Assembly (NCBI RefSeq): GCF_004684245.1
Contig: NZ_CP038452.1
Location: forward strand, 1,660,796 to 1,724,795
Direction: 5' to 3'
Length of the DNA: 64,000 nt
Source of the DNA: Thermus caldilimi
Lineage (GTDB): Bacteria > Deinococcota > Deinococci > Deinococcales > Thermaceae
The notes below the pieces were generated by a model, which was not told where the DNA came from, did no database searches, and saw nothing but the letters and a program-made list of their open reading frames with translations. The position numbers and the translations under genes were made by a program. Positions 1 to 64,000 of this stretch are shown in pieces (the stretch's first letter is position 1; every line of letters starts with the position of its first letter).

Positions 1-30
1 ATCACCGGGGCCCTAAGGGAGGTGAGGTAG
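1..30 (+). CDS. C-terminal tail of an upstream gene (partial)
   Basis: Nine codons in frame 1 end at a TAG stop at 28-30, immediately followed by the GTG of the MalG-like permease. The sequence is too short to identify. From gene order in sugar ABC operons it is probably the end of a MalF-type permease, which is inference only. The stop-to-start spacing of zero implies translational coupling. Confidence 0.45.
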   Translation: MTGALREVR

Positions 31-1350
31 GTGCGGCGACTTCTGGCCTTCCTCCTCGTGGGCCTCGCCCTTTACGGGGTCTATTGGTTTGCCCTAAACC
101 GGCTCTTTGACGCGGGCTCCTACCGCAAGCAGGTGGCCTTCGGCAGCGTCTTCGTGCCCTATGGCTGGGCCTATGCCCTGGGCATCCTTTTGGGCCTGGT
201 TCTTCTCGTCCTCCTCTACAGCCTGGCCTACACCGTGCTGGCCAACCGCATCCAGGGGCGCAAGCGAAGCCCCTGGCCCCTTTTCTGGCAGGGGGTGACC
301 CACCTCTTCCTCTGGATCCTGATCCTGTTGGTCTACTACCCCGTGGTGCAGGTGGTGGCCGCAAGCTTTGACCCCACCAACAACCTCTTCAGCTTCCGCA
401 GGCCGGACACGGGGTTTCTCCTTTTGGACGCCAAGGTCATCCCCTACGTGCCCGAGCCCTCCTTGGAAAACTACGCCAAGCTGGTGGAGGGGGTGGTGCT
501 TTACCCCTACCAGGTGGGCCTTCTCCTCCTCGGGGGGCTCGCCCTCCTGGGCGTGGCCCTCATCGGCCTCCTGAGGCGGCTTCTAACCCCGGAGGACTGG
601 ATGGACCTCTGGCAGGGAAGGCTCCTCCTCCTCTTGGCCCTGGCGGTCTTCGCTTTGGCCCTCACCCTTTCCCCCAAGCAGTTCACCGGGCAGGGCACCG
701 AGGCCAAGTTCCTGCTTTGGGTGCGCAACACCTTCCTCATCTCCGGGCTTACGGGACTCCTCGCCGTGTTGCTCACCGCCACCGCGGGCTACGCCTTCGC
801 CCGCTTTCGCCACCTGCCCGGCCGCTACCCCGTGCTCCTCTTCTTCATCTTCGTGCAGATGTTCCCCGGATTTCTGGCCTTGGTGGCCATCTACTACCTC
901 CTTTCCCGGCTGGATCTCCTGAACACCTTCACCGGGCTGGTGCTGGCCTACTCCGGGGGAATCATCAGCTTCGGCACCTGGGTGTACAAGGGGTACCTGG
1001 AAAGCATCAGCCCGAGCCTCGAGGAGGCAGCCATGGTGGACGGGGCCACCAAGTGGCAGGTCTTCACCAAGATCCTCCTCCCCCTTTCCGCCCCCATGTT
1101 CGTCTTCATCTTCCTCCTCCAGTTCGTGGGCACCTACTCGGAGTTCGTTCTGGCCAACCTGGTCCTCACGGGGGTGGAAAGCTGGAACGTGGGCGTGGGG
1201 CTTCGGAGCTTCACCACCGGCCAGTTCCAGACCAAGTGGGGGATCTTCGCCGCGGCCAGCGTCCTCGGTTCCTTGCCCATCCTCTTCCTCTTCTACGGCT
1301 TCCAGCAGTACTTCGTTTCCGGGTACACCGCAGGGGCGGTGAAGGAGTAG
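31..1350 (+). CDS. Sugar ABC transporter permease, MalG-like
   Basis: Inner-membrane permease of 439 aa for a maltose/trehalose-type ABC importer. Several hydrophobic segments are visible. The EAA loop that contacts the ATPase is near residues 330-350 (EEAAMVDGATKWQVFTKILL). The protein is longer than a typical 280-300 aa MalG because of extra N-terminal membrane segments and a periplasmic loop before the permease core. The GTG start directly abuts the upstream stop, and AGGGAGGTG supplies a ribosome site. A GH13 glycosidase follows after 4 bp, which supports an alpha-glucan or maltodextrin substrate. The ATPase and binding protein are outside the window. Confidence 0.88.
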   Translation: MRRLLAFLLVGLALYGVYWFALNRLFDAGSYRKQVAFGSVFVPYGWAYALGILLGLVLLVLLYSLAYTVLANRIQGRKRSPWPLFWQGVTHLFLWILILLVYYPVVQVVAASFDPTNNLFSFRRPDTGFLLLDAKVIPYVPEPSLENYAKLVEGVVLYPYQVGLLLLGGLALLGVALIGLLRRLLTPEDWMDLWQGRLLLLLALAVFALALTLSPKQFTGQGTEAKFLLWVRNTFLISGLTGLLAVLLTATAGYAFARFRHLPGRYPVLLFFIFVQMFPGFLALVAIYYLLSRLDLLNTFTGLVLAYSGGIISFGTWVYKGYLESISPSLEEAAMVDGATKWQVFTKILLPLSAPMFVFIFLLQFVGTYSEFVLANLVLTGVESWNVGVGLRSFTTGQFQTKWGIFAAASVLGSLPILFLFYGFQQYFVSGYTAGAVKE

Positions 1351-1354
1351 CCCC

Positions 1355-3073
1355 ATGGCCCATTACCACGACCTCGAGCACATCCATCCCCCCCTGCCCG
1401 AGCTGGGAGAAGAGGTGACCCTCTACCTGGAAACCGAGGCCAAGGAAGGGCTCCTCCTGTACGAAAAGGACGGGGAGATCCACAAAAAACCCATGGAACG
1501 GGCCACGGGGGGCCTAAGGGTGCGGGTTTCCGTGCACGCAAGCCCCTTTCGCTACTGCTTCCTCCTGCCCGAGGGCTTCTTGGGCAGCCACGGCCTGGAA
1601 AAAACCCTTCCCCGCTACGACCATTTTTTTCACCTCCTGGCGGGATCCCTTCCCCCCTGGTGGGCCCTGGGCACCGTCTATTACCAGATCTTCCCCGACC
1701 GCTTCCGCCAGGGGCGAAAGGAGCTTGCCCCCAAGGATGGGGAATGGCTTCTCATGGGCAGGCCCATCCGCAAGAAGGCCTGGAACGAACCCCCGGGCCC
1801 GGAGGGATCGTGGGAGTTCTACGGAGGAGACCTCTTGGGCATCCTGGAAGCCCTTCCCCACCTGGAGGCCTTGGGGGTGGAAACCCTTTACCTTACGCCC
1901 ATCTTCCAAAGCCCAAGTAGCCACCGCTACGACACGGAAGACTACCTGCGGGTGGACCCCCACCTGGGAGGAGAGGAGGCCCTGGAAGCCCTCTTCCAGG
2001 CTTTGGAAAAGAGGGGTATGCGCCTGGTGCTGGATGGCGTCTTCAACCATGTGGGGGCCACCCACCCTTGGTTTCAAAAGGCCCTGAAGGACCCGGAAAG
2101 CCCGGAACGGAGCATGTTCACCTTCTACCCCGATGGCTCCTATGCCGCCTTCTGGGGGGTAAAGTCCATGCCCAAGCTGGACTATGCCTCCCCCCTCACC
2201 CAGGAGCGCTTCGTCCACGGCAAAAAGGCTCCCATCCGCTACTGGATGCGCCTGGCCCACGGCTTCCGGCTGGATGTGGCCCACTCCATCGGGGAAGGGG
2301 GGACCAACCGCAAGAACGCCCGCTGGCTTCGCGCCCTGGCCCGGGCGGCCAAGGAAGAAAGGCCCGACGCTTTGGTGATCGGGGAACTCTCCTACGACGC
2401 CACCCCCACCCTAAGGGCCCATACCCTGGATGGGGCCATGCACTATGCGGGCTTCGCCTACCCCGTGATGGAGTGGCTTTCGGGAAGGGATGTGCACGGA
2501 AGGCCTGTCCACCTGAACGCCCAGGAGGCTTGGCAGGTGCTCTGGGACCACCACCAGGCCCTGCCCGTTCAACTTCGGCACAGCATGTACACCCTCCTCT
2601 CCTCCCACGACATCCCCCGCGCCCTTTGGCGGCTTAAGGGGGATGTGGAACGGTTCAAGCTGGCCTATGCCCTCCTCTTCGCCTTCCCGGGAAGCCCCGC
2701 CATCTACTACGGGGACGAGGTGGGCCTTTCCCAACCCAACCCCTACGCAAAGTGGCAAGGGGATCCCTACTGCCGGGCCCCCTTCCCCTGGAACGAAAGC
2801 GCATGGAACCGCGAGGTGCTGACCCTTATCCGCAGGCTGGTGAAGCTCAAGCGCACCCACCCTGCCCTGCGCCTGGGAGGGCTTCTTCCCTTAGACGCCG
2901 GCCAAGGGGTGTTGGCCTTCAAAAGGCGGTACCGAGGCCAGGAGGTCTGGGCCTTCTTCGCCCCGGAAGGAGCAAGGCTCACCCTTCCCCCCGGAATAGA
3001 CCTCGTTGCTGAGAAGGAGGTGGCGGGGGAGGTGGAAACCGAAACCTCCTTCCTGTTATTCCAACCCGTATAA
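1355..3073 (+). CDS. GH13 alpha-glycosidase (neopullulanase/cyclomaltodextrinase type)
   Basis: A 572-aa alpha-amylase-family enzyme. About 110 N-terminal residues form a beta-rich accessory domain, followed by the (beta/alpha)8 barrel. The four GH13 regions are present: GVFNHV, GFRLDVAHS with the nucleophile at D307, IGELSYDA with the acid/base at E344, and SSHDIPR with D419. No signal peptide is seen, so it should act in the cytoplasm on maltodextrins brought in by the upstream ABC transporter. It starts 4 bp after that permease, so the two are co-transcribed. The exact specificity (alpha-glucosidase, neopullulanase or cyclomaltodextrinase) cannot be fixed from sequence alone. Confidence 0.85.
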   Translation: MAHYHDLEHIHPPLPELGEEVTLYLETEAKEGLLLYEKDGEIHKKPMERATGGLRVRVSVHASPFRYCFLLPEGFLGSHGLEKTLPRYDHFFHLLAGSLPPWWALGTVYYQIFPDRFRQGRKELAPKDGEWLLMGRPIRKKAWNEPPGPEGSWEFYGGDLLGILEALPHLEALGVETLYLTPIFQSPSSHRYDTEDYLRVDPHLGGEEALEALFQALEKRGMRLVLDGVFNHVGATHPWFQKALKDPESPERSMFTFYPDGSYAAFWGVKSMPKLDYASPLTQERFVHGKKAPIRYWMRLAHGFRLDVAHSIGEGGTNRKNARWLRALARAAKEERPDALVIGELSYDATPTLRAHTLDGAMHYAGFAYPVMEWLSGRDVHGRPVHLNAQEAWQVLWDHHQALPVQLRHSMYTLLSSHDIPRALWRLKGDVERFKLAYALLFAFPGSPAIYYGDEVGLSQPNPYAKWQGDPYCRAPFPWNESAWNREVLTLIRRLVKLKRTHPALRLGGLLPLDAGQGVLAFKRRYRGQEVWAFFAPEGARLTLPPGIDLVAEKEVAGEVETETSFLLFQPV

Positions 3074-3074
3074 T
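3069..3074 (+). promoter_or_regulatory. -10 box TATAAT of the small gene at 3084
   Basis: A perfect TATAAT overlaps the last codon and stop of the glycosidase gene and ends 9 bases before ATG 3084. This is the layout of a leaderless promoter. No good -35 element is visible. Confidence 0.55.
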
Positions 3075-3083
3075 GCAAGCCAG

Positions 3084-3476
3084 ATGCGGCTCAAAAGTTT
3101 CAAGAGAAGGGTGAGGCGGGTTGGGAGCACCGACGCCAAGCCAGGGGAAGGCATCCCGGATGCACCCCCCCTTCAAGCCCAGGCTGAGGGAAGGGTCTCC
3201 TCAGAAGGGCTATTGGCCCAGATGGAAGCCCTGAAGGGGGGAAACCCCAAGGACCCTGGCTTCCATAAGCGGGTCATCGCGTTGGTGCAAGAAGCCTATG
3301 CCCGTTGGCATAGCCTGCCCCAGGAACAAAAACAGGCCATCCTTGCCTCTCTGACCACCTTGCTCTCCCTCCTGCCCTGGGGGCGGCTCGGACGGGTAGG
3401 GTTGCTCTTGAGGAAGGCTTTAGGCCCTGGAGGACAGCTTGCCCTTGCCGTCCTGCTCCGCCTGCTGAAGCGTTAG
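3084..3476 (+). CDS. Hypothetical protein, basic N-terminus, hydrophobic C-terminus
   Basis: A 130-aa product that I do not recognise. The start at ATG 3084 (MRLKSFKRR) is chosen because a TATAAT ends 9 bases upstream; an earlier in-frame ATG at 3006 lies inside the glycosidase gene. The N-terminus is strongly basic. The C-terminal third is leucine-rich and amphipathic or membrane-associating (LLSLLPWGRLGRVGLLLRKA). It lies between a glycosidase and mutS2, each with its own probable promoter, so context says little about function. Confidence 0.6.
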   Translation: MRLKSFKRRVRRVGSTDAKPGEGIPDAPPLQAQAEGRVSSEGLLAQMEALKGGNPKDPGFHKRVIALVQEAYARWHSLPQEQKQAILASLTTLLSLLPWGRLGRVGLLLRKALGPGGQLALAVLLRLLKR

Positions 3477-3487
3477 AGCCCAAGAGC

Positions 3488-3493
3488 TATACT
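3488..3493 (+). promoter_or_regulatory. -10 box TATACT of mutS2
   Basis: TATACT ends 8 bases before the GTG of mutS2. This positions transcription initiation at or next to the start codon. It supports GTG 3502 as the true start. Confidence 0.6.
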
Positions 3494-3501
3494 GGGCTTT
3501 T

Positions 3502-5742
3502 GTGCGGGATGTCCTCGAGGTCCTGGAGTTCCCCAAGGTCCGCGCCCTCCTTGCGGAAAGGGCCAAGACCCCCCTGGGGCGAAGGCTGGCCTTGGCCCTT
3601 GCCCCCCTCTCCCAGGAGGAGGCGGAAAGGCGTCACCAGCTGACCCAGGAGGCCTTAGCCTATCCCTATACCCTTCCCGAGGCGGGAACCCTCGAGGAGG
3701 CCTACCAAAAGGCCCAAGGCGGGGCCAGGCTTTCGGGCCTCGAGCTCCTGAAAGGAGCCCAGGCCCTGGAGGAGGCCCTAGCCCTCAAGGAGGAGCTTCT
3801 TCCCCTACAAAACCTCCTGAGCCAGGTGGCAGCGGGCATCGGGGACCACGGGGCCTTTCTCACCAAGGTCAGGAAAGCCCTGGACGAGGAAGGAGCCGTG
3901 CGGGATGAGGCAAGCCCCAAGCTTTTCGCCATCCGCCGGGAACTCAAGCCCCTGCGCCAGCAGATCCTGGACAAACTCTACGCCCTCATGGACCGCCACC
4001 CCGAGGCGATCCAGGACCGGTTCGTCACCCTGCGCCGCGAGCGCTACTGCATCCCCGTGCGCGCGGGGATGGCCCAAAGGATCCCCGGCCTTCTCCTGGA
4101 TGAGTCCGAATCCGGGGCCACCCTTTTCATCGAGCCCCTCTCCGTGGTGAAGCTGAACAACCGCCTCCAAGCCCTGCGCCTTCAGGAGGAGGAGGAGGTA
4201 AACCGTATCCTACGGGAGCTTTCCGAAGCCCTGGCGGCCGATGAGGAACTGCCCGGCACCCTTAAGGCCCTAGGCCTCCTGGACCTCGTCCAGGCCCAGG
4301 CAGCCCTGGCCCGGGATCTCCGCCTCACCCGGCCCCGCTTTGGGGAAGCTTACGAGCTTTTCCAAGCCTTCCACCCCCTCATCCCCAATCCCGTTCCCAA
4401 CTCCCTGGCCCTGGACGGGGAAAGGCGCCTCATCCTCATCTCCGGCCCCAACATGGGGGGAAAGACGGCCCTGTTGAAAACCCTGGGCCTGGCGGTGCTC
4501 ATGGCCCAGTCGGGGCTTTTCGTGGCGGCCAAGAAGGCCACCCTGGCCTGGCCCGACCGGGTCTTCGCCGACATCGGCGACGAGCAATCCCTTCAGGAAA
4601 ACCTTTCCACCTTCGCCGGGCACTTAAGAAGGCTCAAAGAGATGCTGGAAAGCGCCACGGCCCAAAGCCTGGTCCTCATCGACGAGCTGGGCAGTGGCAC
4701 CGACCCCGAGGAGGGAGCCGCCCTTTCCCAAGCCATCCTCGAGGCCCTCCTGACGAAGGGGGTCAAGGGCCTGGTCATCACCCACCTCTCCCCCCTGAAG
4801 GCCTTCGCCCAGGGACAGGAGGGCATAGAAAACGCCTCCATGCGCTTTGACCTGGAAGGCTTGCGCCCCACCTACCAGCTGGTCCTGGGGGTGCCCGGGC
4901 GGAGCTACGCCCTGGCCATCGCCAGGAGGCTTTCCCTGCCCGAGGCGGTGCTGAAGCGGGCGGAAAGCCTTCTGCCCCAAGGGGGAAGGCTGGAAGCCCT
5001 CCTGGAGGAGCTGGAGGCGGAAAGGTTACGCCTGGAGGAGGAAAGAAGCCAGCTCCTTTCCCAGCTGGCCCAGGTGGAGACCTTGAGGAAGCGGCTGGAG
5101 GAGCGGGAAGCCCGTTTTGCGGAGGAGCGTTCGGAAAGGCTCAAGGCCCTGGAGGAGGAGATCCGCCAGAAGCTCCTAAAGGCGGAGGCCGAGCTCAAAG
5201 CCCTCAAGGAAAAGGCCAAAACCCAGGGGAAAAAGGACGCCCTGCGGGAGCTTTTGGCCCTGAGGGAAAGGTATGCCAGGGCCACGCCCAAGGCTGCCTT
5301 GGAGGGGCCTAGGGGCCTCGAGGCGGGACAGATGGTGGAGATCCCCTCCCTGAAGCGTCAGGGAAGGCTTCTGGAGCTAAGGGGAGAGGAAGCCCTGGTC
5401 CAGGTGGGGCCGGTGAAGATGACGGTGAAGGCCAAGGAGCTCACCCCCCTTAAGGCCCAGGAAACCCCCAAGGCCATCGGCCTAAAGCCGCGAAGGGAGG
5501 TGAAGGAGGTGGACCTCAGGGGGCTTACCGTGGAGGAAGCCCTCCTGGAGGTGGACTCCGCCCTGGAGGAGGCCTGCGCCTTGGGCCTCACCACCCTGCG
5601 CCTCCTCCACGGCAAGGGTACCGGGGCCCTAAGGCAGGCCATCCGCGAGGCCCTAAGGCGGGACAAACGGGTGGAAACCTTCGCCGACGCTCCTCCCCAC
5701 GAGGGGGGGCACGGGGTCACGGTGGTGGTGCTGAAGGGCTAG
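3502..5742 (+). CDS. mutS2: Endonuclease MutS2
   Basis: MutS2 family ATPase/nuclease of 746 aa. In bacteria with this branch it suppresses homologous recombination or acts on stalled ribosomes. Visible parts, in order, are the MutS core, Walker A GPNMGGKT with K321, Walker B around LVLIDELGSGTDPEEGAA, a long charged coiled coil at about 490-610, and a C-terminal Smr nuclease domain with VDLRG and HGKGTG near residue 703. The GTG start lies 8 bases after TATACT (3488-3493), so the gene is probably leaderless. Length is normal for the family. Its stop overlaps the stop of the convergent thioesterase gene by 4 bp. Confidence 0.95.
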   Translation: MRDVLEVLEFPKVRALLAERAKTPLGRRLALALAPLSQEEAERRHQLTQEALAYPYTLPEAGTLEEAYQKAQGGARLSGLELLKGAQALEEALALKEELLPLQNLLSQVAAGIGDHGAFLTKVRKALDEEGAVRDEASPKLFAIRRELKPLRQQILDKLYALMDRHPEAIQDRFVTLRRERYCIPVRAGMAQRIPGLLLDESESGATLFIEPLSVVKLNNRLQALRLQEEEEVNRILRELSEALAADEELPGTLKALGLLDLVQAQAALARDLRLTRPRFGEAYELFQAFHPLIPNPVPNSLALDGERRLILISGPNMGGKTALLKTLGLAVLMAQSGLFVAAKKATLAWPDRVFADIGDEQSLQENLSTFAGHLRRLKEMLESATAQSLVLIDELGSGTDPEEGAALSQAILEALLTKGVKGLVITHLSPLKAFAQGQEGIENASMRFDLEGLRPTYQLVLGVPGRSYALAIARRLSLPEAVLKRAESLLPQGGRLEALLEELEAERLRLEEERSQLLSQLAQVETLRKRLEEREARFAEERSERLKALEEEIRQKLLKAEAELKALKEKAKTQGKKDALRELLALRERYARATPKAALEGPRGLEAGQMVEIPSLKRQGRLLELRGEEALVQVGPVKMTVKAKELTPLKAQETPKAIGLKPRREVKEVDLRGLTVEEALLEVDSALEEACALGLTTLRLLHGKGTGALRQAIREALRRDKRVETFADAPPHEGGHGVTVVVLKG

Positions 5743-6140
5743 AAGGAGCGGCCCTCCAGGGCCTCTATGCGCTCTCGGATGACCGGGGGCAAAGGCGCGG
5801 GCTTGCCTCCTTCCAGCCAAACCTGGACCGTCTTGCCCCGGGCGGCCTCCTCCCCCCTGGCCAGGAGGAGGTACTCCATGTCAAAGCTGCTCCGCCCGAT
5901 GCGCACCACCCGCACCCCCACCTCCACGGGATCCTCGAGGAGGATGGGCTTCAGGAAGTCCACCTCCGCCCGGGCCAGAATGAAGTGCCCCTTCTCCACC
6001 CAGTCCCTTTCCAATCTCTGGAAGTAGGCGGCGCGGGCCACCTCAAAGTAGGTGAGGTACACCGCGTTGTTCACATGCCCCAGGGCATCCAGGTCGCGGA
6101 AGCGCACCTGTACGGGTACGGATACGGGAAAACCCTCCAC
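5739..6140 (-). CDS. Acyl-CoA thioesterase, 4HBT (YbgC-like) hot-dog fold
   Basis: A 133-aa hot-dog-fold thioesterase. The N-terminal region carries the 4HBT signature RFRDLDALGHVNNAVYLTYFE, including the catalytic-type Asp and the GHVNN turn. It likely hydrolyses short or medium acyl-CoA thioesters in the cytoplasm. I place the start at GTG 6140 because a TATACT box on the same strand (6154-6149) ends 8 bases upstream and a -35-like CTGACC lies 16 bp before it. Longer in-frame starts exist, but they run into the divergent pepF promoter. It is divergent from pepF across a 16-bp palindrome. Confidence 0.85.
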   Translation of the reverse strand: MEGFPVSVPVQVRFRDLDALGHVNNAVYLTYFEVARAAYFQRLERDWVEKGHFILARAEVDFLKPILLEDPVEVGVRVVRIGRSSFDMEYLLLARGEEAARGKTVQVWLEGGKPAPLPPVIRERIEALEGRSF

Positions 6141-6148
6141 GGGGCCAG

Positions 6149-6183
6149 AGTATACCAGGGCTGACCCGCGGGTCAGGTATAGT
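6149..6183. promoter_or_regulatory. Divergent promoters around a perfect 16-bp palindrome
   Basis: TATACT on the minus strand (6154-6149) and TATAGT on the plus strand (6178-6183) flank CTGACCCGCGGGTCAG at 6161-6176, which is a perfect inverted repeat. On the minus strand, CTGACC (6176-6171) is 16 bp from TATACT, so one half-site doubles as its -35. A dimeric regulator bound here could control both the thioesterase and pepF. Confidence 0.65.
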
Positions 6184-6189
6184 GGGGCC

Positions 6190-7878
6190 ATGGAAACCAC
6201 GTGGGATCTGACCCCCCTTTTCCCCGGCCTGGAAAGCCCCGAGTTCCAGGCGGCCTGGGAAGGCGTGAGGAAGCGGATTGACCAGCTCAAGGAGCAGGTG
6301 GACCAACAAGCCCCTCTAAAGGAGGTCCTGGCCTCCCTGGACGCCCTTTTGGAGGAATCCACCCCCCTTTGGGCCTACCTCTACGCCCGCTTCAGCGCCG
6401 ACACCACCGACGAGGCCGCTTTGGCCAAGCTCTCCGAGCTGGAGGTGCTCTTTTTGGACTTCCAGCGCCTCAAGCCCCGCCTCACCCGCTACCTGGCCCT
6501 GCAGGACCCGGAGGAGGCAGGGCCTTACCGCATCCTGGTGGAGGAGGCCCGGGAGGAAGCCCTGCACATGATGCCCGAGGGGGAAGAAGTCCTGGCGGCG
6601 GAGCTATCCCTTTCCGGACGCCAGGCCTGGTCCAAGCTCCACGAGAACCTCACCAGCCAGATCACCGCGGTGGTGGACGGGGAGGAGTTGCCCATCACCC
6701 AGGTGCGGAACCTCTACTTCCGCCCCGAGGAGGAGGTGCGCAAGAAGGCCTACCAGGCGGAGCTCCTGGCCTGGGAGCGCCATGAGGTGCCCATCGCTTA
6801 CGCCCTAAACGGGGTCAAGGGGGAAGCCTCGGTCCTGAACCGCAGGCGGGGCTACCGGGACGACCTCGAGCCCAGCCTGCACCGAAACCGCATCACCCGG
6901 AAGGCCCTCATGGCGCTCCTGGAAGCGGTGCGGGAAAGCCTTCCCCTCTTCCGCCGCTACTACCTCCTGAAGGCCAAGGCTTTGGGCAAGGAAAGGCTGG
7001 ACTGGTGGGACCTCTTTGCCCCCATCGGAAAGGGCCGCCGCTGGAGCCTGGAGGAGGCCCGGGACTTCATCCGGGAAAAGCTCGCCACCCTGGTCCCGAA
7101 CGCCGCTAAAGTGGCGGAAACCGCATTCCAAGAACGCTGGATGGATCTCCTGCCCCGCAAGGGCAAGATCGGCGGGGCTTACTGCATGGGAAGGGGCGGG
7201 GGCAAAAGCCTCATCCTGGCCAACTACGAGGAAAGCTTTGAGTCGGTGTCCACCCTGGCTCACGAGCTGGGCCACGCCTACCACAACTTCGCCCTGGCCC
7301 GAGTGCCCGCCAGCCTGCGGGAGGTGCCCATGACCCTGGCAGAGACCGCCAGCATCATGAACGAAACCCTGGTGGTGGAGGCGGCCCTTAAGGAAGTTTC
7401 CCCGGAAGAAGGGCTTCTGATCCTGGACGCCTACCTGCAAGGAGCGGCCCAGGTGGTGGTGGACATCTATAGCCGCTTCCTCTTTGAGTCCTGGGTCTTT
7501 GAGGGAAGGAAGGCCCGGGAGCTTTCCCCCAGGGAGTTCAAGGAGCTCATGCTGAAGGCCCAGAAGGAGGCCTACGGGGAGGTCCTCGCCACCCACCACC
7601 CCTACATGTGGGCGGTGAAGGGGCATTACTACGGCTCCGACTTCTACAACTACCCCTACACCTTCGGCCTCCTCTTCGGCTTGGCCGTGTACCAGGAGGC
7701 CAAGGAGGACCCGGGTTTCGCCGGGCGCTACGAGGAGCTTCTGGCCACCTCGGGCATGTACCGGGCCAAGGAGCTGGCGGCCCGCTACGGCTTTGACCTG
7801 GAAAGCCCCGCCTTCTGGCGAAAGGGGTTTGCGGTTCTGGCCGAGAAGGTGGAGGAGCTGGAGAGGAGGCTTGCCTAG
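6190..7878 (+). CDS. pepF: Oligoendopeptidase F (M3 family)
   Basis: A 562-aa cytosolic zinc metallopeptidase that cleaves short peptides. The zinc site is H358-E359-L-G-H362 (TLAHELGHAYHN), with the third ligand E385 in AETASIMNE. The alpha-helical M3 fold fits the rest of the chain, and the length is normal. ATG 6190 is chosen because TATAGT ends 6 bases upstream; an in-frame upstream extension would run through the divergent promoter and the 5' end of the thioesterase gene. It is probably leaderless and may share an operator with the thioesterase. Confidence 0.93.
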   Translation: METTWDLTPLFPGLESPEFQAAWEGVRKRIDQLKEQVDQQAPLKEVLASLDALLEESTPLWAYLYARFSADTTDEAALAKLSELEVLFLDFQRLKPRLTRYLALQDPEEAGPYRILVEEAREEALHMMPEGEEVLAAELSLSGRQAWSKLHENLTSQITAVVDGEELPITQVRNLYFRPEEEVRKKAYQAELLAWERHEVPIAYALNGVKGEASVLNRRRGYRDDLEPSLHRNRITRKALMALLEAVRESLPLFRRYYLLKAKALGKERLDWWDLFAPIGKGRRWSLEEARDFIREKLATLVPNAAKVAETAFQERWMDLLPRKGKIGGAYCMGRGGGKSLILANYEESFESVSTLAHELGHAYHNFALARVPASLREVPMTLAETASIMNETLVVEAALKEVSPEEGLLILDAYLQGAAQVVVDIYSRFLFESWVFEGRKARELSPREFKELMLKAQKEAYGEVLATHHPYMWAVKGHYYGSDFYNYPYTFGLLFGLAVYQEAKEDPGFAGRYEELLATSGMYRAKELAARYGFDLESPAFWRKGFAVLAEKVEELERRLA

Positions 7879-7897
7879 TCCACCGGGTGCCCTCCTG

Positions 7898-7921
7898 ACC
7901 TTCCCCTGACCTGGGGAAGGT
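7898..7921. terminator. 9-bp perfect hairpin between pepF and arsC
   Basis: ACCTTCCCC and GGGGAAGGT pair perfectly around a 6-base loop (TGACCT), followed by TTGGCTTT. It can act as the pepF terminator. Because it ends only 12 bases before the arsC start codon it could equally be an operator. The sequence does not decide between these roles. Confidence 0.5.
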
Positions 7922-7933
7922 TGGCTTTATGGG

Positions 7934-8383
7934 ATGCGCCTTTTGGTTCTTTGCACCCACAACTCCGCCCGCAGCCAGATGGCGGAGGGCTGGTTCCGGC
8001 ACTGGGCCAGGGAAATGGGAGTGGACCTCGAGGTCCACTCCGCCGGCACCGAGAAAACCTTCGTCAAGGAAGAAGCCCGGCAGGTGATGGCCGAGGTGGG
8101 GATTGACCTTACGGGGCACTTCTCCAAAACCCTTTTTGAGCTCCCCGATCCCTGGAACTTCCACCTGGTTCTCACCGTGTGCGACACCGCTAAGGAAGCC
8201 TGCCCCGCCTACCCCGCCAAGACGGAAAAGCGCCATGTTTCCTTCCCCGATCCCTCGGGAAGACCCCTGGAGGAATGGCGCAGGGTGCGGGACGCCCTCG
8301 GGCGCATGGCCCGCCACCTGGTGGAAAACCTGAAAGTGGGGCGCATCCCCACAGACGAGGAACTGGAGGAAGCTGCAAGGTAG
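7934..8383 (+). CDS. arsC: Arsenate reductase, thioredoxin-coupled (LMW-PTP fold)
   Basis: A 149-aa ArsC that reduces arsenate to arsenite in the cytoplasm. The phosphatase-type loop C7-THNSA-R13 binds the oxyanion. C83 and C90 (CDTAKEAC) are positioned for the disulfide relay to thioredoxin, which distinguishes this from the glutaredoxin-type enzyme. No arsR or arsenite pump is adjacent, so the gene stands alone. A 24-bp hairpin/palindrome ends 12 bp before the ATG. No clear TANNNT box precedes it at leaderless distance. Confidence 0.9.
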   Translation: MRLLVLCTHNSARSQMAEGWFRHWAREMGVDLEVHSAGTEKTFVKEEARQVMAEVGIDLTGHFSKTLFELPDPWNFHLVLTVCDTAKEACPAYPAKTEKRHVSFPDPSGRPLEEWRRVRDALGRMARHLVENLKVGRIPTDEELEEAAR

Positions 8384-8385
8384 CC

Positions 8386-9105
8386 CTATCGGGCCGACCC
8401 GGCCTCGAGGTCCCCGATGTGGATGGCCGCCACCCCGAAGGTGAGGAGTTCGTAGCGCACCTTGAAGCCTGCTTCCTCCATCATGGCCTTTAAGGTTTCC
8501 GGCGGGGGAAAGGCCTCCACGCTTTCCGGCAAGTAGCGGTAGGCCCCGAAGCTCCCCGAGACCACCCCCCCCAGGAAGGGGAGGAGCCGCTGGAAGTAAA
8601 CCCGGTAAACCAGGCCAAAGACCCCCCGGGGAGGCGGGGGAAACTCCAGGATGACCAGCCGCCCCCCCGGGGCCAGGACCCGGCGGAGCTCGAGAAGAGC
8701 CTTACGGTAGTCGGCGAAGTTACGAAAACCGAAGGCGATGGTGATGGCCTCAAAGCTTCCTTTGGGGAAAGGAAGGGACAGGGCATCGGCTTCCAGAAAC
8801 TCCACCGCGAGGCTCTGCGCAAGGGCTTTCCTGCGGGCGATCTCCAGCATGGGCGGGGCGAAGTCCGCCCCCACCACCTGAGCCGTGGGCGCCTTCCTCT
8901 TCAACATAAGGGCCAGATCCCCCGTGCCCGTGGCCAGGTCCAGAATGCGCCGGGGATTTTTTTCCAAAGCCAGGGCCACCGCCCGCCTGCGCCAGCGAAG
9001 ATCGGCGCCAAAGGAAAGAAGCCGGTTCAAAAGGTCGTAGCGGGGGGCGATCTCCGCAAACATGCGCCGCACCCGCTCGGCCTTTTCCCGGGGAGAAACC
9101 TCCAC
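8386..9105 (-). CDS. menG: Demethylmenaquinone methyltransferase MenG/UbiE
   Basis: A 239-aa class I SAM methyltransferase making menaquinone from demethylmenaquinone, the last step of the pathway. Motif I is LDLATGTGDLAL, and the family motif GFRNFADYRKAL is present. The start GTG 9105 is supported by TAGACT (9117-9112) ending 6 bases upstream, so it is leaderless. Menaquinone use fits the PDWY-type cytochrome b encoded near 27 kb. The gene ends 3 bp from the arsC stop, so the two are convergent. Confidence 0.93.
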   Translation of the reverse strand: MEVSPREKAERVRRMFAEIAPRYDLLNRLLSFGADLRWRRRAVALALEKNPRRILDLATGTGDLALMLKRKAPTAQVVGADFAPPMLEIARRKALAQSLAVEFLEADALSLPFPKGSFEAITIAFGFRNFADYRKALLELRRVLAPGGRLVILEFPPPPRGVFGLVYRVYFQRLLPFLGGVVSGSFGAYRYLPESVEAFPPPETLKAMMEEAGFKVRYELLTFGVAAIHIGDLEAGSAR

Positions 9106-9165
9106 GAAAGAAGTCTAGCACCGCCCGGGGCCGTAGACCCACGGGGCTAGGGTACAATCGTGGGC

Positions 9166-10998
9166 GTGTGGAAGGACCGTAAGCGCCTGGGAATCCTGGT
9201 GGCCTTGGGGGGAGGGGTTCTCCTCCTCCTCTGGTACCTGGCGCCCTGGGCGGTACCCCATCGCCTTTTTGGCGGCGAGGGCGTGCTTCTAAGCCCCTTC
9301 GGCCACCACTTGCCCCAAGGAACCCTGCCCCCGGGTTACCGGGATGGCTGGCTCCCTTGGGTCTTCTATCCCTCCTTGGCCTGGCTGGCCCTCACCCTGG
9401 TCCTGGCCTGGACTCCTAAGCCCGCCCGGAAGCTTTACCTCCTGGGGATCCTGGGCCTAGGCCTCTTCCTCCTCACCTACCTGCTCTTCCAAGCCAGCGT
9501 GGCCCAGGTGAACGCGGGTACGGAAAGGCCCATCCTCAGGCGGTACACCCTTGGGCTTGGCAGCTACGCCACCTTGGCCTATAGCCTCTACCTCCTCCTC
9601 CTGGCGCGGCTTTTCTCCCCTGGGGGGCTGGCCTTTCTGGTGCGCCGCCGGGGGGTGGTGGTGCCCCTTTTCTCCCTCCTCTTGGCCTCCTTGTTGGGCG
9701 GCGTCATCGTGGCGGTGATGAAGGGGGCACCGGGGGAAGCCCAGACCCTCAGGGAAGCCTGGATGTTGAAGCTGGACCTCATCACCTACACCTACCAGCT
9801 CCTCTATAGCCCCTTGGTCAACCCCTCAGGCTTCCTGCAAAGCCTCCTCCTGGCCACTCCCCTGATCTTCACCGGCTTGGCCGTGGCTTTAGGCTTCCGC
9901 GGGGGACTTTTCAACATCGGGGCCCCAGGGCAGCTCATCCTGGGGGCCATCGCCGCCATGCTGGTGGGCGTGTACCTGCCAGGGCCCAGGTGGCTGGTAC
10001 TGCCCCTCGCCATCCTGGCCGCCGCTTTGGCCGGGGGGCTATGGGGTGCCCTGCCCGGCTGGCTCAAGGCCCGCTTCGGGGCCCACGAGGTGATCAACAC
10101 CATCATGCTGAACTACATCGCCGCAAGCCTCTTCCTCTTCCTCATCTCCTCCAACGAGTACAAGTTCTTCGGCAACACCCTATACCTTCCCTTCAAGTAC
10201 CCCGGGTACGAGGCCCGGAGCTACGAGATCCGACCCGAGGCCCGCATCCCCCACTGGACCGAGCTGGTGGCCCCAGGGGGGGAGCTTTCCTTCGCCCTGC
10301 CCTTGGCCCTCCTCCTGGGCCTACTGGGCTACTTCCTCACCAGGAAAAGCCTGGGCCACCGGGTGCTCATGGGCCTCCTGGCCGGGGTGGTGGGGTACTG
10401 GGTGGGGGGGCTTCTTCCGGGGCCTGCGGTGAACTTCGGCCCCGACCTCACCTCGGTGCGGCTCAACGGGGCCTTCCTTTTGGCCCTTTTGGCCCTCCTC
10501 TTCTTCCACTTCTACGTCTTCCGCACCGTAGGGGGATACGAGCTCAGGGCCATGGGCCTGGCCCCCAAGGCGGCGGAGTACGGGGGGGTGCTGGCCGGAC
10601 GGAAGATGGTCCTCATCATGTTCCTGGCGGGGGCCTTGGCGGGCTTAGCCGCCACCCACTACGTGCTGGGCGGAGGGATTGACGAGTACCGCTTGAAGCA
10701 ATCCCTTCCCTACTCCGTGGGCTTTGACGGCATCGCCGTAGCCCTCATGGGCCAGAACACCCCCTTGGGGGTGGGCCTAGCCGCCTGGCTTTTCGGCATC
10801 CTCCTCACGGGCGGGTTGCAGGTGAACCTGCAGCTCGGTATCAGCCGGGAACTGGTGGCGGTGCTTCAGGCCTTGATCGTTCTCTTCATCGCCGCAGGGG
10901 GCTTTTTACCCCGCTACTTCACCGACCCCCTGCGGGCAGCCGAGGTGGAGCTTAGGGAAGAAAGCCGAAAGCGAGAGGAAAGGGAGGAGACCCCATGA
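9166..10998 (+). CDS. ABC transporter permease, BmpC/YufP family (nucleoside or sugar)
   Basis: A 610-aa inner-membrane permease. The C-terminal half resembles the branched-chain/ribose-type permease fold (GLFNIGAPGQLILGAIAA, GAHEVINTIMLNYIAASL, then GYELRAMGLAPKAAEYGG). The N-terminal 200 residues add extra membrane segments and loops, making it much longer than the usual ~350 aa. GTG 9166 is preferred over GTG 9160 because TACAAT (9153-9158) ends 7 bases before it. It overlaps the partner permease by 4 bp (ATGA). The usual ATPase and BMP-type lipoprotein are not in the window. Confidence 0.85.
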   Translation: MWKDRKRLGILVALGGGVLLLLWYLAPWAVPHRLFGGEGVLLSPFGHHLPQGTLPPGYRDGWLPWVFYPSLAWLALTLVLAWTPKPARKLYLLGILGLGLFLLTYLLFQASVAQVNAGTERPILRRYTLGLGSYATLAYSLYLLLLARLFSPGGLAFLVRRRGVVVPLFSLLLASLLGGVIVAVMKGAPGEAQTLREAWMLKLDLITYTYQLLYSPLVNPSGFLQSLLLATPLIFTGLAVALGFRGGLFNIGAPGQLILGAIAAMLVGVYLPGPRWLVLPLAILAAALAGGLWGALPGWLKARFGAHEVINTIMLNYIAASLFLFLISSNEYKFFGNTLYLPFKYPGYEARSYEIRPEARIPHWTELVAPGGELSFALPLALLLGLLGYFLTRKSLGHRVLMGLLAGVVGYWVGGLLPGPAVNFGPDLTSVRLNGAFLLALLALLFFHFYVFRTVGGYELRAMGLAPKAAEYGGVLAGRKMVLIMFLAGALAGLAATHYVLGGGIDEYRLKQSLPYSVGFDGIAVALMGQNTPLGVGLAAWLFGILLTGGLQVNLQLGISRELVAVLQALIVLFIAAGGFLPRYFTDPLRAAEVELREESRKREEREETP

Positions 10999-11918
10999 AC
11001 CTGGACGCTGCCTTTTGGATCGCCCTCTTCTTCTCCACCCTGCGCCAGACCACGCCCCTTTTGCTCACCGCCTTGGGGGGGATGTTCTCCGAAAGGAGCG
11101 GGGTGGTGAACATCGCCCTCGAGGGCATCATCCTCTTCGGAGCCCTCACCGCCGCGGTGGTGGTGGAAAGGGTGGAACACACCTTGGGCCCTGGCCCCCA
11201 TCCCTGGCTTCCCTGGCTTGGGGTCCTAAGCGCCATGCTGGTGGGAGGGCTGGTGGCCCTGGTGCATGCGGTGGTCTCCATCAAATACCGGGCGGACCAA
11301 ATCATCAGCGCCACCGCCATCAACCTCCTGGCTCTGGGGGCCCCCAGCCTGGTGCTCACCTACTTCTACGGCAACGCCACCAACTCCAAGGAGGTGGCAA
11401 ACCGCCTGCCCCTTTGGGGCCCCGAGGGTTTTGCCCTCTCCCCCTTGGTCTACCTGGCCTTCCTCTTGGTGCCCGTGGCCTGGTGGGTCCTCTTCAAGAC
11501 CCCCTTTGGCCTGCGGCTTAGGGCCGTGGGCGAGCATCCCGAAGCCGCCGACACCCTGGGGATCAACGTCTACCGCATGCGCTACGTGGGAGTGGTCCTC
11601 TCCGGGGTCTTGGCAGGCCTCGCCGGGGCCTACCTGGCCATCGGCTTCCTCAACCAGTTCGTGCGGGGCATGTCCGCGGGGATGGGGTTCATCTCCCTGG
11701 CGGCCATGATCTTCGGGAAGTGGCACCCCTTGGGCATCCTCTTCGCCACCTTGCTCTTCGGCTTCGCCAGCGCCCTAGCCATCCAGCTTCAGGGCACGGA
11801 GATCCTGCCCGCGGTCTTGGTGCAGGCCTTCCCCTATGTGGTCACCGTTCTGGTGCTGGCGGGCTTCATGGGCAAGAGCCGGCCCCCGGCGGCGGTGGGA
11901 AGGCCCTACGAGAAGTGA
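10995..11918 (+). CDS. ABC transporter permease, YufQ family
   Basis: A 307-aa second permease that forms a heterodimer with the preceding gene. Motifs typical of this family are GGMFSERSGVVNIALEGI near the N-terminus and LRAVGEHPEAADTLGINV. The start overlaps the upstream stop in ATGA, so translation is coupled. The last 13 bp overlap, on the opposite strand, the 3' end of a small convergent gene. The likely substrate is nucleosides or a related solute, inferred from family only. Confidence 0.88.
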   Translation: MNLDAAFWIALFFSTLRQTTPLLLTALGGMFSERSGVVNIALEGIILFGALTAAVVVERVEHTLGPGPHPWLPWLGVLSAMLVGGLVALVHAVVSIKYRADQIISATAINLLALGAPSLVLTYFYGNATNSKEVANRLPLWGPEGFALSPLVYLAFLLVPVAWWVLFKTPFGLRLRAVGEHPEAADTLGINVYRMRYVGVVLSGVLAGLAGAYLAIGFLNQFVRGMSAGMGFISLAAMIFGKWHPLGILFATLLFGFASALAIQLQGTEILPAVLVQAFPYVVTVLVLAGFMGKSRPPAAVGRPYEK

Positions 11919-12181
11919 AGGACCTTGACCCAGCGCCCCAGGCGGTAGCGGAGGGTGAGGGCGCTGCCGTCTTGAAAGCGGAGCTCCACCCGCCCCTTTC
12001 CCAAGGCGAAGCCCACCACCTCCTCCGCCCCCGGACCCTGGGCAAAGTGGGCGAAGCCGTCCGAGCGCAGGTAGAGGAAACCCTCCCCCCAAGGGGTGAG
12101 GAGGAAGATCTGGGCCTCGGTGCCCTGGCGGTTCAGTACCAGGCGGCGCACCTTCCGGGCGAAAACCTGGGCCCCGTTCAT
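11906..12181 (-). CDS. Hypothetical 91-aa protein after ricT
   Basis: I do not recognise this protein. It is beta-rich, basic at the N-terminus, and ends in a hydrophobic/basic strand (LRYRLGRWVKVLHFS). It starts 4 bp after the ricT stop on the same strand, so it is the last gene of the metallophosphoesterase-holB-ricT operon. Its 3' end overlaps the convergent permease gene by 13 bp. The coding frame is clean throughout. Confidence 0.6.
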   Translation of the reverse strand: MNGAQVFARKVRRLVLNRQGTEAQIFLLTPWGEGFLYLRSDGFAHFAQGPGAEEVVGFALGKGRVELRFQDGSALTLRYRLGRWVKVLHFS

Positions 12182-12185
12182 GCCC

Positions 12186-12953
12186 TCAGGCCAGTTCCTC
12201 CTTGGACACCTCCACCGCCTTCCCCTCCTCCAGGAGGAGTTCTATGGTCCCCTTCAAGGGGTTCACCTTCTGCACCTTGCCGCACACCCCCTCCTTGGTG
12301 CAGACCCGGGCATTCCTGCGGGGAAGCTCCGCCAAAAGCTCCTGGTACACGGGATGCTCGTAAGCCAGGCAGCAAAGGAGTCGGCCGCAAGGACCCGAGA
12401 TCTTCTCGGGGTTCAGGGGAAGCCCCTGGTCGCGGGCCAGCTTGATGGAAACCTGGGTGAAACCCTGGAGCCAGGTGGAGCAGCAAGACTCCATCCCGCA
12501 GGCGCCCAAGGTGCCCAGGTAGGCGGCCTCCTCCCGGGGGCCCTCGGCCAAAAACTCCACCCGGGCCCCGAAGCGCTCGGAAAGCTCCCGGGTAAAGCGC
12601 TTGAGGTTCACCCGCTCCTCCGCGGCGTAGTGCACGGAAAGGTGCCGGCCATCCAGGGTAAAGTCGCACCCCAGGACCTTGGCCCTCACCCCTTCTTCCT
12701 GAAGGCGGGCCCGCAGGTAAAAGGCCACCTCCTCGGCCCTGGCCCGGAGCCTCGAGGCCAGGTCCAGATCCTCCTTGGTGGCCAGGCGCACCACCTCCCC
12801 AGCCTCCTTCTCCTTGCGGGGTGAGGTGCGCACCTTGCCCACCTCCAGGCCCCGGCTGGTGCGCACCACCACATACGCCTCCAGGGGCGGGGGATCCCCC
12901 TGGAAGCGGAAGTAGCGCAGCACGGGGGTACGGAAGCGGACGCCCACGGTCAT
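12186..12953 (-). CDS. ricT: PSP1/RicT (YaaT) family protein
   Basis: A 255-aa PSP1-domain protein. In Bacillus, RicT (YaaT) joins RicA and RicF in a complex that stimulates mRNA processing. Here conserved cysteines are visible in GACGMESCCSTWLQGF and GPCGRLLCCLAYEHPVY, which suit an Fe-S site. The ATG at 12953 overlaps the holB stop (ATGA), replacing a much longer open frame that would run through holB. Adjacency to holB is the same as in Firmicutes. Confidence 0.88.
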   Translation of the reverse strand: MTVGVRFRTPVLRYFRFQGDPPPLEAYVVVRTSRGLEVGKVRTSPRKEKEAGEVVRLATKEDLDLASRLRARAEEVAFYLRARLQEEGVRAKVLGCDFTLDGRHLSVHYAAEERVNLKRFTRELSERFGARVEFLAEGPREEAAYLGTLGACGMESCCSTWLQGFTQVSIKLARDQGLPLNPEKISGPCGRLLCCLAYEHPVYQELLAELPRRNARVCTKEGVCGKVQKVNPLKGTIELLLEEGKAVEVSKEELA

Positions 12954-13759
12954 GTTTCCAAGTCTAAGGCCAATCGGGCCAGGACCAGGTCCGGGCTCAC
13001 ATACCCCTCCAGGGCCTCCCGGGCGGCCTCGAGGGCCAGAAGCGCCTGCGGACGGTGGCGGAAAGCGGCGTAAAGGGCGAAAATCCCCTCCTCGTCTGCG
13101 AAGAGCTCCTTCAGGAGGGCAAACCGCCGCCAGGAGGAGGCGCCACCCACCTCCCTGGCCTTCTCCATGCGGGCGCGAAAGGCAGCGGGGTCGGCCAGGG
13201 CCCTTAAAAGCCGGCCTGGAACCCCGCCGGCGTAGGCCAGGAGCTCCGGATCCTGGGTCAAGGGGTAAAGCCGCTCCTCGGGCACCGGGGCAAAGGCCAC
13301 CTCCAGGACCCGGCTGGCCAAGGTGGGAAGCAGGGTGGCGCGGCTTGGGGCGATGAGGACGACGCGCCCGTAGGAGGGGGGTTCCTCCAGAAGCTTCAAA
13401 AGGGCGTTGGCCGCCGCCTCGGTGAGGAGGTGAGCGGCATCCAGGACGGCCACCTTGACCCGCTCCCGGGGGTGGGTGGCGAACCAGCCGAAAAGGGGTT
13501 CCACCTCCTCGAGGCGGATCTCCATCCGCCCCTTCAAACCCCGCTCTGGGGGACCTATCTCCAGAAGGTCGGGGTGCTCCCCCCAGGCGGGGGGAGGAAA
13601 CCCCCGGTTCAGCCCCCAGGCGTACCAACGGGCCACCAGGCGCCTCCCCACCCCTTCCGGCCCCGAGAAGAGCAAGGTAGAGGTGCCAAGCCTAGGCAGG
13701 AGCCCCAGAACGGCCTCGTGGCCGATTATTCCCCAAGGGTTAGGCGGGTGTAGAGCCAC
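12950..13759 (-). CDS. holB: DNA polymerase III delta' subunit
   Basis: A 269-aa clamp-loader subunit of the AAA+ family. The P-loop is degenerate (GPEGVGRR, lysine replaced), as expected for a non-hydrolysing delta'. The stretch that holds the zinc cysteines in Escherichia coli delta' has none here, matching the Thermus protein. ANALLKLLEEPP and PSRATLLPTLASR are typical. The start GTG 13759 gives MALHPPNPWGIIGHE. It overlaps the 3' end of the metallophosphoesterase gene by 34 bp and ends in the ricT start, so it is tightly coupled in the operon. Confidence 0.92.
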   Translation of the reverse strand: MALHPPNPWGIIGHEAVLGLLPRLGTSTLLFSGPEGVGRRLVARWYAWGLNRGFPPPAWGEHPDLLEIGPPERGLKGRMEIRLEEVEPLFGWFATHPRERVKVAVLDAAHLLTEAAANALLKLLEEPPSYGRVVLIAPSRATLLPTLASRVLEVAFAPVPEERLYPLTQDPELLAYAGGVPGRLLRALADPAAFRARMEKAREVGGASSWRRFALLKELFADEEGIFALYAAFRHRPQALLALEAAREALEGYVSPDLVLARLALDLET

Positions 13760-14448
13760 GTGGGAAACCCCTCCTCCGCCAGGCGCTGGGCCACCGGGTC
13801 CAGGTTGTACCTCACCCGGGAAAAGGTGATCCCGTCCCCCTCCCAAACGGCAAAGGCCGCCCCGGGCACGTGGTCGCGGGGCTGGCCCACCGAACCCGGG
13901 TTGACCAGGACCCGCACCGTAGGGGGAAGGATCAGCTCACCCCCTTCGGCCAGGCGCTGGTAGCGCACCCAGGGGCGGGGTCCGGAAAGCTCCAGAAAGG
14001 CCCCAGCCAGATGGGTGTGCCCGTGGAAGGTGAGGCGGTGGTCCGTACAGGCGAAGGCCTGGCGGGCCAGCTCCAATCCATCCAGGTACTCCATGGGATC
14101 GCAGGGGCTGCCGTGGACCAGAAGCGCTCCCTCCACCTCCCTTTGCCAGGGCCAGGAGGAGAGGAAGTCCAGGTGCCTGGAGGACAACCGCTCTCGTTGC
14201 CAGGCCAGGATCTCCAAGATCACCCCCTCCTTCGGCAACCGGTCCAGGGCCAGAAGCCAGGCATCGTGGTTGCCCAAGACGCACTGGGCCTCCACCTCCA
14301 TGAGCCAGTCCAGCACCCGGTCCCCATCCGGATAGTAGCCCACCGCATCCCCCAGGAAGAGCACCCCATCAAAAGGGGGGGCTGCCTCGAGGACCGCCTG
14401 CAAGGCGGGCCAGTTGCCGTGGATATCGGAGAGGACCAGGTAGCGCAC
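13726..14448 (-). CDS. Metallophosphoesterase (YfcE-like)
   Basis: A 240-aa calcineurin-like phosphodiesterase. Metal-binding motifs are in the family order: D8-I-H10 (LSDIHGN), GDAVGY, GNHD and FHGHTH. The start GTG 14448 is chosen because TATCCT (14461-14456) ends 7 bases upstream, making it the leaderless first gene of the holB-ricT operon. The longer open frame upstream runs into the divergent gene. The natural substrate is unknown. Confidence 0.85.
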   Translation of the reverse strand: MRYLVLSDIHGNWPALQAVLEAAPPFDGVLFLGDAVGYYPDGDRVLDWLMEVEAQCVLGNHDAWLLALDRLPKEGVILEILAWQRERLSSRHLDFLSSWPWQREVEGALLVHGSPCDPMEYLDGLELARQAFACTDHRLTFHGHTHLAGAFLELSGPRPWVRYQRLAEGGELILPPTVRVLVNPGSVGQPRDHVPGAAFAVWEGDGITFSRVRYNLDPVAQRLAEEGFPTWLYTRLTLGE

Positions 14449-14454
14449 GGGGTT

Positions 14455-14461
14455 TAGGATA
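14455..14461. promoter_or_regulatory. Overlapping back-to-back -10 boxes
   Basis: The same 7 bp read TAGGAT on the plus strand (14455-14460) and TATCCT on the minus strand (14461-14456). The minus box is 7 bases from GTG 14448 and the plus box 11 bases from ATG 14472. Polymerase should be able to open only one direction at a time. Confidence 0.55.
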
Positions 14462-14471
14462 CCATGAGAAC

Positions 14472-15095
14472 ATGGCTTCCTCTTTGCTGGAACAGCTTTC
14501 CGCAGACCTCGAGGTCCTCTCAGGGCACCTCCGGGCAGGACTGGATGAGTTCGGCACCCTTTACTGCTACCTGGAAGGTGCCCGCGGAGGAAGGACCCAC
14601 CTCCTCCACGCCCCCTACGAGGAGGCCTTGGCCGTGCTCCAGGCCCTAAACGGCCTCTCTTTCCGGGGGCGGATCCTTCTGGCCCTGGATCCCTCGCCCC
14701 TCTCGCCCACCTTAGAGGGCCTTCCCCTGTCCGGACCCACCCGGGCACCCCTGGCCCACCTTTTGGAAAAAACCTGTCCCGACCGTCTCCTCTTAGCCTT
14801 TCCCGGGGAGGGCCTTGGCCAAAGCTTCCCGGGAGCCAAGGAAACTCCCAAGGGCTGGCAACCCCTGGATGCCGAGGAGGAACCCCTGGTCTTGCAGGTG
14901 GAGGCCCCCACGGGCCTCACCTACCAGGAGGTACGGGCCTACGAGCCCTGGGAAAGCCCCTCCCTTCCCCTTAACCTTCCCATAAGCCCGGGGCCTTATT
15001 GGGGAAGGGTGGGCTTAGCCTTAGGGGTTCCCACCTACGGGGTGGGTTTGGTAAGCTTACGGGCAAGCCTGGAGGCGCTTCTCAGCCTCTGGTAA
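14472..15095 (+). CDS. Hypothetical 207-aa protein
   Basis: I do not recognise this protein. It is soluble, with no signal peptide or membrane segment. It starts with an amphipathic helix (SSLLEQLSADLEVLSGHLR) followed by alternating beta and loop segments rich in proline and glycine. It is divergent from the metallophosphoesterase, sharing the -10 region. A small membrane protein follows after 13 bp with its own ribosome site, so the two are probably co-transcribed. Confidence 0.6.
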   Translation: MASSLLEQLSADLEVLSGHLRAGLDEFGTLYCYLEGARGGRTHLLHAPYEEALAVLQALNGLSFRGRILLALDPSPLSPTLEGLPLSGPTRAPLAHLLEKTCPDRLLLAFPGEGLGQSFPGAKETPKGWQPLDAEEEPLVLQVEAPTGLTYQEVRAYEPWESPSLPLNLPISPGPYWGRVGLALGVPTYGVGLVSLRASLEALLSLW

Positions 15096-15108
15096 CAGGA
15101 GGGAGAAT

Positions 15109-15309
15109 ATGGTGTACATCGCGCTGTTTGCCTTGGGAGCGGCCCTGGTTACCCTGCTCTTCTACCTGATCCTGAACCCCCGCGTGCTCACCACCGAGGG
15201 GGAGACCTTTGACCTGCGCTTTATCCTCTTCATGCTGATGCTCATCGTCCTGGCCGCCAGCACCGTGGCCCTGATGCTGACCCTGGGCAAGATGCACCAC
15301 CTGCTTTAA
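15109..15309 (+). CDS. Small two-helix membrane protein
   Basis: A 66-aa protein with two clear membrane segments (about residues 2-22 and 39-60) separated by a short polar loop containing EGETFDLR. GGAGGGAGA upstream is a good ribosome site. A hairpin with a T-rich tail follows at 15317-15351, so this is the last gene of the pair. Function unknown. Confidence 0.65.
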   Translation: MVYIALFALGAALVTLLFYLILNPRVLTTEGETFDLRFILFMLMLIVLAASTVALMLTLGKMHHLL

Positions 15310-15316
15310 ATCCCAA

Positions 15317-15351
15317 GCCTTCCTTTGGCCGGAGGGCGCCTTTTGTGTTTT
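15317..15351 (+). terminator. Hairpin and T-rich tail
   Basis: GCCTTCC pairs with GGAGGGC (one G-T wobble) around a 7-base loop. It is followed after three bases by TTTTGTGTTTT. It ends the plus-strand pair and lies just beyond the stop of the convergent minus-strand gene. Confidence 0.55.
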
Positions 15352-15365
15352 GCGGGTTTCCCACC

Positions 15366-15785
15366 TCAGGAAGCCCGGCTTGTTTCCTTTTCGGAAAGCT
15401 CCTTGCGAAGATAGACCAGGTCCTTTTCCAGGACCTTGCGGGTGGCCTCGAGGACCGGAGCCAACTCGGGCGGGAACTCCCAGGCCAGGTGGCCTATGCA
15501 CACCAAAAGCCCTTCCACCATGGCCTTCTCCTGCTCCCGCCTGCGCTTGCCCCCCCGCAGGGCACTGTAGGCCAGGTGCTCCAGCCGCCGCACCACGCAC
15601 ACCCTGGGCTCACCCCCTACCCCGGCGCAGGGCAGGCCCTTCGCCCCGCTACAGGTGGCATAGGCCTGGGGGTAAAGAGGGGCCAGCTCAGGGTGCCCTA
15701 AAAGGGCAGGCCCCAAGGGTCCCGCATGGGCCGCGGCCAGGCGTAGGTAGGCGGCGTGGCGGGCGCGGCGAGTTTCCACCTCCAT
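15366..15785 (-). CDS. Hypothetical helical protein, 139 aa
   Basis: I do not recognise this protein. It is mainly helical, with several cysteines (ATCSGAKGLPC, then RVCVV and LLVCIG) and a basic stretch GGKRRREQEKA. The start ATG 15785 is backed by TAAGAT (15797-15792) ending 6 bases upstream, so it has its own leaderless promoter just after the preceding minus-strand gene. The cysteines could bind metal, but no known motif is visible. Confidence 0.6.
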   Translation of the reverse strand: MEVETRRARHAAYLRLAAAHAGPLGPALLGHPELAPLYPQAYATCSGAKGLPCAGVGGEPRVCVVRRLEHLAYSALRGGKRRREQEKAMVEGLLVCIGHLAWEFPPELAPVLEATRKVLEKDLVYLRKELSEKETSRAS

Positions 15786-15830
15786 GGTTCCATCTTAGAC
15801 AAGGGCCACCGGGACAAATGCCCCAAAGGG

Positions 15831-16790
15831 CTAGGAAAGCCGGAAAGGGCTCCTCAGCCCGGCCAAGGCGATGGTTCTGGCCTCCTCCGGGGCCCAGGAG
15901 AGGGCCAGGACCCCTCGGTAGGCCCTCAGGGCCCTTTCCCGCTCCCCCGCCAGGTCCAGAAGCTGGCCAAAGCGGGCCAGCACGTAGCCCGGCAGGTAGC
16001 CGGGGTGCTGGAAGTCCATGCGGAACACCTCCTCCATGAGGCTTAAGGCCTCCTGCCACTGCCCGGCCGCCAGGTAGATCTGGGCCGCCAGGTACAGGGC
16101 CTCGGGATCCCCTATCTGGAAGAGCCCCTCCAAGAGCCCCGCCCAGTCATCCTCCTCCTTAAGCTGCCAGGCCCGGTCCAAAAGGGCCCTCTGGCGTTCC
16201 TTCTCCGTGGGCTCATGGGCCATGGGCAAGGCCTCGGGAAAGCTCTTGGCCAGAAGGAGGTAGTCCAGAAGCTCCGCCACCACCACCCCTTCCCGGCCCC
16301 TCAGGGCCTCCGCCACCCTTTCCATGCGGCGGGCCCGGAATCCCGTGGCCGGACCTTCCCCGAAGGTCCGGGCGTACCCCTCGTAGATTTGGCCCAAATG
16401 GTCTAGAAAGGCCTGCGAGCCCAGGACCTCCGGGGTAAGGGGAGCCTCGAGGAGCTGCAAAAGCTCCTGGTCAAAAGCGTGCATCCGCTCCAGGTGGGGT
16501 TTCCCCAGGGGGTGCTGGGCCAGGGCCTGACGGAAGGCCTCGGCCTCCTCCCTTAGATGGGCCTCCTCGTCCAGGGGCACCACGGGAATGCCCTGGGCCT
16601 CTGCCCAGGGAAGCAGGTGAAAGAGAAGGGGATCCTCCTCCCGCCAAAGCCCTTCCCGCAGGCTTTCCCCCGAGTGGGAGGCCAGGTAGAGGACGGAGGC
16701 ACTGGCCTTTTCCAAAAGGGCCAGCACCGTGGCGGCGTTGTAGCGTGGATGCAGGATGTGGAAGGGCCCAAGGGAAGGAAGAAGCAACAT
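15831..16790 (-). CDS. Hypothetical 319-aa protein with C-terminal TPR-like helices
   Basis: Not assigned to a family I can name. The N-terminal ~200 residues are mixed alpha/beta, starting with MLLLPSLGPFHILHPR. The C-terminal ~110 residues look like paired helices of TPR type (EALYLAAQIYLAAGQWQEAL, ERALRAYRGVLAL). The start ATG 16790 is chosen because TAAGAT (16803-16798) ends 7 bases upstream. If the divergent MFS gene starts at ATG 16756, the 5' ends overlap by 35 bp. Confidence 0.6.
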   Translation of the reverse strand: MLLLPSLGPFHILHPRYNAATVLALLEKASASVLYLASHSGESLREGLWREEDPLLFHLLPWAEAQGIPVVPLDEEAHLREEAEAFRQALAQHPLGKPHLERMHAFDQELLQLLEAPLTPEVLGSQAFLDHLGQIYEGYARTFGEGPATGFRARRMERVAEALRGREGVVVAELLDYLLLAKSFPEALPMAHEPTEKERQRALLDRAWQLKEEDDWAGLLEGLFQIGDPEALYLAAQIYLAAGQWQEALSLMEEVFRMDFQHPGYLPGYVLARFGQLLDLAGERERALRAYRGVLALSWAPEEARTIALAGLRSPFRLS

Positions 16791-17979
16791 CCTCACCATC
16801 TTAGACCTCCGGGACCGCAACTACCGCCTGGCGGTGCTCAACGGCTGGCTGGTGTGGCTGGGGGATACCTTCTTGAACCCCAACATCGTCCTCACCAGCT
16901 TCACCGCCACGCTGGGGGCCCCTGGGGCCCTGATCGGCCTCCTCCCCGCCTTGCTGCAGGCCGGGGGTATGATCCCCCAGGCCTTCCTGGCCCCCTACGT
17001 GGCCCGCTTTCCCCGCAAGATCGTGCTTTACCGGAAGGTGGCGGCCCTAAGGCTTTCCGGGGTGATCCTCATGGCCTTGGCCACCTTCTTCCTGGGTCCT
17101 TGGCCCCACCTCCTCCTTGCGGGCTTCCTCGTGGGCCTTCTCCTGAATGCCCTCTTCACCGGGGTTTCCAGCCTCCCCTTTTGGGAAGTGGTGGCCAAGA
17201 CCACGCCCGTGGAGCGCCGGGCCCACCTCTTCTCCGCCCGGAACCTCATCGGAGGGCTTCTGGCCTTCCTGGCGGGCTTTGGGGTCCGGGGAATCCTTGC
17301 CCTTCCCCTTCCCTTCCCCCTCCCCTACGCCCTCCTCTTCGCCCTGGGAGCTTTGGCCTTTGGCACGGGCTGGTACCTTTTCGGCCTCACCCGGGAGCCG
17401 GAAGAACCCCCCAAGGAGGAAAGGATCTCCCTGGGCCTACCCCTCGAGCACCAAGGCTTCCGCCGCTACCTCCGGGTGCGGGTTCTCCTGGGCCTTGCGG
17501 GGATGGCCGAGCCCTTTTATGCGGTGTATGCGGTGCGCACCCTGGGACAGGGACAGGAGCTGGGCCTTTACCTCTCCCTTTACGCCCTTTCCTTCACCTT
17601 TTCCAACCTGCTTTGGGCCAGGCTGGCGGAGCGAGGCTCCAAGGGAGTCCTCCAGGCCGGGGCTTTCCTGGCCCTCCTCGCTCCCCTTCTGGCCCTTCTC
17701 CTCCCCGGGCACCTCTTCGGTTTGGTCTTCCTTCTCCAGGGGGCCTACCTGGCCGCCTTGGGGCTTTCCACCACCACCTACCTCCTGAACCTGGCTCCAC
17801 CCGAAGAGCGTAGCGCCTTCATCGGCCTGGCCAACACCGTGGCCGGGGTCTTCGCCTTCGCCACCGTCCTGGGAGGATGGGTGGCCGACAGCCTGGGGTT
17901 TTCCAGCCTCTTCCTCCTGGCAGCCTCTTTCTACGCCTGGGCCTTTTACGCCGGGAGGAAACTCCCCCAAGAGGGGTAA
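16756..17979 (+). CDS. Major facilitator superfamily transporter
   Basis: A 407-aa inner-membrane carrier with about 12 hydrophobic segments in two halves and a central charged linker (REPEEPPKEERISLGLPLEHQ). The start is uncertain: ATG 16756 lies inside the divergent gene and 9 bases after TAGCGT (16741-16746), while the conserved part (NYRLAVLNGWLVW) begins about 20 residues later, where only a GTG at 16834 is available. The substrate cannot be inferred. Confidence 0.75.
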   Translation: MWKGPREGRSNILTILDLRDRNYRLAVLNGWLVWLGDTFLNPNIVLTSFTATLGAPGALIGLLPALLQAGGMIPQAFLAPYVARFPRKIVLYRKVAALRLSGVILMALATFFLGPWPHLLLAGFLVGLLLNALFTGVSSLPFWEVVAKTTPVERRAHLFSARNLIGGLLAFLAGFGVRGILALPLPFPLPYALLFALGALAFGTGWYLFGLTREPEEPPKEERISLGLPLEHQGFRRYLRVRVLLGLAGMAEPFYAVYAVRTLGQGQELGLYLSLYALSFTFSNLLWARLAERGSKGVLQAGAFLALLAPLLALLLPGHLFGLVFLLQGAYLAALGLSTTTYLLNLAPPEERSAFIGLANTVAGVFAFATVLGGWVADSLGFSSLFLLAASFYAWAFYAGRKLPQEG

Positions 17980-18130
17980 AGACGGGAAAAGCCCCGTGGG
18001 CCAAAGGCTTCCATCCAGCTTATCCACGCCCCTGCCCATGCGGGTTCGGTTCCGGCATCCCCTGCAAACCCTGGGTTTACCCCAAGTCCTCGGCTTAGCT
18101 GAATCCATCCCCACCGGCCACGGGGCTGTG

Positions 18131-18136
18131 TATAGT
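18131..18136 (+). promoter_or_regulatory. -10 box TATAGT of thrS
   Basis: TATAGT ends 7 bases before the thrS ATG, so the mRNA should be leaderless. No T-box-like leader fits here. The 164 bp between the MFS stop and thrS hold only a weak hairpin (ACGGG/CCCGT at about 17982-17997) besides this. Confidence 0.65.
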
Positions 18137-18143
18137 AGGGTTC

Positions 18144-20123
18144 ATGGTGGTCTATCTACCGGATGGGAAGGCCCTCGAGGTGGAGGAAGGAGCCACCGCC
18201 TGGGACGTGGCCCGGGCCATAGGCCCGGGGCTGGCCAGGGCGGCCGTGGGGGCCTTGGTGAACGGGGAGGTTTACGACCTCCTCAAACCCCTTCCCCCAG
18301 GGGCCCAGGTGCGCATCCTCACCGAAAAGGACCCTGAGTACCCGCTTCTCTTCCGCCACACCCTGGCCCACGTCCTAGCCCAGGCGGTGAAGGAGTTCTT
18401 CGCCGAAAAGGGTTACGACCCGGAAAGCGTGCGGCTTGGGGTGGGGCCGGTGATCGAAAAGGGCTTTTACTACGACATCGATGCCCCTGAACCCATCTCC
18501 GACGAGGACCTGCCCGCCATAGAGGAGAGGATGCGGGCCATCATCGCCAAAGACCTTCCCATGCGCCGCTTTGTGCTGCCCAGGGAGGTGGCCCTTTCCC
18601 GCTACCAGGGCAAGGACCCCTACAAAACCGAGCTCATCCTGGACCTGCCCGAGGGCGAGGAGATCAGCTTTTACCAGCAAGGGGACGAGGCCTACGGCTT
18701 CACCGACCTCTGCCGCGGGCCCCACGTGCCCTCCACGGGCCGTATTCCCCCCCACTTCAAGCTCACCCACGTGGCCGGGGCCTACTGGCGGGGGGATGAG
18801 AAAAGGCCCATGCTCCAGCGGGTCTACGGGGTGGCCTTCCGCACCGCCGAGGAGCTTAAGGAATACCTTTGGCAGCTGGAGGAGGCCAAAAGGCGGGACC
18901 ACCGCCGCCTGGGGCGGGAGCTGGAGCTTTTCCTGATAGACCCCATGGTGGGCAAGGGCCTGGTGCTTTGGCTTCCCAAGGGGAACGTGATCCGCGAGGA
19001 GCTCATGGCCTTCATGCGGGAGGAGCAGATCCGGCGGGGCTACCAGCTGGTCACCACCCCCCACATCGGTAGCCTGGAGCTCTACCGAACCAGCGGCCAC
19101 TACCCCTACTATGCGGAAAGCCAGTTTCCTCCCATCAGCTTCAAGGAAAGGGGCGAGGAGGAGGAGTACCTCTTAAAGCCCATGAACTGCCCCCACCACA
19201 TCCGCATCTACGCCTTTAAGAAGCGCTCCTACCGCGAGCTTCCCCTGAGGATCGCCGAGTTCGGCACCGTCTACCGCTACGAGAAGGCGGGGGAGCTTCT
19301 GGGCTTGACCCGGGTGCGGGGCTTCACCCAGGACGACGCCCACCTCTTCTGTACCCCCGAGCAGGTGAAGGAGGAGTTCTTGGGGGTCTTGGACTTGGTC
19401 CTGAAAGTGCTTTCCACCCTGGGCCTTAAGGACTATAGGGCCCGCATCGGCACCCGGGACCCTAAGAGCGACAAGTACGTGGGGGATGAAACCAAATGGT
19501 CCCTGGCGGAAAGGCAGATTGAGGAGGCGGCCCTGGAAGCTGGCCTCCACTACACGGTGGAGGAAGGGGATGCCGCCTTTTATGGCCCCAAGCTGGACTT
19601 CGTGGTGAAGGACGCTTTGGGAAGGGAGTGGCAGCTTGGCACCATCCAGGTGGACTACAACCTCCCCGAGCGCTTCGGCCTCACCTATGTGGGGTCGGAT
19701 GGGGCCGAGCACCGCCCGGTCATGATCCACCGCGCCCCCTTTGGCTCTTTGGAGCGCTTCATCGGCATCCTCATCGAGCACTTCGCCGGAAACTTTCCCC
19801 TCTGGCTCGCCCCGGTGCAGGTGGTGGTGGTGCCAGTTTCGGAAAAACAGGAGGACTACGCCAAGGAGGTGGTCTTTAGGCTCAAGGAAGCGGGCCTTAG
19901 GGCCGAGGCCGACCTCCGCCCGGAGCGCATGCAGGCCCGTATCCGCGACGCTGAGCTGCAGAAGGTGCCCTATGTCCTGGTGGTGGGGGACAGGGAAAAG
20001 GCCGAGGGCACGGTTAGCGTCCGCAGGCGGCTGAAGGGGAACCTGGGAAGCATGCCCCTGGCCACCTTCCTCGAGGCCGCCTTTAAGGAATACAAGGAAC
20101 GCCTTTTGGAGCCAGCCTTCTGA
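18144..20123 (+). CDS. thrS: Threonyl-tRNA synthetase
   Basis: A 659-aa class II synthetase. Residues 1-60 are the TGS domain. The editing domain follows (HTLAHVLAQAV supplies an HxxxH pair). The catalytic core carries the zinc-site cysteine in MNCPHH, plus motif 2 (EFGTVYRYEKAGEL) and motif 3 (PVMIHRAPFGSLERF). The anticodon-binding domain is C-terminal. Length is normal. The stop shares one base with the start of the PaaX-like gene (TGATG), so the regulator is translationally coupled to thrS. Confidence 0.97.
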   Translation: MVVYLPDGKALEVEEGATAWDVARAIGPGLARAAVGALVNGEVYDLLKPLPPGAQVRILTEKDPEYPLLFRHTLAHVLAQAVKEFFAEKGYDPESVRLGVGPVIEKGFYYDIDAPEPISDEDLPAIEERMRAIIAKDLPMRRFVLPREVALSRYQGKDPYKTELILDLPEGEEISFYQQGDEAYGFTDLCRGPHVPSTGRIPPHFKLTHVAGAYWRGDEKRPMLQRVYGVAFRTAEELKEYLWQLEEAKRRDHRRLGRELELFLIDPMVGKGLVLWLPKGNVIREELMAFMREEQIRRGYQLVTTPHIGSLELYRTSGHYPYYAESQFPPISFKERGEEEEYLLKPMNCPHHIRIYAFKKRSYRELPLRIAEFGTVYRYEKAGELLGLTRVRGFTQDDAHLFCTPEQVKEEFLGVLDLVLKVLSTLGLKDYRARIGTRDPKSDKYVGDETKWSLAERQIEEAALEAGLHYTVEEGDAAFYGPKLDFVVKDALGREWQLGTIQVDYNLPERFGLTYVGSDGAEHRPVMIHRAPFGSLERFIGILIEHFAGNFPLWLAPVQVVVVPVSEKQEDYAKEVVFRLKEAGLRAEADLRPERMQARIRDAELQKVPYVLVVGDREKAEGTVSVRRRLKGNLGSMPLATFLEAAFKEYKERLLEPAF

Positions 20124-20905
20124 TGCGGGCCAGGTCCACCATCTTCACCCTCTTTGTGGAATACATCTACCCGGAACGGCGCGCCCGGGTGCGGGACCTC
20201 ATCACCATGATGGAGGTCTTAGGCTTCTCCGAGGGAGCGGTGAGGGCGGCCCTTTCCCGGAGCGCCAAAAGGGGCTGGGTGGTGCCAGAGCGGCGGGGGC
20301 GCATAGCCTACTATGCCCTTTCCGACCGGGTCTACTGGCAGGTGCGCCAGGTTCGGCGGCGCCTCTACGAGGCCAGGACCTCCTGGGACGGGCGTTTCCT
20401 CCTGGTCCTGCCGGAAGGCCCCAGGGAACGGGGGGAAAGGGAACGCTTCCGGCGGGAGATGGCCCTTTTGGGCTACGGTAGCCTGCAAAGCGGGGTCTAC
20501 CTGGGGGCGGGGGTGGACCTCGCCGCCACCCAGGAGCTCCTCGCCTTCTACGGGCTTTCCGCCACCCTCTTCCGGGCGGAACACCTCGGGCCGAAGGAGG
20601 AAGTGCTCCGCGCCTTTTCCCTTAAGGAGGCCTCGACCCATTACCAAACCCTCTTCTCCAGCGTGCCCCCGGTGCTCGAGGACCCCCTCTTGGCCTTCCG
20701 GACCTTGACCCGCCTGGTGCACGAGATGCGCAAGCTCCTTTTCCTGGACCCTCTTCTTCCCCCCGAGCTCCTGCCCCCCTCCTTCCCAGGCCCCTCCGCC
20801 CGGCAGGGTTTCCTTACCCTTCGGGAAACCCTTTACCGGCAGGCTGAACCTTTCCTTAAAAAGCTCTCCCTCCCCCTCTCAGCCCTCTCACCCCGGGCAG
20901 GATAA
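20123..20905 (+). CDS. PaaX-like transcriptional regulator
   Basis: A 260-aa protein of the PaaX family. An N-terminal winged helix (LGFSEGAVRAALSRSAKRGW) is followed by the PaaX core and a helical C-terminal domain. In Escherichia coli PaaX represses phenylacetate degradation through phenylacetyl-CoA. No paa genes are in this window, so the ligand is unknown. Translation is coupled to thrS by a one-base overlap, which is an odd partner. Two sugar-binding-protein genes follow and are possible targets. Confidence 0.8.
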   Translation: MRARSTIFTLFVEYIYPERRARVRDLITMMEVLGFSEGAVRAALSRSAKRGWVVPERRGRIAYYALSDRVYWQVRQVRRRLYEARTSWDGRFLLVLPEGPRERGERERFRREMALLGYGSLQSGVYLGAGVDLAATQELLAFYGLSATLFRAEHLGPKEEVLRAFSLKEASTHYQTLFSSVPPVLEDPLLAFRTLTRLVHEMRKLLFLDPLLPPELLPPSFPGPSARQGFLTLRETLYRQAEPFLKKLSLPLSALSPRAG

Positions 20906-20915
20906 CCTTTAGGGG

Positions 20916-22106
20916 ATGAGGCGGTTTCTATCCCTTCCCCTAGTCCTGGCCACCCTGGCCCAAGCCCAGGTGGTCATCCCCTTCTGGCACACGGCGGGCC
21001 CCCCAGGGAATACTGTCCTGGAGGAGGCTATAAAAAGCTTCAACGAGTCCCAGCGCACCTACCGCCTAGAAGCCCGCTACGTGGGGGACTACCGGGAGGC
21101 GGGGGTCAAGCTCCTGGCCGCCTTGCGCTCGGGAGGGGCCCCGGTCCTTTTCCACGGGGAGCTTTCCTTCCTCCCCCGCCTGGCCCAGGAAGGGGTGGCC
21201 TTGGCCCTGAACCCCTACCTCCAGAACCTGCCCAAGGACTTGTACCCGGAGATGATGCGAACCACCCAGGTCCGGGGGCAGACCTATGGCCTTCCCTTGG
21301 GGCTATCCGTGCCCGTCCTCTACTACAACAAGGATGCCTTCCGCGCCCGCGGCCTTAAGCCCCCCAGGACCTGGGCCGAGGTGGAGGAAGCTGCCAGCAG
21401 GCTCACCAGCCGCACCAGCAAGGGGCTTGTCATCTCCACCGATATCTGGAGCTTTAACGCCCTCGTCATGAGCCTGGGGGGTAGCTTGGTCAGGGATGGG
21501 CTTCCTGCCTTCACCTCTAAGGAGGTGGTGGAGGCCTTGGAGATGCTGTACCGCATGGTGCAAAAAGGGCACGCCCAGGCCAGGAACCTGGCCGAGGCCC
21601 AGTTCGCCGTGGCGGATTTTCTGCGCACCAAGGCCTTCATGGGCATCGGCCCCACCACCGCCTTGCCGGTGGTGCTTTCCCAAACCTCCTTGCCCTTTGG
21701 CGTGGGCATGGCCCCCCTGCCCAGGCGGGAAGGGGGCGCGGTACCCCTTTCCGGGGCGGCCCTGGCGGTGCTCAAGGGGGCAAGCCCGGAGCAAGCCCGG
21801 GGGGCCGTGGCCTTCTGGCTCCACTTCTTGGATCCCAAGCGGCAGGCGGAGTGGGTGCGGACCACCTGGTACCTGCCCTTGCGGAAAGAAGCGGAAAGGG
21901 AGCTCGCCGACTTCCTGAAAGACCCCGAAAGGCAGGCGGTCTTCGCCCAGGCGGAGGTGGGGCGCCCCTGGAACCAGGACCCGGAGCTGGTGGTCTGGTA
22001 CAGCTACCTGGAGGAAGCCCTGGAACGAAGCCTGAAGCAGGGGGTGAAGCCCCAGGTGGCCCTCGAGGAGGCCCAGAGGAAGGCCATGGCAGCGGAAAGG
22101 CGCTAG
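20916..22106 (+). CDS. ABC sugar/glycerol-phosphate binding protein, copy 1
   Basis: A 396-aa periplasmic solute-binding protein of the UgpB/MalE-like cluster. It has a signal peptide ending ATLAQA, then the typical start VVIPFWHTAGPPGNTVLEE and the hinge motif GLPLGLSVPVLYYNKDAF. ATG 20916 lies 7 bases after TAACCT (20903-20908), which overlaps the PaaX-gene stop, so it has its own leaderless promoter. A paralogue follows. No permease or ATPase gene is nearby, so its importer partner is elsewhere. Confidence 0.85.
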   Translation: MRRFLSLPLVLATLAQAQVVIPFWHTAGPPGNTVLEEAIKSFNESQRTYRLEARYVGDYREAGVKLLAALRSGGAPVLFHGELSFLPRLAQEGVALALNPYLQNLPKDLYPEMMRTTQVRGQTYGLPLGLSVPVLYYNKDAFRARGLKPPRTWAEVEEAASRLTSRTSKGLVISTDIWSFNALVMSLGGSLVRDGLPAFTSKEVVEALEMLYRMVQKGHAQARNLAEAQFAVADFLRTKAFMGIGPTTALPVVLSQTSLPFGVGMAPLPRREGGAVPLSGAALAVLKGASPEQARGAVAFWLHFLDPKRQAEWVRTTWYLPLRKEAERELADFLKDPERQAVFAQAEVGRPWNQDPELVVWYSYLEEALERSLKQGVKPQVALEEAQRKAMAAERR

Positions 22107-22110
22107 GCGG

Positions 22111-22147
22111 TTGACGCCCTCTTGACAAAAGGGATGGTACAATCCCT
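22111..22147 (+). promoter_or_regulatory. Promoter of second binding protein with inverted repeat over -10
   Basis: TACAAT (22138-22143) ends 7 bases before ATG 22151. AGGGAT and ATCCCT (22130-22135, 22142-22147) form an 18-bp inverted repeat that straddles the -10 box. Upstream are two TTGAC copies at 22111 and 22122, 11 bp apart. Neither is at standard -35 spacing, so the copies may be regulator half-sites. Confidence 0.5.
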
Positions 22148-22150
22148 CCC

Positions 22151-23347
22151 ATGAAAAAGCTGTTGGCCTTGGCCCTTTTCCTCCTCCCCGCCCTGGCCCA
22201 GGTGGAGGTTTCCTTCTGGCACGCCATGGACGGCCCGGCGGGGAGGCTTCTCGCCACCTTCGCACAGGAGTTCAACGCCCGCCAAGGGCTCTACCGGGTG
22301 GTGCCCCAGTATGCGGGGGACTACCGGGACGCGGAGACCAAGCTGGTGGCCGCCCTGCGCACCGGAGCACAACCCGTCCTCTTCCAAGCGGAGATCTCCT
22401 TCTTCCCCCGACTGGTGGGGGAAGGCCGCGCCCTGGCCCTGGACCCCTACCTGAACCTGGACAAGGCCTTTGTGGACGATCTCTTTGAGCCAGCCTGGAA
22501 CTACGGGGTCATGGAGGAGCGTCGCTACGGCCTGCCCCTCAACACCTCCACCCCCGTGCTCTTCTACAACCTGGACGCCTTCCGGGCCAAGGGGCTTAAA
22601 GCCCCGAGGAACTGGAAGGAGTTCGAGGAGGTGGCCAAGGCCCTCACCTCCCGCCAGGCCAAGGGCTTCATCTTCGTCACCGACCCCCAGGCCTGGCTCT
22701 TCGAGGCCATGGTGACCAGCCGGGGGGGGAGCCTGGTCAAGGATGGGAAGCCCAACTTCGCCTCCAAGGAGGCCCTCGAGGCCCTGGAGATGCTCTGGCG
22801 CTTAAACCGCGCCGGAGCCCTTTCCGCCCGGAGTATGGCCGAGGCCACCTTCGCCCAGCTGGACTTCGTGCGCACCAAGGGCATGATGGTCATGGCCTCC
22901 ATCGCCAACTGGCCTGCGGCGGAGAACTACTCCTTCGCCTTCACCCTGGGGGTGGCCCCCGTGCCCCGGGAACCGGGGGGTAAGGTCCCCTTGGGCGGAG
23001 CCCAGCTGGTGGTCCTCAAGGGGGCCTCGGAGGCCCAGGTGCGGGGGGCCTTGGAGTTCTGGCGCTACCTGATGGAGCCCCAAAACGTGGCCCGCTGGGT
23101 GCAGGCCAGCTACTACGTGCCCGTGCGTAAGTCCGCCCTTCCCCTCCTGGAGGGCTTCTACCGGGAAAACCCTTTCCGCAAGGTGGCCTTTGAGCAGATC
23201 GCCCATGCCCAGGAACGCCCCCGCATTCCCCAGTTCTCCGCTTGGGCGAGCCTCTTGGCCGAGGCCCTGGAGAAGAGCCTGAAGGGGGGCATCCCGCCGC
23301 AAAAAGCCCTGGAGGAAGCCCAGCGCAAGGCCGAGGCCATCCGCTGA
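22151..23347 (+). CDS. ABC sugar/glycerol-phosphate binding protein, copy 2
   Basis: A 398-aa paralogue of the preceding gene. The signal peptide is MKKLLALALFLLPALA, then QVEVSFWHAMDGPAGRLL and the hinge GLPLNTSTPVLFYNLDAF. The two copies align along their length but are clearly diverged, so the duplication is old and the ligands may differ. It has its own promoter with an inverted repeat over the -10 box. Its stop is 19 bp before the TIM-barrel gene. Confidence 0.87.
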   Translation: MKKLLALALFLLPALAQVEVSFWHAMDGPAGRLLATFAQEFNARQGLYRVVPQYAGDYRDAETKLVAALRTGAQPVLFQAEISFFPRLVGEGRALALDPYLNLDKAFVDDLFEPAWNYGVMEERRYGLPLNTSTPVLFYNLDAFRAKGLKAPRNWKEFEEVAKALTSRQAKGFIFVTDPQAWLFEAMVTSRGGSLVKDGKPNFASKEALEALEMLWRLNRAGALSARSMAEATFAQLDFVRTKGMMVMASIANWPAAENYSFAFTLGVAPVPREPGGKVPLGGAQLVVLKGASEAQVRGALEFWRYLMEPQNVARWVQASYYVPVRKSALPLLEGFYRENPFRKVAFEQIAHAQERPRIPQFSAWASLLAEALEKSLKGGIPPQKALEEAQRKAEAIR

Positions 23348-23365
23348 GGCCCTAAAATGGCAGGG

Positions 23366-24133
23366 ATGCGCCTAGGCTTTAGCCCCTTTAACGCGGAGAT
23401 CGGTTACGAGGAGGCCTTCCGCCTGGCGGCAGAGCTCGGGGTGGACCTGGAGGTGCCCTACGACCTGCACGAGGTCCTGCCCCTTCCCGACGCCAAGACC
23501 TTGCGGGCCACGGGGGAGGCCCTGGGAGTAGGGTTCACCCTGCACCTTCCCTTCGTGGAGATGAACCCGGCTAGCCTCATCCCCAGCGTCCGTGCCTTGG
23601 CCGAGGAGCGCCTCAAGCGGGCCCTGGAGTTTGGCGAGGTCCTGGGGGCCAAGGTGGGGGTGCTCCACACCGGCCAGGTGCCCGTGCGCCACCCCATGGC
23701 CTTAAGCCTGGCCCGGGAGGCCTTGGAAAAGACCCTCTCCGCCCTCCTTCCCCTTCCCTTCCCCGTGGCTTTGGAAAACCTGGCCCTTTCCGAGGAGGAC
23801 CTCCTCCGGGGCCCGGAGGAGCTAAAGGCCCTCCTGAACCGCTTCCCCCAGTACGGCTTCTGCCTGGATGTGGGCCACGCCCTGGTGGAGCTGGGTCCCC
23901 TGGGTCCCTTCCTCTACTGGGAGGCCCTAGGAGACCGGCTCATCCACCTGCACCTCCACGACAACCACGCCTGTAAGGATGACCACCTGCCCGTGGGCAC
24001 GGGAGCCGTCCCCTGGGAGAGGCTGGCCCCCTGGCTGAGGAGCTTCCCCGCCACCGCGGCCCTCGAGGTGGGCGGGGGCACTCAGGGAGTGCGGCAAAGC
24101 CTTTCCCGCCTGCAGGCCCTCCTTGCCTCCTAA
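23366..24133 (+). CDS. Xylose-isomerase-like TIM-barrel protein
   Basis: A 255-aa protein of the sugar-phosphate isomerase/epimerase or endonuclease IV-like barrel superfamily. Metal-ligand candidates are visible: HLPF, VLHTG, ENLA, CLDVGHA and HLHLHDNH. ATG 23366 is preferred to ATG 23357 because TAAAAT (23353-23358) overlaps the earlier ATG and ends 7 bases before the later one. Context with two sugar-binding proteins suggests sugar metabolism, but the reaction is unknown. Confidence 0.75.
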   Translation: MRLGFSPFNAEIGYEEAFRLAAELGVDLEVPYDLHEVLPLPDAKTLRATGEALGVGFTLHLPFVEMNPASLIPSVRALAEERLKRALEFGEVLGAKVGVLHTGQVPVRHPMALSLAREALEKTLSALLPLPFPVALENLALSEEDLLRGPEELKALLNRFPQYGFCLDVGHALVELGPLGPFLYWEALGDRLIHLHLHDNHACKDDHLPVGTGAVPWERLAPWLRSFPATAALEVGGGTQGVRQSLSRLQALLAS

Positions 24134-24137
24134 GCCG

Positions 24138-24153
24138 CCCCTTCCTTAAGGGG
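24138..24153 (+). terminator. Short hairpin after the TIM-barrel gene
   Basis: CCCCTT and AAGGGG pair perfectly around a CCTT loop. No T tract follows, so termination may be weak. It separates the sugar genes from the fbc operon. Confidence 0.35.
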
Positions 24154-24180
24154 GGACATCTGTCCTTGCCGGGGTACGCT

Positions 24181-24210
24181 TATAGTAGTGGGGTGGGGGT
24201 TTGTACCCCC
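24181..24210 (+). promoter_or_regulatory. Promoter and leader hairpin of the fbcCXFB operon
   Basis: TATAGT at 24181-24186 is the best -10 box. Unlike most genes here a leader of about 37 bases follows. It contains GGGGGT-TTGT-ACCCCC (24195-24210), a perfect 6-bp hairpin, before the ribosome site GGGAGGCAG and ATG 24230. The leader hairpin could affect mRNA stability. Confidence 0.5.
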
Positions 24211-24229
24211 CTTCACAAAGGGAGGCAGA

Positions 24230-25393
24230 ATGGTCGTAGACCGGATCGAGGTGTACCTGGACGGGGCGGCGGAGCCCCTGGCGGTCCTGAAGGAACCCCC
24301 GTACCGACTCAACCTGGACACCCGAAAGATCCCCGATGGGGAGCATGTCCTGCGGGTGGTAACCCACTTCCGTGGCGGAGGCCAGGAGGTTCGAGAAATC
24401 CCCTTCACCGTTAACAACTACCCCGACGTGATGGTTCTGGGCCTGGACGAGGGCGGAGAGGTGGCGGGGACCCTCGAGCTCCGCCTGGCCGTGGGAGAAC
24501 CCGAGCTCCCCGTGGAGCCGGTGCGCTTCAACCCCATCTGGTACGTGGTGGCCTCGGTGGTGGTCCTGGGAGGGATCTGGGCCTACTTCGCCCTGAGCCC
24601 GGCCACAGAGAAGATCGTGGCCCAAGTGGCCCCTCCCGCTCAGGAGGCCCAGGCCCACGGCAACCAGGCAGCCCCTGTGGCCAACGTGGACCAGGCCCTC
24701 ATGGAGAAGGGCAAGTCCATCTACGAAACCCACTGCGCCGCCTGCCACCAGGCGAACGGCCAGGGCGTCCCCGGAGCCTTCCCGCCCCTGGCGGGCAACC
24801 CCAACCTCCAGGACGCCCAGAAGGTCCTAGAGGTGATCCAAAACGGCCTGCAAGGTCCCCTCACGGTCAACGGCCAAACCTACAACGGCCAAATGCCCGC
24901 CTTCGGCCAGCTCTCCCAGGAGGAGCGGGTGGCGGTGGCCACCTACATCCGCAACAGCTTCGGCAACAGCTTCGGGCCGGTGGAAACCGCCCCCGCGGGC
25001 GGGACCCAGGGCGCAGCCCCAGCCCCAGGGGCAGCCCCCGCAAGCCAGGCCATAAGCCCGCAGGAAGCCGCCACCTTGGCCAAGGAAGGGGAAGGCCTCT
25101 ACGCCCAGCACTGCGCCGCCTGCCACCAGGCGAACGGCCAGGGCGTCCCCGGAGCCTTCCCGCCCCTGGCGGGCAACCCCAACCTCCAGGACAAGACCTA
25201 CCACATCCAGGTGGTCCTAAACGGCCTGCAGAACAAGCCCATCACCGTGAACGGCCAAACCTACCAGGGGGCGATGCCCGCCTTTGGCCAGCTCTCCGAC
25301 CGGGAGATCGCCGCCATCCTCACCTACGAGCGCACCGCCTGGGGGAACAACCTGGGGCCGGTGAGCGAGGCGGAGGTGAAGGCCGCCCGCTGA
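24230..25393 (+). CDS. fbcC: Cytochrome c subunit of the bc complex, two heme sites
   Basis: A 387-aa membrane-anchored c-type cytochrome, first gene of a Thermus-type four-gene bc operon. About 100 N-terminal residues are soluble and beta-rich, a membrane helix spans roughly 104-123, then come two tandem cytochrome c domains. Heme motifs are C169-C172-H173 and C295-C298-H299 (both CAACH), each followed by a possible axial methionine in MPAFGQLS. An 84-bp stretch around each heme motif is identical. It carries electrons from the Rieske protein towards oxidases. ATG 24230 has a good ribosome site; the open frame upstream lies in the leader. Confidence 0.9.
   Translation: MVVDRIEVYLDGAAEPLAVLKEPPYRLNLDTRKIPDGEHVLRVVTHFRGGGQEVREIPFTVNNYPDVMVLGLDEGGEVAGTLELRLAVGEPELPVEPVRFNPIWYVVASVVVLGGIWAYFALSPATEKIVAQVAPPAQEAQAHGNQAAPVANVDQALMEKGKSIYETHCAACHQANGQGVPGAFPPLAGNPNLQDAQKVLEVIQNGLQGPLTVNGQTYNGQMPAFGQLSQEERVAVATYIRNSFGNSFGPVETAPAGGTQGAAPAPGAAPASQAISPQEAATLAKEGEGLYAQHCAACHQANGQGVPGAFPPLAGNPNLQDKTYHIQVVLNGLQNKPITVNGQTYQGAMPAFGQLSDREIAAILTYERTAWGNNLGPVSEAEVKAAR
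24731..24814 (+). repeat. 84-bp exact direct repeat in fbcC, first copy
   Basis: This stretch is identical base for base to 25109-25192 and covers the CAACH heme motif and the following 23 codons. The flanking bases differ on both sides. Confidence 0.93.
25109..25192 (+). repeat. 84-bp exact direct repeat in fbcC, second copy
   Basis: Second copy, in the same reading frame, 378 bp (126 codons) after the first. The sequence outside the identical block is only similar at protein level. Confidence 0.93.
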
Positions 25394-25403
25394 GGAGGTG
25401 CCC

Positions 25404-25886
25404 ATGTACCGCAACGACCCCGTTATACCCACCTTCGCCCTCATCCTGGCCGCAGGCCTCTTCTACATAGCCTACCTGGATGGGCTCCACATCGCCCGCC
25501 TCCTGGGCCACACTCCAGAGGAACTCTCCGTGGGCCAGATCGGCCTGATGGCCTTCGGCGCCGTCTTCCTTCTCTACGGCCTCATCGGCCTGGTGTCCTA
25601 CTGGCTGGAGGGAGTAGAGCTGCGCCCCGGCCGCCACTTCCCCGCCCCCTCCACGGCTCCTGTAGCGGTAGGGGTAATCCTAGTCCTCCTCCTCACCGCC
25701 CTTTCCGGTTTCTTCGTGCGCCTTATCGTTTACTCCGCCCAAAGTGGTCACAACCCCACCTGGCTCCAGGGCTTTGTCTTCGGAGCCATCAGCCTGGTGG
25801 TGGCCGCCCTTTTGGGCATTTACAAGAAGTACTTCGGTCGGGACGAGGTGGTCACCGAGGAAGAGAAGAGCCACTTCCCCTGGTAA
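25404..25886 (+). CDS. fbcX: Cytochrome bc operon membrane protein FbcX
   Basis: A 160-aa integral membrane protein with about four hydrophobic segments (near residues 7-25, 43-65, 82-105 and 118-138) and a charged C-terminus. By position it is FbcX, the extra subunit of the four-gene Thermus bc complex; its biochemical role is unknown. ATG 25404 is used, with GGAGGTG 4 bases upstream. GTG 25398 is in frame but lies within that ribosome site. Confidence 0.82.
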   Translation: MYRNDPVIPTFALILAAGLFYIAYLDGLHIARLLGHTPEELSVGQIGLMAFGAVFLLYGLIGLVSYWLEGVELRPGRHFPAPSTAPVAVGVILVLLLTALSGFFVRLIVYSAQSGHNPTWLQGFVFGAISLVVAALLGIYKKYFGRDEVVTEEEKSHFPW

Positions 25887-25896
25887 GAGGTGAAGC

Positions 25897-26526
25897 ATGG
25901 ACGAACGCGAGATTCGCTTGCAAAGATCCCGCAGGCGGCTTTTCCTGAAGACCGCCATCGGCACCGGAATCGGCCTCTCCCTGGTTTCCGCCTTCTACGT
26001 GGGGGCGAGCCTGCGCCCCAAGGCAGAGGTCACCCCAGAGAAGGAACCCCTGAAGCCGGAGGACATCCTGGTCTACGCCCAAGGCGGGGGGGAACCCAAG
26101 CCCATACGCCCCGAGGAGCTCAAACCCGGTGATCCCTTCGTTCTGGCCTACCCCATGGACCCCAAGACCAAGGTGGTGAAAAGCGGGGACGCGAAGAACA
26201 CGGTTCTCGTGGTGCGTTACCCTCCACAAGACCTGGCCCCCGAGGTAGCCCAGCACGGGGTGGAGGGCATTGTAGCCTACTCCGCGGTCTGCACCCACCT
26301 GGGCTGTATTATCAGCCAGTGGGTGGCCAGCAAAGGAGCAGGGCTTTGCCCTTGCCATGGAGGAGAGTACGATTTCGCCCACGGGGCTAAGGTCATCGCT
26401 GGGCCCCCACCTAGGCCCGTACCCCAGCTCCCCCTCAAGGTGGAAGGAGGGGTGCTTGTGGCTGCTGGAGAGTTCTTAGGCGAGGTGGGGGTGAAGGCAG
26501 AAGGGAACTCCTGCCGCCACGTCTAG
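25897..26526 (+). CDS. fbcF: Rieske iron-sulfur protein
   Basis: A 209-aa 2Fe-2S subunit. An N-terminal membrane anchor at about 17-37 is preceded by RSRRRLF, compatible with a Tat-type signal-anchor. Cluster ligands are C132 and H134 in CTHLGC and C151/C153-H154 in LCPCHGG, with C137 positioned for the stabilising disulfide with C151. It moves electrons from quinol at the Qo site to cytochrome c. It lies 10 bp after fbcX with the ribosome site AGAGGTGA. Confidence 0.95.
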
Positions 26527-26535
26527 GGGGGAAGC

Positions 26536-27798
26536 ATGTACAAATGGTTGGACGAACGCCTAGATCTCACGGGCCTTTACCAGAAGGTGCTGCGCAAGGC
26601 CTTCCCGGTGCATCACTCTTTCTTTTTGGGAGAGATCACCCTCTTTGCCTTCATCGTCTTGGTTCTCACTGGGGTTTTCTTGACCCTAAACTTTGAGCCT
26701 TCCATCCGCGAGGTGAAGCTGCCAGATGGGCGCACGGTGCCCGCAGCCTATGCCAGCGTTCTCTACATCGACAGCCTCCCCTTTGGGGCTGTGATCCGCA
26801 GCCTCCACCACTGGTCGGCCCACGTGATGATCGCCGCCGCCTTCTTGCACATGCTCCGCATTCTCCTCTCGGGGACCTACAAGAAACCCCGGGAACTCAA
26901 CTACCTGGTGGGCCTGGCCCTCTTGGGCCTGGCGGTGGTGACCGCCTTCACCGGCTACGCCCTGCCCTACGACAACTACGCCGTCACCGCCACCCGGATC
27001 GGCTACGGGATCGCCAACTCCATCCCTTGGGTGGGAGCCACCCTGGCCCAGGTGATGTTCGGCGGGGAGTTCCCGGGCTCGACCAAGTCCATCCCCAGGC
27101 TTTTCAGCCTTCACGTCCTCTGGCTTCCCCTGCTTCTCATGGCCCTCATCGGGGTGCACATGGCCATCATGCTGAAGCAGAAGCACACCCAGCCCCGGTA
27201 TGCGGAAAGGGTGGCCCCTGGAAGGATTCTCGGCGTGCCCATGTATCCCCAGCAGCTGGTGATGATGGGCATCCTCTTCGCCCTGTACGTGGGCATCATG
27301 ACCATGATCGCCGGGGCCTTCCTGGCCCACCCCATCGAGGCCTTCGGCCCTCCCACCCCCAACACCCCGGCGGTCAAGCCCGACTGGTACTTCCTCTGGA
27401 TCTACGGCATCCTGCAGCTCATCCCCTCCACCTGGGAGTTCCACCTCTTCGGGGCCACCATAGGACCGGAGTTCATCGGGGGGGTGGTGATCCCGGGGAT
27501 CCTGGCCCTGGTGGGGCTTCTCCTGCCCTTCGTGGACATCCGCAAGGACAAGATGCGCTACATGGAGCTTCCCTCGGAGCATCCGGTGCGCACCAGTGTC
27601 ATCCTGGCCCTTTTGGTCTTCTTCCTCATGGCCACCCTGGCCGGGTACAAGATCGACTTCCAGCAACAGGGCTCCATCCTGGGAAACAACGCCGTGCTCT
27701 GGACCTTGGTCCTGGGCGGGCCCTTGCTCACCTACATCGTCTCCTACACCCTGCTCCGCATCTTCTACGGAAAGGAGGAAATCCTGTATAAGGCCTAG
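26536..27798 (+). CDS. fbcB: Cytochrome b
   Basis: A 420-aa cytochrome b with about eight membrane helices. Heme ligand histidines are in LHHWSAHVMIAAAFLHM and in SLHVLWLPLLLMALIGVHM. The Qo-site motif is P282-D-W-Y285, not PEWY. PDWY-like motifs are known from complexes that use low-potential quinones such as menaquinone. The N- and C-terminal halves are fused as in bc1, not split as in b6f. Last gene of the operon; a strong hairpin follows 19 bp after the stop. Confidence 0.95.
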   Translation: MYKWLDERLDLTGLYQKVLRKAFPVHHSFFLGEITLFAFIVLVLTGVFLTLNFEPSIREVKLPDGRTVPAAYASVLYIDSLPFGAVIRSLHHWSAHVMIAAAFLHMLRILLSGTYKKPRELNYLVGLALLGLAVVTAFTGYALPYDNYAVTATRIGYGIANSIPWVGATLAQVMFGGEFPGSTKSIPRLFSLHVLWLPLLLMALIGVHMAIMLKQKHTQPRYAERVAPGRILGVPMYPQQLVMMGILFALYVGIMTMIAGAFLAHPIEAFGPPTPNTPAVKPDWYFLWIYGILQLIPSTWEFHLFGATIGPEFIGGVVIPGILALVGLLLPFVDIRKDKMRYMELPSEHPVRTSVILALLVFFLMATLAGYKIDFQQQGSILGNNAVLWTLVLGGPLLTYIVSYTLLRIFYGKEEILYKA

Positions 27799-27816
27799 GC
27801 CCCTTGGTCTAGAAGA

Positions 27817-27843
27817 AGGGCCCCCACCACAGGCGGGGGCCCT
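27817..27843. terminator. Bidirectional hairpin between fbcB and rpsA
   Basis: AGGGCCCCC and GGGGGCCCT form a perfect 9-bp stem with a 9-base loop. It sits between two convergent genes, 19 bp from the fbcB stop and 17 bp from the rpsA stop, and can serve both. Confidence 0.8.
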
Positions 27844-27859
27844 TGCCTTACCCTTCAGC

Positions 27860-29479
27860 CTACGAGGACTTTTCCTCCTCGAGGCCCAGGCTCGCCAGCA
27901 GGTCGCCGTAGAGGTCGCCCAGCTTCACGCTGGCGCTCGCCGTGGGCACCGCCGAGGCATCGTAGAGGTTGTACTCGGCCACCGCCCCGTACTCGTACTC
28001 CCGGCGCTCTTCCCGGCGGGGTCCGGGCTTCCTCTTGCCCCGGGCCTCCTTGCCCTTGGCCCGGCGGGGCCGCTCCTCCTCGGTCTTGGGGGGAGGCGGG
28101 GGCAGCAGGCGCTTGCGGGAGAGGGAGATCCGCTGCTCCACGGGGTCGATGTTGAGGACCACCACCTCCATCTCCTCCCCCTTCTTGAAGAGGGCAGCGG
28201 GGTTCTCAATGCGCCCGTGATCCAGCTCGGAAACGTGGACCAGCCCCTCCATGCCGGGCTCCAGCTCCACGAAGACCCCAAAGTCGGTGATCCCGGTGAT
28301 CTTGCCCTTCACCACGGTGCCCGGGGGATACTTCTCGGTGAGGAGCTGCCAGGGATCGGGCTGGGTTTGCTTGAGGCCCAGGGAGAGGCGGCGCTCGGCG
28401 GGATCCAGCCTCAGCACCACCGCCTCCACCTCATCCCCCTCCTTCACCACCTCCGAGGGATGCTTGGGCCTTTTGGTCCAGGAAAGCTCGGAGATGTGGA
28501 TGAGCCCCTCGAGGCCAGGCTCCACCTCCACGAAAGCCCCGAACTGGGTGAGGCCCACCACCTTGCCCCGGACCCGGCTTCCCACCGGGTACTTTTCGGC
28601 CACGGTGGTCCAGGGATCGGGGATCAGGGCCTTGATGGAAAGGTTGACCCGTTCCTTCTCAGGGTCCACGGAAACCACCTGGGCGCGCACCTTCTGCCCC
28701 TTGTGGATGACCTCCTTGGGGTGGTTAAACCGCCCCCAGGTGATCTCGGAGCGGTGCACGAGGCCGTCCACCGGACCCAGGTTCACGAAAGCCCCGAAGT
28801 CGGTAACGTCCACCACCGTACCCTCCACCACCTGGCCGGGCTGCAGGCTTTGGAAAAAGGCCTCCTTGGCTCGCTTCTGTTCCTCTTCCAAAACCGCCCG
28901 ACGGGAGAGGAGAACCCGCCCCTTCTTGCGGTTAAACTCGATGATCTTCACCAGGATCTGCTGGCCCACGTAGGCGTCCAGGTTGGGGATGCGCTTGAGG
29001 TCCAGCTGCGAAGCGGGGATGAAGGCGGACACGCCATCCAGGTCGGCAACCACACCCCCCTTGACCTTCTCCTTCACGGTGACGGTCACCGGCTCGCCCT
29101 TCTCATAAAGCTCCCGGATGCGGTCCCAGTGCTCTGTGGCCTCCACCCGCTTGCGGGAAAGAAGGACCTGGCCCGTTTCGGGGTCCACCTTGATCACCTG
29201 GACCCGCACCAGATCCCCGGACTTCAAAAGGGCCTTTAGCTCTTCCTCGGAAAGGGACTTCTCCGTAAGCTCGTTAAAGGGGATGATGCCTTCCGTCTTT
29301 GCGCCGATATCTACCGCCACACCCTCCGAGCCCACCAGGACCACCTTGCCCGTCAGGATCTGGCCCGGGCGCACGCGCTTTTCCAAGCGGGCCTCGGTTT
29401 CCTGAAGGGCCTCCTCCATGCTGAAGGTCTGGCCTGGGGTCAAGTTGGCTTCGCTGACCTGGATCGCCTTTTCTTCCAT
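27860..29479 (-). CDS. rpsA: Ribosomal protein S1
   Basis: A 539-aa S1. Five S1/OB repeats can be read: two less regular ones (GVAVDIGAKTEGIIPFNEL, GGVVADLDGVSAFIPASQL) and three canonical ones (FGAFVNLGPVDGLVHRSEI, FGAFVEVEPGLEGLIHISEL, FGVFVELEPGMEGLVHVSEL). Proteobacterial S1 has six. A basic tail (KTEEERPRRAKGKEARG) and an acidic end follow. It binds mRNA on the 30S subunit. ATG 29479 is used, with TAAGGAGG about 11 bases upstream, although leaderless genes dominate this genome. Confidence 0.95.
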   Translation of the reverse strand: MEEKAIQVSEANLTPGQTFSMEEALQETEARLEKRVRPGQILTGKVVLVGSEGVAVDIGAKTEGIIPFNELTEKSLSEEELKALLKSGDLVRVQVIKVDPETGQVLLSRKRVEATEHWDRIRELYEKGEPVTVTVKEKVKGGVVADLDGVSAFIPASQLDLKRIPNLDAYVGQQILVKIIEFNRKKGRVLLSRRAVLEEEQKRAKEAFFQSLQPGQVVEGTVVDVTDFGAFVNLGPVDGLVHRSEITWGRFNHPKEVIHKGQKVRAQVVSVDPEKERVNLSIKALIPDPWTTVAEKYPVGSRVRGKVVGLTQFGAFVEVEPGLEGLIHISELSWTKRPKHPSEVVKEGDEVEAVVLRLDPAERRLSLGLKQTQPDPWQLLTEKYPPGTVVKGKITGITDFGVFVELEPGMEGLVHVSELDHGRIENPAALFKKGEEMEVVVLNIDPVEQRISLSRKRLLPPPPPKTEEERPRRAKGKEARGKRKPGPRREERREYEYGAVAEYNLYDASAVPTASASVKLGDLYGDLLASLGLEEEKSS

Positions 29480-29638
29480 GCCGCCTCTTTCCTCCTTACG
29501 CGCCTTCCAAAGAAGGCGGGCGCCTTTTGCGCACGTCCACACGAAAAGGAGGGGGAGAAGCCTCACTCCCCGCTTCCGTGTGAACCGGCCCCGAAGGGCA
29601 TACCCTTCTTTTATACCACGGGGAGGCCCCCTTGCCAA
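29480..29638 (-). promoter_or_regulatory. rpsA promoter and structured leader
   Basis: TTGGCA (29638-29633), 17 bp, TATAAA (29615-29610) is a textbook promoter. The predicted leader of about 120 bases contains a GGGGAG/CTCCCC hairpin (29571-29552) and a perfect CGCCTTC/GAAGGCG hairpin with a 4-base loop (29518-29501). The second ends 2 bases before the TAAGGAGG ribosome site. This suits autogenous or translational control of S1. Confidence 0.75.
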
Positions 29639-29677
29639 GAGGCACCAGGCCCCTTAGGCTTAGGTCATAATGAGCCC

Positions 29678-30793
29678 ATGGAAACCCTAGCCTGGATGCA
29701 GGCGAAGCTCCCTGAGTTTTTAAAGGACCTCGAGGCCTTCGTGCGCCGGGAATCCCCCTCCAAGGACCTGAAGGGCCTAGGGGAAGCGGCGGCCTTCCTG
29801 GAAGAGGCCTTCGGGCCCCTCCAGGGTCGGCTTTCCCGCAAGGACACCCCCTTGGGCCCCATCCTCCTCTTGAAGCAGGAAGGGGAAGGGGCCCCGGTCC
29901 TGGTGCTTTGCCACTACGACACCGTCCATCCCAGGGGAAGCTTCCCCGAGCCCTTCCGCCTGGAAAGGGACCGGGCGGTGGGGCCTGGGGTCTACGACAT
30001 GAAAGGGGGCATCGTGGCCTTGCTCTACGCCCTCCGCCACGCGGAGGCCACGGGAAGGAAGCTTCCTCCTTTGGAAATCCTCTTTACCCCTGACGAGGAA
30101 ATCGGCTCCAAGGAGAGCCGGCCCCTCATTGAGGCCGCCGCCAAGAAGGCCCGCGCGGTGTTGGTCCTCGAGCCCCCCACGGCGGAGGGGGATCTCAAGG
30201 TAGCCCGAAAAGGGGTGGGGCTTTACCGCCTTAAGGCCCTGGGCAAGGCCGCCCACCAGGGGGTGGAGCCGGAAAAGGGGGTGAACGCCATCCTGGAACT
30301 CGCCCACCAGATCGTGAGGGTGGCGGCCCTCGAGGACCGGGAAAAGGGCACCACCCTAGGCCCCAACGTGGTGGCGGGGGGTACGGTGAGCAACGTGGTG
30401 GCGGAGGAAGCCTGGGTGGAGATCGACCTCCGGGCCTGGACCCTGGAGGAGGCCAGGCGGGTGGAGGAGGGGCTCAAATCCCTGAGCCCTGTCCTGCCTG
30501 GGGCCCGGCTGGAGCTTTCCGGAGGCCTGAACCGCCCTCCCATGGAGCCTACGACGGAAAGCCTGGCCCTCTTTGAAAAGGCCCGGGCCATCGGCGAGGC
30601 CCTGGGCCTCTCCCTGCGCCCGGGGCGGGTGGGCGGGGGATCGGACGGCAACTTCACCGCTGCCCTGGGGGTACCCACCCTGGACGGCCTCGGCCTCCTT
30701 GGGGGCGACGCCCACCAGAAGACCGAGTACGTGGTGGTCTCGGAGATCCCCCGGCGCACGGCCCTGCTGGCCGAACTCCTCTATGCCCTATGA
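29678..30793 (+). CDS. M20 family peptidase (carboxypeptidase G2-like)
   Basis: A 371-aa zinc-dependent exopeptidase. M20 motifs are visible: LCHYDTVHPRG (metal His and the catalytic-type Asp), GPGVYDMKGG (bridging Asp), TPDEEIGSKESR (general base Glu then metal Glu) and the late His in LLGGDAHQKTEY. The dimerisation lid domain lies between about 175 and 285. ATG 29678 is 6 bases after CATAAT, suggesting a leaderless gene. It overlaps the next gene by 4 bp. Confidence 0.87.
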   Translation: METLAWMQAKLPEFLKDLEAFVRRESPSKDLKGLGEAAAFLEEAFGPLQGRLSRKDTPLGPILLLKQEGEGAPVLVLCHYDTVHPRGSFPEPFRLERDRAVGPGVYDMKGGIVALLYALRHAEATGRKLPPLEILFTPDEEIGSKESRPLIEAAAKKARAVLVLEPPTAEGDLKVARKGVGLYRLKALGKAAHQGVEPEKGVNAILELAHQIVRVAALEDREKGTTLGPNVVAGGTVSNVVAEEAWVEIDLRAWTLEEARRVEEGLKSLSPVLPGARLELSGGLNRPPMEPTTESLALFEKARAIGEALGLSLRPGRVGGGSDGNFTAALGVPTLDGLGLLGGDAHQKTEYVVVSEIPRRTALLAELLYAL

Positions 30794-31296
30794 GCCTCTT
30801 CGGGGCCCCCTACCCCCAAATGAACCTCTCCCCTTCCGCAAAGAAGGTGCAAAGGTTCTTGGAGGAAAAGGGCTTCGGCCATCTAAGGGTGGTGGAGCTT
30901 CCCATCTCCACCCGCACCGCCCAGGAGGCGGCAGAGGCCGTAGGGGCCGAGGTGGGCCAGATCGTGAAAAGCCTCGTCTTCGTGGGAGAAGGGGGGGCAT
31001 ACCTCTTCCTGATTAGCGGCAGAAACCGCCTGGACCTATCCAAGGCCCAAAGGGCCACGGGGGAAAACCTCAGGCGGGCTACCCCAGAGGAGGTGCGCAC
31101 CCTGACCGGCTACGCCATCGGCGGGGTGCCCCCCGTGGGGCACCAGACCCCCCTACCGGCCTTTTTGGATCAGGACCTCCTCGCCTACCCCCTGATCTGG
31201 GCTGCAGGGGGTACCCCCAAAGCCCTCTTCTCCCTGACCCCAGAGGAGCTTCTAGCCCTCACAGGGGCACGGGTGGCGGATCTAAAGGAGGCCTAG
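30790..31296 (+). CDS. YbaK/ProX-type aminoacyl-tRNA deacylase
   Basis: A 168-aa YbaK/EbsC-family protein, normally a trans-editing enzyme that hydrolyses mischarged tRNA such as Cys-tRNA(Pro) or Ala-tRNA(Pro). Typical pieces are QIVKSLVF with the conserved lysine, TGYAIGGVPPVGH and the C-terminal strand-helix. The start overlaps the peptidase stop (ATGA), giving coupled translation. The exact tRNA specificity is not readable from sequence. Confidence 0.85.
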   Translation: MSLFGAPYPQMNLSPSAKKVQRFLEEKGFGHLRVVELPISTRTAQEAAEAVGAEVGQIVKSLVFVGEGGAYLFLISGRNRLDLSKAQRATGENLRRATPEEVRTLTGYAIGGVPPVGHQTPLPAFLDQDLLAYPLIWAAGGTPKALFSLTPEELLALTGARVADLKEA

Positions 31297-31297
31297 G

Positions 31298-31576
31298 GTG
31301 TGGTTCCTCCGCAAAGACCCCCATGTGAAGCCCGAAGGGCCTTTGGCCTTCCGGGTGCGGGTGCGCACGAAAAGCGGCGAGGTGGTGGAGCTAAGGCTCT
31401 CCAAGAGCATGGAAATCAGCCCGGTGGAAGGAGGCTATTACGTGCGCAAGGAAATCGTGGCCCCCAAGAGCCTGGACCGGGCGGTCCTGGAGATCTGGTT
31501 TGACACTCGTTATCGCCCTCTGCGCAAAAGTATTGAGGGAGGAGAGCTTATACCTATCCGGGAATGGAACGGCTAG
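31298..31576 (+). CDS. Hypothetical 92-aa beta-rich protein
   Basis: I do not recognise this protein. It starts at GTG, one base after the YbaK-gene stop, and is probably the third gene of that operon. It is basic and beta-rich (LAFRVRVRTKSGEVVELRL), with no signal peptide or membrane segment. Base composition near its 3' end is less GC-rich than its neighbours. Confidence 0.6.
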   Translation: MWFLRKDPHVKPEGPLAFRVRVRTKSGEVVELRLSKSMEISPVEGGYYVRKEIVAPKSLDRAVLEIWFDTRYRPLRKSIEGGELIPIREWNG

Positions 31577-31585
31577 AATAAGGCC

Positions 31586-31870
31586 ATGGAAAAAGTCCTG
31601 CTCCTCCTGGGCCTTCTGCTCATGGGATACAACGTCTTCTACGGCTTGCGGCTCAAGCGGGCCATCCCCGGCGGGGTCATGGGGGAAAGAAGCGGGCAGA
31701 TGCTTGGGCTCATCGTCTTCTTCGCCCTTGCCTACCTGGTGGTCCTGATCCTCACCTGGAGCGAGCCCAGCAGCCTTCTCCTCTTCCTCCTCTCCCTTAT
31801 CCTCCTCTTGGGGGCGGTCTTCGTCTACATGGTCCTGCGCCTGGTGGACGCCATCGTGGCTTCCTTGTAG
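31586..31870 (+). CDS. Three-helix membrane protein, 94 aa
   Basis: Hydrophobic segments lie near residues 3-20, 36-54 and 59-85, the last two almost contiguous. ATG 31586 is 6 bases after TAGAAT (31574-31579), which overlaps the upstream stop, so it has its own leaderless promoter. The next gene starts 2 bp after the stop. No family recognised. Confidence 0.65.
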   Translation: MEKVLLLLGLLLMGYNVFYGLRLKRAIPGGVMGERSGQMLGLIVFFALAYLVVLILTWSEPSSLLLFLLSLILLLGAVFVYMVLRLVDAIVASL

Positions 31871-31872
31871 CC

Positions 31873-32271
31873 ATGGTCTTCCGCCGTAACCCCAACCCCC
31901 CGGAAACCGACTGGAAGCCCTCCCCCGAGGAGTGGCGCGTTTACACCCTCTGCGACGGCCGGCGCACCGAGGAGGAGGTAATGCGGGAAAGCGGCCTCGG
32001 GGAGGAGGCCTACGTCATCCTGGCCGCTCTTCTCAAGCGGGGCTTGATCCTGCCCGTGGAGGGGGCCAAGGAGCTTTGCCAGAAACTGGTGGGCCTCCTC
32101 AAAACCCGGCTCGGCCCCAAGGCCAATCCCTTTGTGGCCCGCCTGGAGGGGTGCCAAAGCCGGGAGGCCCTCGAGGAGGAAGCCTTAAGGGTAGCCCTCA
32201 AGGTCAAGCTCACCCTGGACCGCAAAGCGGGGGAAGAGCTGGAAAAGGCCATACGGGCGCTATTCCATTGA
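31873..32271 (+). CDS. Hypothetical protein with winged-helix-like N-terminus
   Basis: A 132-aa product. Residues 15-60 (WRVYTLCDGRRTEEEVMRESGLGEEAYVILA, read as two segments) resemble the small helical module that follows DUF4388/PATAN domains. The C-terminus is helical. It follows the membrane protein after 2 bp. A DUF4388 protein is encoded nearby on the other strand, so a shared signalling role is possible but unproven. Confidence 0.55.
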   Translation: MVFRRNPNPPETDWKPSPEEWRVYTLCDGRRTEEEVMRESGLGEEAYVILAALLKRGLILPVEGAKELCQKLVGLLKTRLGPKANPFVARLEGCQSREALEEEALRVALKVKLTLDRKAGEELEKAIRALFH

Positions 32272-32311
32272 ATGGGAAAGGGAAACCCCCTCCCGGGAAA
32301 CCCCCCTTAAA

Positions 32312-32328
32312 GCCCCTGTCAGCGGGGC
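32312..32328 (-). terminator. Hairpin at the end of the AGCS gene
   Basis: Read on the minus strand, GCCCC and GGGGC pair around a 7-base loop that contains the stop codon. TTTAAG follows. The stem is short, so confidence is moderate. Confidence 0.4.
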
Positions 32329-33674
32329 GGTATCCAGGGCTCGCCCCGGAAGAAGCCGTAGACCAGCCGGGCCACCACCGGCCCCAGGAGGATGAGGCCC
32401 AGAAGGTTGGGGATGGCCATGAGGCCGTTTAGGGTGTCGGAGATGGCCAAGAAGGCCTCGAGGCCCCCCAAGGGCCCCACAAAGGCCAAGACGGCGAAGG
32501 TGAGGCGGTAGGGCCAGCGGATCCCCTCCCCGAAGAGGAAGGCCGCAGCCTCCTCCCCGTAAAAGCCCCAGGAGACCATGGTCCCCAGGGCGAAGACCGC
32601 CACGGTGACGGCCAGGATAAGCCCGCCCAGGGGATGGGCTTGGAAGAGGGCCTGCGCGGCCTCGGCGGCGCTTCCCCCTCCTTGCCAAAGCCCCGAGGCG
32701 ATGAAGGTAAGGGCGGTGAGGCTCGTAACCAGGAAGCTCACGAACATCTCCGTGACCCCCCAGAAGCCCTGGCGCACGGGATGGTCCACCTGGGCCTGGG
32801 CGTGGGCGATAGGCGCGGAGCCCAAGCCCGCCTCGTTGGCGAAGATGCCCCGGCCAAGCCCGGCGTTGATGGCGGCGAAGAGGCTATACCCCGCCGCCCC
32901 CCCCAAGGCGGCCTCCGGGCTGAAGGCCGCCTGGAAGACCAGGGCTAGGGCCTCTGGAATCTGGCCCCCGTAAACCACCAAAAGGGGAACCACCGCCACC
33001 AGGAAAAGAAGGAGCTTCAAGGGCACCACCACCTGGGCAAAGCGGGCCACCCGCACAATACCCCCGCCCAGCACCACGCCCACCAGGAGGGCCAGGAAGA
33101 GGCCCACCAGGGCCGGGGGGGCTCCCAAGGGGGCCAGGGCCCCGCCCACCGCCCCCGCCTGGGAGAGATTGCCGATGCCGAAGGCGGCCACCGCGGCGAA
33201 GAAGGCGAAGAAATGGGCCAGAAAGCGGAGCCTGGGCAGGCCCCGGTACAGGTAGTACATGGGCCCCCCGGAAACCGAGCCATCAGCATAGCGGCGGCGG
33301 AAATGAACCGCCAAGGTGGCCTCGGCGAACTTGGTGCCGGTGCCGAAGAAGTAGCCCAGCCACATCCAGAAGACCGCCCCCGGGCCCCCGATGAGTACCG
33401 CCGCCAGCATGCCCAAAAGGTGACCGGTCCCCACCGTGGCGGAGAGGGCCACCATGGTGGCCTGGAAAGGCGTGATCTGCCCGCCGAAGCCGTAGGCGCG
33501 CTCGCGGATGGCTCCCAGGGTTTCGCTGAAGGAAACCCGCATCATCCGCAAGGGGGTGCTGAACCAGCGGATCTGGAAGATGACCAGATAAGCCCCCACC
33601 AGGAGGAAAACCAGCTTCATAGGAAAGCCGTATACGACCCGGTTGAGATACTCGTTTAAGGCCAGGATATCCAT
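32319..33674 (-). CDS. Sodium:alanine symporter, AGCS family
   Basis: A 451-aa inner-membrane carrier that takes up alanine or glycine with sodium. About ten membrane segments are visible. Family motifs include GQITPFQATMVALSATVGTG near the N-terminus, FGTGTKFAEATLAVHFR and FANEAGLGSAPIAHA. ATG 33674 lies 2 bp after the stop of the DUF4388 gene, so the two form an operon. Confidence 0.9.
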   Translation of the reverse strand: MDILALNEYLNRVVYGFPMKLVFLLVGAYLVIFQIRWFSTPLRMMRVSFSETLGAIRERAYGFGGQITPFQATMVALSATVGTGHLLGMLAAVLIGGPGAVFWMWLGYFFGTGTKFAEATLAVHFRRRYADGSVSGGPMYYLYRGLPRLRFLAHFFAFFAAVAAFGIGNLSQAGAVGGALAPLGAPPALVGLFLALLVGVVLGGGIVRVARFAQVVVPLKLLLFLVAVVPLLVVYGGQIPEALALVFQAAFSPEAALGGAAGYSLFAAINAGLGRGIFANEAGLGSAPIAHAQAQVDHPVRQGFWGVTEMFVSFLVTSLTALTFIASGLWQGGGSAAEAAQALFQAHPLGGLILAVTVAVFALGTMVSWGFYGEEAAAFLFGEGIRWPYRLTFAVLAFVGPLGGLEAFLAISDTLNGLMAIPNLLGLILLGPVVARLVYGFFRGEPWIPPR

Positions 33675-33676
33675 GG

Positions 33677-34519
33677 CTATACCTCCGGCACCACCTCCAC
33701 CTTATCCCCCCGCCTGAAACGGAGGCGCCTGAGATCCTCCTCCAATAGGCCCAGCCGGCCTGGGATGTTGGGCCTGGGCCGCACCTCCATCACCACCTCG
33801 GGAGGCTTTAGGCGCAGGCGGAACCCGTGGCGGATGGCCCGGGCCCACTCGGCGTAGAGGGCCTCGTCCACATAGGCCACCCCGGACCCCGGGCCGTAGA
33901 TGGGAAGGACCAAAAGGGAAGCGGGCGATATCTCCACCAGGGGGACCGCCTCGAGGGCCCCCATTTGCAAAAGGGTGTGCAGGATGCGGGCCAGGCGCAG
34001 GATCCCAGGGGCCAGGAGCACCTCCACGATGCGTTTTCCCTCTACCTGGGCAAGAACCCGCAAGGCCTCGGGGCCAAGTTCCACGGTACCTCCCTTTGTG
34101 GGCAGGCGCAGGACATACCCCCAGTCGGCGGGAAGGGCAAGCCCCTGCCACTGAGCCTCGGCCTCTGCCAGGCGAGCGGACACCGCAAGCCCCCCCAGAA
34201 GCGTGGTGTGGGGTGGCGAAACCTCGGGCTCAAAGCGGTAGGGAGCCCGTTTGATCCCCGTCAGCAGGTCCAGGGCATCCTCCCCCTCCAAGGCCTTCTC
34301 CCCCGAGCGCACCCAGGCGTGAACCACCTGGCCGTTTTGCAGGAAGACCTCCCCCTCCAGGTAAGGGGTGCGGACGAGAAGCCGACCCGTGCGCCCAGTG
34401 CTCATTAAAGCCCCCACCAAAGCCGAGAAGGGAAACTCCGCAAGGTTGCCTTCAAGGTAGCCTGAAGGTTGCCCAGAATGGCCCGGCGGTTGACCCAGCA
34501 TTCCTCCCCGTTTTACCAT
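33677..34519 (-). CDS. DUF4388 (PATAN) domain protein
   Basis: A 280-aa protein. Residues about 20-105 form a DUF4388/PATAN domain (LEGNLAEFPFSALVGALMSTGRTGRL as two strands and a helix, then GEVFLQNGQVVHAWV). This module occurs in bacterial signalling and gliding or pilus-control proteins. The rest is helical with no catalytic motif. ATG 34519 is chosen for GGGAGG 4 bases upstream; ATG 34501 with GGGGAGGA is a close alternative. It is in an operon with the AGCS symporter. Confidence 0.7.
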   Translation of the reverse strand: MVKRGGMLGQPPGHSGQPSGYLEGNLAEFPFSALVGALMSTGRTGRLLVRTPYLEGEVFLQNGQVVHAWVRSGEKALEGEDALDLLTGIKRAPYRFEPEVSPPHTTLLGGLAVSARLAEAEAQWQGLALPADWGYVLRLPTKGGTVELGPEALRVLAQVEGKRIVEVLLAPGILRLARILHTLLQMGALEAVPLVEISPASLLVLPIYGPGSGVAYVDEALYAEWARAIRHGFRLRLKPPEVVMEVRPRPNIPGRLGLLEEDLRRLRFRRGDKVEVVPEV

Positions 34520-34556
34520 GCCACCTCCCAAGCGTCCAGGCGGGGTACCCTGTTGC

Positions 34557-34589
34557 TTTGCCCGAAGGGCAAACCCATTAGCGTAAGCT
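34557..34589 (+). promoter_or_regulatory. Promoter of the esterase gene with inverted repeat at -35
   Basis: TAAGCT (34584-34589) ends 6 bases before ATG 34596. TTTGCCC-GAA-GGGCAAA (34557-34573), a perfect 7-bp inverted repeat, occupies the -35 region. It may be an operator or a transcribed hairpin from the other strand. Confidence 0.5.
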
Positions 34590-34595
34590 AGCGGC

Positions 34596-35294
34596 ATGAA
34601 CCTCCTCTTGCTCCACGGGTTCACCTCGCACCCCGTCCTCACCCTGGGCCCCTTGCCCCAGGTGTTGCGGGAGGCTGGGTTTCAGGTGAACCAGCCAGCC
34701 CTTCCCGGCCACGGCACCCGGCCGGAGGACCTCCTCAAGGTGCGGTGGCAGGATTGGCTGGAAACAGCCCGGGCTTTTTACCCGGAACTGCCCGAGCCTC
34801 GAGGGGTGGTGGGGCTTTCCATGGGGGCCTTGCTTTCCGCCCATCTGGCGGCGGAAACCCCCACCCAGGCCCTGGTGGCCCTGGCCCCGGCCATGGCCCT
34901 CAAACACCCCCTTGCCCCCTTGGCGCCCCTCCTGGCCTGGCTGATCCCTCGCTTTCCCGGCCCCGATTCCATCCAGGACCGCGAGCTCAAGAAGCAAAAC
35001 CCCAACTACCCCTACTTCCCCACCCGGGCCCTGCTTCAGCTTCTGGCCCTAATGCGCCGCACCCCGGAGGTCCTGCCCAAGGTAAAGGCCAACGCCCTGG
35101 TGATCGAGGCGGGCCGGGACAAGGTGGTGGACCCTGCCGGGATACGGGGCTACCATGCCCTTTTGGGAAGCTCAAGGAAGGAGTACCCGATCTTTCCCGA
35201 AAGCGGCCACGACCTTCTTCTGGACCGGAACCGGGAGGCGGTGGCCCTGGCAGTGCGGAGTTGGCTTATTGCTAATAGTACTCACTTGTATTAA
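34596..35294 (+). CDS. Alpha/beta hydrolase, carboxylesterase type
   Basis: A 232-aa cytosolic esterase resembling bacterial Est30/monoacylglycerol lipase-type enzymes. The oxyanion segment is LLLHGFTSHP, the nucleophile S75 sits in GLSMG, the acid Asp in EAGRDKVVD and the His in ESGHDLLLD. Length is normal. The last codons are AT-rich because they overlap the promoter region of the following ZIP transporter gene. Confidence 0.87.
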   Translation: MNLLLLHGFTSHPVLTLGPLPQVLREAGFQVNQPALPGHGTRPEDLLKVRWQDWLETARAFYPELPEPRGVVGLSMGALLSAHLAAETPTQALVALAPAMALKHPLAPLAPLLAWLIPRFPGPDSIQDRELKKQNPNYPYFPTRALLQLLALMRRTPEVLPKVKANALVIEAGRDKVVDPAGIRGYHALLGSSRKEYPIFPESGHDLLLDRNREAVALAVRSWLIANSTHLY

Positions 35295-35297
35295 GCT
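35271..35297 (+). promoter_or_regulatory. AT-rich imperfect inverted repeat and -10 of the ZIP gene
   Basis: GCTAATA and TATTAAGC, separated by 11 bp, are near-perfect inverted complements (one bulged base). TAAGCT (35292-35297) ends 7 bases before ATG 35305. The AT content stands out sharply in this GC-rich DNA. A metal-responsive repressor site is plausible. Confidence 0.5.
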
Positions 35298-35304
35298 AAA
35301 GGCC

Positions 35305-36051
35305 ATGGAGTCTGCCACCATCTCCCCCTGGATCGTCTTCCTATACGCCCTTTTCACCGCCATCGCCACGGGCCTGGGAGCCCTGCCCTTCCTCTTTACC
35401 CGGCGTATCCTGGCCCACCACCTGGGCCTGGCCAACGCCGCCGCCGCGGGACTGATGCTTTCAGCCAGCTTCGGCCTCATCTACGAGGGGGTGCAGTACC
35501 ACCTGGGACGCACCCTCCTGGGGGTGATCCTGGGCCTCGTTTTCATCTGGTTTTCCCACCGCTTCCTCCATGGCCGGGAAGTGAGCTTCGGGAGCCTAAA
35601 CGGCCTGGATGCCCGCAAGGCCCTCATGATCGTGGGGATCATGACCCTCCACTCCTTCGCCGAGGGCGTGGGGGTAGGGGTGGCCTTTGGGGGCGGGGAG
35701 GCCTTAGGGGTTTTCATCACCCTGGCCATCGCCGTGCACAACATCCCAGAGGGCTTGGCCATCAGCCTGGTCCTGATCCCCAGGGGGGTGAGCGTCCTGG
35801 GCGCTGCCCTATGGAGCGTTTTCTCCAGCCTGCCCCAACCCCTCATGGCCGTACCCGCCTTTCTTTTCGTGGAGGTCTTCAAGCCCGCCCTGCCGGTGGG
35901 CCTGGGCTTCGCCGCCGGGGCCATGATCTGGATGGTGGCGGCGGAGATCCTCCCCGAGGCCCTGAAGGAAGCCAGGCCCGAGGGGGTGGCCACGGTGCTT
36001 ACCCTAGCCGCGGCCCTGATGGTGGCCTTCCAGATCCTCCTGGGAGGGTAA
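35305..36051 (+). CDS. ZIP family metal transporter
   Basis: A 248-aa inner-membrane zinc/iron-regulated transporter. Eight membrane segments are expected. The metal pathway in helices IV and V is clear: LHSFAEGVGVGVAFGG and VHNIPEGLAISLVL. ATG 35305 (MESATISPW) is used because TAAGCT ends 7 bases upstream; the longer open frame runs back into the esterase gene. Its last 48 bp overlap the convergent sfsA gene. Likely substrate is zinc, from family knowledge. Confidence 0.9.
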   Translation: MESATISPWIVFLYALFTAIATGLGALPFLFTRRILAHHLGLANAAAAGLMLSASFGLIYEGVQYHLGRTLLGVILGLVFIWFSHRFLHGREVSFGSLNGLDARKALMIVGIMTLHSFAEGVGVGVAFGGGEALGVFITLAIAVHNIPEGLAISLVLIPRGVSVLGAALWSVFSSLPQPLMAVPAFLFVEVFKPALPVGLGFAAGAMIWMVAAEILPEALKEARPEGVATVLTLAAALMVAFQILLGG

Positions 36052-36714
36052 CCAGACCCAGGGAAGCCGTTCCTCCAGGTAGAGGGCCTCGAGGGCCGGC
36101 CGCACCCGGTAGGCCAGAAGCTGCACCCCAGCCCCCTCCGCTTCCCGGGCTGCCCGGTAAAGAACTCGGTCCTCAGGGTCCAGGGCGAAGGCCCGGGCCA
36201 GGGGGTGCTGGACCATCCACACCGCATAGGCCACGCCCCCGGCTCGGGCAAACCCCGAAAGAAGCCTCAGGTGCCGGGCCCCTCGAGGGGTAGGGGCATC
36301 GGGGAAAAGGGCCAGGCCTCCCTCCACCCGGTTGCAGTTCTTGGCTTCCAAAAGGGCTTCCTTTCCCCCAATCCGGGCGGAGAAGTCCAGCCTCTCCCCT
36401 TCCAGGCGCACCTCTTTTCGCAAATCCTCGAGGGGGCCGAAAACCCCTTCCTTCAAAAGCAACTCCAGGAGACGGTTGGCCAAGGAGGCATCCACCCCTA
36501 CCAACACGCCCCAGCTCTCCAAAAGAAGAAGCCGCCCCACCGTCTTGGGGGTAGCCCTGGGGAGGTAGAAGCACGGGGTCCCGGGAAGGAGAAGCTCCCC
36601 CATCCGCCCGGAGTTGGGGAGGTGCAAGGGCCCCACGTCCGCCTCCACCAGGAAACGGTTTTTCCTCCTCAGGAAACGGCAGGGTTTCAGGAGAGGCAAG
36701 GGCAAGGCCAGCAT
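36004..36714 (-). CDS. sfsA: SfsA family protein
   Basis: A 236-aa SfsA homologue, named for sugar fermentation stimulation in Escherichia coli and proposed to be a nuclease or DNA-binding protein. Motifs include RFLRRKNRFLVEADV, HLPNSGRMGELL, EAKNCNRVEGGLALFPDAPT and ARHLRLL. ATG 36714 is 7 bases after TAAAGT (36727-36722), so it is leaderless. The promoter abuts the terminator of the tRNA genes. Its 3' end overlaps the ZIP gene by 48 bp. Confidence 0.9.
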   Translation of the reverse strand: MLALPLPLLKPCRFLRRKNRFLVEADVGPLHLPNSGRMGELLLPGTPCFYLPRATPKTVGRLLLLESWGVLVGVDASLANRLLELLLKEGVFGPLEDLRKEVRLEGERLDFSARIGGKEALLEAKNCNRVEGGLALFPDAPTPRGARHLRLLSGFARAGGVAYAVWMVQHPLARAFALDPEDRVLYRAAREAEGAGVQLLAYRVRPALEALYLEERLPWVWLPSQEDLEGHHQGRG

Positions 36715-36721
36715 GACCAAA

Positions 36722-36746
36722 ACTTTAGCCCGGTCTTAGACCGGGC
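36722..36746 (-). terminator. tRNA operon terminator fused to the sfsA -10 box
   Basis: GCCCGGTC-TTA-GACCGGGC (36728-36746) is a perfect 8-bp stem. It is followed in the minus direction by TAAAGTTTTGG. The TAAAGT part (36727-36722) is the sfsA -10 box, so terminator and promoter are back to back. Confidence 0.7.
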
Positions 36747-36750
36747 CTTC

Positions 36751-36843
<93 letters not shown>

Positions 36844-36851
36844 AAGTCCTC

Positions 36852-36942
36852 TGGCGGAGGGTGAGGGATTCGAACCCCCGGTGGGCCCAAGGCCCACAGC
36901 GGTTTTCAAGACCGCCGCCTTCAACCGCTCGGCCAACCCTCC
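36852..36942 (-). tRNA. tRNA-Ser (UGA anticodon)
   Basis: Class II tRNA of 91 nt with encoded CCA. Acceptor arms are GGAGGGT/ACCCTCC, the anticodon loop CTTGAAA (anticodon TGA) and the variable arm TGGGCC/GGCCCA. It is first in the two-tRNA transcript, behind a TTGACA promoter. Confidence 0.95.
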
Positions 36943-36962
36943 AAGGTCTGGCCGCAACCCTC

Positions 36963-36991
36963 ACTATGCGGCAAGCCCTTTGGGTTGTCAA
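36963..36991 (-). promoter_or_regulatory. Promoter of the tRNA-Ser pair
   Basis: TTGACA (36991-36986), 17-bp spacer, CATAGT (36968-36963). Transcription should start near 36956, about 14 bases before the first tRNA. The remaining sequence to 37108 shows no gene. Confidence 0.8.
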
Positions 36992-37108
36992 CCGGGCCGG
37001 GCCCTAAGCGCCTTAGGGAAGGCAGCCGGTACCTTATGGGGACCGCGGCCAAGGGGCTCTCGGCGCAAGCCCAGGGGATCCAGCTGGCAAGGTCTTTTTC
37101 CCCGTGGG

Positions 37109-38001
37109 CTAACGGAGCCAGGCCCAGACGAAGCGCTCCACCAAGGCCTCCATGGCTGGGACCACCGCGTGGTGTAGGTCAGGGAAGAGGACCAGGTGGT
37201 CCTCGGTGGGCCGGCCAAACCCCGTGGGCCTTACGCAGGCCCGCCCCTTGGCAAGGGGCAGGGGCCAGGGCTCCCCCTCCCGGGTGAGGGCCACCTGGTG
37301 CACCCTCCACCCCGCCTTCTCCCGCACGTCCCGCAGGCGGCAGGCCTGGGTGGGGGGGATCAAGGGGTCGTTGCCCGCCTGCACCGTCAGAAGGGGGGCC
37401 TGGAGCCGGGCGGCCAAGGGCAGTGGGCTTTACCTTTGGTAGCACTCCGGGCACTCCTCCGGGAGTCCCCCGAAGACCTCCCGCCACCGGAGAAGGGCCT
37501 CGGGCCGGGCGCGCCTAAGGATCTCCACCTGCTCGGCGAAGTCCACGGGTCCGATGACAAAGGCCACCCCCCGGGCCCTCCCCTCCAGGGCGGCGGCCTT
37601 CAGGGCCACGCAGGCCCCTAGGGAGTAGCCGGCGTAGGCGTGTTGCCTTACCCCAAGCTGGGACAAAAGCCGCACCAGGTGGGCCAGGTCCTCCGCCTCC
37701 TCCAGGCACCCCGTGACGCGCCCCCCGCTCCTCCCCCGGCCGCGCAGGTGGGGCACCACCGCCAGGAGGCCCCTTTCCGCCCAAGCACGGCACCGCCTGC
37801 GCATGGCCTCCGTGGGGGGCCGAAGCCCCCCGGCACCAGGACCAGGGCCCGGCCTGTCAGCCCTCGAGGCGGGCATAGCTCCGCAAAGAGGCTGGTCCCC
37901 TCCCGCTGGTAGAGGATGCCCCCGGGAACCCGCTCCCAGGGGCGGGATCCCCCCATCCCCAGGAGGAAAAGAAGGGCGAGGAAAAGACCGAACCTTGCCA
38001 T
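37109..38001 (-). pseudogene. Secreted alpha/beta hydrolase, disrupted
   Basis: The reading frame starts at ATG 38001 with a signal peptide (MARFGLFLALLFLLGMGGS) and reaches ALVLVPGG. The hydrolase homology then continues in another frame (PPTEAMRRRCRAWAERG, then GYSLGACVAL). The switch lies in a G6 or C6 run at 37826-37831/37814-37819; one extra base in either run restores the frame. Further on, an in-frame TAA at 37430-37432 interrupts it before AARLQAPLLTVQAGNDPLIPP and the His region LFPDLHHAV. The original protein would be about 295 aa, of dienelactone-hydrolase type. It is coupled (TGATG) to the acyltransferase gene upstream. Sequencing error could explain the shift but less easily the stop. 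Confidence 0.75.
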
Positions 38002-39041
38002 CAGCGACCGAACACCGCCACCGAGACCCGGGCCCGGGCCAAAAGCCGGGCCAAGAGGAGGGGCAGGAGGAGGGCTAAGCCCAGGTAGACGGCGAAGGCG
38101 GGCTTGAGGCCTAGGGGCTCTGGGAAGCCCGGGTACCGCTCCAGAAGGCGGAGCACCAGGGGATGGAGCAGGTAGATTTGCAAGGAATACCGGCCCAAGA
38201 AGGCCAAAGGAACCCGTAGGGGGGTGCGGACCAAGGCAAAGGCCAGGGCCAGGAGGAGGAAGGCCATGGCCGTGGTGTAGAGCCAATGAAAGGCCTGGTA
38301 GTGGAAGGTGTTGACCGGAAGGCGCCGCAGGACGTCCAAGGCCAGGGGCAGGTAGCCCCAAAGCCCGAGGACGGCGAGGAAAAGGGCCAGGGGCCAAAGG
38401 CGAAGGAGGCGGGGGAGGCGTTCTAAGCGGCTCGCCAGGTAGAGGCCCAACACGATGGCCGGGGTGTACCAGAGGACGAAGCTCCCCGGATAGGGCAGGA
38501 AGCGGTAGTGGCGGTTCAGGAAGTAGAGTCCAAGGGTAAGCCCCACCCCCAGGAGGAGGAACCAGGCCCCGTGAGGCCGCCTCCGCAGAAGGGGAAGAAA
38601 GAGGGGAAGGAGGAGGGTAAGCTGCAGGGCCACCGCCAAGAAGTAAAGGTGGAAGTAGGCCTTGCCCCAAAGAAGTTGGTGGAAAAGACGCTCGGTTTGG
38701 AAAACCCCGTAATCCCAGTAGCGGAAGGCCAGGTAGAAGCCGCTCCAGAGGAGGTAAGGCCATAAAAGGCGCAGGGCCCGGTTCTGCAGGTAGCGGCCCA
38801 GGCGGAACTCCCGTAAAAGCCCCGCCCCCAGGACCAAAGTGGTGAGGAGAAGAAAGGCGGGGACCGCAAAGTGGAAGGTGCGGTTGGTCGCCGCCAGGAG
38901 GAACCAGGCGGGGCTTTCCGGGGAGAGTTCCCGCAGGAAGCGGCCCGTCACGTGATGGAGGACCACCTCGAGGATGGCCAGGCCCCGGAAGACCTCCACC
39001 CAGGGAAAGCGCTCCAAAGGGCTATTTTGGGGTAGACTCAT
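38001..39041 (-). CDS. Acyltransferase 3 family membrane protein
   Basis: A 346-aa integral membrane acyltransferase (OafA/WecH-like) with about ten membrane segments. Typical elements are the N-terminal WVEVFRGLAILEVVLHHV with the catalytic-type His, then FHFAVPAFLLLTT, and a C-terminal SLQIYLLHPLVL. It probably O-acylates a sugar in the envelope. ATG 39041 overlaps the upstream SWIM gene by 20 bp, and its stop overlaps the start of the hydrolase pseudogene. Confidence 0.8.
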   Translation of the reverse strand: MSLPQNSPLERFPWVEVFRGLAILEVVLHHVTGRFLRELSPESPAWFLLAATNRTFHFAVPAFLLLTTLVLGAGLLREFRLGRYLQNRALRLLWPYLLWSGFYLAFRYWDYGVFQTERLFHQLLWGKAYFHLYFLAVALQLTLLLPLFLPLLRRRPHGAWFLLLGVGLTLGLYFLNRHYRFLPYPGSFVLWYTPAIVLGLYLASRLERLPRLLRLWPLALFLAVLGLWGYLPLALDVLRRLPVNTFHYQAFHWLYTTAMAFLLLALAFALVRTPLRVPLAFLGRYSLQIYLLHPLVLRLLERYPGFPEPLGLKPAFAVYLGLALLLPLLLARLLARARVSVAVFGR

Positions 39042-40458
39042 GAGGGTTCTCCGAGAGGAGGAGTCCAAGCTCCTCCCAAAGGGCCTTCCTGCGGGGGAAG
39101 GCCCGCACCAGCTCCCTGGCGGCCTCCCGCGCTCCCTTAGGGTCCAGGCGAGCGAGCCGCGAAAGCAAAGCCGCCGCCTCCCGGTAGGCCCTGCGGGTGC
39201 CCTTCTCCGCCGCCCACTTGGCCGCCTCCCGGTAAAGCCTCTTGGCTTCCTCGGGAAGTTTCTCCTCCAGGACCTCCGCCAAGGCGGGATAGGCCTCGGG
39301 CGGAGCATCCCTCAACAGGCGGTCCAAGGCCTTCCAGTCCTCCTCCAGGAGGTGGAGGCGGGCAAGAAGGGCAGGGTCCCGCACCTGCCTGAGAAGAGCC
39401 TTTCGCTCTTGGTAAAACTCTCGGCCCAGCTTGGCCTTTAGAGCCAGGTAGTCCTCCAGGTTGGGCCTTAAGGCAAAGCGGGTCCGGTGGTCCTCCGGGC
39501 TTCCCCGGTGGGCCACCAGGAGGTCCAGGAGAGGAAGGAGCCTGGGATCTTTGCCAAACCACTCCCGGGCCTCCTCTGCGTACCGGAGGGCCTCCTCCAC
39601 CCGCCCCAAGGCCACGAGGCGCCCCACCAGGTGGAGGTAGTCCTCCACCCCCTCGAGGCCCTCCCGCAAGGCGGCAAGCCCCTCCTCCACCCGCCCCAGG
39701 CGGAAGAGGAGTTCCGCCCGAAGCCCCCGCTTGAGCCCCGAAGGGTCCGCGCCGCCAAGAAGTCCCAAGGCCCCCTCGGGCTCTCCCAAAGCCGCCCGCA
39801 AAAAAGCCTCCCGCACCCCCTCCGAGGGGTGGCGCAAATAAAGGGATAAAAGGAAAGGGAGCCTAGGGGAAAGCTCCAGGTAGCGCTCCAAGGCGGCCCG
39901 CAGGTAAGGCTCGGGGTCAAAGGGGGCCTCGGGGAGAACCCCCAAAAGGGCCTCCACCTCTTTCCGCCCCGCCCGGTCCAGGCGCAGGAGGAGCCTCCTG
40001 GCCTCTTCCTCCCCTTCCCCCAGGCGGAAGGCCTGGCGCAGGTCCTTCACCCCCTCCCCAAAGGCCCGCTCCGGGGCCAGGGCTTCCGCCAGGTAAAGGC
40101 CCACCTCGGGAAGGAGGGCGAGCTTTTTCAGGAGGCCTTTGGCCCCCTCAGGGGCCAGGGCCTCAATCAGGGGGGCCAGGTCCGGCGCCTTTCCCTCCAC
40201 GTGGGCGTAAAGAAGCGCCACCGCATGCTTGCAGGGAAAATCGGGGTAGGGGCAGGTGCAGTGCCCCACAAGCCCAGGGCCCACCTCCACCCGGTAGGGC
40301 ACCTCCGCCGAGCCCTGCACCACGCCCAAAACCCTCTCCCCCACCCGAAAGACCCTGAGCACCCGGCCCTCCTTGAAGTAGGCCAGGCCCCGGCGGAGGA
40401 CCTCCTCCGGCACATGGGGGGCGAAGTCCTCCTCCCGTTCGGGAGGGAAGGCGGACAT
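39022..40458 (-). CDS. SWIM zinc-finger protein
   Basis: A 478-aa protein with an N-terminal SWIM finger, C67-x-C69-x6-C76-x-H78 (CTCPYPDFPCKH), which binds zinc and usually nucleic acid or protein. The remaining 400 residues are leucine- and glutamate-rich helical repeats of HEAT/TPR style. ATG 40458 is 6 bases after TAGACT (40470-40465), so it is the leaderless first gene of the SWIM-acyltransferase-hydrolase run. Function unknown. Confidence 0.8.
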   Translation of the reverse strand: MSAFPPEREEDFAPHVPEEVLRRGLAYFKEGRVLRVFRVGERVLGVVQGSAEVPYRVEVGPGLVGHCTCPYPDFPCKHAVALLYAHVEGKAPDLAPLIEALAPEGAKGLLKKLALLPEVGLYLAEALAPERAFGEGVKDLRQAFRLGEGEEEARRLLLRLDRAGRKEVEALLGVLPEAPFDPEPYLRAALERYLELSPRLPFLLSLYLRHPSEGVREAFLRAALGEPEGALGLLGGADPSGLKRGLRAELLFRLGRVEEGLAALREGLEGVEDYLHLVGRLVALGRVEEALRYAEEAREWFGKDPRLLPLLDLLVAHRGSPEDHRTRFALRPNLEDYLALKAKLGREFYQERKALLRQVRDPALLARLHLLEEDWKALDRLLRDAPPEAYPALAEVLEEKLPEEAKRLYREAAKWAAEKGTRRAYREAAALLSRLARLDPKGAREAARELVRAFPRRKALWEELGLLLSENPHESTPK

Positions 40459-40517
40459 GCTTCAAGTCTACGCAAGCACCGCTTGGCCGGTGCTATCCTA
40501 TGGTTAGGCCCTATGAA

Positions 40518-41570
40518 ATGACCCTTACCGTTACCCTTCGGGAAGCCGACCTGGTCCGACCCCTGCCCAAGGGCTACGTGCAGTGCCGGGCCTGCGCCCA
40601 CTACTGCGCCATCGCGGAAGGAGGGGCGGGAAAGTGCGGTGTCCGACGAAACTTCGGCGGTAAGCTTTACTTGGTCACCTACGGCAAGGCCGCCGCGGTC
40701 CACCTGGACCCCGTGGAGAAGAAGCCCCTCTACCACTTCCACCCCGGGGAAGGCATCCTTTCCCTGGGCACCGTGGGGTGCAACCTCTTCTGCGCCTTCT
40801 GCCAGAACTGGGAGATCTCCCAGTTCCGGGAGTTCAAGGTCACGCCGGAAGGCCACCTGGACCGGCCCATCGGGGAGGACTGGCCCCCCGAGGCCATCGT
40901 GGAGAAGGCCGAGGCCCTGGGGGTGAGGCTCATCGCTTACACCTACAACGAGCCCGCCGTCTGGATTGAATACGCCCACGACACGGCCAAGCTGGCCAAG
41001 GAACGGGGCATGAAAAACGTCTTTGTCACCAGCGGCTTTGAAACGAAGGAGGCCTGGGAGTATATCCGGCCCTTTCTGGATGCCGCCAACGTGGATCTGA
41101 AGGGCTTCACCGAGGAGTTCTACCGGAAGATCTGCGGGGCCCGGCTCAAGCCGGTCCTGGAAAGCCTCGAGCACCTGGTGGCCCAAGGGGTCTGGGTGGA
41201 GGTGACCACCCTCCTCCTGGAGGGCTACAACGACTCCCCAGAGGAGGTGCGGGCCATGGCCCGCTTCCTCAAGGGGCTTTCCCCGGAAATCCCCTGGCAC
41301 CTCACCGCCGCCCACCCCGACTACCGCATGCTGGACCTTAAACCCACCCGGCACAGCACCCTGGTGCGGGCCTACGAGATCGCCAAGGAGGAGGGGCTTA
41401 AGTTTGCGTACGTGGGGAACGTCCTGGACGAGGAAAGGAGTTCCACCCATTGCCCGGATTGCGGGAGGCTCCTCATCCGGCGCCGGGGCTTCCGGGTGGA
41501 GCCCTTTTGGGAGGTCCCCGGGGTCTGCCCGGGGTGCGGGAGGAGGATCCCTGGGGTATGGACCGGGTGA
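40518..41570 (+). CDS. amrS: AmmeMemoRadiSam system radical SAM enzyme
   Basis: A 350-aa radical SAM protein. The SAM-cluster motif is C88-x3-C92-x2-C95 (GCNLFCAFCQNWEIS). An N-terminal cysteine set (C23, C26, C30, C40) and a C-terminal zinc-ribbon-like set (CPDCGRLLIRR, CPGCG) add metal sites. The start is uncertain: ATG 40500 touches the only good -10 (TATCCT, 40494-40499), so ATG 40518 is preferred. It overlaps amrB by 13 bp. The biological reaction is not established. Confidence 0.88.
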   Translation: MTLTVTLREADLVRPLPKGYVQCRACAHYCAIAEGGAGKCGVRRNFGGKLYLVTYGKAAAVHLDPVEKKPLYHFHPGEGILSLGTVGCNLFCAFCQNWEISQFREFKVTPEGHLDRPIGEDWPPEAIVEKAEALGVRLIAYTYNEPAVWIEYAHDTAKLAKERGMKNVFVTSGFETKEAWEYIRPFLDAANVDLKGFTEEFYRKICGARLKPVLESLEHLVAQGVWVEVTTLLLEGYNDSPEEVRAMARFLKGLSPEIPWHLTAAHPDYRMLDLKPTRHSTLVRAYEIAKEEGLKFAYVGNVLDEERSSTHCPDCGRLLIRRRGFRVEPFWEVPGVCPGCGRRIPGVWTG

Positions 41571-42373
41571 GGCCCCCGGCAGTGGCCGGCTACTTCTACC
41601 CCTCGGAGCCCGCAAGGCTCCGGCGGGAGGTGGAGGGCCTTTTGCAGAGGGCCCAGGCCCCCCCCGACCCCAGGGTACGGGGCCTCCTCTCCCCCCACGC
41701 GGGCTACTTCTACTCCGGGAAGGTGATGGCGGAGGGGTTCCGGGTGCTTTCCGCCTGGAGGGGGAGGGCGGGGAGGGTCTTTCTCCTCGGCCCCAGCCAC
41801 TTCGTGCCCTTCTGGGGCGTGGCCTTCTACCCCTACCGGGCCTGGGCCACCCCTTTGGGGGAAGTGGCCGTGGACCGGGAAGGGGGAAGAAGGCTTCTGG
41901 AGAAGGATCCTCCCTTCCTGATCCATGAGGAGCCCTTCCGGGAGGAACATAGCCTCGAGGTCCTCCTCCCCTTTCTCCAGGTAGCCTTGCCGGACACGCC
42001 CATCCTGCCCCTCCTCTTCGGGGAGGCGGATCCTAAAGAGGTGGCCGAGGCCCTGTTGCCCGAGCTCGGGGAAGGGGACCTGGTGGTGGCCTCCAGCGAC
42101 CTCTCCCACTACCGCCCCGACCCCGTGGCCAGGGCCCGGGACCAAAAGACCCTGGAAAAGGCCCTGGCCCTGGATGTGGAGGGAGTAGCCCAAGGGGAAG
42201 CCTGCGGCCGCCTTCCCTGGGCCACCCTCACCGCCCTGGCCCGAGGGCTGGGGTGGCGGCCTAGGCTCCTCGCCTACGCCACCAGCGCCCAGGCCTCCCA
42301 TGATGCAAGCCGGGTGGTGGGGTACGCCGCAGTAGCCTATCTCCTAGAGGAGGACCCACCCGCTTTAAGATGA
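41558..42373 (+). CDS. amrB: AmmeMemoRadiSam system protein B (Memo family)
   Basis: A 271-aa Memo-fold protein, related to extradiol dioxygenases. Metal ligands are suggested by SPHAGYFYSG, GPSHF, HSLEVLLPFLQ, SSDLSHY and a late Cys in GEACGR. ATG 41558 overlaps the amrS end by 13 bp, so the pair is translationally linked. The third usual partner, an AMMECR1 protein, is not found nearby. Confidence 0.88.
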   Translation: MDRVRPPAVAGYFYPSEPARLRREVEGLLQRAQAPPDPRVRGLLSPHAGYFYSGKVMAEGFRVLSAWRGRAGRVFLLGPSHFVPFWGVAFYPYRAWATPLGEVAVDREGGRRLLEKDPPFLIHEEPFREEHSLEVLLPFLQVALPDTPILPLLFGEADPKEVAEALLPELGEGDLVVASSDLSHYRPDPVARARDQKTLEKALALDVEGVAQGEACGRLPWATLTALARGLGWRPRLLAYATSAQASHDASRVVGYAAVAYLLEEDPPALR

Positions 42374-42377
42374 GACC

Positions 42378-42935
42378 ATGACCCCGGTGCGCAAGCGGTT
42401 TACCGCGGAGGAGTTCCACAGGATGGCCCAGGCGGGCCTCCTGGGAGAGGACAACCGGGTGGAGCTTCTGGAGGGAGAGGTTTGGGAGATGAGCCCCATC
42501 GGTAGCCGCCATGCCGCCGCCGTGCGGCGCCTTCGCCGCCTGTTCACCCCCTTGGAGGTGGAAGGGGCCAGCCTTATCGCTGTACAGGACCCCGTGCGCC
42601 TTAGCCCTTTCAGCGAGCCCCAGCCGGATCTGGCCCTTTTGCGCCCTCGGCCTGACCTTTACCAGGAGGAACACCCCGGCCCCCAGGATATCCTCCTCTT
42701 GGTGGAGGTGGCGGAGGCCTCCTTGGCCTACGACCTTGCGGTTAAGGCACCCCTATACGCGCGCCATGGGGTCCTTGAGCTCTGGGTGCTGGACCTGGAG
42801 GGCAAGCGGCTTCACGTCTTTCGCTCCCCCTCCCCCGAGGGTTACCGGGAAGTCCAAACCCTGGCCCCAGGGAACCACCTGGCTCCCGCGGCCTTCCCCT
42901 CCTTTTCTCTCCCGGTGGCCGAGCTCCTCGGCTAA
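42378..42935 (+). CDS. Uma2 family (DUF820) endonuclease-like protein
   Basis: A 185-aa protein of the Uma2/DUF820 family with a PD-(D/E)xK-like fold. Recognisable are MTPVRKRFTAEEFHRMAQ, VELLEGEVWEMSPIGSRH, SEPQPDLALL with the putative Asp, and LLVEVAEASLAYDLAVK with the E-x-K pair. ATG 42378 is 6 bases after TAAGAT (42366-42371). Its stop overlaps the stop of the convergent gene by 4 bp. The cellular role of the family is poorly known. Confidence 0.85.
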   Translation: MTPVRKRFTAEEFHRMAQAGLLGEDNRVELLEGEVWEMSPIGSRHAAAVRRLRRLFTPLEVEGASLIAVQDPVRLSPFSEPQPDLALLRPRPDLYQEEHPGPQDILLLVEVAEASLAYDLAVKAPLYARHGVLELWVLDLEGKRLHVFRSPSPEGYREVQTLAPGNHLAPAAFPSFSLPVAELLG

Positions 42936-43321
42936 AACCTAAGAAGGGGCCGGAACCAGGGGATGGAAAGGAGAAGAAGCCCCAGGGCCAAGGCGAAAAA
43001 GAGCCGGGCCCTAGGCTTTCCCTTCCTCACCTGGCCGAGCCCCGCGTGGGCCAGACCCAGGGCAATGAGACCCCCCACCCAGTGCTCCGCCACGAAGAAG
43101 CGGGCCTCGCCTGGGGTTTGCATGGTGGCCTCGAGGCTGGCCAAGGCTCCTTGAAAGAGAGGGCTTACGAAGGCCAGCAGAATCCCCAACACCACTTGCA
43201 GGGTGAGGGTATGGGCGAAAAAAGTTCCCTCTTTAGCCCCAGGACGCCAAAGGGCCAGGAAGCCAAAGGCCAAGACCGCCCAACGCACCAGGTTGTGTAG
43301 GAAAAGAACCGCCTCGTACAT
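42932..43321 (-). CDS. Four-helix membrane protein, 129 aa
   Basis: Four hydrophobic segments lie near residues 5-24, 36-57, 78-96 and 104-122, with conserved-looking histidines in LHNLVRW and EHWVGG/LAHAG that could bind heme or quinone. ATG 43321 is 6 bases after TAGCCT (43333-43328), so it is leaderless. No family name is assigned with confidence. Confidence 0.65.
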   Translation of the reverse strand: MYEAVLFLHNLVRWAVLAFGFLALWRPGAKEGTFFAHTLTLQVVLGILLAFVSPLFQGALASLEATMQTPGEARFFVAEHWVGGLIALGLAHAGLGQVRKGKPRARLFFALALGLLLLSIPWFRPLLRF

Positions 43322-43395
43322 GGTCCAAGGCTATCCTTCCCAACCTGGGATCCCCGGAAGGAGATCACAAAGGGCTCCGCCAGGGTGGGGCGGTA

Positions 43396-44145
43396 TCAAA
43401 CCTCCAGGAGAGCCAAGGCCTCCCGGAGGTCCTGGACTTCCAGGTGGGCGGGATACCGCGGGTCCTTGGAGCGATGGCCCCGGTCCACCCAGACCGCCCT
43501 AAGGCCCGCCAAAAGGGCCCCTTGGACGTCCCGTTCGGGGTTATCCCCCACCATCACCGCCTCCTCCGGCCCCACGCCGAAGGCGCAGAGGGCCATGCGG
43601 AAGAGCCTGGGGTCCGGCTTGCCCAGGCCCACCTCCCCGGAGATGAGCACGAGGGAAAAAGCCTCCCCAAGCCCGGCTCCGAAGAGCTTTTCCCGCTGCA
43701 AGTCAGGCACGCCATTGGTGAGGAGAACCAAAATAGACCCCTTGGCCCTGAGGGCCTCCAGGAACCCCGGCACCTCGGGGAAGAGGGGGTACCGGCGCCT
43801 TTCCGCGAAGAAGGCCTCCGCCAGCTCCCGGGCCCGCTCCGCTGGCCCCCCGATCTCCTGGAGAGCCTCCCGAAACACCCGCTCCCGGAAGGGCCAGGCC
43901 CACTCCGCCAAGCTTTCCAGCCCAGGGGTAGAGTAGCGGGCCCAAAGGGCCTCGAGGGCCGAGTGGCCAATGCGCTCAGCCCAGGGGTAAAAGGGAGCCT
44001 CCTGAAAGAACCCCTCGGCCTTTTTTCTCACCTCCTGGGGCAGGCCTTCCACCCCCACCTCCTGCCCCAGATGGTTCAGGACCTCCTCGCTCACCTGGTG
44101 GTCCATTAGAAGGGTATCGTCCAGGTCCAAAAGCCAAAGCTTCAT
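43396..44145 (-). CDS. HAD superfamily hydrolase
   Basis: A 249-aa phosphatase-like protein. Motif I is LLDLDDTLL (nucleophile Asp), motif II VLLTNG, motif III the Lys in GLGKPDP and motif IV VGDNPERDV. A helical C1 cap is inserted between about 17 and 95. ATG 44145 has GGAG 5 bases upstream. It is last in a reverse-strand run with LOG and VOC genes. The substrate is unknown. Confidence 0.88.
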   Translation of the reverse strand: MKLWLLDLDDTLLMDHQVSEEVLNHLGQEVGVEGLPQEVRKKAEGFFQEAPFYPWAERIGHSALEALWARYSTPGLESLAEWAWPFRERVFREALQEIGGPAERARELAEAFFAERRRYPLFPEVPGFLEALRAKGSILVLLTNGVPDLQREKLFGAGLGEAFSLVLISGEVGLGKPDPRLFRMALCAFGVGPEEAVMVGDNPERDVQGALLAGLRAVWVDRGHRSKDPRYPAHLEVQDLREALALLEV

Positions 44146-44158
44146 GTATCTCCTCGGG

Positions 44159-44542
44159 TCAGGAATGCCCTTCTGGGGGAAGCTCCCGCACCAAGACCGG
44201 GTTCTCCCCCGGGTCAAAGAGGAGGAGGTGTTCCCCTGCCTCGCGGAAGGGAAGGCCGTACTTGGAAAGCCGAAGCTTTTCGTGTTCCAGGTTTTCCACC
44301 AGGAATACCAGGCGGCCCTCCTCCACCCCCACCCGGGCAAACCCGTGTCCCTCGGGCCGGGGGCGGTTGGGCCCCTGCTCCACCCCTCCGCTTCCAGAGC
44401 GCAGGAGGAGCAGGGGCCCCTCGAGGGGAGCCAGAAGGGCCTCCCGTTCCGGGATCAGTTCCTCCAGGGCCAGCCCCAAAGCCTGGTAGAAGCTCACGCC
44501 CTGGCCTAGATCCGGCACGTACACCACAAGGGTTTCGCTCAT
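44159..44542 (-). CDS. Glyoxalase/VOC family protein
   Basis: A 127-aa member of the vicinal oxygen chelate fold, two beta-alpha-beta3 modules ([19 protein letters not shown] and [19 protein letters not shown]). Few of the usual metal-ligand histidines are evident, so it may be a non-enzymatic binder. The start overlaps the LOG-gene stop (ATGA). Function unknown. Confidence 0.75.
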
Positions 44543-45054
44543 AGGCTCCGCAAAAACGCCCGCAAGTCTTCTTCGTCCGCCACCACCTGCAAAAGGGCCA
44601 GGTCCTCCGGAGCGATCTCCCCGTGGCTCTTGAGGAGGGAAAGCCAGTAAGGGTCCACCGCCAGGGGCCGGCCCAGTCCCCGCCTGAGGTAGAGGAAGTT
44701 CCAGGCCAGGGTGAGCTCGGCCAAGGTGCCCACCCCGCCCGGCAGGGCCAGGTACCCCGTCCCCAGGTCCAAAAGCCTCCCGATGCGCTCGGGCAAGGAA
44801 GAGGCGGGAAGCTCCAGGTCCACATAGGGGCTTGGGCCTTTGCGTTCGGGGAAAAGGACCGGGGCGGTAACCCCCACCACCATCCCCCCTTTGGCCTTCA
44901 CCCCCCGGGCTAAGGCCTCCATCCCTCCCTGGTAGCCCCCACAGGCCAGGCCGAAGCCCTCCTCAGCCATCACCTCCCCGTAGCGGACCAGGCGGGAGTA
45001 CCGGGGATCGCCGGGGGCCACCCTCGAGGAAACGAAGGCGCTAATCAGCCGCAT
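44539..45054 (-). CDS. LOG-like Rossmann-fold nucleotide-binding protein
   Basis: A 171-aa protein of the TIGR00725/LOG-related family. Phosphate-binding motifs are [10 protein letters not shown] and [19 protein letters not shown] enzymes release cytokinin bases from nucleotides. Bacterial relatives are often nucleotide phosphoribohydrolases, formerly called lysine decarboxylases. ATG 45054 is used; TTG 45078 is an in-frame alternative. It is coupled to the VOC gene by ATGA. Confidence 0.8.
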
Positions 45055-45097
45055 CGCTACAGCCAGGGCCTCCCCCAACCGGGCAGGAAGATGGGGT

Positions 45098-45532
45098 TTA
45101 CCGGCACCGCACCACCAAAACGGGTATCCCCACCCGGTGCAACACCCCTTCGGTCACCGAGCCCAAAAGGAGCTTGTCCAGCCCGGTGCGCCCGTGGGTA
45201 CCCATGACCAAGAGGTCGAATCCCTTGGCCGCCTCCACGATGGTGGGTATCGGCACCCCCTCCTTCACCTCCCCCGTGGCCTCCACCCCCTTCTCCTGGG
45301 CCAGAGAAAGGGCCTTGGCGATGGCCTCCTCTCCCGCCTTCTTCAGGTCCTCCAGGAGTTCAAGGCCATAGGGCACGCTCTCGGGGGCAATCCAGATGGC
45401 TTGGGCCGGGTTCTCCAACACGTAGAGGAAGTGCACCTTGGCGGAAAGGGCTTTGGCCAGGGATAGGCCGTGCTCTATGGCTTGGAAGCTGCAGGGGCTA
45501 CCGTCCGTGGGCATCAGGATGGTTTTGTACAT
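45098..45532 (-). CDS. Universal stress protein UspA family
   Basis: A 144-aa single-domain Usp. It begins [12 protein letters not shown] and carries the ATP-binding signature [20 protein letters not shown], so it is of the nucleotide-binding class. The ribosome site GGAGGCG lies upstream and TATCAT (45558-45553) is the probable -10, giving a short leader. Divergent from rlmB. Confidence 0.92.
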
Positions 45533-45552
45533 GGCTCGCCTCCTTCGCCTTC

Positions 45553-45572
45553 ATGATACCCCGTCGTAAACT
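45553..45572. promoter_or_regulatory. Divergent promoters of usp and rlmB
   Basis: TATCAT on the minus strand (45558-45553) serves usp. TAAACT on the plus strand (45567-45572) ends 6 bases before the rlmB ATG. The boxes are 8 bp apart and back to back. Confidence 0.55.
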
Positions 45573-45578
45573 CAGGCC

Positions 45579-46295
45579 ATGTGGATCTACGGAAGGAACC
45601 CGGTCCTCGAGGCCCTGAAGGAGGGCCGGGTGCGGCGCGTCCTTGTGGCCCGGGGGGTGGAGGCCTGGCTTTTAAGGGAGCTGGAGAACCTCGGGGCGGA
45701 GTATACCCTGGTGCCCAGGATCGAGCTGGACACCCTCCTCCGTACCACCCACCACCAGGGCCTGGCGGCGGAGGTGGAGGAACCCCGCTACGCTCCCTTG
45801 GAGGAAGCCTTCTTTCTAGCGGAAGCCCGCAAGGAGCTTCCCTTGCTGGTCTTCCTGGACGGCATCACCGACCCCAGGAACTACGGGGCCATGATAAGGA
45901 GCGCCCTGGCCCTGGGAGCCCATGGGGTGGTGTCCGAGGAACGCCGAAGCGCTCCCCTTTCGCCCCTGGCCCTGAAGGCCAGCGCCGGGGCTGCCTTAAA
46001 GCTTCCCGTGGTGAAGGTGAAAAACCTTCCCCGGACCCTCGAGGAGGTCAAACAAAAGGGGCTTTGGGTGTACGGCTTGGATGTAAGGGGGGGGAAACCC
46101 CCCAAGGAGCTGGACTTCCAAAGGCCCTTGGCCCTGGTGGTGGGCTCAGAAGGAGAAGGTATGCGCCGGCTGGTGCGGGAGGCCTGCGACGAGCTCTTCC
46201 GCATCCCCATCCGGGAAGAGGCCGAGTCCCTGAACGCCTCCGTGGCCTTGGGGATAGCCCTGTATGCGGTGGCCCTGGGCCGGGGTGTAGGATAG
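45579..46295 (+). CDS. rlmB: SpoU-family 23S rRNA 2'-O-methyltransferase (RlmB-like)
   Basis: A 238-aa SPOUT methyltransferase. The N-terminal substrate-binding domain (MWIYGRNPVLEALKEGRVRR) is followed by the knotted domain. SPOUT motifs are LDGITDPRNYGAMIRSA, VVGSEGEGMRRLV and PIREEAESLNASVALGIAL. RlmB methylates the 2'-O of G2251 in 23S rRNA; other SpoU members with similar sequences cannot be fully excluded. The gene is leaderless with TAAACT 6 bases upstream. Confidence 0.87.
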   Translation: MWIYGRNPVLEALKEGRVRRVLVARGVEAWLLRELENLGAEYTLVPRIELDTLLRTTHHQGLAAEVEEPRYAPLEEAFFLAEARKELPLLVFLDGITDPRNYGAMIRSALALGAHGVVSEERRSAPLSPLALKASAGAALKLPVVKVKNLPRTLEEVKQKGLWVYGLDVRGGKPPKELDFQRPLALVVGSEGEGMRRLVREACDELFRIPIREEAESLNASVALGIALYAVALGRGVG

Positions 46296-46299
46296 GGTC

Positions 46300-47370
46300 G
46301 TGGACTGGATCCGGCTTCTTTCCCGCCTCCTCCAGGCGGAAAGCCTCTCTGGGCAGGAAGGGGAAGCGGCGGCCCTTCTCCTGGAGGCCCTTAAGGGCCT
46401 GGGTCTGGCGGCCACCCTGGACGAGGCGGGAAACGTGGAGGCCCTCCTGGGGGAGAAGGAACCCGAGGTGGTCCTGGCCGGGCACCTGGACGTGGTGCCC
46501 GTGGGGGATCCCCAGCACTGGCCCTACCCCCAGGGCACCGTGGCCCAGGAGGCCGTCTGGGGCCGGGGGGCGGTGGACATGAAAGGTCCTTTGGTGGCCA
46601 TGCTCCTGGCCCTCGAGGCCCTCGCGCAAAAACCCCTTAAGGGGCGGGTGCGCTTCCTCGCCACGGTGCAGGAGGAGGTGGGGGGCCTAGGAAGCCGCCA
46701 TGCCGCAGAAAGGCTTTCCCCTTTGGCCTTCATCCTGGGGGAACCCTCGGGAAGAAGGCTCATGCGGGGCCACCGGGGCCGGGCGGAGGTCTGGGTGGAC
46801 TTTGAAGGGGAGGAGGCCCACGCCGCCCTCTCGGGCCCGGAAAACCCCCTCTTTGACCTTGGGGAGTACCTCCTGGCCCTAAAGGAGCTTCCCCTTTCCC
46901 CGGGCCTCAAGCTCACCCCCACCCGGGTGGACACCTACCCCGGGGCCAGGAACCAGACCCCCGGGGTGGTCCGCCTGTACCTGGACGTGCGCTACGAGCC
47001 CGAGGCCAACCTGGAAACCCTTTTGGATAACCTCAAGGCCCTGGGGGATGCCTCGGTCTACATCCCCGAGGAGGAGCGGGCCTCGGGGGAGGTGCGCCTC
47101 GTCATCCCCGCCCTTTGGCCTCCCTACCGCCTGCCGGAGGATCACCCCTTGCTCCTTGCGGCCCTTAAGGCCCTGGACCAGGAAGGGGCGGGCCTTTGGC
47201 CCTTCACCACCGACGCCCCCTATCTGGGCACTAAGGCTCCCGTCTTGGGCTACGGCCCGGGGGATCCCTCCCTGGCCCACACTTCCAGGGAGCATATTCC
47301 CTTGGCCGAGGTGGAGAGGGCTGCCCAGGACTACGTGCGCCTGGTGGAGGCTTTATGGAACGCCGCTTGA
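46300..47370 (+). CDS. M20 family deacylase/peptidase, possibly LysK
   Basis: A 356-aa zinc hydrolase of the M20 superfamily. Metal motifs are AGHLDVVPVG, GRGAVDMKGP, ATVQEEVGGLGSRHA and the terminal LAHTSREHIPL. In Thermus the LysW-lysine hydrolase LysK belongs to this group and the sequence is compatible, but no other lysine genes lie here to confirm it. GTG 46300 is 6 bases after TAGGAT (46288-46293), so it is leaderless. It overlaps the DUF2007-like gene by 16 bp. Confidence 0.8.
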   Translation: MDWIRLLSRLLQAESLSGQEGEAAALLLEALKGLGLAATLDEAGNVEALLGEKEPEVVLAGHLDVVPVGDPQHWPYPQGTVAQEAVWGRGAVDMKGPLVAMLLALEALAQKPLKGRVRFLATVQEEVGGLGSRHAAERLSPLAFILGEPSGRRLMRGHRGRAEVWVDFEGEEAHAALSGPENPLFDLGEYLLALKELPLSPGLKLTPTRVDTYPGARNQTPGVVRLYLDVRYEPEANLETLLDNLKALGDASVYIPEEERASGEVRLVIPALWPPYRLPEDHPLLLAALKALDQEGAGLWPFTTDAPYLGTKAPVLGYGPGDPSLAHTSREHIPLAEVERAAQDYVRLVEALWNAA

Positions 47371-47591
47371 TCGCCGGCACCCCCTACCGGAAGCTCCTCA
47401 CCGTCCCCCGGCCCGTGGCCGAGGGGGTGAAGGCGAGGCTCGAGGCCAGGGACATCCCCGTCGTCCTGGAAACCCCCTTTTCCGGCCTGCCCGAGGCGGC
47501 CTTAGGCACCTACATGGGGGATGTGAACCTCTTTGTGCCCGAGGCCCTTCTGGGGGAGGCGGAAGCCGCTTTGGAGGAGGAGATCCCATGA
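47355..47591 (+). CDS. DUF2007-like small protein
   Basis: A 78-aa protein resembling DUF2007 signal-transducing domains (KLLTVPRPVAEGVKARLEAR then IPVVLETPFSG and VNLFVPEALLGEAEAALEE), an alpha-beta sandwich like PII-type modules. It overlaps the M20 gene upstream by 16 bp and the glucokinase start by 4 bp (ATGA), so it is embedded in the operon. Role unknown. Confidence 0.65.
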   Translation: MERRLIAGTPYRKLLTVPRPVAEGVKARLEARDIPVVLETPFSGLPEAALGTYMGDVNLFVPEALLGEAEAALEEEIP

Positions 47592-48496
47592 CCGTAGTGG
47601 GCCTGGACCTAGGGGGCACCAAGATCGCCGCCGGGGTCTTTGACGGCACGAGGCTTCTTTCCAAGGTGGTCCTTCCCACCCCCGAGGAAGGCGGGATGGC
47701 GGTGGTGCAGACCCTGGCCGAGGCCACCAGGAAGGCGGAGGCCGAGGCCGGGGTGGAGGGTGTGGCCATCGGCCTGGGCACCCCGGGGCCCCTGGACTTC
47801 CAGGAGGGGGTGATCCGCTTCACCCCCAACATCCGGGGTCTCGTGAACTTTCCCATCCGCCGCCTTCTGGAGGAGGCCACCAAAAGGCCCGTGTACCTGG
47901 AAAACGACGCCAACGCCGCCGCCTTGGCCGAACACCACCTGGGAGCGGCCAAGGGAGAGGAAAGCTCCCTCTTCCTCACGGTTTCCACCGGGATCGGGGG
48001 CGGGGTGGTTCTGGGGGGACGGGTCCTAAGGGGAGAGAGGGGGCAGGGAGGGGAGCTCGGCCACATCACCCTCCTCCCCGGGGGTCCGGTGTGCGGCTGC
48101 GGCCTCGAGGGGTGCCTCGAGGCCCTGGCCGCGGGCCGGGCCCTGGAGCGGGAAGCCTCCTATGCCTACCACCGCAAGGTGGATACCAAGGAGCTCTTCC
48201 AGCTTTTCCAAGAAGGCGAGGCCAAGGCGGAGCGCATCCTCCTCCAAGCGGCCCGCTACGTGGGCATGGGCCTGGCCAGCCTGGTCAAGGCCTTCGACCC
48301 CGGGGCGGTGGTGGTGGGCGGGGGACTGGCCCTGAACGCCCCTCAGGCGTACTGGGAGGCCTTGGAGGAAGCCTATCGCCATTACCTCTCGGGCTGGGAA
48401 ATGCCCCCCTTGCGCCGGGCCCTTCTGGGAGGGGAGGCTGGGCTCTTGGGTGCCGCCCTCACCGCCTATCTGGAGGTTCGGGATGGAGGTGGGTAA
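47588..48496 (+). CDS. glk: ROK family glucokinase
   Basis: A 302-aa sugar kinase. The N-terminal phosphate motif is LDLGGTKIAAGVFDG, the ROK signature spans about 105-160 with ENDANAAALAEHH and TGIGGGVVLGG, and the structural zinc motif is CGCGLEGCLEAL. It phosphorylates glucose in glycolysis and could use glucose released by the GH13 enzyme. ATG 47588 overlaps the DUF2007-like stop; the longer open frame runs back through that gene. Confidence 0.9.
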   Translation: MTVVGLDLGGTKIAAGVFDGTRLLSKVVLPTPEEGGMAVVQTLAEATRKAEAEAGVEGVAIGLGTPGPLDFQEGVIRFTPNIRGLVNFPIRRLLEEATKRPVYLENDANAAALAEHHLGAAKGEESSLFLTVSTGIGGGVVLGGRVLRGERGQGGELGHITLLPGGPVCGCGLEGCLEALAAGRALEREASYAYHRKVDTKELFQLFQEGEAKAERILLQAARYVGMGLASLVKAFDPGAVVVGGGLALNAPQAYWEALEEAYRHYLSGWEMPPLRRALLGGEAGLLGAALTAYLEVRDGGG

Positions 48497-48704
48497 GGCT
48501 CTGCTTTTTCTCGGAGTTTTACTGGTCCTTCTGGGTCTCGTGCTCCTCTATTTCCCCAAGGTCTTTTCCTGGTTCGGCCACCTGCCGGGGGACATCCGAA
48601 TCGAGCGGGAAGGCCTACGGGTGTACATTCCCATCACTTCGGCCCTGGTTCTTTCCCTTCTTCTCACCCTGCTCTGGAATCTCCTGGGCCTTCTTCGCCG
48701 CTAA
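48483..48704 (+). CDS. DUF2905 small membrane protein
   Basis: A 73-aa DUF2905 protein. Two membrane helices (about 5-25 and 50-70) flank the conserved FGHLPGDIRIEREGLRVYIPI loop. It overlaps glk by 14 bp. Its last 90 bp are antisense to the 3' end of the SARP-like regulator gene. Confidence 0.85.
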   Translation: MEVGKALLFLGVLLVLLGLVLLYFPKVFSWFGHLPGDIRIEREGLRVYIPITSALVLSLLLTLLWNLLGLLRR

Positions 48705-50336
48705 GACCCACACGTCCACCGGAGCCTTGCCTGAACGGAAGGCGCCCTCGTCCGACCGCAGGCGGTAGGCCCGCAGGGAAAACTCCGCCACCCCCAGACC
48801 GGAAAAACGCAAGCGGAAAGGGCCAGGGGGAAGGAGAAGGCGATGGGCAAAGGATCCCTCCAGGCGTAGATGCCCTTCCCCCCAGGCCCCCCGCAAGGCC
48901 AACAGAAGCCCCCAGGAATCCTCGGGAGCATAGGCCTCTCCCAAAAGCTCCAACACCGCCTCCTCCTCCAAGGAGGCGAAGTCTAGGTAGGCCTTATCCG
49001 TGGGCTCCAAGAGAACCAGGCCAAACCCCTGCCCTAAGGGAAAGACCCCTTGGTTGCCCTGCACCAGCAAGGCCAGCTCCCGCCCCAGCCCCCTTCTTTC
49101 CCAAACCCTCCCCTCCCCAAACACGGCCTGGCGTAGATGCGGGTCCAAAAGGCCTTCGTACCCCTCCCCCAAGGCCTTCCGGTGCATGGCCTCCTCCTGG
49201 TTGCGGCCCGCAAGAGCCAAGGCGGTGGCCGCACGCTCGTGAAGCTCGCGCCTTCGGCCCGGGGGCAGGGTGGAAGAAAAAAAGCGGCGCTCTGCTTCTT
49301 TAGCGAAGCGATACCCCTCCTGGTAAACCAGCCATCCCTTGCGCTCCAGCTCCTCCAGGTAAGGCAGGGCTCCCAGGGCGTCCAGGGCCTGCTCAGGAAT
49401 GGGCCCCAAGGCCACGGAAAGCCGCTCCAGGGCCACGCGGGCGGGTTCGCTAAGCCAGCGGGATTGTAGGCGAAGCTGGGCCAGGAGGCGCTGAGGACAA
49501 CCGGCCGAAGCCAGCCACTCGGGGATCCATTCGGGCTGGCCTCCCGCCAGGAAGTAGGCCCTGGCAGCTTGCTGGAAACCATACCCAGCCAGGAGCCCCT
49601 GCCTGGCCTCGAGCCAGGGTATTGGGGGAAGCTCCAGCACCCGCATGCGCTCTGGAGGATAGTTGGCGCGTAGCTCCAGGAAGAAGCGGGGCTCCTCCCC
49701 TGGGTCCAGGCTCAGGACCAAAAAGGCTTTGGAGCGCAGAAGCTCCCGCAAGGGCACCTGGGGATAGGGGGACTCCAGGTAGACCAAACCCTCTGGGCGC
49801 AGGCTCTGGTGGAAGGCCAGGCCCAGAACCCGGGCCAGCTCCTGGGCTAACTGGCGCTGGCCCGCTCCAAGCCGCCCCCTTAACACCAAAAGAAATGGGG
49901 GACGCAAAGAGGAAAGCTCCCGTAAGAGTTCCTGGCGGCAGGGAAGGCCAGGAAAGGCCTCGGAGCGGGTGCGCACCTCCTGCACCCACTCCCACAAGCC
50001 CTCCACCTCCTCCAAGCCCTCCAGAACCTCCCCGTGCCCCAAGGTCTCCAGCTTCAGCCAAGGAGGCAACGCCAAAGGATCCTGCCCCCTGGGGAAAACC
50101 TCCCGCCCCAAAGCCCGGCTCAGGCGGTGTAGCTCCACCCTTAGGTTCTGCAGGGCCGAGCTGTGACCGTAGAGGAGGTCGGCCAGGCGGGCCCTCGAGG
50201 TGGGCCCCTCGAGGGCCAGGTAGTAAAGCAGGGCCAGCCCCTTGCGGGAAACCCGCAGCTCCTCACCCTGGAAAACCACCCGTGCCCGGCCGAAAAGGGG
50301 CAGGGCATAAACCGGATCGTTAAGGGGGCGTTTCAA
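48615..50336 (-). CDS. SARP-like transcriptional regulator with degenerate ATPase region
   Basis: A 573-aa protein starting at TTG 50336, with AAGGAAGG upstream. Residues about 10-78 form an OmpR/SARP-type winged helix (ALPLFGRARVVFQGEEL, RVSRKGLALLYYLALEG, LRVELHRLSRALG). A P-loop-like GRLGAGQRQ at 154-162 lacks the usual lysine, so the STAND-type NTPase module is probably inactive. The rest is helical. It is divergent from the envelope operon at 50489, which has tandem 11-bp repeats in its promoter, so this is the likely activator. Its 3' end overlaps the DUF2905 gene by 90 bp. Confidence 0.72.
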   Translation of the reverse strand: MKRPLNDPVYALPLFGRARVVFQGEELRVSRKGLALLYYLALEGPTSRARLADLLYGHSSALQNLRVELHRLSRALGREVFPRGQDPLALPPWLKLETLGHGEVLEGLEEVEGLWEWVQEVRTRSEAFPGLPCRQELLRELSSLRPPFLLVLRGRLGAGQRQLAQELARVLGLAFHQSLRPEGLVYLESPYPQVPLRELLRSKAFLVLSLDPGEEPRFFLELRANYPPERMRVLELPPIPWLEARQGLLAGYGFQQAARAYFLAGGQPEWIPEWLASAGCPQRLLAQLRLQSRWLSEPARVALERLSVALGPIPEQALDALGALPYLEELERKGWLVYQEGYRFAKEAERRFFSSTLPPGRRRELHERAATALALAGRNQEEAMHRKALGEGYEGLLDPHLRQAVFGEGRVWERRGLGRELALLVQGNQGVFPLGQGFGLVLLEPTDKAYLDFASLEEEAVLELLGEAYAPEDSWGLLLALRGAWGEGHLRLEGSFAHRLLLPPGPFRLRFSGLGVAEFSLRAYRLRSDEGAFRSGKAPVDVWVLAAKKAQEIPEQGEKKGKNQGRSDGNVHP

Positions 50337-50337
50337 A

Positions 50338-50438
50338 GCGTTACCTTCCTTGCCCTTGATACTACCACGTTCCCGTGGGCTCCTTGGGCTACGGATTTCC
50401 TTCCCGTAACGCTCCCGTAACGCCCCTTTCCTTAGGGT
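50338..50438. promoter_or_regulatory. Regulator/envelope-operon intergenic control region
   Basis: TCCCGTAACGC occurs twice in perfect tandem (50402-50412, 50413-50423). TAGGGT (50433-50438), a TANNNT -10 box, begins 9 bp further on. An inverted copy of the core, GCGTTAC, is at 50338-50344, one base from the regulator's TTG. The regulator's -10 is TAGTAT (50364-50359). CCACG-TTCC-CGTGG (50365-50378) is a 14-bp inverted repeat just upstream of it. The arrangement suits activation of the operon and autoregulation. Confidence 0.7.
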
Positions 50439-50488
50439 GAGGGCGTCCTGAGAGGCCACCACCTCGAGGGGCAGATTCGGAGGGATAT

Positions 50489-51322
50489 ATGCGCAAAGGC
50501 ATTTTGGCAGCAGTATTGGTTTTAGCACCCCTGGCTTTGGCCCAGGCGCCCACCGTGGCCCCCACCAAGGGGAATGGTCCGGACGCCTACGCCAAGGGTA
50601 CCGACTCCGCCGCCGTCAACCAGACCATCGAGCTCATCCTGCCCAAGGCCACGGCGTTGCACCTGGACGTGACCACCCTGACCTTTGACCTGACGGGGCT
50701 GGACGGGGCCAGCTGGCCCAACTCCACCCCGGACTTCGGCGGGCAGATGGTCTGCGTGTACGGCCTTACGGAGCAAGACGTGAAGACCCAGCTGGGGAAC
50801 AACTTCTACAACCAAGTGCAGACCCTGCCCTTGGGGACCAGCTACGGCGTGGCCCAGTGGCCCAACATCACCATCAACGGTGGTGGGGCGGTCACCGCCT
50901 ACCCCCCCATCAAGCTGGATAATAACGGGGAGCTGGTTCCCGGCAGCAAGAACTACTTCGTCTGCTACCGGAGCTTCATCCTGCAGAAGTTCTCCAACGG
51001 CAAACAGTGGCACCTGACCGTGAACCGCAACGACCCCCAAGGGGCCCAGGGGATCCAGCACCTTTACATCCAGGACAACCCCTGCGACACCTTCGGCGCG
51101 GCCACGGGGCTTTACGAGCTTCCCAACGGGGCCACCCTGGAACTGGTACCCCGCAACCTGCAGGCCGGCCCCACGGGAACCCGCTCCGGCAACAACCCCG
51201 AGCGGTGCGGCTACAAGAGCTGGCTGGATGACCTGGTGGTGGTGGCCGTCAAGGTCAACAGCGACCTCTGGGGCAAGAGCACCGCGAACCTCACCTACAC
51301 CTTGGCCACGACCGCCTGGTAG
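50489..51322 (+). CDS. Secreted protein, putative major surface subunit
   Basis: A 277-aa protein with a clear signal peptide (MRKGILAAVLVLAPLALAQA). The mature part is rich in Asn, Thr, Gly and Tyr, beta-predicted, and has four cysteines (CVYGL, FVCYRS, NPCDTF, ERCGYK) that could form two disulfides. It ends in TYTLATTAW. I do not recognise the family. It is first in the operon, with GGAGGG before the ATG, and is followed by a 13-bp perfect hairpin, as expected for an abundant subunit made in excess of downstream genes. Confidence 0.7.
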   Translation: MRKGILAAVLVLAPLALAQAPTVAPTKGNGPDAYAKGTDSAAVNQTIELILPKATALHLDVTTLTFDLTGLDGASWPNSTPDFGGQMVCVYGLTEQDVKTQLGNNFYNQVQTLPLGTSYGVAQWPNITINGGGAVTAYPPIKLDNNGELVPGSKNYFVCYRSFILQKFSNGKQWHLTVNRNDPQGAQGIQHLYIQDNPCDTFGAATGLYELPNGATLELVPRNLQAGPTGTRSGNNPERCGYKSWLDDLVVVAVKVNSDLWGKSTANLTYTLATTAW

Positions 51323-51328
51323 CAAGCC

Positions 51329-51358
51329 GGAAGGCCTGGCCTTGGGGCCAGGCCTTCC
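51329..51358 (+). terminator. 13-bp perfect hairpin after the first operon gene
   Basis: GGAAGGCCTGGCC pairs perfectly with GGCCAGGCCTTCC around TTGG. No T tract follows, so partial termination or 3'-end protection is more likely than a full stop. The next gene starts 14 bp later. Confidence 0.65.
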
Positions 51359-51372
51359 CCCTTCGGTGAACC

Positions 51373-52215
51373 ATGAAGCGACTCTTTCCCCTCCCTCTCA
51401 TTCTGGCCCTCGGCGCCCTGGCCCAAAGCACCTTGGGCGTGGAACCCCCGGTCCTCCTTAAGGAGGCCAAGCCGGGGGAGGTACTCACGCAAACCCTCAC
51501 GGTCTACAACGTGGGCACCCGCCCGGTGCGGGTGCGGGCCAGCCTGGGGGACTGGACCTACGACCCCATGGGAAAGATCCAGTTCCTGCCCACGGGTACC
51601 TTGAAGGAAAGCGCAAGCCCCTGGGCCACCTTTTCTCCGGCGGAATTTTTGCTGGAACCCAAGCAAAGCCGCCCTCTCACCTACACCCTCACCGTGCCCA
51701 AGGACGCTGTCTCCGGCACCCACTGGGGCATCCTCTTCCTGGAATCCGAGGATCCCAACCCACCCCCCGGGGTACCCCTGGCCACCTTCCGGGTGCGCAT
51801 GGCCCATGTCTTCTACGTGAACATAGGACCTTTAACCACTGGGGGGCGGATCACCGGGATCGTGCCCAGCCCCCCTAAGAACCCGCAGGAGCCCTACCGC
51901 TTCGCCATCCAGTACCAGAATACGGGCAACACCGCCCAGAAGCTTTCCGGCCGCTTTGAGGTACGGGACAGTATGGGGCGGAAGGTGGCGGAAGCCGAGG
52001 TGGAGGAGGTGGTGGTGCTGCCGGGCCAGGTGCGCATCCTCCCGGTAACCCTGGTGGGGCCATTGCCCGCAGGGAACTACACCGCTTTGGCCATCCTCAA
52101 CTACGGCGACCCCACCAAGGACGTGGCCGCAGACCTGCCCTTCACCCTGCGCACCCCCTTGAGCGCCCCACCTGCGCCTCCGGTGAACGAGGGGGGAAAA
52201 GGAGGTACCCCATGA
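51373..52215 (+). CDS. PapD-like periplasmic chaperone (putative)
   Basis: A 280-aa exported protein with the signal peptide MKRLFPLPLILALGALAQS. Residues about 30-130 look like the N-terminal Ig domain of pilus chaperones: a TLTVYNVGTRPVRVRASLGDW strand pair, then SPWATFSPAEFLLEPKQSRP and SGTHWGILFLESEDP. A second beta domain and a proline/glycine-rich tail follow. Comparison is by pattern only. It lies between two small secreted proteins, upstream of a large barrel, as chaperones do in chaperone-usher operons. Its stop overlaps the next start (ATGA). Confidence 0.6.
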   Translation: MKRLFPLPLILALGALAQSTLGVEPPVLLKEAKPGEVLTQTLTVYNVGTRPVRVRASLGDWTYDPMGKIQFLPTGTLKESASPWATFSPAEFLLEPKQSRPLTYTLTVPKDAVSGTHWGILFLESEDPNPPPGVPLATFRVRMAHVFYVNIGPLTTGGRITGIVPSPPKNPQEPYRFAIQYQNTGNTAQKLSGRFEVRDSMGRKVAEAEVEEVVVLPGQVRILPVTLVGPLPAGNYTALAILNYGDPTKDVAADLPFTLRTPLSAPPAPPVNEGGKGGTP

Positions 52216-52700
52216 GAAGTTGGCTAACCGGTTTCATCCTCCTCTTGGTCCCGGCCCTGGCCCAGGCCACCTGGATCGTGCAGACCCTGATCCCCGAGAC
52301 CATCGCCCTCCGCACCCCCACCACCCAGATCGCCTTTGATCTTCAGGACTACCCCCCCAAGGCGTTTCCCGCCACCTACCCCGCCAGCAACCTGGAGGGG
52401 GGCGTCTTACCGGTTCAGGTCTTCTCCAATGCCACCGGGGTGTGGAGCCTTCTCCTGCAGATCCCCGACCTGAAGGATCAAAACGGGGTTTTGGTGCTGC
52501 CTGCCAGACAGGTCCTCTACCGGGTGAACGGAGGGCTTTGGCTTAGGGCCGATGGCACCCCGCAGATCATCTACACCCAGGCGGGCCCCACGGGGGACTG
52601 GCTGGAGATCCGCCTAGAGTTCGCCCTCGAGCTTCTCGGCAACGAGCGCGCCGGTAGCTACGTGGTCCAGGCCCTGGTCACCGCCTTGAGGCAACCGTGA
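52212..52700 (+). CDS. Small secreted beta protein, putative minor subunit
   Basis: A 162-aa protein with the signal peptide MRSWLTGFILLLVPALAQA. The mature 143 residues are beta-rich (TTQIAFDL, VWSLLLQIPDL, QVLYRVNGGLW, LEIRLEFALELLG), in the size range of pilin-like or spore-coat-U-like subunits. No cysteines remain after the signal. It is coupled to the chaperone-like gene by ATGA and followed by the barrel gene after 1 bp. Confidence 0.6.
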   Translation: MRSWLTGFILLLVPALAQATWIVQTLIPETIALRTPTTQIAFDLQDYPPKAFPATYPASNLEGGVLPVQVFSNATGVWSLLLQIPDLKDQNGVLVLPARQVLYRVNGGLWLRADGTPQIIYTQAGPTGDWLEIRLEFALELLGNERAGSYVVQALVTALRQP

Positions 52701-52701
52701 G

Positions 52702-55299
52702 ATGAGGCGTTTTCTGGCTCTTTTCCCCCTCCTTCTTGGCCTGGTCTGGGCCCAGGTGCGCTTTATTCCTTCCCCGGACCTAGCCGGGGTTCCAGGGGAT
52801 TACCTTACCTTGAGCCTGAGGGTGGAGGGAACAGGGCCGGTGCGCTTCCGCCTCTTCCCCCCGGAGGGGTGGCAGGCCCTTTCCCAAGAGAGGCAGGCGG
52901 TGCTGGAGGGCAAGGAGGAAACCCTAAGCTTCACCCTACGGGTACCCCCTCTGCCTGCGGGCACCCGGGGGAAGGCCTTGGTGGTGGCCTACGAGGGGGA
53001 AAAGGAAGTGGCCAGGACCGAGGTGGGGCTAAGGGTGTTGCCCCTGATCCAGATAGCCCTTTCCGCTCCCGCCACCCTCGAGGCCAGCCTAGGGGGGCCC
53101 TTTGAGTTCCCGGTCTACGTCAGCAACCGCTCCAATCAGAAAGAAGAAATCCTTTTGCAAGCGGAAGCCGCCATGTTCCAGGTGTTTTTAAACCCGGCGG
53201 GCCTGAGCCTGGCCCCCGGGGAAACCGGGGTGGTGCGGGTCTTGGTGAACCCTGAGGGGCAGGTCTCCGCCGGCTACCGGTTCTACCTGAAGCTCAGGGC
53301 CACCCCCAAGACCCAGCCCGAGGCCCGTAAAGAGGCCGGGATCATCGTGCTCTTCAAGGATCCCTTGCTGGCAAGCGGCCAAAAGGGCCGAGACCCTGAG
53401 ATCACCCTGGGCCTAGGCGTGGCCTTGAGCCTGGGGGCCACCTGGGAACAAGGCCAGCTCCAGGGGCAGGTAGGCTACCTTCTGGCCCCGAGCCTGAGCG
53501 GGGCCCTCTCGGACTACGTGACCGCCACTGCCGCCCCAAGCCCCCTCACGGGGGATTTGCAGAATCCCTTGCGCCTGCCCCAAACCCTTGCCTTAAGCCT
53601 CAAGGGCGAAGGCTGGGAGGCCCGGGCCCAAGGGGGGCAGGGAAGCTTTGGCCTGGCCTCCACCTTCCGCCTGGACCCGGCGCGGGTGAGCCTCGAGGGC
53701 ACCTACCGCCCAGGGGGCCTGGGCCTTAGGGCCAGCGCGGTGAGCCTGGACAAGAACCTGGACCTCCAGGGGGCCCTCTCCACGCAAACCGCCCCCACGG
53801 GCCGGCAGGACAACCTCAGCCTGCGCTACCGGCTCCCCCTGGAGGGAGGCTTCAACCTGGGCCTTGGCACCGACCTCAGCGGCCAGACCGGGGAGGGCTA
53901 CCGCCTTTCCCTGGGCTTGAGCCAAAGCCTCACCTGGCAGACCCAGGATTTGGAGCTGGTGCAAAGCTACGGCGGCATACCCCTGGCGGGCCTTCACACC
54001 CTGGGCCTGGCGGGAGGCACCCGGAACCTCTACCCCTTGGGCCTTCGGGGAAGCACCAGCTGGCAGCTTGGCCCCAGCCAGGGCCTTTGGCAAAACCAGC
54101 TCACCCTCTACGCCCAGCCCGTAGCCGGGGCCCTCGTAAGCCTCACGGGTAGCTACCGGCAGCAAGGGGAAAACCGGGGTTATGGCCTGGCCCCAAGCCT
54201 CAGCACCGCCTTCGGCGAACCTGGGGTGTACACTGGAAGCCTCAGCCTGGTCTACGGCTTGAACCGAAGGCTTTCCGGGGAAGCCCCCGAGAACCAGAGC
54301 TACCAAGCCGGCCTCACCCTGGGAACCCGCGACCTGAGCCTCTCCGGCTACCTCCGGTACCTTCTGCAGGAGAATCCCCTTCTGGAAGGGAGCCTATTGC
54401 TACGGCTGATCTTGAGCGGGGGGAGCCTCGAGGGGCAGTACCTGGCAAAGCGGGGCACGGAAAAGGACCTCACCCTCTACGGGGCTGCCTGGAACCAGCT
54501 CTGGCCGGGAAGTCTGCAAACCCGCCTCTCTTACGAGTACCGCCTGGAAGAAAGCGCGAGCCAGCGCTTTGGCCTTTCCCTATTCCAGCGCAACTTCCTG
54601 GAACCCAGTCTTTCCCTAGGAGCCTCCTACACCCTCATCCTGGAAGAAGCCGGGATCCGCCATGACTTTGGCCTGAGCCTGGCCTACACGCAAACCTTCA
54701 CCTTCACCACCCCCAAAGAGGTGGTGGACCTCTTCGGCGGCCGCAAGGGAGGCGAGGTGGCGGGCCAGGCCTTCCGCGACGAGAACCTGAACGGGCGCCT
54801 GGATCCAGGCGAGGCACCCCTAGCGGGCCTGAGGGTCTGCCTGGGAAAGACCTGCGAAACCACCGACGCCCAGGGCCGCTACCGCCTTTTCACCGCTGCT
54901 GGCGAGGGCGTCCTCTTTTTCGGCAACCTTCCCGCCACCCTGGCCCTCTTGGGGGAGGAGCGGGTACAGGTAACCTTGAACACCAGCCTGGAGAAGAACC
55001 TGCCCTTTGCTCCCGCCACCACCCTGGCGGTCCAGGTGTTGGACGGCGGAAACGAGCAGGGCCTGGCCTTCGCCGGCGTCTGCGCCGAGGGGGTGGTGAA
55101 GCGGTGCACCCGGGCGGACGCCAATGGCCGAGCCCTCATCGGCGGGCTTTTCCGCGGGGAATATCGGGTCTATCCTGATGCCCGCTACCTGCCCGAGGGC
55201 TACCGTGGCGAAGAGGCCATCCAGGTTCAGGTAGACCCCAGCCTACCCCTTAAGGCGATCCAGGTGGTGGCCATTCCCCCAGGCGGGAGGTGGAGGTGA
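52702..55299 (+). CDS. Large outer-membrane beta-barrel, usher-like (putative)
   Basis: An 865-aa exported protein with the signal peptide MRRFLALFPLLLGLVWAQ. Residues about 20-220 form two Ig-like domains (NEW3-like: GDYLTLSLRVEGTGPVRFRL). Residues about 230-670 are a long run of alternating strands separated by Gly/Ser/Leu turns, typical of a 20-plus-strand barrel. F666-TFTTPKEVVD ends it. A C-terminal SdrB/carboxypeptidase-regulatory-like domain follows (FRDENLNGRLDPGEAPLAGLRV, with a likely calcium loop) and then another beta domain. This is not a standard FimD order. It could also be a channel or adhesin scaffold. Confidence 0.62.
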   Translation: MRRFLALFPLLLGLVWAQVRFIPSPDLAGVPGDYLTLSLRVEGTGPVRFRLFPPEGWQALSQERQAVLEGKEETLSFTLRVPPLPAGTRGKALVVAYEGEKEVARTEVGLRVLPLIQIALSAPATLEASLGGPFEFPVYVSNRSNQKEEILLQAEAAMFQVFLNPAGLSLAPGETGVVRVLVNPEGQVSAGYRFYLKLRATPKTQPEARKEAGIIVLFKDPLLASGQKGRDPEITLGLGVALSLGATWEQGQLQGQVGYLLAPSLSGALSDYVTATAAPSPLTGDLQNPLRLPQTLALSLKGEGWEARAQGGQGSFGLASTFRLDPARVSLEGTYRPGGLGLRASAVSLDKNLDLQGALSTQTAPTGRQDNLSLRYRLPLEGGFNLGLGTDLSGQTGEGYRLSLGLSQSLTWQTQDLELVQSYGGIPLAGLHTLGLAGGTRNLYPLGLRGSTSWQLGPSQGLWQNQLTLYAQPVAGALVSLTGSYRQQGENRGYGLAPSLSTAFGEPGVYTGSLSLVYGLNRRLSGEAPENQSYQAGLTLGTRDLSLSGYLRYLLQENPLLEGSLLLRLILSGGSLEGQYLAKRGTEKDLTLYGAAWNQLWPGSLQTRLSYEYRLEESASQRFGLSLFQRNFLEPSLSLGASYTLILEEAGIRHDFGLSLAYTQTFTFTTPKEVVDLFGGRKGGEVAGQAFRDENLNGRLDPGEAPLAGLRVCLGKTCETTDAQGRYRLFTAAGEGVLFFGNLPATLALLGEERVQVTLNTSLEKNLPFAPATTLAVQVLDGGNEQGLAFAGVCAEGVVKRCTRADANGRALIGGLFRGEYRVYPDARYLPEGYRGEEAIQVQVDPSLPLKAIQVVAIPPGGRWR

Positions 55300-55817
55300 C
55301 CTATACCGCAGGCCGTCTGAGCCTGGTGGCCACCGCCGACCCCTCCACCCCCATCGCCGGGGCCGAGGTGGAGGTCAAAGCCCTGGTCCAAGGAGAAGCG
55401 GAGCGGGTCTGGCTGGATCTCCCCTCGGGCCCAGTAACCCTAGTCCGCCAGGAGGGAAACTACTACACCGCCCGGATACGTCTGCCCTTGGCCCCCGGGT
55501 TCCATACCCTGACTGTGAAAGCCGCCAAAGGGCAGGAGGAGGCCGAGGCTCCCCTTTTCCTCCGGCTGGTCGCCGGCTCCCTCTACAGCCCCAGCTCCCT
55601 GGAAGGTCCTAAGGTAAAGATCGCCCTGCGCTTCCGGGCTACCCAGGTAGCCCTTATGGAAAAGGGCCAAAGCTTCCCCCTAAAAAGCGAGGACGGCTAC
55701 ACCTGGACCGGGGAAGTGCCCTTAAGCCCCGGTCACTACACCCTTTTGGTGCTGGCCGATGGGGAAAGGCTGGGTGAGGTGGGCCTGGCCATCCCCTCGG
55801 AAAGCGCGAACCATTGA
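55296..55817 (+). CDS. Ig-like protein without signal peptide
   Basis: A 173-aa beta-rich protein with two Ig-like halves (PIAGAEVEVKALVQGEAERVW; then GPKVKIALRFRATQVALMEKG). The GTG at 55296 overlaps the barrel stop (GTGA) and has GGGAGG 5 bases upstream; GTG 55290 is an alternative. Neither start gives a signal peptide, unlike every other gene in the operon. It may be cytoplasmic, or be made as an extension of the barrel by frameshifting, for which no classic slippery site is seen. Confidence 0.6.
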   Translation: MTYTAGRLSLVATADPSTPIAGAEVEVKALVQGEAERVWLDLPSGPVTLVRQEGNYYTARIRLPLAPGFHTLTVKAAKGQEEAEAPLFLRLVAGSLYSPSSLEGPKVKIALRFRATQVALMEKGQSFPLKSEDGYTWTGEVPLSPGHYTLLVLADGERLGEVGLAIPSESANH

Positions 55818-55847
55818 GGTTCAAAGATTCGGAAAGGAGGGATAGGT

Positions 55848-57011
55848 ATGCGGTATTGGTACGGGATTCTTTTAGCGGTCGGCCTCCTTGGGGCCTGCTC
55901 CCAGGCTCCCCAAGGCGTTAAGCCCCAGGTGGCGGTAGGAGCCTCGGTAACGGTGGAAAAAACGGCGGTACCGGAGTTCAAGCGCACCTACCGCTGGAGC
56001 ATGGAGAAGAAGGTGACGGATCCGGCAGGCGGAACCCTTACCCTGGCCCCAGGGCAATCCTACTTGGTCAAGTATGCGGTGTCCCTGGTGGGCACCCCCA
56101 CCGACTCGGACTTCAAGGTAAAGGGCACGGTTACCATCAAGAATACGGGCAGCGTGGACGTCCTTCTGCAGGCCCTTAGCGATACCCTTTCCACAGGCGA
56201 AACCGTAGCCCTCAACTGTGGTGTAAGCCTCCCCTACACCCTGCCCGCAGGGCAAAGCCTGAGCTGCACCTACAGCCAAGACCTGCCCAACGGCCAGAGC
56301 CGGACCAACACCGCCACGGTGGCCTGGAGTGGCGGCGGGGAAAGCGGCACCGCCTCGAGCCAGGCCAGCTTCACCTTCACCACCCCCACCGAGGTGGTGG
56401 ACGGGAGCGTGACGGTGGCAGATCCCTCGGCCACCTTGGTTAACGCCATCAGCGGCATCACCCCGGAAGGCGTCATCTCCCAGACCTACTTCTTTGAGCG
56501 CTGGGTTAAGTTTGATCTATGCGGGGAGTACCGGGTGGACAACACCGCCACCTTCACCACCTCCGACACCCGGACCCAGGGTTCGGCCTCGGCCACCGTG
56601 CTGGTCAACGTACCCTGCGTGGGCGGCTGCACCCTTACCCCGGGCTACTGGAAGACCCACTCCAAGTACGGCCCCGCCCCCTACGACGACACCTGGGCCA
56701 AGATCGGCGAGGACACGCCTTTCTACCTCTCCGGCCAAAGCTACTACCAGGTCCTCTGGACCTCTCCCTCCGGAGGCAACGCCTACTACATTTTGGCCTT
56801 CCAGTTCATCGCCGCCAAGCTGAACGTCCTGAAGGGGGCCTCCACCACCCCTGACGTGGACACGGCCCTGGCCTGGGCGGAGACCTTCTTCCAGACCTAC
56901 AAGCCCAGCGACACCTTGAGCAAGGCCCTGGCCAATCAGGCCAAGAGCTACGCCGCCACCCTGGACGGCTACAATAACGGCGTCATCGGCCCTGGTCACT
57001 GCGACCAGTAA
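55848..57011 (+). CDS. Lipoprotein with GYWKTH domain
   Basis: A 387-aa lipoprotein; the lipobox is LLGAC with C17. Residues 30-180 are DUF11-like beta domains (VKYAVSLVGTPTDSDFKVKG). F175-TFTTPTEVVD repeats a motif that also ends the barrel of the upstream gene. A second beta domain follows. The C-terminal ~130 residues begin with CTLTPGYWKTHSKYG, a domain widespread in bacterial and archaeal surface proteins with no known function. AAGGAGG precedes ATG 55848. Probably a surface-exposed tip or anchor component. Confidence 0.68.
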   Translation: MRYWYGILLAVGLLGACSQAPQGVKPQVAVGASVTVEKTAVPEFKRTYRWSMEKKVTDPAGGTLTLAPGQSYLVKYAVSLVGTPTDSDFKVKGTVTIKNTGSVDVLLQALSDTLSTGETVALNCGVSLPYTLPAGQSLSCTYSQDLPNGQSRTNTATVAWSGGGESGTASSQASFTFTTPTEVVDGSVTVADPSATLVNAISGITPEGVISQTYFFERWVKFDLCGEYRVDNTATFTTSDTRTQGSASATVLVNVPCVGGCTLTPGYWKTHSKYGPAPYDDTWAKIGEDTPFYLSGQSYYQVLWTSPSGGNAYYILAFQFIAAKLNVLKGASTTPDVDTALAWAETFFQTYKPSDTLSKALANQAKSYAATLDGYNNGVIGPGHCDQ

Positions 57012-57021
57012 AGCCCCTTTG

Positions 57022-57048
57022 CCCGGGGTGGCCCCTGGTCACCCCGGG
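57022..57048 (+). terminator. 9-bp hairpin between the two lipoprotein genes
   Basis: CCCGGGGTG pairs perfectly with CACCCCGGG around a 9-base loop. Only GTTTCC follows, so it may attenuate rather than stop transcription. Confidence 0.5.
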
Positions 57049-57066
57049 GTTTCCAGGGAGAAAGAA

Positions 57067-57498
57067 ATGAAAAGATCCCTTTGGCTCCTTCTCGTGGCCC
57101 TCGCCGCTTGCACCGCCCCCCAGGGCATCAGGACCACCGGGTCCTTGCGCATCCAAAGCGTCCAGCCCGATGTGGTGGGGGGGTGCCGGGTGCGGGCCGG
57201 AGACTGGATGCTCCTCACCGGCAACACCTTCGGCACCCAGGCGGACTGGGACAGGGGCAGCAACCACGCCCTCTTTCCCCCCGACCCCGGCCTGCCCGCC
57301 GAGTCACCGGAAATCACCCGGGCAGAGAACCCGGCCACCCTCATGTTCCGCGTGCCCCAAGGGGCGCAAAGCGGCACCCTGCGCCTCCACGTGGAAGGCG
57401 TGGGGGACGCGGAAATCCCCATCGTGGTGGAGGGCCTGGCCCCCCAGATGGCGGTGCCGGGATGCGAACTGCCTACGCCCCCGCAAAACCCTAACTAG
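57067..57498 (+). CDS. Small lipoprotein, IPT/TIG-like
   Basis: A 143-aa lipoprotein, lipobox LAAC with C15. The mature region resembles an IPT/TIG fold (IQSVQPDVVGG, CRVRAGDWMLLTGNTFG, LMFRVPQGAQSGTLRLHVEG). Two cysteines remain (C in GGCRV and PGCELP) and may pair. Last gene of the envelope operon, followed by a hairpin at 57514. Confidence 0.65.
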   Translation: MKRSLWLLLVALAACTAPQGIRTTGSLRIQSVQPDVVGGCRVRAGDWMLLTGNTFGTQADWDRGSNHALFPPDPGLPAESPEITRAENPATLMFRVPQGAQSGTLRLHVEGVGDAEIPIVVEGLAPQMAVPGCELPTPPQNPN

Positions 57499-57513
57499 AA
57501 GCACCGAACCAAG

Positions 57514-57535
57514 CCCTCCTGCCCAGGCAGGGGGG
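57514..57535. terminator. Hairpin closing the envelope operon and folE
   Basis: CCCTCCTGC and GCAGGGGGG pair (one G-T wobble) around CCAG between convergent genes. It ends 1 bp before the folE stop. Confidence 0.5.
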
Positions 57536-58098
57536 TTCACTTTAGGTGGCTCAGAAACTCCTCCCGGGTCTTTTGGCTTTCCCGGAAGACCCCCAGCATG
57601 GCGCTGGTGGTGGTGCGGGAGTGCTGCTTCTCCACCCCCCGCATCATCATGCAGAGGTGGACCCCCTCCACCACCACCCCCACCCCCTGGGGCTCGAGGA
57701 TCTCCTGGATGGCCTCGGCGATCTGCACCGCCAGGCGCTCCTGCACCTGGAGCCTCCTGGCGAACATGTCCACGATGCGGGCGAACTTGGAAAGCCCCAG
57801 GATTTTCCCGTCTGGGATGTAGCCGATGTGCACCTGGCCGAAGAAGGGCAGCAGGTGGTGCTCGCACATGGAGTAGAACTCGATGCCCTTCACCACCACC
57901 ATCTCGCTGCCCTCCGCCTGGAAAACCGCTCCGTTGACGATCTCCCTCAGGTCCTGGCGGTAGCCGCGGGTGAGGAAGGCCCAGGCCTTGGCCACCCGCT
58001 CGGGGGTTTTCAGGAGACCTTCCCGGCTGGGATCCTCCCCGATGACCTCCAGCCATTCCCCTGCCAGGCGCTTCAAGCGCCCCAGGTCCACGTGGGTT

Positions 58099-60093
<1,995 letters not shown>

Positions 60094-60099
60094 GCCCTT

Positions 60100-60126
60100 A
60101 TCCTACGCGCCCGCCCGTGGTAAAGT
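60100..60126. promoter_or_regulatory. Divergent -10 boxes of the DUF1028 gene and typA
   Basis: TAGGAT on the minus strand (60105-60100) serves DUF1028. TAAAGT on the plus strand (60121-60126) serves typA. Seven bases after TAAAGT lies an in-frame TTG (60134), four codons before ATG 60146. Confidence 0.55.
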
Positions 60127-60145
60127 GGGGGGATTGGGTGCACCC

Positions 60146-61909
60146 ATGGAGATCCGAAACATTGCCATCATTGCCCACGTGGACCACGGCAAGACCACAC
60201 TGGTGGACGCTATGCTCCGCCAAGCCAAGGCCCTTTCCAAAGAGGAGGGGGAGCGCATCCTGGACTCGTACGAACTAGAAAGGGAGCGCGGCATCACCAT
60301 CCTAGCCAAGAACACCGCGGTGGTCTGGGGCGGGGTGAAGGTGAACATCGTGGACACCCCCGGCCACGCGGACTTCGGCGGGGAAGTGGAGCGGGCCCTC
60401 TCCCTGGTGGATGGGGTGCTCCTCCTGGTGGACGCTGCCGAGGGCCCCATGCCCCAGACCCGCTTTGTCCTGAGGAAAGCCCTAGGGGCGGGGCTAAAGC
60501 CCATCGTGGTCCTCAACAAGGTGGACAAGAAGGAGGCCCGCCCCGACGAGGTCTTAAGCCTCACCTTTGACCTCATGGTGGAGCTGGGGGCCTCGGACGA
60601 CCAGCTGGACTTCCCCTACCTCTACGCCATCGGCCGGGAGGGCCGGGCCTGGCGGGAGGAGCCCCGGAACGACCTCCATGAGCTTTTCCAGGTCATCGTG
60701 GAGCACGTCCCCCCACCCCGCTGGACGGAGGGCCCCTTCCAGCTCCTGGTGGCCAACCTGGACCACTCCCCCTATCTGGGCCGGGTGGCCATCGGCAAGG
60801 TGGCCCGGGGGAGGGTGCGCAAGGGGGAAACCGTGGCCATCCTCAAGGAAGGGGCCAGCCTCTTGGCCAAGGTGGCCGCGGTCTACACCCACCAGGGCCT
60901 GGAGCGGGTGGAGGTGGAGGAGAGCCTCCCCGGGGACATCGTGGCCGTGGCCGGGGTGGAGGGGGCGGAGATCGGGGACACCCTGGCGGCCCAGGAGGCC
61001 CCCGAAGCCCTCCCCCGCCTGCAGGTGGACGAGCCCACCGTGGCCCTCACCCTCACCGCCAACACCTCCCCCTTCGCTGGCCGGGAGGGCCGGTACGTGA
61101 CGGGGCAGAAGCTGAAAGAGCGCCTCCTGAAGGAGCTCCGCACCAACGTGGCCCTGCAGGTGGAGGAGGTGGGCCCCGAGGTCTTCGAGCTTAAGGGCCG
61201 GGGGGAGCTCCACCTGGCCATCCTCCTGGAAACCATGCGCCGGGAGGGGTACGAGTTCAGCGTGGGCCAGCCCCGGGTGCTCACCAAAGACGGCCTCGAG
61301 CCCTACGAGCTTTTGGTAGTGGAGGTGCCCCAAGATCGCTTCGGAAGCGTCATGGAGGCTTTGGGAGCCCGCCGGGCCGAGATGGTGCACATGGAGGTGG
61401 GGGAAAGGGTGCGGGCGGAGTTCGTGGTCCCGGCCCGGGCCCTTTTCGGCTTCCGTAGCCTTTTCCTTTCCCTCACCGGAGGGGAGGGGCTTCTCAGCCA
61501 TACCTTCCACGGCTTCGGCCCCGAGGCCGGCCCCATCCCCACCCGCACCACGGGAAGCGCCGTGGCCATGGAGGCCGGGGTGGCCACCGCCTACAGCCTG
61601 AACCGCCTGCAAGAGCGGGTCCAGTTTTTCATCGAGCCGGGTACCGAGGTCTACGTGGGCATGATCGTGGGGGAGCACGTGCGGGAAAACGATCTGGACG
61701 TGAACGTCACCCTCGCCAAGAAGCTCACCAACATCCGAGCGGCGGGCTCCGATGAGAACATCCGCCTCATCCCCCCCAGGCGGCTCTCCCTGGAGGAGGC
61801 CCTGGAGTTTTTAGCAGAGGACGAACTCCTGGAAGTAACCCCCAAAAGCCTTCGCCTGCGCAAGAAGGTCTTGGACCCGGCCAAGCGCAAGCGCCTCGTA
61901 GGGAGCTGA
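60146..61909 (+). CDS. typA: Ribosome-associated GTPase TypA/BipA
   Basis: A 587-aa translational GTPase related to EF-G. The G motifs are G1 [10 protein letters not shown]2 with RGITI, G3 [12 protein letters not shown] and G4 NKVDK. Domains II, III, V and the family-specific C-terminus follow, and the length is normal. ATG 60146 is used by analogy with family starts ([13 protein letters not shown]). TTG 60134 would fit the leaderless spacing rule of this genome and adds four residues. A 20-bp terminator follows. Confidence 0.95.
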
Positions 61910-61915
61910 TCCCCC

Positions 61916-61958
61916 AAAGGGCAGGGGCTGGGCCCTTGGGGCCCAGCCCCTGCCCTTT
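61916..61958. terminator. 20-bp perfect terminator stem after typA
   Basis: AAAGGGCAGGGGCTGGGCCC pairs with the perfect complement at 61939-61958 around TTG. It is followed by TTTCGCTTTCC. The A/T ends of the stem make it work in both directions, so it also ends the minus-strand small ORF. Confidence 0.9.
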
Positions 61959-61968
61959 CGCTTTCCGC

Positions 61969-62091
61969 TTACTCCTCTTCCCGCTCCCCGTAGGTTTCCA
62001 GGGCCTCCTGCCACGCCTGGCTGATCTCCTTGGCCTGCTCCATCTTGACCTCCCTGAGCCTAAGGGTAAGGGGCGGAAGGGGCAGGTGCAT
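61969..62091 (-). CDS. Small acidic protein, 40 aa
   Basis: Open frame ATG 62091 to TAA at 61969. It starts MHLPLPPLTLRLREVK and continues with a charged helix MEQAKEISQAWQEALETYGE, then REEE. An internal ATG at 62043 with AGGGAGG upstream would give 24 residues only. It sits between a structured region with a U6 run and the strong terminator, so a transcript of about 150 bases is expected. No homologue recognised; coding status is tentative. Confidence 0.5.
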   Translation of the reverse strand: MHLPLPPLTLRLREVKMEQAKEISQAWQEALETYGEREEE

Positions 62092-62101
62092 CAAGGTAAA
62101 G

Positions 62102-62149
62102 AAAAAACCCGTACACCCTGGGGTCGGTGTAGCCTCTACCACCTACACC
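62102..62149 (-). promoter_or_regulatory. Mutually exclusive hairpins before a U run
   Basis: On the minus strand GGTGTAG (62149-62143) pairs with CTACACC (62132-62126). That same CTACACC segment also pairs with GGTGTA (62117-62112). The second pairing is followed by CGGG and TTTTTT (62107-62102). This is a terminator/antiterminator layout between the GGDEF-like gene and the small ORF. Confidence 0.5.
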
Positions 62150-62156
62150 AAAACGC

Positions 62157-62840
62157 TCAGGACTGGAGAAGGGCCTCCGCCTCGAGGCGGGCCAGCACGC
62201 TTTCCAGGCTCCCCCCTTGCCAGCGCTCCACGGCGTAGGCGGAAAGGGGAAACCGCTCCCTAAGCCTTCGCACCAGGCCCGCCGCATCCTCAGGCCGGCT
62301 TCCCTGGAGGACCAGAAGATACCCCCCCACCAGGCGGAAGGCCAAGTCCCCCCGGCGAAGCTCCGCCTGAAGCCGCTCGGGAGGGGCGGAAGTGGAAAGG
62401 TACACCAACACCAGAGGGCGCCTAAAAGCCAGACCCTCCAAGGCCCCGGCCAGGCGCAGGAGGTCCTCCCGGGTCCCCACCCCCTCGAGGGCCGGCAAAA
62501 GGGGAGCCTCCTTGCCGGTGCCCAGGAAGAAGGCTATGGCCAGGGCCAAGGCCCCCAGAACCCCCCCAAGGGCCGTGTAGCCCGAACCCCCTGACCCCGC
62601 AAAGGCCAGGGCGCTTTCCAAGGCCAGCTGGAACGCCAAAAGGCCAAGGCCCAGCACCAGAAAAAACTGCACGGAAAAGGCCACAGGAAACCGGGAGAAC
62701 AGGCTTCCCGCCGCTGCCAGCAAAAGGGCGGCGAGCAGAAGGCCAAGCCCCCGCTCCACCTGGCCCAGGGGTTCGGCCAAGGCCAAGGGAGCAAGCCCCA
62801 AAAGGAAGAGGCCCCAGGGCAGGAGGAAAAGCCAGCGCAT
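62157..62840 (-). CDS. Membrane protein with degenerate GGDEF domain
   Basis: A 227-aa protein with about four membrane helices in residues 1-110. A C-terminal cytoplasmic domain (115-227) has GGDEF-like layout ([45 protein letters not shown]). The signature GG(D/E)EF is replaced by VGGYL, so diguanylate cyclase activity is unlikely. It may bind a nucleotide or act as a sensor. It is followed by the attenuator-like region and the small ORF. Confidence 0.65.
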
Positions 62841-62893
62841 GTTGCTTCCAAGCCTACCATGCCTCCCCTCACCCCAGCTTTAGCATGAAGGGG

Positions 62894-64000
62894 ATGGAGC
62901 CCCTAGCCGAGCGCCTCAGGCCCCGCTTTCTGGACGAGGTCCTGGGCCAACCCCACCTCACGGGGCCAAAAGGGCTTTTAAGGCGGATGCTGGAGGCGAA
63001 AAGGCTTTCCTCCATGGTCCTCTTCGGCCCCCCGGGCACGGGCAAGACCACCCTGGCCCAGATCCTGGCGGAAGGGGTGGGCAAGCCCTTCCTAAGGCTT
63101 TCCGCGGTGGAGGCCGGGGTTAAGGAGGTAAGGGCGGTGGTGGAAAGAGCCCGGAGGGAAGGGGGCCTGGTCCTCTTCCTGGACGAGGTGCACCGCTTCA
63201 ACCGCGCCCAGCAGGATGCTCTCCTGCCCCACCTGGAGTCCGGCCTCCTCACCCTGATCGGGGCCACCGCGGAAAACCCCGCCTTTGAGCTCACCCCTGC
63301 CCTCCGCTCCCGCCTCCGCTTCTTCCCCTTAAGACCCCTTTCCGAAGCGGACCTCCTCACCCTCCTCAAGAAGGCCCTCACGGATCCCCGGGGTCTCCCG
63401 GGAACCCCTTTTGAGGAGGAGGCCCTCCGCCTCCTGGCCCAGGCCGCCGGAGGCGATGCCCGCTTTGCCCTCAATACCCTGGAACTGGCCGCCTCCCTGG
63501 GGGAGGTGACCGCGAACACGGTAAAGGAAGCCCTGGGCGCCGAGCGCTTTGCCATGGACCGGGAAGGAGATCAGTTCTACGACCTGGTCTCCGCCCTCCA
63601 TAAAAGCCTTCGGGGAAGCCACGTGGACGCAAGCCTCTACTATCTGGCCAGGCTTCTTAAGGCTGGGGCCGATCCCCTTTACCTGGCCCGGCGCCTCATC
63701 CGGGTGGCGGCGGAGGATGTGGGCCTGGCCGACCCCTTGGCCTTACGCTTGGCCGTGGCCGCCAAGGAGGCCTATGAGGCCCTGGGGAGCCCGGAAGGAG
63801 AGCTGGCCCTGGTGGAGGCCACGGTTTACCTGGCCTTGGCCCCCAAGTCCAATAGCCTCTACACCGCCTGGAAGAAGGCGGAAGAGGCCGCAGGGGCCCA
63901 CCCCCACGCCCCCGTCCCCCTGAACCTCAGGAACGCCCCCACCGGCCTGCAGCGGGCCCTGGGCCACGGTAAGGGGTACGCCTACTACCACGAGGACAAG
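62894..64000 (+). CDS. rarA: Replication-associated recombination protein RarA (3' end beyond window)
   Basis: An AAA+ ATPase of the RarA/MgsA/WRNIP1 family; 369 codons are visible without a stop, so the C-terminus is cut by the window end. Walker A is GPPGTGKTT with K51, Walker [11 protein letters not shown], sensor 1 in [11 protein letters not shown] and the arginine finger in ALRSRLRFF. The C-terminal tetramerisation region is present ([27 protein letters not shown]). ATG 62894 is preferred over ATG 62885 because TAGCAT (62881-62886) overlaps the earlier ATG and ends 7 bases before the later one. It acts at stalled forks. Confidence 0.95.

Follow-up and report, generated by a model that had tools for sequence, protein, structure and literature searches.

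In chaperone-usher systems, PapD donates a strand to pilins, and ushers of the family PF00577 are 24-strand barrels with a plug, an NTD, a CTD1 and a CTD2. Members of the Deinococcota, the phylum that harbours the locus described here, have a thick peptidoglycan. In Gram-positive bacteria, gene clusters pair WxL proteins with WxLIP, which supplies a parallel beta-strand that completes the WxL sandwich according to a published AlphaFold prediction (PMC10599100). This predicted parallel strand has the geometry of chaperone donor-strand complementation, and the main WxLIP paper mentions neither chaperones, PapD nor donor strands. How chaperone-usher pili arose and what WxLIP does are both open questions, and so far each has been addressed in isolation from the other.

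Organization and conservation of the operon

The locus lies in the window, the whole stretch of 64,000 nucleotides of Thermus caldilimi DNA that was analysed. It is a co-directional, conserved operon encoding two homologous exported subunits, a soluble exported protein homologous to WxLIP by profile, and a large, exported protein rich in beta structure, which has Ig-like domains at its N-terminus and transthyretin-like domains at its C-terminus. The operon usually lies beside a divergent regulator gene and is followed by lipoprotein genes. Our best reading is that the system works like a chaperone-usher pathway, as a two-membrane relative of WxL/WxLIP coupled to an usher-like barrel. Its features are listed below.

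48615-50528, minus strand: SARP-like regulator, 637 aa as called, divergent neighbour of the operon (translation)
50489-51322, plus strand: P0001, subunit 1, 277 aa, exported, Cys-containing, possibly WxL-like (translation and hhalign)
51373-52215, plus strand: P0002, WxLIP/PapD-like protein, two Ig domains, probably periplasmic, candidate chaperone, 280 aa (hhalign, Foldseek, PF06030)
52212-52700, plus strand: P0003, subunit 2, 162 aa, exported (hhalign and WxL alignment)
52702-55817, plus strand: usher-like, predicted outer-membrane protein, one broken gene (single ORF in 22 relatives), found here in the pieces P0004 (52702-55299, 865 aa) and P0005 (55290-55817, 175 aa)
55276-55280, plus strand: C-run with the frameshift dividing the usher-like gene into two pieces (nucleotide alignment with relatives)
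55848-57011, plus strand: P0006, GYWKTH lipoprotein, accessory, 387 aa (Thermus and the nearest genus only)
57067-57498, plus strand: P0007, small lipoprotein, 143 aa from ATG, kept in type-A loci

The calls for all ORFs of the operon agree with the positions in the first-pass annotation of this DNA. All are on the plus strand with tight spacing, such that P0002 and P0003 share 4 nt and P0003 is separated from P0004 by 1 nt. Signal peptides can be read by eye in P0001 to P0004, which bears out the earlier description of the Cys-containing subunit, the PapD-like protein, the second small protein and the barrel protein as exported; P0005 has none.

The order of subunit, PapD-like protein, second subunit and barrel protein is kept in all 24 of the Deinococcota loci, which come from several families and also cover a paralogous system, 'type B', in which the subunits occur in tandem. 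This conservation is far beyond chance, and the gene set is a real operon. Gene order is not scattered across genomes, and the likeness to a chaperone-usher operon, which the first-pass annotation had noted for a single genome, extends to every one of these loci. The proposal of an undescribed operon that consists of a subunit, an Ig-type chaperone-like protein, a second subunit and a large outer-membrane protein, and that differs from FimD/PapC, is thereby supported. As far as seen, the system is specific to Deinococcota.

A WxLIP-like candidate chaperone

The P0002 family aligns with WxLIP (DUF916/DUF3324) over 210 columns that cover both Ig domains, with an hhalign E of 2.7e-21 compared to 0.19 for the reversed comparison. 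As a yardstick, WxLIP sequences from Actinobacteria and Firmicutes align with each other at 5e-11. Foldseek ranks WxLIP (9i1y/9i25) first for P0002, followed by CupB2, CsuC, DraB, Caf1M and FimC. In addition, P0002 is the best and sole match to PF06030 in the window's genome, yet the score is below the Pfam cut-off.

The resemblance to pilus chaperones is weaker. The P0002 family reaches an hhalign E of 2.6e-6 over both domains (reversed 0.12) when compared to pilus chaperones, 9e-7 with a real archaic chaperone and 1e-4 with PapD, and P0002 has no match to Pfam PF00345. A further match of the family is to the Ig domains at the N-terminus of the barrel protein (E 1e-10), and part of the PapD signal is therefore generic to Ig-like domains. 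Judged by profiles and modelled fold, P0002 is homologous to WxLIP of Gram-positive bacteria, and this is its closest family, with pilus chaperones matched more weakly (1e-6 to 1e-4). Thus, the earlier label 'PapD-like' stands at the level of fold and weakly by profile, whereas the nearest family had gone unmentioned. P0002 does not carry the C-terminal TM helix of WxLIP, as judged by hydropathy; rather, its sequence ends in a Pro-rich tail.

Two homologous subunits

P0001 and P0003 are homologous to each other (hhalign probability 97.4, E 1.1e-11). P0001 contains a SNGKQWHLTV motif and a C-terminal STANLTYTL strand, and the pattern SN..[WF]-x-L is kept in 17 of 18 relatives. P0003 contains a GVWSLLL motif and the C-terminal sequence AGSYVVQALVTALRQP. 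The P0003 family aligns with WxL at an hhalign E of 0.007 versus 0.46 for the reversed comparison, which is below significance; known WxL subfamilies compared to each other give 0.021. The W-x-L motif and the last strand of the subunits are in register with those of WxL. The Pfam WxL model (PF13731) matches neither subunit nor any protein in the whole phylum. Likewise, no fimbrial or spore-coat-U family is matched by the subunits, and comparisons with fimbrial pilins and SCPU give no match, with controls that are equally blind. The resemblance of the subunit sequences to WxL domains is suggestive only.

The operon resembles the Gram-positive WxL/WxLIP clusters (PMC10599100) in that a small exported beta protein is encoded next to a WxLIP-type gene whose product is homologous to WxLIP across both Ig domains, and in that the subunits have a motif of the W-x-L type and a last strand resembling GxYxxTLxWxL. 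However, it differs from those clusters in the missing TM helix of P0002 and PF13731 match of the subunits, in the second motif of the subunits, which is Y/F-x-L or missing, and in the additional 1,000-aa outer-membrane protein and the two-membrane host. One reference locus was excluded from the comparisons, since the edge of an unrelated toxin-like gene lies in its flank.

A large usher-like protein encoded by one frameshifted gene

In 22 loci of relatives, a single ORF of about 950-1,110 aa spans both P0004 and P0005. Nucleotide alignment reveals 5 C nucleotides in the C-run here versus 6 in a 98%-identical sister, and the frameshift is seen only in the window's genome, with the sister and all other relatives lacking it. 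Because relatives have a single ORF and one base is missing from the C-run, the two pieces represent one gene, and P0005 as a separate protein is ruled out. Therefore, the 'signal-less Ig-like protein' of the first-pass annotation is actually the Ig-like portion at the C-terminus of the barrel protein, and the operon has six genes instead of seven.

The intact protein has 1038 aa, comprising two N-terminal Ig-like domains, a predicted beta-barrel, SdrD_B-like and CarboxypepD_reg-like domains (C-terminal matches to PF13620/PF17210), and two C-terminal Ig-like domains. A crude strand scan finds 24 amphipathic segments, compared to 21 for real 24-strand ushers. An AlphaFold2 model of the intact protein, built from seven close sequences, is poor (pLDDT 46.5) and serves as a hint only. 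Foldseek searches with this weak model return FimD/PapC as the only outer-membrane barrels among the 50 matches listed, along with ciliary Ig proteins and complement proteins, and these fold matches are untrustworthy because of the low pLDDT. The assignment as an outer-membrane barrel is thus a prediction from a poor model.

The usher profile PF00577 has no match in 111 genomes of the phylum, and the same profile misses a real archaic usher present there, so this negative result is weak evidence. An hhalign comparison with FimD-type ushers performs no better than the reversed one; classical and archaic ushers also fail to match each other in the positive control, and the comparison was therefore dropped as evidence in either direction. 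For the comparison with FimD, PapD and spore coat U suggested in the first-pass annotation, no operon component matches the PF00577, PapD_N or SCPU profiles, and the positive part of the outcome is the weak hhalign similarity of P0002 to pilus chaperones.

Proposed mechanism and alternative explanations

We favour, with moderate confidence, a Deinococcota-wide envelope system that works in a chaperone-usher-like manner and has a WxL/WxLIP-like pair as its building blocks. Once exported by Sec, each subunit would have a beta-sandwich that lacks a strand, and P0002 would lend it one from its first domain, as predicted of WxLIP for WxL and as PapD does for pilins. Presumably, P0002 keeps the subunit soluble in the periplasm and delivers it to the large protein, at the N-terminal domains; the large protein may form a barrel of about 24 strands that lets subunits out. 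Outside, the subunits would then polymerise or form a coat on the cell. The lipoproteins might serve as accessory anchors or tips, and the divergent SARP-like protein might regulate the operon. Such a mechanism would be analogous to that of type 1 and P pili (FimC-FimD, PapD-PapC), whose ushers are listed for the weak barrel model, although the usher-like protein has no detectable sequence homology to them and the subunits lack fimbrial families.

Alternatively, the operon could belong to the archaic chaperone-usher group (Csu, CupB/CupE; spore coat U) and have diverged strongly, with a true usher, a PapD-type chaperone (P0002) and pilins (P0001 and P0003) that are beyond the reach of Pfam. 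Gene order and gene sizes are the same, P0002 has a two-domain Ig chaperone fold that matches CsuC, CupB2 and FimC as well as profile similarity to a real archaic chaperone, and the large beta protein has transthyretin-like C-terminal domains and a weak model that matches FimD/PapC; moreover, PF00577 misses even a real archaic usher of the phylum. However, we consider this explanation unlikely, given that PF00577, PF00345 and PF05229 are matched by no component, that P0002 scores far better with WxLIP than with pilus chaperones of any kind (E 1e-21 versus 1e-6), and that the barrel protein has extra Ig domains at both ends, two N-terminal and two C-terminal, which ushers would not be expected to have. 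Also, one Deinococcota genome contains a bona fide archaic operon, whose sequences are unrelated to those of the present one. The WxLIP homology of P0002, the WxL-like motif layout of the subunits, the same pairing in Gram-positive clusters and the thick Deinococcota peptidoglycan would instead suit a WxL-type cell-wall complex, in which P0002 holds P0001 and P0003 on peptidoglycan and the large protein is an outer-membrane anchor or porin without fibre export. This is rather improbable, since P0002 has a Pro-rich tail in place of the C-terminal TM anchor, the outer-membrane protein is conserved as strictly as P0002, and paralogous loci carry tandem subunits, as in pilus operons.

Two further explanations concern the large protein. 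It might be an unrelated outer-membrane beta protein that forms no secretion channel, with the operon building an envelope-stabilising layer. This would be consistent with the lack of a confident structure and of a sequence link to ushers, but it is very improbable because the protein is strictly linked to a WxLIP/PapD-type protein and two subunits, and because its fold matches include ushers and no other outer-membrane barrel among the 50 listed. Whether the system is active in this strain is a separate matter, as the 1-nt deletion costs the barrel protein its final two Ig-like domains in this genome and in no relative. Inactivity is doubtful, albeit a serious possibility: a deletion in a C-run is indistinguishable from an assembly error, 860 aa with the barrel and CTD-like domains are intact, and so are the remaining genes.

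The chaperone-usher-like system that we favour might be taken one step further. More tentatively, it could represent a third kind of chaperone-usher-like pathway, with a soluble WxLIP-family chaperone that hands WxL-like subunits to a separate outer-membrane usher family, and thus an evolutionary bridge between the WxL/WxLIP surface complex of Gram-positive bacteria and the chaperone-usher pathway of Gram-negative ones. Here, one family belongs clearly to WxLIP by profile, matches pilus chaperones and lies beside an usher-sized outer-membrane protein, so that a common origin can be tested directly. If true, Thermus and Deinococcus, hosts with an unusual two-membrane envelope, would have a dedicated surface-assembly system.

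Accessory genes and other versions of the operon

In 20 of 24 loci, a homologue of the regulator is encoded divergently from the operon, in agreement with the adjacency noted earlier. Inspected by eye, the SARP-like protein starts with a winged-helix-like region, after which comes a degenerate P-loop region, and a Pfam search with it gave no match at a meaningful E. The two lipoproteins of the first-pass annotation are confirmed by lipoboxes read by eye (LGAC in P0006 and LAAC in P0007). P0006, which had been counted as part of the system, is found only in Thermus and the nearest genus; it is therefore outside the conserved core and constitutes a Thermaceae-only add-on. The start of P0007 had been placed at TTG 57019, but most likely is ATG 57067 because relatives begin at this ATG.

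D. deserti carries a minimum version of three genes. In the plasmid collection searched, matches occur in Deinococcus only, and these plasmids carry the same four genes. Throughout the examined plasmid records, the gene set of this unnamed system is annotated as 'hypothetical proteins'.

Operon layout and gene count

The complete Thermus chromosome that contains the window (G000; single contig, 2.45 Mb) carries a compact set of plus-strand ORFs at 50489-57498, listed here from translations of the window together with the adjacent regulator-like gene.

Features of the operon region
P0001, + strand: subunit 1, 277 aa, signal peptide readable at its start
P0002, + strand: WxLIP/PapD-like protein, 280 aa, signal peptide readable at its start
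P0003, + strand: subunit 2, 162 aa, signal peptide readable at its start
P0004, + strand: large usher-like protein, 865 aa as called, signal peptide readable at its start
P0005, + strand: further part of the large protein, 175 aa as called
P0006, + strand: GYWKTH lipoprotein, 387 aa, lipobox
P0007, + strand: small lipoprotein, lipobox
P0008, 48615-50528, - strand: SARP-like regulator gene, divergent from the operon

P0002 and P0003 overlap by 4 nt and P0003 and P0004 are 1 nt apart, which is the pattern expected under translational coupling. The first-pass annotation counted seven genes, including a separate signal-less Ig-like protein (P0005). However, all 22 relatives that have both parts encode P0004 and P0005 in one uninterrupted frame of about 950-1,150 aa. 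Nucleotide alignment reveals five C residues at 55276-55280 compared to six in a 98%-identical sister genome, and the frame is intact at this run in all other relatives. The missing C may be a real deletion or an assembly error. Judged by these alignments, the operon has six genes, with P0005 representing the C-terminus of the large protein.

Beyond the operon, the segment 57500-58187 holds a GC-rich, inverted-repeat-like stretch and a convergent ORF (57537-58187, - strand) that reads like GTP cyclohydrolase I.

Conservation across Deinococcota

Relatives of P0004 are present in 38 of 111 Deinococcota genomes. The order P0001, P0002, P0003, P0004+P0005 recurs in all 24 examined neighbourhoods with a full locus, which represent several families. 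The scattered order that the first-pass annotation named as a refutation is thus not what these loci have. A P0008 homologue accompanies 20 of these 24 loci and is divergent in every case. Among loci resembling that of the window (type A), most carry P0007 downstream, whereas P0006 is restricted to Thermus and the nearest genus in the loci examined. A paralogous system (type B; L048-L052, L054) keeps this gene order, has as many as three P0001-like copies in tandem and encodes a barrel protein of ~950-1,000 aa, which is homologous to its type A counterpart over the whole length (hhalign probability 100). The same four core genes occur on Deinococcus plasmids, each annotated 'hypothetical protein', and a minimal set of three genes is present in D. 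deserti. The system is real and conserved, and no description of it is present in the sources searched.

Thermus type B loci are L048, L049, L051 and L052; some Thermus genomes have both types and others type B only. In a third arrangement (L053, L055), a P0002-like gene is convergent with a relative of the barrel protein (roughly 975 aa) on the opposite strand, ~3 kb away.

The chaperone-like protein

The AlphaFold2 model of P0002 (pLDDT 61.9; 75-88 in parts of the first domain) consists of two beta-sandwiches, their junction following a long strand (138-151) that includes the invariant residues R142, Y148 and V149. Foldseek against the PDB ranks an Enterococcus WxLIP first (E 1.9e-8), followed by many pilus chaperones (CupB2, CsuC, DraB, Caf1M, FimC) with some ciliary Ig proteins intermixed. 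A profile search of PDB sequences likewise matches EfmWxLIP1 (E 0.013), and P0002 is the sole match to Pfam WxLIP_PGBD in its genome (E 0.003, below cut-off).

Alignment of the P0002 family with WxLIP covers 210 columns at hhalign probability 99.4 and E 2.7e-21 (reversed 0.19), compared to 5e-11 between actinobacterial and Firmicutes WxLIP. Against pilus chaperones including one archaic member the value is 2.6e-6 over 207 columns (reversed 0.12), and 9e-7 against the archaic chaperone alone; classical and archaic chaperones reach 2.4e-4 with each other. Because the Ig domains at the N-terminus of the large protein are also matched by the family (1e-8 to 1e-10; reversed 1e-3), the link to PapD is a fold-level statement. 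The WxLIP link is far above both the Ig-domain and reversed controls. The earlier description of P0002 as PapD-like stands at the level of fold, but this chaperone-like protein is a WxLIP-family member. Whereas WxLIP has a C-terminal transmembrane helix, P0002 has a Pro-rich tail without one.

The subunits

P0001 is homologous to P0003 (hhalign probability 97.4, E 1.1e-11; reversed control 0.81), and neither has a match in Pfam. An S-N-x-[WF]-x-L motif and a terminal Y/F-x-L strand (LTYTL or VTFTL) are present in 17 of 18 P0001 relatives, and W-S-L in many P0003 relatives. The P0003 family aligns with Firmicutes and actinobacterial WxL proteins at E 0.007, compared to 0.46 for the reversed control, and both the first W-x-L and the final strand are in register. 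Since the two known WxL groups themselves reach only 0.021, this likeness to WxL domains is only suggestive.

Two-gene units encoding a small exported protein and a DUF916 protein occur in actinobacteria (L071 7236-8813, L072 7086-8900, L074 2057-3918). The Arthrobacter unit has a below-threshold WxL match (E 5.5e-4), and profiles barely link Firmicutes and actinobacterial WxL. In an incomplete Deinococcota genome (G072:C341, 4569-5000), PF13731 (WxL) exceeds its cut-off only with two stretches summed, inside an 833-aa frame.

The large protein and archaic ushers

As first described, the large protein has two N-terminal Ig-like domains, and its C-terminal part matches SdrD_B and CarboxypepD_reg. 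A crude amphipathic-strand scan finds 24 segments in its barrel region and 21 in type B; the same scan finds 21 in FimD-type ushers, where the true number is 24. A low-confidence AlphaFold2 model (pLDDT 46.5, from seven close sequences) recurrently matches FimD and PapC in Foldseek, plus unrelated Ig-rich proteins, and no other outer-membrane barrel is among the 50 matches listed.

The Pfam usher model PF00577 has no match anywhere in the phylum, and it also misses the 735-aa usher of a real archaic operon in G003 (L078, G003:C134, 805-4191), which encodes a PF00345 (PapD_N) chaperone (E 4.5e-14) and an SCPU subunit. No other genome of the Deinococcota set has a relative of this usher, and therefore the G003 operon and the P0001-P0005 system are distinct. 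On these results the large protein is a possible usher. Where archaic pili are claimed for Deinococcus-Thermus in the literature, operons of the G003 kind are probably meant.

Proposed mechanism

A published prediction of the WxLIP-WxL pair places a strand of WxLIP in parallel in a gap of WxL, where it completes the WxL sandwich (PMC10599100). This geometry is that of PapD-type donor-strand complementation, although the words chaperone, PapD and donor strand are absent from that paper. In the simplest reading, P0002, free of the membrane, would complete P0001 and P0003 in the periplasm as WxLIP does WxL, and the large protein would be their exit and assembly site. By this analogy the system most likely works like a chaperone-usher pathway, and we infer strand donation, export and a fibre. 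The system conforms in full to neither of the definitions tested, that of chaperone-usher or that of WxL/WxLIP. P0008 might control the operon, the basis being conserved adjacency only.
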